A stretch of DNA of 25,797 nucleotides, taken from the IMG/VR virus record IMGVR_UViG_3300008267_001532, positions 1-25,797 of that record; one strand, 5' to 3'. Origin of the DNA: a virus. Under the pieces are notes generated by a model. It saw nothing but the letters and a program-made list of their open reading frames with translations. It was not told the DNA's origin and ran no database searches. This document shows positions 1 to 25,797 of this stretch, piece after piece (position 1 is the stretch's first letter; each line of letters opens with the position of its first letter). Made by a program: the position numbers and the translations under genes.

Positions 1-143
1 AACTCGGCGAACTTTTCCAAATGCTCTGAGGTGATACCAACATTCCATTTAACTCGTTCTGGCATACCCGAATCTGGCATAACCAAATCCATCAAGATAG
101 CGCCAGCTTGTTGTTCAGCAAGTTCTCGAATTCTTTCGTTCAT
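1..143 (-). CDS. EKFAxLI-family small phage protein, partial (C-terminus off window)
   Basis: The ATG lies at 143..141 and the frame is open to the left edge, so only the first 47 residues are visible. The protein begins MNERIRELAEQQAG and reaches HLEKFAE at the edge. This N-terminal MNxxIxELAEQ followed by EKFAxLI is shared with the small proteins at 2594-2821, 21558-21779 and 23201-23407. Its ATG overlaps the ligase stop as ATGA, so it is probably translated from the same message. The family is common in large phages and has no function that I know of. Confidence 0.7.
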   Translation of the reverse strand, partial: MNERIRELAEQQAGAILMDLVMPDSGMPERVKWNVGITSEHLEKFAE

Positions 144-1009
144 TTATCATCCCTGAATCTAACAAAGCGAGGGAAACGCAAACTGTAAGTGCCATCTTGG
201 TTCTGTGTAATCACATCACATAAGACTTCAGCAGTTCGACCAATGACCAAATTACGGTTAGTCCAATAGTCATCTCTATCAACATCACTAAAGCCACTAC
301 CCACATTGACTGTAATTTCTTTCCCGTCGTCAACTCCATGACAAACAAGTGCTCCAAGTCTTCCCAAATTTCTACCAGTTCCTTCTTCAACACCTACGAC
401 CTCCAAGTCTACAGTTAATGTTGGTTTCCATTTCATCCAATCTGTGCTACGTTTACACAGATATGGGGCTTCTAATTCTTTAATCATAATGCCTTCAAAT
501 CCTGCATTCACATTGTCTTTAGCATATCGTTCAAGTTGATCCTTACCTGCGGCTGTATCTAAGTCAACCATGATATGTGGTAATAGTTCAACGTTAGGCA
601 TTGTATCAACTACATGCCGAATATGTTCAAGTATAGCAATACGTTTACGCAGTTGAGCATTCCAATGACCTTCACGGAAATCACTTAATGGAATAATGTC
701 AAAAATATTAAACACACTGTCATCTGCTTGTACATCAGTCTTACGGCGTGCCTGTCGCATCAGTTCTTGGAAAGTATTACCGATCACTTCACCATCTAAT
801 ACGAACCCGTTAATCAATGCGTTCTGATGTCCTCTGGCAATCTTAACAAAGTTGTCGCTAATCTGTTTTTCAATGTGTGTAAAGTTATCAAACACTTTAC
901 CATTACGGCTGTAGCAAACTGTAGTTACACCCTCACTTGCTCCGGGTATTACAAACATCAATACACGCACACCATCTAACTTAGGCTCTAAACGTTTAGT
1001 GCCCTTCAT
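140..1009 (-). CDS. ATP-dependent DNA ligase, catalytic part (split gene)
   Basis: Adenylation and OB domains of a T4-type ATP-dependent ligase, which seals nicks during phage DNA replication and repair. Visible motifs are the AMP-binding lysine in KLDGVR (K10 from the chosen start), SRNGK (34-38), LDGE (71-74), EGIMIK (172-177) and KWKP (193-196), followed by an OB-like C-terminus ending in RFPRFVRFRDDK. The N-terminal domain is encoded separately at 1011-1397. The chosen ATG (1009..1007) lies one base after the TGA of that gene, so translation is probably coupled. The frame is open further upstream to 1066, but that part overlaps the first gene and looks unlike a ligase. T4 ligase has about 35 residues between its RDLxxGAS and KADG motifs; roughly 20 of these are missing here. 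The whole enzyme could be two chains, a +1 frameshift product, or a broken gene. Confidence 0.85.
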   Translation of the reverse strand: MKGTKRLEPKLDGVRVLMFVIPGASEGVTTVCYSRNGKVFDNFTHIEKQISDNFVKIARGHQNALINGFVLDGEVIGNTFQELMRQARRKTDVQADDSVFNIFDIIPLSDFREGHWNAQLRKRIAILEHIRHVVDTMPNVELLPHIMVDLDTAAGKDQLERYAKDNVNAGFEGIMIKELEAPYLCKRSTDWMKWKPTLTVDLEVVGVEEGTGRNLGRLGALVCHGVDDGKEITVNVGSGFSDVDRDDYWTNRNLVIGRTAEVLCDVITQNQDGTYSLRFPRFVRFRDDK

Positions 1010-1010
1010 C

Positions 1011-1397
1011 TCAGATTGTTTTATCTGAAATGCCTGCACGTAAATCTCTACGAATAACAGGAGCACAGAATGTATTCCATTCTATACTATCAAAACGTTC
1101 ACTCATTTCATTGATAGCATCTAGTGCGGCATTGCCTGACAAATCACGGTGTGACAATAGTGTAAGCAATGTATTAAAATCACTCCAAGGGTTTTCTGCA
1201 TCAACAATACCTACAGTATCAGGTACTTTACGCACACCGAATGTAACGTAGGGATTGTAACAAGCTTTAGTCAAACCCAGAAAAATCTGAGCATTTGTGC
1301 TACCAAGGACACTTGCCTCTAATGCTTGTTTAATAACATCTTCCTTGTGCAGGCGACTATCTGATTCATTCAGTTTGTTAATCCATGAAGCGGACAT
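1011..1397 (-). CDS. ATP-dependent DNA ligase, N-terminal domain (split gene)
   Basis: This 128-residue product matches the helical N-terminal domain of T4-like DNA ligases. It has a LSGNAALDAI segment (T4: LTGNAAIEEL) and ends in RRDLRAGISDKTI, which corresponds to RRVMMRDLECGAS in T4 gp30, just before the catalytic domain. It stops at TGA (1013..1011). The catalytic domain continues in the +1 frame, beginning with an ATG one base later. The start follows directly on the stop of the upstream gene (TAAATG), with an AAGAAGA ribosome-binding site. A ligase domain ending abruptly at this conserved point suggests a deletion of the linker that also shifted the frame, or else a deliberate split. 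Confidence 0.8.
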   Translation of the reverse strand: MSASWINKLNESDSRLHKEDVIKQALEASVLGSTNAQIFLGLTKACYNPYVTFGVRKVPDTVGIVDAENPWSDFNTLLTLLSHRDLSGNAALDAINEMSERFDSIEWNTFCAPVIRRDLRAGISDKTI

Positions 1398-1922
1398 TTA
1401 ATCTTCTTTCTGTGCTGTTGAAAAGGGCCACGCTGTTGTTGCGACAAAAGGTGGACGGGGTTTAAGTTCTAGTGTTTCTATGCTCTCATTATACACGTCC
1501 TCATCAATTTTGTCAACAACAAACGGACCCAAAATAGTAATAGTATCTTCTTCTACTTCCCAATCACTATAGTCATATAGCCATGCCGCACCACTACGTT
1601 CATATTCATCATTCGGGTCGCCATTTGCCCAAAGTTCTTCAATTTCTTCTTTTTCTTCATCGGTGAAGGATTCATCAAACTCAAAGTCTACTGCACAAAG
1701 GTCCTCGAGTTCACAACCCCAACCAATTGTAGGATCGACAGAATGATACCGATCATCGCTATATGGTAACTCGGATTCATCTTCTACAAACCCTTGACCC
1801 CAACGATATAGTTCGGTTACACTCCAACCACGGATAGTGCCATCAGGCATTTTTTTATAAACATCATAGAATGCTTCTACTGATTTTTTATCTGCTGGTT
1901 TAATACGATATAGTATTGCCAT
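1398..1922 (-). CDS. Hypothetical acidic protein, 174 aa
   Basis: I do not recognise this protein. It is strongly acidic, with a run of Asp/Glu around residues 88-112 (FTDEEKEEIEELW) and several Trp/Tyr residues (WGWS-like segments, WLYDYSDWE). No signal peptide or membrane segment is visible. It is translated directly upstream of the ligase, TAA being followed at once by the ligase ATG, so it shares the same transcript. The ribosome-binding site AGAAGGAAAAT lies inside the end of the small upstream gene. High acidity is seen in some phage DNA-mimic proteins, but nothing specific here supports that role. Confidence 0.8.
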   Translation of the reverse strand: MAILYRIKPADKKSVEAFYDVYKKMPDGTIRGWSVTELYRWGQGFVEDESELPYSDDRYHSVDPTIGWGCELEDLCAVDFEFDESFTDEEKEEIEELWANGDPNDEYERSGAAWLYDYSDWEVEEDTITILGPFVVDKIDEDVYNESIETLELKPRPPFVATTAWPFSTAQKED

Positions 1923-1923
1923 T

Positions 1924-2037
1924 TTATTTTCCTTCTACAATGTAGTATTTAGAATGAGGGTAAGTTACCAATAGCCACTCTAACATCTCAGGGCTATATG
2001 GTAACCTCACTGACTGATATTTGTTTGTAATATACAT
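1924..2037 (-). CDS. Micro-gene, 37 aa hypothetical
   Basis: The ATG at 2037..2035 overlaps the stop of the upstream gene as TAATG, and the frame ends at TAA 1926..1924, one base before the downstream gene. The product begins MYITNKYQSVRLPYSPEM and ends KYYIVEGK. It fills what would otherwise be the only gap in this part of the operon, and its 3' end carries the GAAGGAAAA ribosome-binding site of the next gene. Tight packing on both sides is the main evidence that it is real. Function unknown. Confidence 0.65.
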   Translation of the reverse strand: MYITNKYQSVRLPYSPEMLEWLLVTYPHSKYYIVEGK

Positions 2038-2465
2038 TACCAGCTACTGTTATAAAATACTTTTAATCCTAAGAACACTTCTGCCTTAGCGTTGTTCACA
2101 AACTCAAGGTCTTGTTCATAGTAATGATTGTCTGCAGGATTGCCAAAGAAGAAACCCGTTGTATTCGGAAGTTGACCATGACGAATAGCTTGTTCAAGTT
2201 TATCCAAATCATCCCAAGTTAGTTCTAACTCAATGCCATTAAATGTAGCATCTTTATTACCTGTACCTGGCATACCCTTGCTTCGCCAAAGCTGTTCCAT
2301 CCAACCATGCAAGTTAGGATGCTTACGCCAATAAGCAATCTCGTATGGCTTAGTAACAGTTGTACTTACAAATTCATTAACTGTTTGATCAAACTCTGCA
2401 GTGTCATAATACTCATTTTGTTGACCTTTCTTGCTGGCAACATAAGCATACATATCAAGTCCCAT
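2037..2465 (-). CDS. Conserved phage protein of the MGLDMY type
   Basis: The 142-residue product begins MGLDMYAYVASKK, the signature of a small protein family common in phages and some bacteria. Members are often labelled phosphoglycerate kinase in databases, but nothing in this sequence supports that activity. Other visible segments are EIAYWRKHPNLHGWMEQLW (residues 42-60) and a C-terminal FLGLKVFYNSSW. A conserved aromatic and His-rich core suggests a folded cytosolic domain. It is followed by the micro-gene at 1924-2037 with a TAATG overlap. Function unknown. Confidence 0.75.
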   Translation of the reverse strand: MGLDMYAYVASKKGQQNEYYDTAEFDQTVNEFVSTTVTKPYEIAYWRKHPNLHGWMEQLWRSKGMPGTGNKDATFNGIELELTWDDLDKLEQAIRHGQLPNTTGFFFGNPADNHYYEQDLEFVNNAKAEVFLGLKVFYNSSW

Positions 2466-2480
2466 TTTACTCTCCGTTAA

Positions 2481-2651
2481 TTAAATATTTGGAAATTCGT
2501 ATTTTTTCCAATCCTCAGCATTCTCTGTTTTTAACAGAGTTGCCGCATCTGTATAGCCATGATTGACTAGTGTTTGAATACAATTTTCTATAATCAAACT
2601 AACAAATTGATCAGGTTCAACTCCACCATTCCAAAATGTATAAGCAAATCT
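2481..2651 (-). pseudogene. Out-of-frame C-terminal segment of the neighbouring EKFAxLI-family gene
   Basis: This 57-codon open stretch has no ATG start; it opens after a TAG at 2654..2652. It reads FWNGGVEPDQFVSLI and continues through NHGYTDAATLLKTE to TAA at 2483..2481. HFGVE is the usual C-terminal signature of the EKFAxLI family, and here HFG is in the frame of 2594-2821 while GVEP is in this one. DQFVSLIIENC also resembles the EKFAKLIVQEC core. The simplest reading is a small insertion or frameshift near 2630-2645 that cut off the original C-terminal half. Confidence 0.5.
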
Positions 2652-2821
2652 CTACCTAATAACGGACCATGTTCCCATGCACTACATGCATAACGATTGC
2701 ATTCCTGAACAATCAACTTGGCAAACTTTTCTTTATCAAAGAGCCAACCTTCTCCACTGTTTGTTGTTGGTTCAATGTAAGTTGTAGCCTGTTCAGCAAA
2801 TTCTTTAAATAGAATATTCAT
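2594..2821 (-). CDS. EKFAxLI-family small phage protein, probably frameshifted at the C-terminus
   Basis: The product begins MNILFKEFAEQ, with the core DKEKFAKLIVQECNRYACSAW at about residues 30-50, placing it with the small proteins at 1-143, 21558-21779 and 23201-23407. It reaches GRDLLIHFG, where the family typically ends HFGVE, but here the frame runs into an unrelated tail (MVELNLINLLV) and stops. A neighbouring frame carries GVEPDQ and 45 further codons. The start overlaps the stop of the upstream gene as ATGTATGAA-type packing (4 bases shared). Function unknown. Confidence 0.65.
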   Translation of the reverse strand: MNILFKEFAEQATTYIEPTTNSGEGWLFDKEKFAKLIVQECNRYACSAWEHGPLLGRDLLIHFGMVELNLINLLV

Positions 2822-3561
2822 ACATTAACCTTCACACGATTAAGTTGAGTAGTGTTATCTCTATGACTTTTAACAGTACCATAAATTTCAAACATCTTAC
2901 CAGCTGGCAATTCACTTTTATAAGCAAAGAACACTACTTGGTCATCACTAGTAATACCGGTAATGTAATGTGTCATCCACTTTTGTGAATAGATTGATTT
3001 CAATACTTCAACAGTAAGTGATATCTTGTTACCAACAGTACTAATATATCCGCCACGTGCAAAATTGACACGCTGGTCTACTGATTGACGTTCAACACCA
3101 CGCTCATAGCATGATGGCAAACTAGCAATAACTGCAATATCATAGGTGCTAGTAATAATATCACGATTGGCAATCAACATTGCATTGTTATCAAACTCAT
3201 TTAGTTGTTTACCTTGCAAGATTTTAAAAGTCAATGCCTGATAGAATGCACGAACCTTTTTACCTTGCTCACGATCCTCATCGGTCATGATGAATGGATC
3301 AGCTAACAGTTGTTCAACAATCATACGATTGGATAACTTAGTAACATCCGGTGTTTCTGAAATTCTACTTAACTTGATATAACTACCGTTGATACGTTGT
3401 GCCGCACATGCCGCACTCCATACATCATCGGCATTATGATTTACCGAAACTTTTTGTGTTTTAGTTTTGATACGATAGTAATCACTACCGTTATCATCTG
3501 CATGACCCATGCGTTGAATTTGACGGCTAGTCATGTTTGTTACATTAGCAAATCCAGGCAT
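2818..3561 (-). CDS. Hypothetical phage protein, 247 aa, with an OB-like C-terminus
   Basis: I do not recognise the whole protein. The C-terminal 25 residues contain EIYGTVKSHRD followed by TQLNRVKV, a segment I recall from other phage DNA-metabolism proteins, and compatible with an OB-fold strand pattern. The middle part includes a possible helical section (MIVEQLLADPFIM) and a conserved-looking RDIITSTYDIAVIASLP. No signal peptide or membrane segment is present. A good ribosome-binding site (AAGGAGAAG) precedes the ATG, and the gene follows the 88-aa gene after ten bases, so both are probably driven by the promoter at 3873-3901. Single-strand DNA binding is a guess only. Confidence 0.75.
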   Translation of the reverse strand: MPGFANVTNMTSRQIQRMGHADDNGSDYYRIKTKTQKVSVNHNADDVWSAACAAQRINGSYIKLSRISETPDVTKLSNRMIVEQLLADPFIMTDEDREQGKKVRAFYQALTFKILQGKQLNEFDNNAMLIANRDIITSTYDIAVIASLPSCYERGVERQSVDQRVNFARGGYISTVGNKISLTVEVLKSIYSQKWMTHYITGITSDDQVVFFAYKSELPAGKMFEIYGTVKSHRDNTTQLNRVKVNV

Positions 3562-3571
3562 TGTCTTCTCC

Positions 3572-3838
3572 TTAAATTTCAGATTCGTATTCGTAAAACT
3601 TAACAGACGGGTCCAACTGTTTCAATTGTTTAGCGGCAGTCATCAACTCTTTCCAGCGACGGTTAACTTCTGCACGGGGCAATTCACCATCACATGTAAG
3701 ATTCTCTGGGCTAAGAGCCGAATCAATCATGTCCGCAACACGCTGACGACCAGCATGAGTGGTGATTTCGTACTGCTCACCTTTGAAAATACTATTCCAG
3801 TGATTCTTCTGGTCAATGAATTTTTGCAATGCTTTCAT
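3572..3838 (-). CDS. Hypothetical protein, 88 aa
   Basis: I do not recognise this 88-residue protein. It begins MKALQKFIDQKNHWNSIF and contains a mixed-charge helical stretch (RAEVNRRWKELMTAAKQLKQL). It has its own consensus promoter (3873-3901) and an ACAGGAG ribosome-binding site, so it is the first gene of a transcription unit that continues into 2818-3561. No membrane segment or signal peptide is seen. Confidence 0.7.
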   Translation of the reverse strand: MKALQKFIDQKNHWNSIFKGEQYEITTHAGRQRVADMIDSALSPENLTCDGELPRAEVNRRWKELMTAAKQLKQLDPSVKFYEYESEI

Positions 3839-3872
3839 TTCTAACTCCTGTTGTTTAACTGTTTAAGATTCT

Positions 3873-3901
3873 ATTATACACCCGAAACCATTTATTGTCA
3901 A
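3873..3901 (-). promoter_or_regulatory. Sigma70-type promoter, cassette copy 1
   Basis: On the minus strand TTGACA (3901..3896) and TATAAT (3878..3873) are separated by exactly 17 bases, an exact match to the bacterial consensus. The -35 box overlaps the TGA stop of the upstream gene. The surrounding sequence is nearly the same as at 4143-4171 and 4542-4570. It should drive 3572-3838 and 2818-3561 by host RNA polymerase. Confidence 0.9.
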
Positions 3902-4110
3902 ATATAGAAATCTGACTTAAAACCCAATTTTGTGTAGACAATTTCACGGACTTCAGTATCCATTGCTTCGCCAAATTTCTCGTAGTCACTATCAGCCAGG
4001 TCACGCAAATTTTGGTAGACTGTGGCCCAGTCGCTTTTGTAATTTTTGTGGAATTCAATGATATCGGCAATTTGTTTGTTGCCTTCTTCGCTAAACATTC
4101 CGTATGACAT
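3898..4110 (-). CDS. Hypothetical protein, 70 aa
   Basis: The product begins MSYGMFSEEGNKQIADII and contains DSDYEKFGEAMDTEVREIV near the middle. It is cytosolic by appearance and acidic. It sits alone behind its own promoter cassette (4143-4171), with a GGAAAC ribosome-binding region, and its TGA stop is embedded in the -35 box of the next promoter. I do not recognise a family. Expression from a perfect consensus promoter suggests an early, abundant product such as a host-takeover factor, which is inference. Confidence 0.7.
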   Translation of the reverse strand: MSYGMFSEEGNKQIADIIEFHKNYKSDWATVYQNLRDLADSDYEKFGEAMDTEVREIVYTKLGFKSDFYI

Positions 4111-4142
4111 TTTGTTTCCTTTATCTAACTGTCTAAGATTCT

Positions 4143-4171
4143 ATTATATACCCAAATCCATTTATTGTCAA
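4143..4171 (-). promoter_or_regulatory. Sigma70-type promoter, cassette copy 2
   Basis: TTGACA (4171..4166) and TATAAT (4148..4143) are separated by 17 bases. The downstream leader, from the -10 box to the ribosome-binding site, is identical to that of copy 3 over about 30 bases. It drives 3898-4110. Confidence 0.9.
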
Positions 4172-4173
4172 AT

Positions 4174-4509
4174 TTAAGCGGCCAATCTTTGTTGCGTTTT
4201 TGCAACATTATCTTGGACTAATTGCTCAAATCCTGCTTTGGAAACTGGGTAACCCTGTGCTTTCAACATCTTTTTGATATGGGGTTGAATAAAACCCTTG
4301 GATCCAACGATTTCAAGGGGTGCTTCACCCTTTTCTAAGCGACCAAAGTATTCCTCAACTGTAAAGTTCTTTGTAAGGAATGTAAGGAAACTTGCTTTAG
4401 TACCACGAACATATTTGAAACGGGCTACAAACTTTGTAGTACCGTCAACTGGGTTTGTGTAATCAACGTACTCAGTACCGTAGAAATTGCCTTTGATGAA
4501 TGTAGTCAT
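4174..4509 (-). CDS. Hypothetical protein, 111 aa
   Basis: The product begins MTTFIKGNFYGTEYVDY and contains a beta-rich N-terminal half (GTTKFVARFKYVRGTKAS) and a helical C-terminus (KKMLKAQGYPVSKAGFEQLV). I do not recognise a family. It is a single-gene unit: terminator at 4580-4610 upstream, its own promoter at 4542-4570, and another promoter directly after its stop. The composition suggests a soluble cytosolic protein. Confidence 0.7.
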   Translation of the reverse strand: MTTFIKGNFYGTEYVDYTNPVDGTTKFVARFKYVRGTKASFLTFLTKNFTVEEYFGRLEKGEAPLEIVGSKGFIQPHIKKMLKAQGYPVSKAGFEQLVQDNVAKTQQRLAA

Positions 4510-4541
4510 TTCGTTTCCTTTATCTAACTGTCTAAGATTCT

Positions 4542-4570
4542 ATTGTAGCAGAAGATCCATTTATTGTCAA
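4542..4570 (-). promoter_or_regulatory. Sigma70-type promoter, cassette copy 3
   Basis: TTGACA (4570..4565), 17-base spacer, TACAAT (4547..4542). The leader after the -10 box matches copy 2. It lies just downstream of the terminator at 4580-4610 and drives 4174-4509. Confidence 0.88.
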
Positions 4571-4579
4571 ATTTTGGGT

Positions 4580-4610
4580 AAAAAAAAGCCCCAAAAACGG
4601 GGCATTTTTT
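4580..4610 (-). terminator. Rho-independent terminator (probably works in both directions)
   Basis: GCCCC/GGGGC stem (4588-4592 with 4599-4603) with a six-base loop. On the minus strand the stem is followed by eight T; on the plus strand it is followed by ATTTTTT. It ends transcription of 4625-4897 before the next promoter. Confidence 0.9.
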
Positions 4611-4624
4611 GAGAACTAAAAGTA

Positions 4625-4897
4625 TTACTTTTTAGTATTAGTACTTTGATTAACAAAACCGTACATTTTTTCAGCAGTTTCTAGGATTTTGTCTAGACCT
4701 GGAAACTCCGGCATGTTCACTTTGTTAACAATTTGTCCAGTTTTTTTATCACGCTCGGCACTGACTTCCCATCCCATATATTTAGCATGATACTCTTGAC
4801 CTACTAGGTCTTTAGCCATTGATAAAATATCGGTACGAATTTCGTAGCCATTTTTATTGAATTTAACTTCGGGTAGTTTTGGTGTAAAGTCTGACAT
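4625..4897 (-). CDS. Conserved small phage protein, 90 aa
   Basis: The product begins MSDFTPKLPEVKFNKNGYEI, with a central YMGWEVSAERDKKTGQ and a C-terminal MPEFPGLDKILETAEKMYGF. I recall close relatives among T4-like phages of marine bacteria, without a known function. It has its own promoter candidate (4928-4956), a ribosome-binding site (AAAGGAAAT) and a strong terminator immediately after, so it can be a single-gene transcript. The phasin-like protein at 5358-5645 is nearby and the two kinds of gene tend to occur together, in my recollection. Confidence 0.8.
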   Translation of the reverse strand: MSDFTPKLPEVKFNKNGYEIRTDILSMAKDLVGQEYHAKYMGWEVSAERDKKTGQIVNKVNMPEFPGLDKILETAEKMYGFVNQSTNTKK

Positions 4898-4921
4898 TAT
4901 ATTTCCTTTGTGTGTTAATGT

Positions 4922-5017
4922 TCATATAGTATATGACATTTTTTTAGGTTGTTCAAATCTTTCGGGAAAATTTAATTGCTCCCATTCTTCATCTGATACA
5001 GGCCACCAATTAATCAT
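4922..5017 (-). CDS. Micro-gene, 31 aa hypothetical
   Basis: Last gene in a chain of four tiny genes joined by ATGA overlaps. The product begins MINWWPVSDEEWEQLNFP and ends KKMSYTI. The ATG (5017..5015) overlaps the stop of the upstream micro-gene. The promoter candidate for 4625-4897 lies inside its 3' end, which lowers confidence slightly. Function unknown. Confidence 0.5.
   Translation of the reverse strand: MINWWPVSDEEWEQLNFPERFEQPKKMSYTI
4928..4956 (-). promoter_or_regulatory. Sigma70-type promoter candidate for 4625-4897
   Basis: TTGAAC (4956..4951), 17-base spacer, TATACT (4933..4928) on the minus strand, ending about 30 bases before the ATG of 4625-4897. Good match and good position. 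Confidence 0.65.
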
Positions 5018-5042
5018 ATCCAACCCTTAAATTCATTGTCAA
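5013..5042 (-). promoter_or_regulatory. Weaker sigma70-type promoter candidate inside a micro-gene
   Basis: TTGACA (5042..5037), 18-base spacer, TATGAT (5018..5013). It lies inside the coding region of 5014-5112, so it may be chance. Confidence 0.3.
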
Positions 5043-5112
5043 TGATTGGATGAACTTCCCAACCTTCTTTAGCCCATTTAATTAGCATAATTAGGTCGTT
5101 AATGAAATTCAT
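5014..5112 (-). CDS. Micro-gene, 32 aa hypothetical
   Basis: The product begins MNFINDLIMLIKWAKEGWEV and ends NEFKGWI. Start and stop both overlap the neighbouring micro-genes as ATGA. The first half is amphipathic to hydrophobic and could lie along a membrane. Function unknown. Confidence 0.5.
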   Translation of the reverse strand: MNFINDLIMLIKWAKEGWEVHPIIDNEFKGWI

Positions 5113-5192
5113 TTCATCTTACTCGCTTTGTAGTCTTTGATAGACTGAATTGCCTCTAATAGGCTTTGAAATAGTTTTTTAAGTGTGTTCAT
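5109..5192 (-). CDS. Micro-gene, 27 aa basic peptide
   Basis: The product begins MNTLKKLFQSLLEAIQSIKD and ends YKASKMK: a short basic amphipathic helix. Similar tiny proteins (LKKLFKALIEA type) are familiar from large phages. The ATG overlaps the stop of the secreted protein gene as ATGA, and its own stop overlaps the next start. Function unknown. Confidence 0.55.
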   Translation of the reverse strand: MNTLKKLFQSLLEAIQSIKDYKASKMK

Positions 5193-5356
5193 AGAAATCT
5201 CCAATCTGATTGTTTGCGATGGAACTCGTAGGTCAATCGCTCAATGTCGCCTATATCTTGTGGATTTCGGCCGACTATATATTTTTCTAACTCAGTGCCA
5301 TAGGTGTCTGTAGAGAAACCTAGGAACACTACTAGCATTCCTAGAATTTTCTTCAT
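5189..5356 (-). CDS. Small exported protein, 55 aa
   Basis: The start is the ATG at 5356..5354, two bases after the stop of the phasin-like gene; an upstream in-frame ATG would lie inside that gene and is rejected. Residues 1-20 form a signal peptide (MKKILGMLVVFLGFSTDTYG). The mature part has NPQDIGDIERLTYEFHRKQS, a sequence pattern I recall from small exported phage proteins. It probably acts in the periplasm or at the membrane. Function unknown; the neighbouring genes give no clue beyond shared transcription. Confidence 0.7.
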   Translation of the reverse strand: MKKILGMLVVFLGFSTDTYGTELEKYIVGRNPQDIGDIERLTYEFHRKQSDWRFL

Positions 5357-5357
5357 A

Positions 5358-5645
5358 TTACTTAGCCTTTGTAGATTTTGCAGACTTAATACTATTGAAA
5401 GCAGGAACCATTGCTTTGAACTGGTCACCCATTTCTGTATAGAAGTCTTTACTTGTAAAAATCATGCCTAAAGCCATTGCTGATTGCATTCCTGCGTCTG
5501 CGGCTGCTTTAGTGTATTTTGTTTGTGCATCAATAAAACCATTCAATGCTGTTTTGATGCCATCGTGTTGAACTGTTGATTCTACGAATTTCTTTTTGAA
5601 GTCTGAAACGCCGTCAATAAGGGCGTAAGTTGCTGTGTTAAACAT
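5358..5645 (-). CDS. Phasin-like phage protein, 95 aa
   Basis: An almost all-helical, Ala/Lys-rich protein with segments FKKKFVESTV, FIDAQTKYTKAAADAG and DQFKAMVPAFNSIK. The pattern resembles phasin-like helical proteins, which coat polyhydroxyalkanoate granules in bacteria and have short relatives in marine phages. It is preceded by a strong ribosome-binding site (ATAGGAGAT) and a long leader with two hairpins and an extended -10 box, so it may be highly expressed. The phasin assignment rests on helical composition only and is weak. Confidence 0.6.
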   Translation of the reverse strand: MFNTATYALIDGVSDFKKKFVESTVQHDGIKTALNGFIDAQTKYTKAAADAGMQSAMALGMIFTSKDFYTEMGDQFKAMVPAFNSIKSAKSTKAK

Positions 5646-5686
5646 TTTATATCTCCTATATGTGTGTGTTTAAAAGTGGGTTTTTA

Positions 5687-5738
5687 TGAAGAACCCCTAA
5701 CTTCACAAGTATTTATCACTTGTATATAGATTATAACA
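5687..5738 (-). promoter_or_regulatory. Leader region of the phasin-like gene: extended -10 box, late-promoter-like motif and two hairpins
   Basis: TATAAT (5735..5730) is preceded by TGT, an extended -10 element, with no good -35 box. Just downstream on the minus strand is AAGTGATAAATA (5721..5710), close to the T4 late-promoter box TATAAATA and itself inside an ACAAGT/ACTTGT inverted repeat. A second hairpin (GGGTT/AACCC) lies near 5687-5706. The parts suggest a regulated promoter or structured leader. Confidence 0.45.
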
Positions 5739-5865
5739 TAACTTCTCTATATTTTTGTAGAGCTTGGTCTCTAATTTGTTCTAGTCGTTTAGTAATATGA
5801 TCGGGTAATTCAGAATCATCATCCCAAAGATTAGTTAGTCTAGGACGACCGTAACCACGATGCAT
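5731..5865 (-). CDS. Small hypothetical protein, at least 44 aa
   Basis: From the ATG at 5865..5863 the product begins MHRGYGRPRLTNLWDDDSEL and ends IRDQALQKYREVML. The same frame is open further upstream (…SEVDDDYEPDTSDSD) into the end of the gene at 5906-6151, without an ATG, so the true start may be a rare codon or the protein may be made by frameshifting from that gene. The coding-like Asp-rich and Arg/Lys-rich stretches argue against chance. Function unknown. Confidence 0.45.
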   Translation of the reverse strand: MHRGYGRPRLTNLWDDDSELPDHITKRLEQIRDQALQKYREVML

Positions 5866-5905
5866 ATCTGAATCAGATGTATCAGGTTCATAGTCATCAT
5901 CTACT

Positions 5906-6151
5906 TCACTTGGCTGGTTTGGCTTCTGGCTTAGCAGGTGCAGCCGATGTAGCTTCTGCTTTGGCAGGGCTTTTAGTAGCGTCTTTCTTAGCCTTTGCTT
6001 CTGCGTCTTTGTCAGCTTTCTTCTTAGCTAACTTCATTTCTTCTTTTGGTGCTTCTGCTTTAGCAGGTGTTGCTGGCTTAGCGGCAGGAGCCTGAGCCAT
6101 TGCTGTTGCTACTGACAATGTAGCGATTAGGGCGATTGCTAATGTTTTCAT
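5906..6151 (-). CDS. Exported Ala/Lys/Pro-rich protein, 81 aa
   Basis: A signal peptide (MKTLAIALIATLSVATAMAQ, cleavage probably after AMA or MAQ) is followed by a low-complexity chain of Ala, Lys, Pro and Glu with a charged middle part (EEMKLAKKKADKDAEAKAKK). The style resembles small exported histone-H1-like or cell-envelope proteins of beta-proteobacteria, so it may come from the host. It has its own promoter candidate (6208-6236) and a hairpin in the leader. Probable location: periplasm. Function unknown. Confidence 0.75.
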   Translation of the reverse strand: MKTLAIALIATLSVATAMAQAPAAKPATPAKAEAPKEEMKLAKKKADKDAEAKAKKDATKSPAKAEATSAAPAKPEAKPAK

Positions 6152-6172
6152 TTTAAGTTTCCTTTAGGTTAA

Positions 6173-6191
6173 ACACAATATTGTATTGTGT
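6173..6191 (-). promoter_or_regulatory. Hairpin in the leader of the exported Ala/Lys/Pro-rich gene
   Basis: Perfect 8-bp inverted repeat ACACAATA/TATTGTGT with a 3-base loop, between the promoter and the ribosome-binding site. It could stabilise the message or bind a regulator. Confidence 0.5.
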
Positions 6192-6207
6192 ATATATATA
6201 ACGCGGT

Positions 6208-6236
6208 AGTATAGTGTTTCGTTGACACTATGTTAA
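6208..6236 (-). promoter_or_regulatory. Promoter candidate with an inverted repeat across the spacer
   Basis: TTAACA (6236..6231), 17-base spacer, TATACT (6213..6208). A perfect 7-bp inverted repeat ATAGTGT/ACACTAT (6211-6231) covers the spacer and part of the -10 box, a position where an operator would act. It drives 5906-6151. Confidence 0.6.
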
Positions 6237-6400
6237 CCACCACGTCCACTTCTTCTTACCATCGTTGCACCACCTGAACCTCTAGTTGGCTTAGGTCCTT
6301 GTGATTTAGGAGCTTTACCTAAACCGGGATGTTTACTATCTTTCTTAGCGGCATTAGCTAAATTGATAAACGGGTTTTTACTTTTCTTTTCTTCTGTCAT
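6233..6400 (-). CDS. Small basic Gly-rich phage protein, 55 aa
   Basis: The product begins MTEEKKSKNPFINLANAAKK and ends RRSGRGG, with Pro/Gly/Lys-rich sequence between. It resembles short disordered basic proteins (MTEEKK.KNPF type) found in many large phages. The ATG overlaps the stop of the upstream gene as ATGA and the stop is followed by the next promoter. The C-terminal RRSGRGG suggests nucleic-acid binding, an inference from composition. Confidence 0.7.
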   Translation of the reverse strand: MTEEKKSKNPFINLANAAKKDSKHPGLGKAPKSQGPKPTRGSGGATMVRRSGRGG

Positions 6401-6792
6401 GTTCTTTCTTTCAATGATTTTAAGTAATCCATGATATTTCCATATAAACTAATCATAATAGCAATTCTACTATCATACAATCTTATATATGGCTCACTCT
6501 TTTTTCCTTCAATTTTATTTACACCGAGATAATAAGGACATTTTATTTTCTTACTAAGTTCAAGTATATTAAAATACATACTTTGTTCTTTGTCCATTGT
6601 TAGCTTATACTCATAGAATTCTAAATCAGCATAACGGAAGCACATATCACCCATGTCGGTTAGGCGAAGACCGCGGTCACTACGCACGGTCATCCACCAT
6701 TTTTTCATTGCTTCTTCTTGTGACCAGTTTTTGTCTTTTAACTGGTTAAGTACAGTTTCTGTGATAAGTTCTTTATAACTTGGCTTAGTCAT
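6397..6792 (-). CDS. Conserved phage protein, 131 aa
   Basis: The product contains MKKWWMTVRSDRGLRLTDMG (residues 29-48), YADLEFYEYKL and a C-terminal IRLYDSRIAIMISLYGNIMD. I recall this combination from T4-like phages of cyanobacteria and other marine bacteria, always as hypothetical. It overlaps both neighbours by a few bases and is part of the long operon running down from 9459. It has no signal peptide or membrane segment. Function unknown. Confidence 0.8.
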   Translation of the reverse strand: MTKPSYKELITETVLNQLKDKNWSQEEAMKKWWMTVRSDRGLRLTDMGDMCFRYADLEFYEYKLTMDKEQSMYFNILELSKKIKCPYYLGVNKIEGKKSEPYIRLYDSRIAIMISLYGNIMDYLKSLKERT

Positions 6793-7078
6793 CTGGGTAC
6801 ACTTTGGTACCGTTATTCATAAACACTACAGAAAATTTGTCTGTTTTAAATTGTTTGTTAAGTTTACGGCACAAATTACGTGCATGACCTGGATTACTAA
6901 AACTTGTCTTTTTATACTTAGGTACAGCTTCACTATCCAGGTAGTGCTGACTTTTTAGATTGATAGGTTGTTCGTCATAAAATACAGCCCAAATTCCTGA
7001 TGCTTCTACAATTTGATCGGATTTGTATGTTTCTTTATCAACATGCTCTAATAATACTTTTGGTTGTGTTCTACTCAT
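6785..7078 (-). CDS. Conserved phage protein, 97 aa
   Basis: The product contains SGIWAVFYDEQPINLKSQ and PKYKKTSFSNPGHARNLCRK (residues 53-72), followed by a helical KLNKQFKTDKFSVVFM. The KYKKTSFSNPGHA segment is familiar from other large-phage genomes. A short alpha/beta domain is likely. It overlaps the downstream gene by 8 bases and the upstream gene by one base (TAATG). Function unknown. Confidence 0.75.
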   Translation of the reverse strand: MSRTQPKVLLEHVDKETYKSDQIVEASGIWAVFYDEQPINLKSQHYLDSEAVPKYKKTSFSNPGHARNLCRKLNKQFKTDKFSVVFMNNGTKVYPDD

Positions 7079-7278
7079 TAAAAACTACCACCTCTCATCA
7101 CAACTTCAATAGTTTCATTATTTTGTACTGAAGTTGTAGCGTTTTCTTTTTGATCTAATAACAATTTTGTAATCTCATCACGTAATGCACGTGCATCAGA
7201 TATAGGTAAAACTACATCTTTACCTTGCCTGCTGTCAATACCTGCTATTTTATCAATAAAACGCTTAATTTGAATCAT
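7078..7278 (-). CDS. Conserved small phage protein, 66 aa
   Basis: The product begins MIQIKRFIDKIAGIDSRQGK and continues with ISDARALRDEITKLLLDQKE, a helical pair. The tail ends VVMRGGSF. The first helix pattern (FIDKIAxIDSRQ…DARxLRDEITKLL) recurs in large phages. The ATG overlaps the upstream stop by 4 bases. No activity can be assigned; a small helical partner protein is likely. Confidence 0.7.
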   Translation of the reverse strand: MIQIKRFIDKIAGIDSRQGKDVVLPISDARALRDEITKLLLDQKENATTSVQNNETIEVVMRGGSF

Positions 7279-7730
7279 ATACTATTTATGCTACTTTTTG
7301 CTTCTGATTCAGTTTTAAACGGACCGATGTAAGGATAACGCTGTACAAATATATATTTTGGGCAAAAAACTGTTTCATACTCAATATCTTGTTTAAGTGC
7401 AAACCAACCTGCAACATGATAACATTTGCTTTTAGGTGTTTCAGTAAATAAATGTAGTTTACGTTTTACATCTAATACACTGTTATATACCCTGTTTGAC
7501 GTAGTGGGGAATACTGAAAAAGGTAGTTCAGGATTAACTACTTTCTTTACGTTCTCAAATTCAATACTAGCAGTCTTTTCAATAGCTTTAGTAGTTGTAA
7601 AGTGTTGTGAATTCTTCCCTAGCTTCAACTCATAGCCACTCCCTTCAGCAATAACATTACCTACTTTTTTCTCACCATCAGTGACTACCCAGTATTGATT
7701 TTTAATAATAGGTTTAGCTTTTAAGTTCAT
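7275..7730 (-). CDS. Conserved phage protein, 151 aa
   Basis: A beta-rich protein: QYWVVTDGEKKVGNV near the N-terminus, a central NRVYNSVLDVKRKLHLFTET, then KCYHVAGWFAL and KYIFVQRYPYIGPFKTES at the C-terminus. I recall this layout (KSKC…AGW…CPK…QRYPYxGPFKTE) from many T4-like marine phages without a function. Two cysteines (KCYH, FCPK) and a histidine could bind a metal, but this is speculative. It overlaps both neighbours by 4 bases. Confidence 0.8.
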   Translation of the reverse strand: MNLKAKPIIKNQYWVVTDGEKKVGNVIAEGSGYELKLGKNSQHFTTTKAIEKTASIEFENVKKVVNPELPFSVFPTTSNRVYNSVLDVKRKLHLFTETPKSKCYHVAGWFALKQDIEYETVFCPKYIFVQRYPYIGPFKTESEAKSSINSI

Positions 7731-7987
7731 TGTGTTCCTTTTAATGTAAACTTCTTCAAGTAGTTCTTAGCTACTGAAATGTCACTCATTTTATCACGTT
7801 CTATAATTTCCATCAATAGTATTGTGCTAAGTTGTAGTGCCATTTCTAATTCTTTTGTGGTTAAACCATTTAACCATTCCTGATATTCTTCCGTAGTTTT
7901 TTTACTCCACATGGTATCAAGCATTCGGATATGCTCTCGGCTGTAACCATCAACATTAAACTTAATTTCTTTTTCATCATCATTCAT
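7727..7987 (-). CDS. Conserved phage protein, 86 aa
   Basis: A small acidic helical protein with REHIRMLDTMWSKKTTEEYQ and a leucine-rich helix ELEMALQLSTILLMEIIERD. It has no membrane character despite the hydrophobic face. The gene overlaps the downstream gene by 4 bases and follows the upstream gene after one base. I do not recognise a defined family; dimerisation through the leucine-rich helix is possible. Confidence 0.7.
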   Translation of the reverse strand: MNDDEKEIKFNVDGYSREHIRMLDTMWSKKTTEEYQEWLNGLTTKELEMALQLSTILLMEIIERDKMSDISVAKNYLKKFTLKGTQ

Positions 7988-7988
7988 G

Positions 7989-8216
7989 TTATTTTCCTAA
8001 TTTTTCCCAAGTATATTCTGATTCTTTCAGAAAGGCTATAGGATTGAGCCATCCATTATTAATACATGTGCTGATAATCATCCTATATTCTCTAGGGCAT
8101 TCTTTTGCAATTTCAAATCCGGCACGCGGAGCCATAGTTATCCCGTTAATAATCGTAAAATCAGGATCACTTTTGCGAATCGTTTTGATAGTTTTGTCAG
8201 GAAATGTAAATGTCAT
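7989..8216 (-). CDS. Conserved phage protein, 75 aa
   Basis: The product contains MAPRAGFEIAKECPREYRMI (residues 28-47) and NNGWLNPIAFLKE. The PRAGFEI…CPxEY+MII…GWLxP pattern is one I recall from other large phages. It overlaps the upstream gene by 4 bases. No function is known; the short length and single cysteine pair (ECPRE, STCINN) do not point to an enzyme. Confidence 0.7.
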   Translation of the reverse strand: MTFTFPDKTIKTIRKSDPDFTIINGITMAPRAGFEIAKECPREYRMIISTCINNGWLNPIAFLKESEYTWEKLGK

Positions 8217-8443
8217 TTTATACCTAAATGTTTATGTAAGTCTTTACGTGCTTCATCAGTAATTAAACCAACATTATCGTTAACCCATTTAACTGTTTCT
8301 TCTACTACAAGTTTAGTATAAACCTTAAACTCTTTATCATAGTCACTTGACCAATCAATCTTTCCTTTGCCTGGACCCCATGATTCATTTTTCCAAAATA
8401 CAAAGCCTGCTTGTTTGGCAAGTTTTTTAGTTTTCTTACTCAT
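8213..8443 (-). CDS. Small phage protein related to the EKFAxLI family, 76 aa
   Basis: The product begins MSKKTKKLAKQAGFVFWKNE and has WGPGKGKIDWSSDYDKEFK, then KVYTKLVVEE and a C-terminal LHKHLGIK. The layout (LAKQAG at the start, Y/F-x-KLVV-E in the middle, H-[FL]-G-[IV] at the end) parallels the small proteins at 2594, 21558 and 23201, so I read it as a diverged member. It sits directly after the 5' nuclease gene with a 4-base overlap. Function unknown. Confidence 0.7.
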   Translation of the reverse strand: MSKKTKKLAKQAGFVFWKNESWGPGKGKIDWSSDYDKEFKVYTKLVVEETVKWVNDNVGLITDEARKDLHKHLGIK

Positions 8444-9459
8444 GCAGTAACCTTAGTTGATAGTTGTAATACACCTTTATATGAGCTATTCAGCCATTTG
8501 GAATATGTCTCTGCTTGTTCTGAAATCTTAGTAAGTTCATATTTACCACAAAATTTCATAAAGTGCATTCCTACTTGTGCAGTAGTTTCAATACGTACAG
8601 ACTCTTTAATGCGGTCATCAAATAAAACCTTAAGGTCCTCGGGTTGTGACTTTAAGTCAATAAGCATTTTGTTTCGCTCATAACATTCACGTACTCGTTG
8701 TTCTTCACCGTTATGATCTAACCAGCGTTGCAACATAAAATTATTCCACTTGAAGCCTTGCAGATTACGGTCTTCAAATGCTTCACGAATACCCACACGA
8801 TTCTTACTACCTTTTTCGGGTGCTCGGGGATATGCGGTGAATACGTTGTCTCCTGCGTCTCCCCTAACTATTTTTTTAAATAATAAGTACTCAGGATCTT
8901 CGAGTAGTTTAGGCTCTTTAGTTTTCTTATCAACAATCAATCGATCCTTGTCGTCAAAGTATCCCTCGGGTTTGATAAGTTGATTTGTGACTCCATTGTA
9001 CTGGAACACTTTATCAGTAATAAGCTGAACATAATCGGAATCAGTGCTAATAATATAATGCGTGTCATTTGGGTGTAAGTGAATGAATCGGGCAATCATG
9101 TCATCTGCTTCAGCACGTTCATGCCTAAGTACCGATACATTTGTTTTCTCTTTGATAAACGTAGTGAATTTCTCATACGTATCCCAGAACATCTCGTTTT
9201 CTTCTTTTTCTTCTTCAGTAACTGATTGTGCATCAACAATACGATTCTTTTTGTAAGGACCATAAACGTCTTTGCGCCAGCTTCTGCCCTCTAAGCAGAA
9301 GACTACATGGTCAACACCGTACTTGCGTACGACTTGATTGACACTTGCAAGTGTTAGATGAAGTGCCATGCCCACCTTTTCCCATGCATCACTATTATAT
9401 GATGCAACGTGACGGGCACGAAAAAAAGTGTTTGCAGTATCTATGAGAGCATATTTCAT
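8440..9459 (-). CDS. rnh: 5'-3' exonuclease / T4 RNase H-like nuclease
   Basis: A FEN-1/T4 RNase H-type flap nuclease, which removes RNA primers and 5' flaps from lagging-strand fragments, working with the ligase. Two-metal acidic residues are visible: D7 in ALIDTAN, D118/D119 in AEADDM, D139 and D141 in ISTDSDY, D200 and D203 in RGDAGDN. The basic KKNR helical-arch region is at about 69-72, and the length of 339 aa suits T4-like members (T4 RNase H is about 305). It is the first gene of the long operon down to 6233 and has a consensus promoter at 9492-9520. The symbol rnh follows T4 usage. Confidence 0.88.
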   Translation of the reverse strand: MKYALIDTANTFFRARHVASYNSDAWEKVGMALHLTLASVNQVVRKYGVDHVVFCLEGRSWRKDVYGPYKKNRIVDAQSVTEEEKEENEMFWDTYEKFTTFIKEKTNVSVLRHERAEADDMIARFIHLHPNDTHYIISTDSDYVQLITDKVFQYNGVTNQLIKPEGYFDDKDRLIVDKKTKEPKLLEDPEYLLFKKIVRGDAGDNVFTAYPRAPEKGSKNRVGIREAFEDRNLQGFKWNNFMLQRWLDHNGEEQRVRECYERNKMLIDLKSQPEDLKVLFDDRIKESVRIETTAQVGMHFMKFCGKYELTKISEQAETYSKWLNSSYKGVLQLSTKVTA

Positions 9460-9491
9460 TTTTTGTATATAAAGTTGAGTGATATGTGTAG

Positions 9492-9520
9492 ATTATACAC
9501 ACATCACTAATTGTTGTCAA
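9492..9520 (-). promoter_or_regulatory. Sigma70-type promoter of the nuclease operon
   Basis: TTGACA (9520..9515), 17-base spacer, TATAAT (9497..9492): an exact consensus match located about 35 bases before the nuclease ATG. It probably drives 9459 down to 6233. Confidence 0.9.
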
Positions 9521-9521
9521 G

Positions 9522-9947
9522 TTAGATATCTTCCAAATACTTATCAGGGAAGTTGTTAATACCTTCCATTAAAGATTTGATGTTATACCTTGTAATGGGC
9601 AAGAACTGTTGTTTTAACCGTTTAATCTTCAGTGGGTGACTTCTGATACGGTCCTCTACAATATTCTTAACATATTCAAAGTTTACCTCTGTGTATTTTG
9701 GGTCAACATACTCACTTGGTTTATGACTTCCGTTAGGGTTTTCCAAAAAAGGAAATAGCTGACGAAAAAGGTAGCTTTCACAATTTCTTACGTGCTCCTC
9801 ATAACCTTCAACAGCAAAATAACAATGATGCATATATGCTTCGTTATTTCCTTTAGTGTAAGAAGTAATACGTGATTTAAGATTGTTAGATCGACCGGGT
9901 TTAACTTTGTTGTATATCTCAGCAATATATAATGCCATACTTATCAT
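9522..9947 (-). CDS. GIY-YIG-like nuclease (T5orf172/MUG113 type)
   Basis: The N-terminus MALYIAEIYNKVKPGRSNNL followed by KSRITSYTKG matches the GIY-YIG fold in its T5orf172/MUG113 form: YIA in place of YIG-type strands, KVKPGRS, and the conserved arginine R26. Downstream, CESYLFRQLF (E57) and NGSHKPSEYV (E79) correspond to the ExxLHxxF and GEWF motifs of the same group. Length 141 aa covers the nuclease domain plus a basic C-terminal helix (LKIKRLKQQF). It overlaps the DGQHT protein gene by 4 bases (ATGA), so the two are translated together. Possible roles are homing, host DNA degradation or attack on rival phages; none is shown by the sequence. Confidence 0.7.
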   Translation of the reverse strand: MISMALYIAEIYNKVKPGRSNNLKSRITSYTKGNNEAYMHHCYFAVEGYEEHVRNCESYLFRQLFPFLENPNGSHKPSEYVDPKYTEVNFEYVKNIVEDRIRSHPLKIKRLKQQFLPITRYNIKSLMEGINNFPDKYLEDI

Positions 9948-11143
9948 TTGAACAACTCCTTCTTAGCAGAAGTCAAATGATTAAACATCTGAGTCCTATT
10001 CTCGCAATAACGTGTTGTTAAACTAGCGGGAACATATTGATATGTGCCGCCGGCCTTGACATACAACTGCATGAGTAATACAAGTGATGCGTCTTTCGGG
10101 CAACCAGCCGGCTTATCACCGAATGCTTTAACGTAGTATTTAGGATACAATTGTTGTGTAAGATTTTTAAACTCTGCCCATCCTCCGGCTACTTCTTTTA
10201 CTAATGCATTCAAATCACGCATAAACTCTTTGAATTCAGGAGCATTGAAATCTGCACCTTCTTTAATAAGTTTCTTACGCAATTCCTGAAACGGAAGCAT
10301 TTCAATAGAATCTAGTGGTTCTTGGAACCAGTAAGTATTATGATTCTCACCAAAGAACTTGATATCATCAACATCTAACTTTTTAATCAAGTTAGTGTGA
10401 ACAACTGCTCCGGGCTTAAATCGATCCATGCTCTCCGGGTGTACTGGATACAAGTTGTACAACTCAAATGCAGATTGTTTTCTTTCGGCTAACACATATT
10501 TTTCTTGTGAACTGTTATCCAAACGACTTCCAAACACATGAATCTTATGTGTGTCAAACGGCATGATTGGCAGCTTATCTTCACCGTTAATACCCAAGAA
10601 GTGTTCACGTGCAAAACTGAAGTCAGCCGTTTCAACAACTTGACAATTAACTTTGACGTTCATCCAATCATTCTTGTCAACATCATCAAACAACCCTAGC
10701 ATTGCACGAATAGCAATAGCTAATACGGTGTGTTGACCATCTGTAATATAGTAAGTATTTGTGCCTGGCAAACGAATTACGTTAACGGTTGCAGGTCTTC
10801 GAGAATCCCATGTAGTGACAATTCTAAACAAATGATCCCAATCAATCTTTCGTTGAACTGCTAGTGCAGTAAAAAGATATAGAATCGGAATTTGCTCTAG
10901 TTTGGGCATTTGACTATATTTTTGAGGCTTGCCTTTGCACTCATTTTTGTAGTCATCAGTTTTTAAGAAATCTTTCAGTTGTTTGAAGAAATCACTTTTC
11001 TTAAAAGTATCTACCAGATTAGTAATACTGTTTTGCTCAATGTAACCGGGTTTCTGATCCAATTCATTATTTGGAAGATCCTTCTTAGTTACTGTTTTTG
11101 AGTTTGGTACCCATGCGAATTTAAAAGTTTTAGACTTTGACAT
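9944..11143 (-). CDS. ParB/DGQHR-like domain protein
   Basis: A 399-residue protein with VIRLPGTNTYYITDGQHTVL at residues 122-141. The Y-x-I-x-DGQH[RT]-x-x-A motif is typical of ParB/Srx-fold proteins and of DGQHR-domain proteins such as DndB; some of these bind or cut DNA or use nucleotides. Other segments are FAREHFLGINGEDKLPIMPF (about 175-194) and a C-terminal helical part. It is the first gene of a two-gene unit with the GIY-YIG-like nuclease and has its own promoter (11200-11227) and AGGAGAA ribosome-binding site. The assignment rests mainly on the DGQHT motif. Confidence 0.6.
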   Translation of the reverse strand: MSKSKTFKFAWVPNSKTVTKKDLPNNELDQKPGYIEQNSITNLVDTFKKSDFFKQLKDFLKTDDYKNECKGKPQKYSQMPKLEQIPILYLFTALAVQRKIDWDHLFRIVTTWDSRRPATVNVIRLPGTNTYYITDGQHTVLAIAIRAMLGLFDDVDKNDWMNVKVNCQVVETADFSFAREHFLGINGEDKLPIMPFDTHKIHVFGSRLDNSSQEKYVLAERKQSAFELYNLYPVHPESMDRFKPGAVVHTNLIKKLDVDDIKFFGENHNTYWFQEPLDSIEMLPFQELRKKLIKEGADFNAPEFKEFMRDLNALVKEVAGGWAEFKNLTQQLYPKYYVKAFGDKPAGCPKDASLVLLMQLYVKAGGTYQYVPASLTTRYCENRTQMFNHLTSAKKELFK

Positions 11144-11167
11144 TTTTTTCTCCTATAAGTTAATGTC

Positions 11168-11193
11168 TGTGCAGTAATCTTATTCTCTGCACA
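11168..11193 (-). promoter_or_regulatory. Hairpin in the leader of the DGQHT-protein gene
   Basis: Perfect 7-bp inverted repeat TGTGCAG/CTGCACA with a 12-base loop, between the promoter and the ribosome-binding site. A protein-binding site or message-stabilising stem is possible. Confidence 0.45.
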
Positions 11194-11199
11194 ATTTGT

Positions 11200-11227
11200 A
11201 TTATACACTACAAATTAGGAAACTCAA
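11200..11227 (-). promoter_or_regulatory. Sigma70-type promoter for the DGQHT/GIY-YIG pair
   Basis: TTGAGT (11227..11222), 16-base spacer, TATAAT (11205..11200) on the minus strand, about 57 bases before the ATG of 9944-11143. Confidence 0.75.
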
Positions 11228-11244
11228 CTGAAATGGGTAAAAAT

Positions 11245-11667
11245 TTAGCTCACTTCAGTACGTCCGTTACCCAAATCTCTTGTTTGAATTGGGCGAAGAT
11301 CCCGGTTGGTTGGATCAGCTTGATTTTGTTCATACATCTCTAGTGCAATATTTCTACAGACATGTTGAAACCAGCGTTCAACTATAACATTGTCTGTATC
11401 GGTATCTTTTTGTTTGTAGCCTGCACGAATAAGGTTAACAATAAACTTATCATTCCAATCTAGTTCAAATGCACCATTATGAATATCATTAGGATCTATT
11501 TCTAATCCTAGTATATTAACATAAGGTTCACCAGCAAGCGTAGCTTTTTCTTTAGCACTAATAGTTGGTTCTGGCTTTTTCTCTTTAGCAGGTTTTTTAA
11601 CTTTAGGTGTTTCTACTACTGCAGGAGCAACTTCCTTTTTACCAAACAATTTATCAAATATTCCCAT
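11245..11667 (-). CDS. Conserved phage protein, 140 aa
   Basis: The product begins MGIFDKLFGKKEVAP, an amphipathic start often seen in membrane-associated or scaffold-like small proteins, followed by a Lys/Pro/Glu-rich linker (residues 20-37). The folded part has SAKEKATLAGEPYVNILGLE, FELDWNDKFIVNLIRAGY and VERWFQHVCRNIALEMYEQ. I recall this arrangement (AGEPYV…FELDWNDKF…RWFQxVCRNIAxE) in many marine T4-like phages. It ends the group starting with UvdE. Function unknown. Confidence 0.8.
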   Translation of the reverse strand: MGIFDKLFGKKEVAPAVVETPKVKKPAKEKKPEPTISAKEKATLAGEPYVNILGLEIDPNDIHNGAFELDWNDKFIVNLIRAGYKQKDTDTDNVIVERWFQHVCRNIALEMYEQNQADPTNRDLRPIQTRDLGNGRTEVS

Positions 11668-11668
11668 A

Positions 11669-12142
11669 TTATTCCTCTTTTATTTCCATCCATGTATGAT
11701 CACCCATGTATTTAACTTGAGTAATATACTCATAGAATTCTGGTATACCGGTTGACCAATCATTAGGCCCAAGATGTACTAGCAATGTCTTTTCTTTTCT
11801 TTTTTCCCAAACTAACCAGTATGTATTACCCATTATAATTTGAAACTGATATTCTGCGGCATGTACTGCATCCGTTACTTTTAGTCTACGTTTAATATCT
11901 TGTGCTTGTTTTTCTAGTACTGCAACCAATTCCATGATACGGTCGTATTCTTGCTGGGCATACATCCTAGCATGATTAATCATTATATCTTTTTGTTTGG
12001 TTACAGGAATCATATCAAACTTAGGTCCTCCTGCCTCGGTAGGATACTCACTCACATTCCTATTAAAGAAGTGAATTATATTACCAGTGCTAGTGCTATC
12101 ATAGCTACTAACACCATTAGCAGAATTATTTTCTGTTGTCAT
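11669..12142 (-). CDS. DUF2452-like protein, 157 aa
   Basis: The start is the ATG at 12142..12140 (MTTENNSANG); the frame extends eight codons further upstream, but that part lies inside the UvdE gene. The C-terminal 100 residues have a long helix (QQEYDRIMELVAVLEKQAQD), then FQIIMGNTYWLVW, LVHLGPNDWST and a final VKYMGDHTWMEI. This matches my recollection of DUF2452 (the C1orf50-like family): paired helices, then GxxYxLY, P-x-x-W and D-x-[ST]-W. Function of the family is unknown. It overlaps UvdE by 17 bases. Confidence 0.65.
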   Translation of the reverse strand: MTTENNSANGVSSYDSTSTGNIIHFFNRNVSEYPTEAGGPKFDMIPVTKQKDIMINHARMYAQQEYDRIMELVAVLEKQAQDIKRRLKVTDAVHAAEYQFQIIMGNTYWLVWEKRKEKTLLVHLGPNDWSTGIPEFYEYITQVKYMGDHTWMEIKEE

Positions 12143-13151
12143 ATTCGTGTAGTTTAAAACTAGCAAGGTTTTTAGCTTTGCTCTCGCACATCATGTCAAA
12201 GTTCTCACGGAACGTTAATGCCCAATCATTAACTGCTTCGTTCCAATAGTAATCACTATGTGCCCGAAGCTTTTGTTTACTGTATCCCGACTCAATCAAC
12301 GCACCATGAGAGGGTAACTGTGATCCGGAATGGCCGACAAGTAAGTCTTCACGGCTAACGGAGTAATGTAAAGTAGGGCGAATACCGCGCCAACTATCAA
12401 TAACCATCTTAACCCTATCATCAGTTGGGGAAATATATTCTCCCTCACGAATCCAGTTATGGTGAATGTCCATGACCGTAGGTACGAGGTCAGATAATGA
12501 TAAGCAGTCTGTAAGTCCATGTGTGTATTCCTCATTCTCTAATGTAAGTGTGTTTCGTGCCTCGGGGCTAAGTCTATCATAAACATCTCTGATACCCTGA
12601 GGACCTTTTCTACCAGAGATATGTACATTGATTTTCATATCTTGAAACTTTTGACCATAGCCCATCCAACGAGCCATGTCACAATGATATTCAAATTCTT
12701 CTATACTCTTATTTACTACTTCTTCACGGTCACTCGCTAAAACAACAAATTGGTCAGGGTGAAATGACAAACGAACATCATTAGCTCTTGCTGTTTCACC
12801 AATAGGTGCAAACCATCGTGCTAAACTATTCTGTACATCAGTTGAATGCCAAAAGTCTTTGTACTCATCCATAGTGTAAAAACTAAGCATATCACTAGTA
12901 AGACGCAACATACGCAATTCAGGGTCTAATGTAGCTACTTTCTTAACCAATGCATGTGTATTAAGAATATTACTTTTAGCAACATCCATAATCTTTTCTT
13001 CTACTACATTGCGGCTATTACGCTTTGCCCATGCTTGTGTAGTACCGCCGGTATTGAGACCTTCAGCGGATACAATCTCTCCTTTTTTGTTTATTTCTGC
13101 CCATTTACAAGCAAAACCGATACGTTTGATGTTGGTGTCAAAAGAGTGCAT
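12126..13151 (-). CDS. uvdE: UV-damage endonuclease (UvdE/UVDE)
   Basis: A TIM-barrel metal-dependent endonuclease that nicks 5' of UV photoproducts and some other lesions, starting alternative excision repair. Metal and active-site candidates are in SFHPDQFVVLAS (H131), INVHISG (H177), LTLENEE (E205), MDIHHNW (H230/H231) and LHYS (H262). The start MHSFDTNIKRIGFACKW at 13151 is preferred over one 13 codons upstream, since the promoter -10 box (13181-13186) lies in that region. Length of 341 aa suits the family. A phage copy would repair sunlight damage in infecting DNA, which fits a surface-water host. Confidence 0.88.
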   Translation of the reverse strand: MHSFDTNIKRIGFACKWAEINKKGEIVSAEGLNTGGTTQAWAKRNSRNVVEEKIMDVAKSNILNTHALVKKVATLDPELRMLRLTSDMLSFYTMDEYKDFWHSTDVQNSLARWFAPIGETARANDVRLSFHPDQFVVLASDREEVVNKSIEEFEYHCDMARWMGYGQKFQDMKINVHISGRKGPQGIRDVYDRLSPEARNTLTLENEEYTHGLTDCLSLSDLVPTVMDIHHNWIREGEYISPTDDRVKMVIDSWRGIRPTLHYSVSREDLLVGHSGSQLPSHGALIESGYSKQKLRAHSDYYWNEAVNDWALTFRENFDMMCESKAKNLASFKLHEYDNRK

Positions 13152-13160
13152 AAGGGTCCA

Positions 13161-13172
13161 AAGTGATAAATA
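13161..13172 (+). promoter_or_regulatory. Late-promoter-like motif upstream of the plus-strand cluster
   Basis: AAGTGATAAATA on the plus strand; GATAAATA differs from the T4 late box TATAAATA at one position. The same 12 bases occur on the minus strand at 5710-5721 in the leader of the phasin-like gene. It lies about 125 bases before the ATG at 13296. Suggestive only. Confidence 0.35.
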
Positions 13173-13180
13173 ATAGATAT

Positions 13181-13209
13181 AGTGTAACATATTTACGCAA
13201 TAAAGTCAA
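13181..13209 (-). promoter_or_regulatory. Sigma70-type promoter of uvdE, copy 1
   Basis: TTGACT (13209..13204), 17-base spacer, TACACT (13186..13181), about 30 bases before the chosen uvdE start. Confidence 0.75.
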
Positions 13210-13248
13210 CTATTTACGGATACTAATATGAAATTTACAGAAATTTAT

Positions 13249-13277
13249 AGTGTAACATATTTACGCAATAAAGTCAA
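13249..13277 (-). promoter_or_regulatory. Sigma70-type promoter of uvdE, copy 2
   Basis: Same boxes as at 13181-13209 (TTGACT 13277..13272, TACACT 13254..13249), produced by the tandem duplication. It fires in the same direction 68 bases further upstream. Confidence 0.65.
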
Positions 13278-13295
13278 CTATTTACGGATACTAAT

Positions 13296-14501
13296 ATGAA
13301 ATTTACAGAAATTGATGAAGGCAAAACAGGTTTATGGGCAAACATTCATGCTAAACGTGAACGTATTAAACATGGGTCAGGTGAAAAAATGCGTAAGCCT
13401 GGTAGCAAGGGCTCACCTTCTGCACAAAATTTTAAAGATGCATCTAAAACAGATGAATCCTCATTAAACGAAAAATGGTCACAAAAATACAAGAGTTCTA
13501 TCAATTGTAGTCACCCAAAAGGCTTCTCACAAAAAGCTCATTGTGCTGGAAAAAATAAACAAAACGAAAGTGTTGAGATGGAAATGACTTGCCCGGATTG
13601 CGGCATGTGCAAATCACACGGTAATCTCAATGAGATTAAAAAGGGTCAAAAAGACAGTAATGGGTTTACTAAATGCTGGCCAGGCAAACATGCTGAAGGC
13701 ACCAAGAAGGGCAAAAATGGTGGACAAGTTCGTAACTGTGTGCCTAACGAATCGCAAGGTGTGGCGGAAGGCTCACAAAGAGTTGATTCACTTGTTACCG
13801 ACGCATTAAAAATAATGAAGGGCCCTGAAATAAGGGATGCTATACTAGCATTAAAAACTGTTCTAGGGGACAGAGAATATAATGACCGTCGTGGTTTTTA
13901 TAATTTCTATGTTAAACAAATACTTGACATGTATGGCCAGCAAGGTTTAGCGGAAGCAAAAGACCCATGGAAAGATTATGAATTTATACACAATGGTCAA
14001 AAAATAGGACACATATATAGTCAGACAGGTCAACCTCCCTTTACAACTAGAAGAAAAGTTGGTAAATTTATAAAACAAATGAAGCATAACAGCCTTAAAG
14101 ATGCTCAGACGTATTTAATTAATCGATCATTAGGTAGACCAATGTATCAAGACATGAGTATAGATGAAGACTGGCAGAAAGTCAACAAGAGTGACAAGAC
14201 TGACGGCATGAGTAGTAAAGCTGTTAAATCATATCGTAGAGAAAATCCAGGTAGTAAACTAAAGACTGCTGTAACTACAAAGCCAAGCAAACTCAAAAAA
14301 GGTAGCAAAGCCGCTAACCGTCGTAAATCATTCTGTGCTAGAATGGGAGGCATGAAGAAAGCACATGCAAGTGCTAAAACTAAACGTGATCCTGATAGTC
14401 CAATCAATAAAGCACTACGTAGATGGAACTGCGAATCTATTCAACAAATGCAAGAACTAGTAATGATTGCAGAACAAAAAATCAGGAACCTCAAGAAATG
14501 A
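13296..14501 (+). CDS. Modular basic Cys-containing protein, probable head-associated protein
   Basis: A 401-residue modular chain. An N-terminal MKFTEIDEG leader is followed by ANIHAKRERIKHGSGEKMRK (about 15-34), then a PKGFSQKAHCAG module, TCPDCGMC (98-105), GFTKCWPGKHAEGTKKGKNG (123-142) with RNCVP, a helical section, and a C-terminal basic module KSFCARMGGMKKAHASAKT with DPDSPINKALRRWNC. I recall each of these short modules from other large-phage proteins. Several LNE, LAE and VAE sites lie between modules and would suit a T4 gp21-like prohead protease ((I/L)xE). High Lys/Arg content suggests DNA binding inside the head. It is first in the plus-strand cluster; its stop overlaps the next ATG. 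Function is inferred from layout only. Confidence 0.7.
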   Translation: MKFTEIDEGKTGLWANIHAKRERIKHGSGEKMRKPGSKGSPSAQNFKDASKTDESSLNEKWSQKYKSSINCSHPKGFSQKAHCAGKNKQNESVEMEMTCPDCGMCKSHGNLNEIKKGQKDSNGFTKCWPGKHAEGTKKGKNGGQVRNCVPNESQGVAEGSQRVDSLVTDALKIMKGPEIRDAILALKTVLGDREYNDRRGFYNFYVKQILDMYGQQGLAEAKDPWKDYEFIHNGQKIGHIYSQTGQPPFTTRRKVGKFIKQMKHNSLKDAQTYLINRSLGRPMYQDMSIDEDWQKVNKSDKTDGMSSKAVKSYRRENPGSKLKTAVTTKPSKLKKGSKAANRRKSFCARMGGMKKAHASAKTKRDPDSPINKALRRWNCESIQQMQELVMIAEQKIRNLKK

Positions 14502-16246
14502 ATTTCCAAGAATTGTTTGAAGGTGCAACACCCAAATTACCCGGAGCAACTAAGGGTATTAAAGTAATGAGCATGGATCAATTCCTTGCCCAATCTAATG
14601 ACGAAAAGATAGATGAGATGTCCTCAGAAGAATTAGATAAAATGTCTCCTGAACAATTAGCACATTATACTAGTGATGCTAGAAATAATAAAATTAAAAA
14701 ATTAAATCCCGACTCAATTGATAAGGCTTATAGTAAAAGCATTTCTATAATGTTTCCTGATAGTGATAAACGTAGTAAACAATCTACAAATCATAAACAA
14801 GAAGTAGACGAAGGCTTTATGGGTGATGCATACAATAAATTAAAATCAATTGTATTAAGAGTCTTAGGTAAAAAAATAATCAAAACAAAGGACGACCAAC
14901 TTGCTTTTCAGCGTATGATGAGTAAAGTTACAGGGCCACTTGATACTTCTCAGTATGCAAGATTATGGAAAGAATATAAAAACAATAAACATTATTATGT
15001 TTCGTTGCCAACACCTCAAGATTTTTACAATGACCAAAAAACGTATTTATGGGCTAATAGTATATCACAATTTGTAATGGATAGATTCCCAGAGGCTTCA
15101 AGAGAAGCATTACTCCACACAGTAGAGGGACTAACTCAGTTAGCAGTAAAAGAATTTAGACAGAAATATCGAGACTTAGATGAAGCAACAAAACTACCTG
15201 CGCAAACACGTGAACTTAAAGGTCAAGAACTAGATGATTACTTAGATAGAATTCGTAATCGTGAAAAGGGTAAGACAGACAAATATAAATTACCATATAT
15301 TCACCGTTCAAGTGTAGTAAAATACTACAATGAAGAAGGTAAGAAATACGATACTGATAAAATAAAACAAGCATTAGGCGTTCGTCCAGCTAAACTTCTT
15401 AAACAAAATGAGAAGATGAAACATAGTAATGGTGAACTAGAGCAATTTTATAACATTGGTTTTGCTGCTCTAGTTGGTATTGCATTAGATGAAAACACTA
15501 ACGAACTAATCGTAGTTAATACATGTCCAGGTGCTGGTTCATGTAAAATAGATTGTTTCGCTATGAAGGGCGGTAAAGTTCAATTCGAAGGTCCTTGGTT
15601 AAGCGACGGGAGAATTCTTACATTCTTATTGAATGATCCTGATGGTTTCTTCAATCAACTAAGTGCAGATATTACAAAAGAAGAAAAGAAAGCACAAAAA
15701 GGTGGTTACAATCTAACTATTCGTTGGCATGATGCTGGTGATTTCTTCAGTCCAGAATATCAAGACCTAGCGTTTAAGCTAGCGGCAGCACACCCTGATG
15801 TTAAGTTTTATGCTTACACAAAGATAGCAGATGCGGCATTAGGTCAAAAACCAAGTAACTTTATTGTTAATTGGAGTGAAGGTGCAAGCACAAGCCAAGA
15901 GAAACAAGTTAAACAACAAGATCCTCAATTAGATATAACTAAGAATAGTCGTATTGTTCCAAGTAAGTTGTTCTATGACTTATTGAAGAAAGATGAGAAG
16001 GGTAACTTAGACAAGACTGAAGACGGTGCATGGCAACCACGTGATGGTGCAGCACTAGAAGAATTAAAAGATAGATTAGCAAATCAATATAATCTAAAAC
16101 GAGAAAGCATCATCAGCTATAGTGAAATGATGTCCATTCCTGAGAAGAACAACATTAAGAAATGGAACGTTATCATTGCTCCAGGTGAGGGTGATATCAG
16201 TGCTAACAGACAGGATGTGTTGTCTACCTTACTATTGAAGCACTAA
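14498..16246 (+). CDS. GP88-like domain protein with a capsid-targeting-like leader
   Basis: The start is the ATG at 14498 (MNFQELFEGATPKLPG), overlapping the upstream stop as ATGA; an in-frame ATG at 14423 lies deep inside the upstream gene and is rejected. The product is 582 aa. The N-terminal third is charged and probably disordered (MSSEELDKMSPEQ). After a second leader-like LDEATKLPA, the C-terminal half has NTCPGAGSCKIDCFAMKGG (cysteines at about 343, 349, 353) and IRWHDAGDFFSPEY, the signature of the Gene product 88 family first named in mycobacteriophages, described as radical-SAM-like. The reaction is unknown. The cysteine triplet could hold a metal or Fe-S centre. Context suggests packaging in the head. 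Confidence 0.72.
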   Translation: MNFQELFEGATPKLPGATKGIKVMSMDQFLAQSNDEKIDEMSSEELDKMSPEQLAHYTSDARNNKIKKLNPDSIDKAYSKSISIMFPDSDKRSKQSTNHKQEVDEGFMGDAYNKLKSIVLRVLGKKIIKTKDDQLAFQRMMSKVTGPLDTSQYARLWKEYKNNKHYYVSLPTPQDFYNDQKTYLWANSISQFVMDRFPEASREALLHTVEGLTQLAVKEFRQKYRDLDEATKLPAQTRELKGQELDDYLDRIRNREKGKTDKYKLPYIHRSSVVKYYNEEGKKYDTDKIKQALGVRPAKLLKQNEKMKHSNGELEQFYNIGFAALVGIALDENTNELIVVNTCPGAGSCKIDCFAMKGGKVQFEGPWLSDGRILTFLLNDPDGFFNQLSADITKEEKKAQKGGYNLTIRWHDAGDFFSPEYQDLAFKLAAAHPDVKFYAYTKIADAALGQKPSNFIVNWSEGASTSQEKQVKQQDPQLDITKNSRIVPSKLFYDLLKKDEKGNLDKTEDGAWQPRDGAALEELKDRLANQYNLKRESIISYSEMMSIPEKNNIKKWNVIIAPGEGDISANRQDVLSTLLLKH

Positions 16247-16731
16247 TGAGAGCAAGTGAGTTCATAGTAGAAGCAGTGGGTAATGATTATCTTTATCATG
16301 CTACGCAACCAGCGGCAATGTTGCATATACTAGACAAGGGCTTATTAAAAGCAAGCTATCGTCCTCAACAAGCAACTATAGCAAGAACCAATGCTCCCAC
16401 AATTAGTACAACTCGTTCGAGGCATTATGCTGAATCAGATGAATTTATTGATAATTTAAATCTAACATATGATGGTAATGCAGTAATTCTTGTATTGGAT
16501 AGACCCTCTATTGCTAATCAATATAGAATGTTTAGTTCTAGTCAAGGTACACAAACATTCGGTGATGAATATGAAGAAGTAATTGTCGTACCTAAAGGTT
16601 CTATGCCAGTTCGTGGTAAGATAAAGGGTTTCTATTTTAATCCAAACAGAAGAAATACAATAAAAGATTACGAAGATGTTCCTTGGTTTACAAGATTACT
16701 TAACAGTCCTTATTTACTAAATAGAAAATGA
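16246..16731 (+). CDS. ADP-ribosyltransferase-like protein with capsid-targeting-like leader
   Basis: The 161-residue product begins MRASEFIVEA, then NDYLYHATQPAAMLHILDKG with H18, an ISTTRSRHYAES strand (53-64), VILVLDRPS and FGDEYEEVIVV (E108-E111). The order H…(S/T)-T-x-R…(E/Q)-x-E is that of H-Y-E type ADP-ribosyltransferases, which transfer ADP-ribose from NAD+ to a target. T4 Alt is an injected ADP-ribosyltransferase that modifies host RNA polymerase, so a head-packaged role is attractive. The same module starts the protein at 17906. The ATG overlaps the upstream stop as TAATG. The fold is inferred from short motifs; the target is unknown. Confidence 0.6.
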   Translation: MRASEFIVEAVGNDYLYHATQPAAMLHILDKGLLKASYRPQQATIARTNAPTISTTRSRHYAESDEFIDNLNLTYDGNAVILVLDRPSIANQYRMFSSSQGTQTFGDEYEEVIVVPKGSMPVRGKIKGFYFNPNRRNTIKDYEDVPWFTRLLNSPYLLNRK

Positions 16732-17402
16732 GAGCAAAAGAATTCATTACTGAAATAACCCGCCGTGACTTACTTAGAGGTGTAGGTGCAGCCGCAATTG
16801 GCTCAGCAATACCTACCGCACAAGCAGGAGAGTTCCAACGTTGGAATACTTGGAAAGATCCTAAAACTGTAGATATGTGGGATAAACGTTGGAAACAATT
16901 AAATGTACGTGTTGAACAGGTTTATAATAAACTTAGATCAATGTTAACACCTGAACAACTTAAACAGATAGGTAAACTATCATATGAAGTAGCAGAACTT
17001 TGGTCGGCAGGTTCATATAAAGACGGTGTTATCAAAATAGACCTAAGTATTTTTTGGGACCTAAGTAACGATGTATTAGCATACACTATTGCACATGAAA
17101 TGGGACATGCATTTTATAAGCACAATGGATATGCTAATCAGACTACCGCACAAAATAGAAAAAATGAATTATTGGCGGATGCATTTGGAGCAAAACTAGC
17201 ATACAAGGCGGGATATGATCCTAATAAAGCATTTGGTTATATGACTAAAAAAGAAAAAATTGAGGATTTAGGTGATAGAACGCATCCTGGATATAAAGAG
17301 CGTATCAACTATATTAAACAACAGACAGATATAACTGTAAGTCATATTAAACGAGGAGTAGACCTAATCGGTGTACCCATGAGTCAAATAGCACAAGCAT
17401 AA
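16728..17402 (+). CDS. M48-type zinc metallopeptidase with capsid-targeting-like leader and Tat-like segment
   Basis: The product (224 aa) begins MRAKEFITEI and runs straight into TRRDLLRGVGAAAIGSAIPT-AQA, which looks like a twin-arginine signal (RRDLLRG, hydrophobic core, AQA cleavage site at about 31-33). The catalytic part has AHEMGH (H123, E124, H127), a third ligand in NELLADAFG (E147) and RTHPGYKERI (185-194), the order seen in M48-family peptidases. It should cut proteins in a zinc-dependent way. Combining a head-type leader with an export signal would suit a protein carried in the particle and then moved to the host envelope, but that is inference. The ATG overlaps the upstream stop as ATGA. 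Confidence 0.82.
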   Translation: MRAKEFITEITRRDLLRGVGAAAIGSAIPTAQAGEFQRWNTWKDPKTVDMWDKRWKQLNVRVEQVYNKLRSMLTPEQLKQIGKLSYEVAELWSAGSYKDGVIKIDLSIFWDLSNDVLAYTIAHEMGHAFYKHNGYANQTTAQNRKNELLADAFGAKLAYKAGYDPNKAFGYMTKKEKIEDLGDRTHPGYKERINYIKQQTDITVSHIKRGVDLIGVPMSQIAQA

Positions 17403-17403
17403 C

Positions 17404-17904
17404 ATGAGAGCAAACGAATTTATTGCTGAAGCACATCATAGTATATACAAAACTGTGAATATAGGGCCATGGCGTGTACAAATTGATACTCATGCAATAA
17501 CAAGTATGGCAGCAAGAAATGTTTCAGCGTCAGATTTAAGTGATATTGTAACTTATGCATGTGGTTTTCCTAATATATTAGATACAATACCAATTGGTAA
17601 AGGAGCTTATTTTCAAGACGTTAGTAGTATGATTAGTGTATACTTTCATAGATTAAGTGAAAACGAAATAAGGGTAGAAACAGTACTAAGTCCTGACATG
17701 AAACCAAAACCACCAATGTTTCGTAGACCTGTACCTAAAACTAATAGAAAACCTACTCCCGCAATGCAACAACGTACAGAGTACATGGCTCAACAGACCC
17801 GAGAGTTAGGACGTGATGCAGTAAGTCAAAAATTAGCAACTATTGCAAATATGAATAGAGCAGATCGCCGTGCGCTTAAGCGTTCTAGTAAAAGAAAAAA
17901 ATAA
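17404..17904 (+). CDS. Small DUF4258/BrnT-like domain protein with capsid-targeting-like leader and basic tail
   Basis: The product (166 aa) begins MRANEFIAEA, nearly identical to the T4 internal-protein leader in its EFIAEA core. Residues 20-95 have VQIDTHAITSMAARNVSASD, then IVTYACG and a final RVETVLSPDMK. This order (HAxxxMxxRxVSxxD… followed by beta strands ending in xxTVL) resembles DUF4258 and BrnT/RelE-type ribonuclease folds, and I recall similar phage proteins with the same leader. The C-terminal 60 residues are rich in Lys/Arg/Pro (ADRRALKRSSKRKK), suggesting nucleic-acid contact. A toxin-like RNase is possible but unproven. It starts one base after the metallopeptidase stop. Confidence 0.62.
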   Translation: MRANEFIAEAHHSIYKTVNIGPWRVQIDTHAITSMAARNVSASDLSDIVTYACGFPNILDTIPIGKGAYFQDVSSMISVYFHRLSENEIRVETVLSPDMKPKPPMFRRPVPKTNRKPTPAMQQRTEYMAQQTRELGRDAVSQKLATIANMNRADRRALKRSSKRKK

Positions 17905-17905
17905 A

Positions 17906-19420
17906 ATGAGAGCGAATGAATTCATTATTGAAGCAGTTGGTGGCGACTACATTTATCATAGTGTAGCTCAACCTAATCAAATATGGAACATACTCAGAAA
18001 AGGTGTGATACAACCGCATTTATCAGACACAGATGAAGAAGGTGGTTGGGAAATACCAGTAATCAGTGCAAGTAGAAATCAATATTATAGATTCCCATAT
18101 GGTGGTGGCAGTATTCAACTTGTGTTAGATAAAAATGCATTACGTCAAGCTGGATTCAAAGTAATGCCATTCTCTTATATGCAATTCTATAATCAACTAG
18201 ACGGTACTGGTCCTACTGCTAGTAATCCAATGTATAAACAAGAAACAGAAGAACGTATCTATCATCCAAGAGGTATAGGTATCCCTGTTAAGAAACCATA
18301 TGTTTTAGGCATACAGATACGTAAAGAACTAATGAATAAAGTACCAGAAGGTCTATTGAAATTGATTAATGATAGTGGTTTAGAATTAACTACAATGAGA
18401 GATGATCCTACTAATAAAGGCACATTCTCACGCAAGTTAGCTAAACCACCATTGAATAGTAAACATTACTATAAGCCAAATGAAGTTCAAATAGTAGCAA
18501 GGAGAGACAATCCAGATGGATATACATTATGGAGTGTTACACCTGATGGCTTAATCTTGCCGATTGGTGATACCGGTGACACTAAAGTTGGCTTAACAAA
18601 ACAAAAAGCAATAGATGCATTTAAGAGATTAACAGGTGGCAATCCAAAAGAAATTCAAAACGTTATTAAATATGATGGTACGTTTAAAGCGAATTATTAT
18701 CACGATGAATCCGGTGGACCACGAATAGAACTATACAACTGGGTTCCTCCTATCGTAAAAACGAACAATGAAATAACTGAAGCACCCTTACCAGCTGATT
18801 GGGATGCAAGTCAATATAGCCCTGGCTCTACATTCAAACAACGACTAGGTTATGCATTAGAACGTGCTAAACGTATTGGTAGTGGCTCTAGTCGCATTGC
18901 TACTGATATTGAATATGAAGGTCGTCCTACTGTTCTTAAAATAGCTAAAAATAGAATGGGTTTAGCACAAAACAATGTAGAAGTAGATATACTAGATGAT
19001 GGATATGCTAGTCAGCTTGGTATACTAATACCTATGATTGACTATGATAAACAGAATCGTGAACCTACTTGGATACACACTGAGTTAGCACAAAAAGCTA
19101 CTGAGAAACAACTTGCTGAACTGATGGGTGTTGATTCATTAAATGAAATAGTTCAATTGGCTACTGCAATGTCTGGTAAGAGTAAACTATATAATTATCA
19201 ACAATTGATTGCTCATATGAAGAAGAAAGGCAAGTCAGAAGAACAGATTGACACTGCTAATGAATACGCAAACAAGTTGGTTGATTTAAGTTCATCATAT
19301 GAGGTTGAGTTAGGTGATCTTAATAGAAAAGCAAACTGGGGATTATATCAAGGTAAACCTGTTATCATCGATGCAGGTGCTAATAGTAATTTCTTTACTC
19401 AGTTTTTTCCGGGACGCTAA
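17906..19420 (+). CDS. ADP-ribosyltransferase-like plus kinase-like fusion protein with capsid-targeting-like leader
   Basis: The start is MRANEFIIEA at 17906, one base after the upstream stop; an ATG at 17870 lies inside the upstream gene. The product is 504 aa. Residues 14-150 repeat the ADP-ribosyltransferase-like module (DYIYHSV, VISASRNQYY, GSIQLVLDKNAL, KQETEERIYH). A middle domain follows. At about 289-293 there is EITEAPLP, a perfect prohead-protease-like site, after which a kinase-like domain begins: TVLKIAKN (K345), QNNVEVDIL (E359), DLNRKANWG (D471, N477) and VIIDAG (D489), the order of protein-kinase-like phosphotransferases. Both modules keep their likely catalytic residues. The gene ends in a 26-base convergent overlap with the epimerase gene. 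Confidence 0.68.
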   Translation: MRANEFIIEAVGGDYIYHSVAQPNQIWNILRKGVIQPHLSDTDEEGGWEIPVISASRNQYYRFPYGGGSIQLVLDKNALRQAGFKVMPFSYMQFYNQLDGTGPTASNPMYKQETEERIYHPRGIGIPVKKPYVLGIQIRKELMNKVPEGLLKLINDSGLELTTMRDDPTNKGTFSRKLAKPPLNSKHYYKPNEVQIVARRDNPDGYTLWSVTPDGLILPIGDTGDTKVGLTKQKAIDAFKRLTGGNPKEIQNVIKYDGTFKANYYHDESGGPRIELYNWVPPIVKTNNEITEAPLPADWDASQYSPGSTFKQRLGYALERAKRIGSGSSRIATDIEYEGRPTVLKIAKNRMGLAQNNVEVDILDDGYASQLGILIPMIDYDKQNREPTWIHTELAQKATEKQLAELMGVDSLNEIVQLATAMSGKSKLYNYQQLIAHMKKKGKSEEQIDTANEYANKLVDLSSSYEVELGDLNRKANWGLYQGKPVIIDAGANSNFFTQFFPGR

Positions 19421-20240
19421 AGGTAAGTAACTGATCCATTGTATAGAGATTACGCATATAGGGTGATACATTTTCTAGTACAGAACTAGGTAAGTCACCC
19501 TTTCTTCTTGGGCCGTACGTCACTTCAAAATCAACATTATTAACTTGTTGAAACTTATTAACAATCTCTTTAACTGTATGACCAACACCATGCCCTAAAC
19601 ATTCTATTTGATTAGATGGGTTTTCAATAGCTTCTTTCAAAGCTTCACATATTTCATTCACATGAACATAGTCTCTGACACATGTACCGTCAGTTGATTC
19701 TGTATAGTCATTACCATAGATAGTAAATACTCCTGTGTCGGTCGCTTCAAACAGTTTATACATTAATCCATCTGGGTTTGTTGGTGGAAACCCATCACTG
19801 CCTACAACATTATAGAATCTAAAAATAGTATAATCTTGTTGACGATGGTGAGTAGAGAATTCTTTAACAACACCTTCAGCGGCAAGTTTACTGATACCAT
19901 AGGCACTAGTACAATCTTGTGCGGCACCAGTACTAGCAAAGATAAAGTTTTTTGTTTTCACACGATTAAGTATGTTCATAGTACCATTCAAGTTAGTAAT
20001 ATAATACTTGATTGGCATAAGTTCACTCTCACCTACACGAACCAATGCAGCCAAATGAATTACTGCATCATATTCGTGTTCAGCTTCAAATAGTCGATTG
20101 ATGTTTTGGTCATAGAATTTATCTACAAATGTTTGTGGTGGATTAATATCAAGTCCATGAACTTCGTATTTACCGGCTAGCATCTTACATAGATGTGAAC
20201 CGATATATCCTGAACTACCTGTAATTAAAACTTTTTTCAT
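19395..20240 (-). CDS. NAD-dependent sugar epimerase/dehydratase (GalE-like)
   Basis: An extended short-chain dehydrogenase acting on nucleotide sugars. The Rossmann motif GSSGYIGS (8-15) binds NAD, STG is at 103-105, and the catalytic YGISK pair is Y114/K118. It is 281 aa, slightly shorter than bacterial GalE (about 340), mainly at the C-terminus. FRFYNVVGSDG and DGTCVRDYVHV are typical of UDP-glucose 4-epimerase relatives. It overlaps the glycosyltransferase gene by 4 bases, so the pair probably makes and transfers a sugar, to phage DNA, virion protein or host surface. The exact substrate is not visible. Confidence 0.85.
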   Translation of the reverse strand: MKKVLITGSSGYIGSHLCKMLAGKYEVHGLDINPPQTFVDKFYDQNINRLFEAEHEYDAVIHLAALVRVGESELMPIKYYITNLNGTMNILNRVKTKNFIFASTGAAQDCTSAYGISKLAAEGVVKEFSTHHRQQDYTIFRFYNVVGSDGFPPTNPDGLMYKLFEATDTGVFTIYGNDYTESTDGTCVRDYVHVNEICEALKEAIENPSNQIECLGHGVGHTVKEIVNKFQQVNNVDFEVTYGPRRKGDLPSSVLENVSPYMRNLYTMDQLLTFSVPEKTE

Positions 20241-21571
20241 GCGAATGTAAATAGCGATTGACTTGTTTCTTCAACTGGTTCAAAGCTAGGATCCTTTGTT
20301 AAGTAAGTATCTTCATCTGTATAGATTGTACGAAACTTATGTTTATTAGTCAATGCAGAACGGCAGTCATCAATACAAATTATACTACGTCCCAATCCTT
20401 CAATAAAATCATTATACTTAATGGTTTCATTTTGTAAAATTTTAGCAGTATTGCTGTTGGATTGTTTAGGCTCAAAATCATTAAAGCATGTATTCCATTT
20501 GTGAAAGACTGTAGCTTCTTGTTCTTGTGCGTGTTTCAATGATCCTAAGTTATACCATCTTTCTGCTTTTTCAAAAATATCATACAACTCTTTTGCTTTA
20601 CTTGCCATATCTTTCCTAGTGCAAGTGTAAAAGAAATCTTTATTAAAGTTATTAGTCCAACGCTGATTCTCTAATACTAATGTAGGCATTTGAATATGTT
20701 GTTCGTAGAATGCCATACCATAACTCTCAACAATGCTAGGGTTGAATGAAATTCTAGCACTTGTCATAAAGTCAACTTTCTCTTTACCGATGATGCCCAC
20801 TTTGATTTCATATGGTACACCGATCTTCTTTAGTCTATCTTCAAACTTCTTTGCACCGTTTGCACTAGTCATTACTTTTGCAGGCAACTTTGTTTGTTCA
20901 ATCAAGTCTAAGAACAACTCAGGATTTTTACCTTCTTCCCAACGACCGACAAATAGTATACCTTCACGTTGTTTGTGATGTTCTTCAAGCAATCCACGCT
21001 CAGTAATAGGTATAGGAAGATGATAGGATGATTCATCTAAGTGTACTTGATTAAATTTACTTTGAGTTCCTATATCAATGTTTGTTGTGCTTAATTGTTG
21101 ACGCATCATCACATTGGTATTGTTTAAAAAAGGATTTTTAGTATCGTTAAAGATTTGACTTTCTAAGTGTGTATAAGCAATGATTTGAATACAATCTTCA
21201 AGTCCCATAGTGCTTGCTACTTGTACAGTTTCGTAGGTGTTGCATACAAATGCATCATACAAGTTATGCTCTAATGCTTTAATGATACTATTACGAAAGT
21301 TAGCCATTCTTTCATAGCAAAATGTATCACCGTACATAAAGATATTACTATGAGTAGTATATGATAGTGAATCAGTGGGAGCAATTATGTTTGCTTTAAG
21401 TGATTTGACAAACTCATTATCTTTGGGTTCTTTATCAGTAATGATATCAACTTTGATATTGTGCTTATCCATCAATTCACAAAAGCTTTTAGCAAATTGA
21501 CCTATACCCCCGTGCGGGATAAGTGTTTGATAGCTTACTAAGAAGCCAATACGTTTATCATACGTTCTCAT
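20237..21571 (-). CDS. GT4-type glycosyltransferase
   Basis: A GT-B glycosyltransferase, 444 aa. The N-terminal domain has HGGIGQFAKSF (18-28), and the C-terminal nucleotide-sugar domain has LFVGRWEEGKNPELF and NPSIVESYGMAFYEQ with the EX7E pair typical of GT4 enzymes. It transfers a sugar from a nucleotide donor to an acceptor. The gene overlaps the epimerase gene (20237/20240) and the small EKFAxLI gene (21558-21571). The C-terminal 80 residues beyond the catalytic fold (DFIEGLGRSIICIDDCRS and on) are unfamiliar. The acceptor could be modified DNA or a capsid protein. Confidence 0.82.
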   Translation of the reverse strand: MRTYDKRIGFLVSYQTLIPHGGIGQFAKSFCELMDKHNIKVDIITDKEPKDNEFVKSLKANIIAPTDSLSYTTHSNIFMYGDTFCYERMANFRNSIIKALEHNLYDAFVCNTYETVQVASTMGLEDCIQIIAYTHLESQIFNDTKNPFLNNTNVMMRQQLSTTNIDIGTQSKFNQVHLDESSYHLPIPITERGLLEEHHKQREGILFVGRWEEGKNPELFLDLIEQTKLPAKVMTSANGAKKFEDRLKKIGVPYEIKVGIIGKEKVDFMTSARISFNPSIVESYGMAFYEQHIQMPTLVLENQRWTNNFNKDFFYTCTRKDMASKAKELYDIFEKAERWYNLGSLKHAQEQEATVFHKWNTCFNDFEPKQSNSNTAKILQNETIKYNDFIEGLGRSIICIDDCRSALTNKHKFRTIYTDEDTYLTKDPSFEPVEETSQSLFTFA

Positions 21572-21779
21572 AAAGTTTTTTAATTTTATCAGATAGTTCT
21601 GTTGATATACACAAAGCGGTATTTAAATCAAAATTAGTATATGTGCATCTGTTATAGTTTTTAGGGTCACCCATAATACTGAGTACATCTTCAATAATTA
21701 GATTAGCAAACTTTTCATAATCAAAGTCTGAATAAGGATTGTAGCATTCCGCTACCAGTTCTTTTAGTTTATCATTCAT
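21558..21779 (-). CDS. EKFAxLI-family small phage protein, 73 aa
   Basis: The product begins MNDKLKELVAECYNPYSDFD and has YEKFANLIIEDVLSIM in the middle, matching the small proteins at 1-143, 2594-2821 and 23201-23407. Its C-terminus (CISTELSDKIKKLYENV) has lost the usual HFGV ending. It overlaps the glycosyltransferase start by 14 bases and the upstream small gene by 8 bases. Function unknown. Confidence 0.72.
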   Translation of the reverse strand: MNDKLKELVAECYNPYSDFDYEKFANLIIEDVLSIMGDPKNYNRCTYTNFDLNTALCISTELSDKIKKLYENV

Positions 21780-21945
21780 CTTTTACTACCGGTACATCTT
21801 TCCATTCAGTCCATTCACGTTTTTTAGTAAAACTACCTTTATCAGTGGTTGTACTATAATCAGTTACTTCAATTTGTGTTCTATATTGTAACACTTTTTC
21901 TAGTCCGTCCCAACCTTTTCGGACAAGATATCTTAATTCATACAT
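21772..21945 (-). CDS. Small hypothetical protein, 57 aa
   Basis: Runs from ATG 21945..21943 to TGA 21774..21772. The product begins MYELRYLVRKGWDGLEKVLQ and ends EWTEWKDVPVVKDE, a beta-rich, mixed-charge sequence. An AGGTAAAT ribosome-binding site overlaps the end of the upstream gene. Close packing on both sides supports it. I recall similar short proteins ending WxxWxDVPVV in large phages. Function unknown. Confidence 0.7.
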   Translation of the reverse strand: MYELRYLVRKGWDGLEKVLQYRTQIEVTDYSTTTDKGSFTKKREWTEWKDVPVVKDE

Positions 21946-21949
21946 ATAT

Positions 21950-22174
21950 TTACCTCGTTAGCTTCCATATAATATGGGTATTCTTTTCATGCCATCTATA
22001 TTCAAAGATAGATTCGCCCGGACCTGTAATAATTCTAGTAATGCGATAGCCCCATTTAAACCAAATACGCTTACCCGATATATCACAAGTTTGTGGTAAC
22101 CAAGCAAACTTAAGTTCAGTACCTATTATTTTTTCATAGAAATAGTCATATGATTGAACTTGATCTAATGGCAT
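21950..22174 (-). CDS. Hypothetical protein, 74 aa
   Basis: The ATG at 22174..22172 (MPLDQVQSYDYFYEK) overlaps the upstream stop as TAATG; an alternative TTG two codons earlier is less likely. The product has KIIGTELKFAWLPQTCDISG and KRIWFKWGYRITRIITGPG, an aromatic beta-rich pattern. It is preceded and followed by other small genes in one transcript. I do not recognise a family, though short aromatic proteins like this are common next to queE in phages, as far as I recall. Confidence 0.7.
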   Translation of the reverse strand: MPLDQVQSYDYFYEKIIGTELKFAWLPQTCDISGKRIWFKWGYRITRIITGPGESIFEYRWHEKNTHIIWKLTR

Positions 22175-22359
22175 TACCAACTTTCTAAATCAGTAATATC
22201 CATCTTAACAGTAGATTTAGGATCAAACTCAATGGTAGTAGTTGAACCTATACCATTAGTTGAATCTTCTGTCCAAATCACTCTATCAAGATCATACATC
22301 TCAAATACTTCTTTCAGTTTTTCAAACTGTGTTCTTGTAATTACTATTTGTGCCATCAT
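22174..22359 (-). CDS. Small hypothetical protein, 61 aa
   Basis: The start is ATG 22359..22357, overlapping the queE stop as ATGA; a GTG three codons upstream is less likely. The product begins MMAQIVITRTQFEKLKEVFE, with the central DRVIWTEDSTNGIGSTTTIE and a C-terminal MDITDLESW. The pattern MAQIVI…GIGxTxTIEF recurs in T4-like phages. It is acidic and probably a compact alpha/beta protein. Function unknown. Confidence 0.72.
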   Translation of the reverse strand: MMAQIVITRTQFEKLKEVFEMYDLDRVIWTEDSTNGIGSTTTIEFDPKSTVKMDITDLESW

Positions 22360-23204
22360 GTACCCCACTCATTCTTAAATAAAGGTACTTGTAGTCTATC
22401 ACTGTAACGATAACCACGATTCATTGCTTCAATTGCTACATTCTTTGCATTCAAGTTGTACACAGACTCTACACCACCGCATGGCATAAAGTATACAGGA
22501 CCTCTGAATCCTCTACTACGAAACTCTTTTACTGCGTCATCAGCTTCAAGTGCATCCTCTTTAGTAGCAATAACAAACTTGAGATAAACAAAGCCAACAC
22601 TTTCATATTGATGAATAATCTCAGGGCGAATAGCTTCTTCCCACTTCTCACCACTGATGCTTAGTTTAGGACTTACACTAAAGGTAAGTGCATTTTTTTC
22701 TCTGTTTATCTTCCACTGTTGTAGATATATTGAAAAGTCTTGGCTTAGTTCTTGAGTACCATTTGTTTCAAATGTAATCTCTTTAAGACTCCTCATCTTT
22801 TCATGTGAAAGCAAGTCAGGATAAGCACGTTGCCAACCTAATAAAGGTTCACCGCCTGTAATAACAAGATGCTCATCCATCCAACGTTTGTGCGGAATCA
22901 TATCCATAATGCTATCTACAATACTATCTGTTGTTAGTACAGGACTAAGATGTTTAAATCTAGGATCCCAACTTGCATAACTGTCACAACCTGTAGAAAC
23001 TAAAGGAAGTTTCTTATAATCATCATAGTAATGTGAACGTGCGGCAATGTCTTCTACCTCACGACTTAGTTCACCTTTAGGCATACCAAATCCAGCACAC
23101 TTGAAGTTACAGCCAAATGTTCTGAGAAATACTGAAGGTACACCCATGTATCTACCTTCACCTTGAATGCTATAAAATAATTCTGCTACTTTTAAATGAC
23201 TCAT
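22356..23204 (-). CDS. queE: 7-carboxy-7-deazaguanine synthase (QueE)
   Basis: A radical-SAM enzyme that converts 6-carboxytetrahydropterin to 7-carboxy-7-deazaguanine in the queuosine/7-deazaguanine pathway; QueD, encoded at the right edge, makes its substrate. FYSIQGEGRYMGVPSVFLR (10-28) is the substrate-binding start, and GGEP (in VITGGEPLLGW) binds SAM. The Fe-S cysteines are unusual: C32 and C36 are as usual (GCNFKC), but the third, C73 in STGCDSYASW, is separated by 36 residues rather than two, so the motif is CX3CX36C. I recall this form in other marine phages. The product may feed 7-deazaguanine modification of phage DNA. It overlaps both neighbours by 4 bases. Confidence 0.9.
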   Translation of the reverse strand: MSHLKVAELFYSIQGEGRYMGVPSVFLRTFGCNFKCAGFGMPKGELSREVEDIAARSHYYDDYKKLPLVSTGCDSYASWDPRFKHLSPVLTTDSIVDSIMDMIPHKRWMDEHLVITGGEPLLGWQRAYPDLLSHEKMRSLKEITFETNGTQELSQDFSIYLQQWKINREKNALTFSVSPKLSISGEKWEEAIRPEIIHQYESVGFVYLKFVIATKEDALEADDAVKEFRSRGFRGPVYFMPCGGVESVYNLNAKNVAIEAMNRGYRYSDRLQVPLFKNEWGT

Positions 23205-23407
23205 TTGATTTTTATATTGTAAGTTTTAAGAATGACTTCACCCCATGTGCCGCCACCTTGTTTGTAAATGTGATTAACTTGCTTTGCACAATCTCTGATT
23301 AGAAGTTCTGCAAACTTCTCAATATCAAATGATTGATTTCTATCGTATATGCTATCACCTGGTCTAAAACCACATTGTTCTGCTAGTTCTTTGATTTTTT
23401 TGTTCAT
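23201..23407 (-). CDS. EKFAxLI-family small phage protein, 68 aa
   Basis: The product begins MNKKIKELAEQCGFRPGDSI and has FDIEKFAELLIRDCAKQVNH in the middle, ending in VILKTYNIKIK. Of the family in this window it is closest to the common phage form (ELAEQAG…EKFAELIVREC). It lies just upstream of queE with a 4-base overlap. Function unknown. Confidence 0.75.
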   Translation of the reverse strand: MNKKIKELAEQCGFRPGDSIYDRNQSFDIEKFAELLIRDCAKQVNHIYKQGGGTWGEVILKTYNIKIK

Positions 23408-23410
23408 ATA

Positions 23411-23602
23411 TTACCAATGATGTAAAGTATTTGCTATAATAAAACAACATGTTATCACATGTAGTACCACCCAGAAAGTCTTTAGGAACAATGCAATTTT
23501 TGCTTCCCGTAATGTAAGAATAGGTACATCGGGTCGGTCATCATCAGTATTACCCATTAGATGACCTGTTGCTCTAGACCAGATTTTTTCCAAACTATTC
23601 AT
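23411..23602 (-). CDS. Small membrane protein, 63 aa
   Basis: The N-terminal half is hydrophilic (MNSLEKIWSRATGHLMGNTD, then DDRPDVPILTLREAK). The C-terminal half is one membrane helix (about 40-60, FWVVLHVITCCFIIANTL). I recall very similar proteins (WSRATGRLMGNTDxDRPDVPxLTLREA) in many T4-like marine phages. It is probably in the inner membrane with the N-terminus in the cytosol. Function unknown; it is transcribed with the BI-1-like gene. Confidence 0.8.
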   Translation of the reverse strand: MNSLEKIWSRATGHLMGNTDDDRPDVPILTLREAKIALFLKTFWVVLHVITCCFIIANTLHHW

Positions 23603-23612
23603 GTTTTGTTAA

Positions 23613-24194
23613 TTATTTTCTATCACCAAACAGTTGTAATAGGTTAATAAACAAGTTAATGAAGTCCATATATAATGTTAATGCACCTCGCACTTCTGCA
23701 CTATCACTAGTTTCCATACTAAGTTCTTCACGGATCTTGATAGCAATTAGGCCGACAAACATAAACTTACCAACATTGTCTAAACTCTGTTTGGTAAAGT
23801 AGCCATATCCACTCATTACACCAAAAAGTATTGCCGCACCCATAAATGCTGACACAATACTACCCATAGTAAATACAGCAAAGATTGTAGCAAAGCTCAA
23901 TCCCATTAATGCCGCAAAACCATGTAAGCATAGTTGTGCTACACTTTTACTTGGGTTATTGGCTAGTACCATAGCAACACCAAAGATAGCCGCAAGTGGT
24001 GATAATATTACAATCCATTTAATCCAGCCTGTAAAAAAGAATGCCAATAACTCTGGACTAGTGCCTACAAAGTAACTAACAAACATTGATACAATAACAG
24101 CGAGACTCATATGTCCATAGACACGACCCATTGCTGAATTGATTTCGCTTGCGGAACGATATGACGTTCCATTTTCATAAGTTGTTTCAAACAT
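23613..24194 (-). CDS. BI-1/YccA-family membrane protein, shortened
   Basis: Multi-pass inner membrane protein of the Bax inhibitor-1/YccA family (193 aa). Segments typical of the family are SAMGRVYGHMSLAVIVSMFV, a series of hydrophobic helices, and the C-terminal SMETSDSAEVRGALTLYMDF. Bacterial relatives inhibit FtsH or act as pH-dependent calcium leaks. Between FVGLIAI and KIREEL, where members normally have another helix and the acidic YD motif, about 35 residues appear to be missing in frame. The remaining protein therefore has probably one helix less than usual, and its topology or activity may be altered. A good AAGGAGAAA ribosome-binding site precedes it. Confidence 0.82.
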   Translation of the reverse strand: MFETTYENGTSYRSASEINSAMGRVYGHMSLAVIVSMFVSYFVGTSPELLAFFFTGWIKWIVILSPLAAIFGVAMVLANNPSKSVAQLCLHGFAALMGLSFATIFAVFTMGSIVSAFMGAAILFGVMSGYGYFTKQSLDNVGKFMFVGLIAIKIREELSMETSDSAEVRGALTLYMDFINLFINLLQLFGDRK

Positions 24195-24204
24195 AGTTTT
24201 CTCC

Positions 24205-24855
24205 TTAAAATTTATTTGATGCTAATACGATTTGACAAATATGTTCTAATCGTTCAATGTGTTCAAAAGCACGCCATGGACTTGTATCTATAGCAACAAC
24301 TCCGTGTCCTTTGATACCTACAATGTCGTAAACAATATTGCCTTTATTGTCTAATTGTAACATCTTATGGCACTGGTCTGCAAGCTCTTGACTAATCGGA
24401 GGCACGTCTCCTACATTGGGTGCTACCTTAGTGTAGCGATTCAATTCTGGAAACGCTTTGCTAATAGTGCTTAAATCAATACCGGCGTGCATAGCCGCAA
24501 TACAATAAGTAGGGTGTAAATGAACTACAACTCTTACATCATCACTGTGTTGCCCCATTTCTCGTTGTAAGCCGAAGTGCAGTGGTATTTCTCCGCTAGG
24601 TTTTAGCTTCTCACTAATGTCTGTAGATGCCAGTTCTTTCCAAGAATAGTATGGTTTAGGAGGTTGGTCATAGTAGCCTTGTTCAATGCCAATCTTTTTA
24701 AACTGATCAGGTTGCATTGTCTGCTTACGGACACCACTAGGAGTGATGTAAAAGTGATCACGGTCGTGATGACGAATACTTACATTGCCATCACGACTAG
24801 TAATCCAGTTGCGTCTATATGCTTCAACTAATGTATCGCAAATTGTTTCTAACAT
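24205..24855 (-). CDS. Class II aldolase/adducin-like protein
   Basis: A zinc-dependent class II aldolase-type enzyme (216 aa), the family of fuculose-phosphate aldolase and ribulose-5-phosphate epimerase. Visible residues are GNVSIR (23-28), TPSGV (38-42), PSGE with E89, the metal pair in VVHLHPTY (H112, H114) and the third ligand in KGHGVV (H184). Length and motifs suggest an active enzyme. Similar genes occur in cyanophages and other marine phages, where the sugar substrate is unknown. It lies upstream of the BI-1-like gene with a 10-base gap and an AAAAGGAAAA ribosome-binding site. Confidence 0.87.
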   Translation of the reverse strand: MLETICDTLVEAYRRNWITSRDGNVSIRHHDRDHFYITPSGVRKQTMQPDQFKKIGIEQGYYDQPPKPYYSWKELASTDISEKLKPSGEIPLHFGLQREMGQHSDDVRVVVHLHPTYCIAAMHAGIDLSTISKAFPELNRYTKVAPNVGDVPPISQELADQCHKMLQLDNKGNIVYDIVGIKGHGVVAIDTSPWRAFEHIERLEHICQIVLASNKF

Positions 24856-24890
24856 TTATTTTCCTTTTAAAATTCTCTGCGTAGAATTCT

Positions 24891-24992
24891 TTATTCCTTT
24901 GGTTTATTTTCTTTGTTCCTGTTCATATCCCATAGCACTATGCCCACTACGGCTACCATTAGTACTATAGCAATAATTTCATTAATGGTCAC
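24891..24992 (-). CDS. Small single-pass membrane protein, 33 aa, GTG start
   Basis: Starting at GTG (24992..24990), the product begins MTINEIIAIVLMVAVVGIVL: a membrane helix at about 5-20, followed by a charged tail (WDMNRNKENKPKE). It starts four bases after the stop of the upstream membrane protein and is followed after 35 bases by the aldolase gene. The clear helix-plus-charged-tail design supports it despite the rare start codon. Function unknown. Confidence 0.55.
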   Translation of the reverse strand: MTINEIIAIVLMVAVVGIVLWDMNRNKENKPKE

Positions 24993-24994
24993 GT

Positions 24995-25426
24995 TTATGC
25001 TCCGTAATAAGTTTCTTTATCTTTTTCAGAATGTTTAGGTTCGTTCCAAACATTCCGATTGTTCCATTCTTGGATTTTAGCAAAACGCTGATCTTCAGTA
25101 AGTTCATCACACCGACTACTATAGTCTGGCATGCGTAACCAATCTACTGTACCACCACGTGGACCATAAGTATTTTCTACTGAACGAAATACAGCCCAAG
25201 TAGCAAATACCATGCTGATGATGGCAATGTGACCTAGCATATTGTAGCCAATTGTTAACAGTTCACCAATGTAGATTCCAAATGCTAGGCTCCAAAAACA
25301 CCCCAGTAGGATGCTAAGAAAATATTTGATATATACAGGTGCATGTCGCAACGGATTTAGATTGGGGTTCATGATGTTCCAGGATGAACGACTCACTAAC
25401 CAAAAGAATTTAATTACACTAAACAT
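24995..25426 (-). CDS. Conserved phage membrane protein, 143 aa
   Basis: The N-terminal half is membrane-embedded, with helices at about 31-55 (YIKYFLSILLGCFWSLAFGI) and 60-80 (YNMLGHIAIISMVFATWAVF). The rest is hydrophilic (YGPRGGTVDWLRMPDYSSRC, then DELTEDQRFAKIQEW). I recall this protein (SRSSWNIMNPxLNPLRHAP…RMPDxSSRCDELTE) from other T4-like phages near queD and aldolase genes. The ATG overlaps the queD stop as TAATG. Function unknown. Confidence 0.8.
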   Translation of the reverse strand: MFSVIKFFWLVSRSSWNIMNPNLNPLRHAPVYIKYFLSILLGCFWSLAFGIYIGELLTIGYNMLGHIAIISMVFATWAVFRSVENTYGPRGGTVDWLRMPDYSSRCDELTEDQRFAKIQEWNNRNVWNEPKHSEKDKETYYGA

Positions 25427-25797
25427 TATGCAAACTCCCCATCTTCTCTATGACCACCTCTACCTGCCATATTGCTATCAGTCTCACGAACCTCTACTCT
25501 ACAGCACCATACACGCTTTGCTTCTTCACTACCGCAGTTAGGTAAAAAGATTGTATTAACATATTCGTATAAGAAGTCAGCAATACCTTCACAGCCAGTA
25601 CGTTCTACTTCTGTAATCTTTGCTAGCTTCAATCGACCTAGTTCTAATAGATGTTCACGCATTGGGTCATCTTGTGCGACTAGTAGAGTATGGTCAAACC
25701 ATTCTTCTAGTTTGTCTTTGAGAGGTCGTAGTCCACCGAAGTCAGTTACCCAGTTGCGGGCATCTAGTGTATCAGCTTCAAACTCAAAGTGAAAACT
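25426..25797 (-). CDS. queD: 6-carboxy-5,6,7,8-tetrahydropterin synthase (QueD), partial (N-terminus off window)
   Basis: The frame enters from the right edge and ends at TAA 25428..25426, giving the C-terminal 123 residues. WVTDFGGLRPLKDKLEEWFD followed by HTLLVAQDDP is the QueD core (DFG…LDHTxL), ERTGCEGIADFLYEYV contains the catalytic-site glutamate region (PT-x-E-N in most members), and WCCRVEVRETDSNMAG is the last strand with the conserved ET. The enzyme makes the pterin substrate used by QueE (22356-23204). An in-frame ATG at 25662 lies inside the domain and is not the start. Confidence 0.85.
   Translation of the reverse strand, partial: SFHFEFEADTLDARNWVTDFGGLRPLKDKLEEWFDHTLLVAQDDPMREHLLELGRLKLAKITEVERTGCEGIADFLYEYVNTIFLPNCGSEEAKRVWCCRVEVRETDSNMAGRGGHREDGEFA

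What the first reader, a model, noticed from the sequence alone, without database searches (positions are those of the whole stretch)
17906..19420. ADP-ribosyltransferase-like and kinase-like modules joined through a protease-like site
One chain holds an H-Y-E ADP-ribosyltransferase-like module and a kinase-like module with K345, E359, D471, N477 and D489. Between them lies EITEAPLP, which repeats the leader cleavage pattern (ITE then A). Cleavage would release two separate effectors from one packaged precursor. I know of no described protein with this arrangement.
Basis: partly seen in the sequence, partly recalled or inferred. Interest (0 to 1): 0.8.

Follow-up and report, generated by a model that had tools for sequence, protein, structure and literature searches.

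The report
Two phage effectors on one cleavable chain
A giant-phage gene joins two likely host-modifying enzymes (an ADP-ribosyltransferase and a kinase) through a short site that looks like the cutting site of the phage's own capsid protease, and related phages swap other enzymes in and out at exactly that site, so these phages probably pack and deliver enzyme mixtures as cuttable chains.

Summary
The 504-aa ORF (17906-19420) has a T4-type capsid-targeting leader (MRANEFIIE|A; T4 IpII/IpIII: MKTYQEFIAEA), a DarT/Tpt1-like ART fold with invariant H18, S54, R57, E113, E115 and near-invariant Y61 (PDB matches DarT, Tpt1; Z 9-11), and a protein-kinase fold (K345, E359, D471, N477, D489) without a C-lobe. 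EITE|APLP lies in the predicted flexible linker (pLDDT<50).

The new evidence is comparative. The kinase occurs alone in other phages with its own leader ending [LI]xEAPLP. Relatives of the ART part end there, or are fused at the same point to a Tat-signal metallopeptidase (ELAE|AISRRD). At 67 internal module starts in related contigs, [ILV]xE is present in 76% (11% at random positions); the targeting half of the leader is lost while P3 and P1 persist. All 11 Tat-like signals found directly follow such a site, seven of them deep inside fused chains. T4-type prohead protease and gp23 occur in the same nine records.

Best reading: capsid-packaged polyprotein cargo cut by the prohead protease. 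Cleavage itself is inferred, not shown. Precedents: T4 internal proteins and Alt, polyvalent proteins. New variant of a known kind.

The parts
17906..19420 (+). ORF, 504 aa: leader + ART-like module + linker site + kinase-like module
17906..17932 (+). capsid-targeting leader, residues 1-9 (MRANEFIIE), predicted cut before A10
   Evidence: same pattern as T4 IpII/IpIII leader MKTYQEFIAEA read from AF158101.6; 149 strict-leader proteins in the fetched loci
17933..18409 (+). ART-fold core (about residues 10-168); H18 17957-17959, Y61 18086-18088, E115 18248-18250
   Evidence: AlphaFold2 pTM 0.70; DarT E 6e-5, Tpt1 Z 11.3, DarT Z 9.9; invariant H18, S54, R57, E113, E115
18473..18700 (+). small alpha/beta region between ART core and seam (about residues 190-265), unassigned
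   Evidence: pLDDT mostly 61-86 in the full-length model
18770..18793 (+). seam EITEAPLP (residues 289-296); predicted prohead-protease cut between E292 and A293
   Evidence: pLDDT<50 at 288-294; DNA homology with the differently fused L002 ends just after the E-A codons; corresponding site before the kinase module in its relatives
18782..19417 (+). kinase-fold module, residues 293-504; codon starts K345 18938, E359 18980, D471 19316, N477 19334, D489 19370
   Evidence: pLDDT 82-97 over most of it, Foldseek top 50 all kinase-fold, best VIA match PRPK/Bud32 Z 9.2; standalone homologues in XacN1 and Slicko01; PHROG 4301
16246..16731 (+). 161-aa leader-bearing ART paralogue (MRASEFIVE|A)
16728..17402 (+). 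leader-bearing M48 metallopeptidase with a Tat-like signal right after the site (MRAKEFITE|ITRRDLLRG...AQA)
   Evidence: Pfam M48 3.4e-9; Tat scan
17404..17904 (+). 166-aa leader-bearing protein of unknown function (MRANEFIAE|A)
14423..16246 (+). GP88-domain protein whose relatives carry insertions bounded by [VLI]xE[AG] sites
   Evidence: Pfam GP88 3e-26; sequences of L002, L005, L007
13296..14501 (+). DUF6321 protein with several [ILV]xE sites between re-used modules
   Evidence: Pfam DUF6321 1.9e-11; seam at SIDE|DWQKVNK

Best explanation
The gene makes a capsid-packaged precursor (a small polyprotein). Its T4-like leader brings it into the prohead core; the phage's gp21-type prohead protease then cuts after L/I/V-x-E, at E9 (removing the targeting half) and at E292 (separating the modules). 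This leaves a 31.9-kDa ART fragment (10-292) and a 23.6-kDa kinase fragment (293-504) in the head, which are ejected with the DNA and modify host molecules early in infection. The site is also the border at which cargo modules are exchanged in these phages. Shown by sequence: leader, folds, catalytic-type residues, module borders at the site, protease in relatives. Inferred: packaging, cleavage, ejection, enzyme activity and targets.
For: Leader matches T4 IpII/IpIII at EFIxEA; T4 gp21 cuts after L/I-X-E and the first 10 residues of IPIII suffice for packaging (PMC9026906). Kinase module found alone with its own leader ending [LI]xEAPLP in XacN1, Slicko01 and most of 24 viral contigs; fused behind a GNAT in L014/L015 and behind other modules in L011 and L119. 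ART module found alone (L003, L004, L007) or fused at the same point to Tat-M48 (L002, L005). 67 internal seams: [ILV]xE within 4 residues at 51 (random positions 11%), 43 exactly at the mapped place. By direct mapping P3 [ILV] 70% (background 18%) and P1 E 79% (background 6%) persist, while P4 [FILVY] falls to 31% (background 25%; all strict leaders have it by definition). Tat-like signals 11/11 directly after a site (chance 7% each), seven of them at residues 85-916 of their chains. Prohead protease PF03420 and strong gp23 (PF07068) hits occur in the same nine records; their gp23 keeps [LI]xE before the mature part, as T4 gp23 has LTE|A. Linker predicted flexible.
Against: No proteomic or biochemical evidence of cleavage. 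The window is a 25.8-kb fragment without head genes; the protease is seen only in relatives. 16 of 67 seams show no motif at the mapped place (one of them is this window's own seam, missed because the query used has two sites in a row). The overall density of the motif is not higher in leader-bearing proteins. This ART~kinase pairing was found only here. Activities are untested.
Confidence: 0.74

Rival explanations
1. Recombination scar: leader-coding sequences of neighbouring cargo genes are recombination points, and the internal ITEA is only the inert remnant of a leader; the fused protein works uncut as a two-domain enzyme.
For: The kinase did have its own leader and the DNA switch lies just at the GAAGC of the site.
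Against: A scar should keep the neighbouring leader residues too, but retention falls sharply between P3 and P4. Internal Tat-like signals directly after sites would be useless without a cut.
Confidence: 0.15
2. Long propeptide: the ART part acts only as a targeting propeptide, is cut off and lost or degraded, and only the kinase is delivered.
For: SPN3US head proteins have propeptides of 111-254 residues that are mostly cleared, although one N-terminal fragment (gp47) stays in the head (PMC10052503, PMC5694885).
Against: The ART catalytic-type residues are invariant in 48 homologues; the same module stands alone as a complete gene in L003, L004 and L007.
Confidence: 0.07
3. The protein is neither packaged nor cut; the shared N-terminus serves another purpose.
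For: Packaging has not been shown for this family; some relatives of the second ART family in other phages carry no such leader or a different one.
Against: Close leader match to T4 internal proteins; the cargo set (ART, GNAT, kinase, peptidase, cell-wall hydrolases) fits packaged effectors; XacN1 virions contain a chitinase, a lipase and a peptidase by mass spectrometry (PMC5852040), though I did not check those for leaders.
Confidence: 0.04

Closest known systems
T4 internal head proteins IpI-III and Alt (capsid-targeted, gp21-processed, injected)
   Same: short N-terminal leader ending I-x-E|A; prohead protease of the same Pfam family in relatives; Alt is also an ART
   Different: T4 cargo carries one mature product per chain; here a second enzyme follows behind an internal site; the best fold matches of this ART are DarT and Tpt1
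Polyvalent proteins of phages and conjugative elements (PMC5512222)
   Same: injected chains combining ARTs, protein kinases, GNATs and peptidases; kinase without C-lobe; cassette-like recombination
   Different: up to 15 domains, release proposed by embedded peptidase domains; no capsid-protease sites at module borders described in the passages read
Processed ejection proteins of phiKZ, 201phi2-1 and SPN3US (PMC5694885, PMC10052503)
   Same: head proteins cut by a gp21-related protease after x-x-E; sometimes several cuts
   Different: the sites reported in the passages read remove propeptides; two enzymes released from one chain are not described there
DarT / Tpt1 (KptA) ADP-ribosyltransferase folds
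   Same: best structural matches of the N-terminal module
   Different: no detectable sequence similarity in Pfam or PDB searches; substrate unknown
PHROG 4301 (unknown function)
   Same: sequence family of the kinase module (E 1e-8 to 1e-14)
   Different: the family had no function; here assigned a kinase fold

Membership tests
T4-type capsid-targeted internal protein | N-terminal leader ending in L/I-x-E | tested here: met
   MRANEFIIE|A against MKTYQEFIAEA read from AF158101.6
T4-type capsid-targeted internal protein | gp21-type prohead protease in the phage | tested here: inconclusive
   not in the fragmentary window; present in 9/9 relatives with a strong gp23 hit, including the 352-kb contig with the near ART homologue L004
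T4-type capsid-targeted internal protein | present in virions, cleaved, ejected | not testable with these tools
   needs proteomics
ADP-ribosyltransferase superfamily (DarT/Tpt1-like) | ART fold | tested here: met
   pTM 0.70; DarT E 6e-5; Tpt1 Z 11.3, DarT Z 9.9
ADP-ribosyltransferase superfamily (DarT/Tpt1-like) | H-Y-E type catalytic residues | tested here: met
   H18 48/48, Y61 47/48, E115 48/48; superposition on DarT/Tpt1 active-site residues was not checked
ADP-ribosyltransferase superfamily (DarT/Tpt1-like) | match to a Pfam ART family by sequence | tested here: not met
   no Pfam ART hit for P0001; only sub-threshold ART-PolyVal/DUF3990 for another cargo protein in L014
Protein-kinase-like fold | kinase fold with catalytic-type residues K, E, D, N, D | tested here: met
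Protein-kinase-like fold | full C-lobe | tested here: not met
   chain ends 15 residues after D489; the 17 aligned homologues end similarly
Protein-kinase-like fold | phosphotransfer activity | not testable with these tools
   needs an assay
Polyvalent protein | several unrelated effector domains in one injected chain | tested here: inconclusive
   ART and kinase domains present; injection not shown
Polyvalent protein | embedded peptidase domain, where one is used for release | tested here: not met
   no peptidase domain found in P0001
Virus-type polyprotein | domains separated by sites of the virus's own protease | tested here: met
   site sequence at the seam; seam statistics; gp23 sites
Virus-type polyprotein | processing in vivo | not testable with these tools
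   no virion proteome of this phage

The most novel reading that the evidence does not exclude
Giant T4-type phages encode packaged polyproteins in which the capsid-maturation protease, not a domain of the chain, is the release enzyme. Enzymes are shuffled as cassettes at L/I/V-x-E sites, and the cut also unmasks hidden Tat export signals, so that some cargo is sent to the next host's periplasm only after passage through a capsid.
Probability: 0.5. Interest if true: 0.86.

Novelty: new variant of a known kind. Interest (0 to 1): 0.72.

Why it matters
It gives a simple sequence rule (T4-like leader, then modules bordered by L/I/V-x-E) for finding injected effectors in uncultured giant phages, most of which are annotated as hypothetical. 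It explains how these phages could swap ARTs, kinases, acetyltransferases, peptidases and cell-wall enzymes, and it links head maturation to effector release and perhaps to protein export in the next host. The claim is testable with existing virion proteomics.

Tried and rejected
A single-sequence search with the kinase module found no relative; the three-sequence alignment found 24; none in 84,980 bacterial and archaeal genomes at this sensitivity. Pfam and PDB sequence searches named neither domain. The full-length model failed for the ART part with a shallow alignment; it succeeded after a second ART family from 80 loci was added. Motif density over whole proteins was tried as a test and does not separate cargo from other proteins; only position does. 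The prohead protease was not found in 14 further records; the three of these tested for gp23 lack it too, so they are probably fragments. The 166-aa neighbour has no assignable domain. An Alt-like ART was considered; the best structural matches are DarT and Tpt1, and other ART classes in the list score lower, which does not exclude them. Text searches for Tat signals in prohead-protease cargo gave no relevant paper; the library lacks most subscription journals.

Full report
What is there. The window is a 25.8-kb record of an uncultured virus. The ORF at 17906-19420 encodes 504 aa and is the last of a row of four genes whose products all begin MRAxEFIxE (16246, 16728, 17404, 17906).

Leader. 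T4 internal head proteins IpII and IpIII, read here from AF158101.6, begin MKTYQEFIAEA; this protein begins MRANEFIIEA. For T4 it is established that the first ten residues of IPIII suffice for packaging and that gp21 cuts after L/I-X-E (PMC9026906). Leaders in the fetched loci that fit the pattern M-[RKQ]-x-[EDQ]-[FILVY]-[ILVF]-x-E number 149.

Folds. With a 48-sequence alignment (A8) the N-terminal 187 residues gave a model of pTM 0.70; the solved structures that match are DarT (Foldseek E 6e-5) and Tpt1 (VIA Z 11.3, 111 residues, 3.3 A; DarT Z 9.9, 137 residues, 3.7 A), followed by other ARTs at lower Z. H18, S54, R57, E113 and E115 are invariant and Y61 is present in 47 of 48. The C-terminal part is modelled at pLDDT 82-97 over most of its length; the top 50 Foldseek matches are protein kinases or kinase-fold phosphotransferases, and the best VIA matches are PRPK/Bud32 (Z 9.2, 148 residues, 3.9 A). 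K345, E359, N477 and D489 are invariant in 18 homologues and D471 nearly so. The chain stops 15 residues after D489, so the usual C-lobe is missing, as described for kinases of polyvalent proteins (PMC5512222). Residues 288-294, the seam, have pLDDT below 50.

The seam is a module border. The kinase module exists as a whole gene in Xanthomonas phage XacN1 (MKQVRLSQFLSEAPLPDDWD) and Alishewanella phage Slicko01 (MKIYNLYSTLLEAPLPDDWD), and in most of 24 viral contigs, with the leader core [LI]xE directly before PLPxDWD. In L014 and L015 it follows a GNAT-like module (VWEEEVLDE|MPLP, VWEEAALGE|APLP), in L011 another module. The ART module of this protein ends as a whole gene in L003, L004 and L007, and in L002 and L005 is fused at the same place to a Tat-signal M48 peptidase (NNELAE|AISRRDLLKG). 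DNA of the window and L002 is alike up to the Glu-Ala codons of the site and unlike after them. The GNAT of L014/L015 also occurs before a different ART in L164 (VWEEEQLTE|AAS). None of the six ART relatives was found to carry the kinase, and none of the 24 kinase relatives this ART, so this pairing is unique at present while the site is general.

Statistics. In about 1,900 proteins from all fetched loci I took every module that occurs elsewhere with a strict N-terminal leader and is internal (40 or more residues in) in another protein: 67 distinct seams, 57 distinct upstream/module pairs. [ILV]xE lies within 4 residues of the mapped cut in 51 (44 of 57 pairs), exactly at it in 43; random internal positions of the same proteins give 11.3%. 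Without any search window, P3 is I/L/V in 47/67 and P1 is E in 53/67, against backgrounds of 18% and 6%; P4, hydrophobic or aromatic in all strict leaders by definition, is so in only 21/67 (background 25%). The internal sites therefore keep the cleavage half of the leader and lose the targeting half. Seams are not all independent, so these are effect sizes and not exact probabilities. The density of the motif over whole leader-bearing proteins is not raised.

Tat signals. Eleven distinct Tat-like signals ([STND]RRx[FLIVM][LMIVF]xG) were found; all eleven start within three residues of an [ILV]xE site (chance about 7% each), four behind an N-terminal leader and seven internal, at residues 85, 85, 112, 112, 291, 295 and 916 of their chains. 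Eight of the eleven have an AxA motif further on. A Tat signal must be N-terminal to work (established knowledge), so the internal ones make sense only if the chain is cut at the site. This is inference, but independent of the ART and kinase evidence. Homologous copies among the eleven reduce their independence.

The protease. Prohead protease PF03420 is found in 9 of 14 records carrying relatives, among them the 352-kb contig with the near ART homologue L004, XacN1 and Slicko01. Strong gp23 (PF07068) hits are found in exactly the same nine; the records without the protease lack gp23 too, apart from one weak fragmentary hit, and are thus probably incomplete. Seven of these gp23 proteins have a last [LI]xE, followed by S, T or E, shortly before the conserved mature part, in the gapped region that corresponds to LTE|A of T4 gp23; the T4 record states that gp23 is cleaved by gp21. 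So the protease of these phages very probably shares the L/I-x-E specificity. The 352-kb relative also shares an 86.5%-identical protein with the window (L080 18127-19503 against 140-1066). The protease gene of the window's own phage has not been seen.

How it most likely works. Translation of one chain; entry into the prohead core through the leader; cutting at E9 and E292 during head maturation; retention of a 31.9-kDa ART fragment and a 23.6-kDa kinase fragment; ejection with DNA; modification of host macromolecules. Shown: sequence features, folds, module borders. Inferred: packaging, cleavage, ejection, activity, targets. The DarT/Tpt1-like fold leaves open whether nucleic acid or protein is modified.

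Comparison. T4 Alt and the internal proteins supply the packaging and cutting logic; polyvalent proteins supply the idea of several effectors on one injected chain, with release by embedded peptidases (PMC5512222); phiKZ-type phages supply extensive cutting of head proteins, but for removal of propeptides (PMC5694885, PMC10052503). I found no description of capsid-protease sites as exchange borders between effector enzymes, within an open-access library only. I therefore class it as a new variant of a known kind.

Noticed in passing
window 16728-17402: M48 metallopeptidase whose Tat-like signal follows the leader site at once (MRAKEFITE|ITRRDLLRGVGAAAIGSAIPTAQA); suggests periplasmic export in the next host after cutting.
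   Followed up: partly
L051 11528-15865: 1,445-aa protein with a Tat-like signal at residue 916 directly after AVDE|AD and another module after DLDE|NLHKWFQEKWVRFG: apparently a long chain of several modules.
   Followed up: partly
L046 1775-3496: GP88-type protein with an internal Tat-like signal after NVNE|A that ends in a lipobox-like GVAGC.
   Followed up: no
L170 408-3636 (Pseudomonas phage Lu11): Four genes close together, two of the second ART family, one GNAT-like and one ART-like, share a different N-terminal leader (MKIQLA[LV]A), possibly another packaging signal.
   Followed up: no
L124, L166, L113, L137, L045 and others: Small basic module NFADGKKPGRKG... used as the start of whole genes and as an internal or C-terminal module after [LV]xE in many proteins; function unknown, perhaps DNA binding.
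   Followed up: no
window 14423-16246 with L002, L005, L007: GP88-domain proteins differ by whole inserted segments, each bordered by [VLI]xE[AG], one carrying a Tat signal.
   Followed up: partly
L003 2067-4424, L004 4884-7262: Leader-bearing amidoligase-domain proteins of about 790 aa next to the ART genes.
   Followed up: no
L119 1397-3852: A kinase-module fusion lies directly upstream of an ART-family fusion gene, so the two enzymes also occur as neighbours on separate chains.
   Followed up: no
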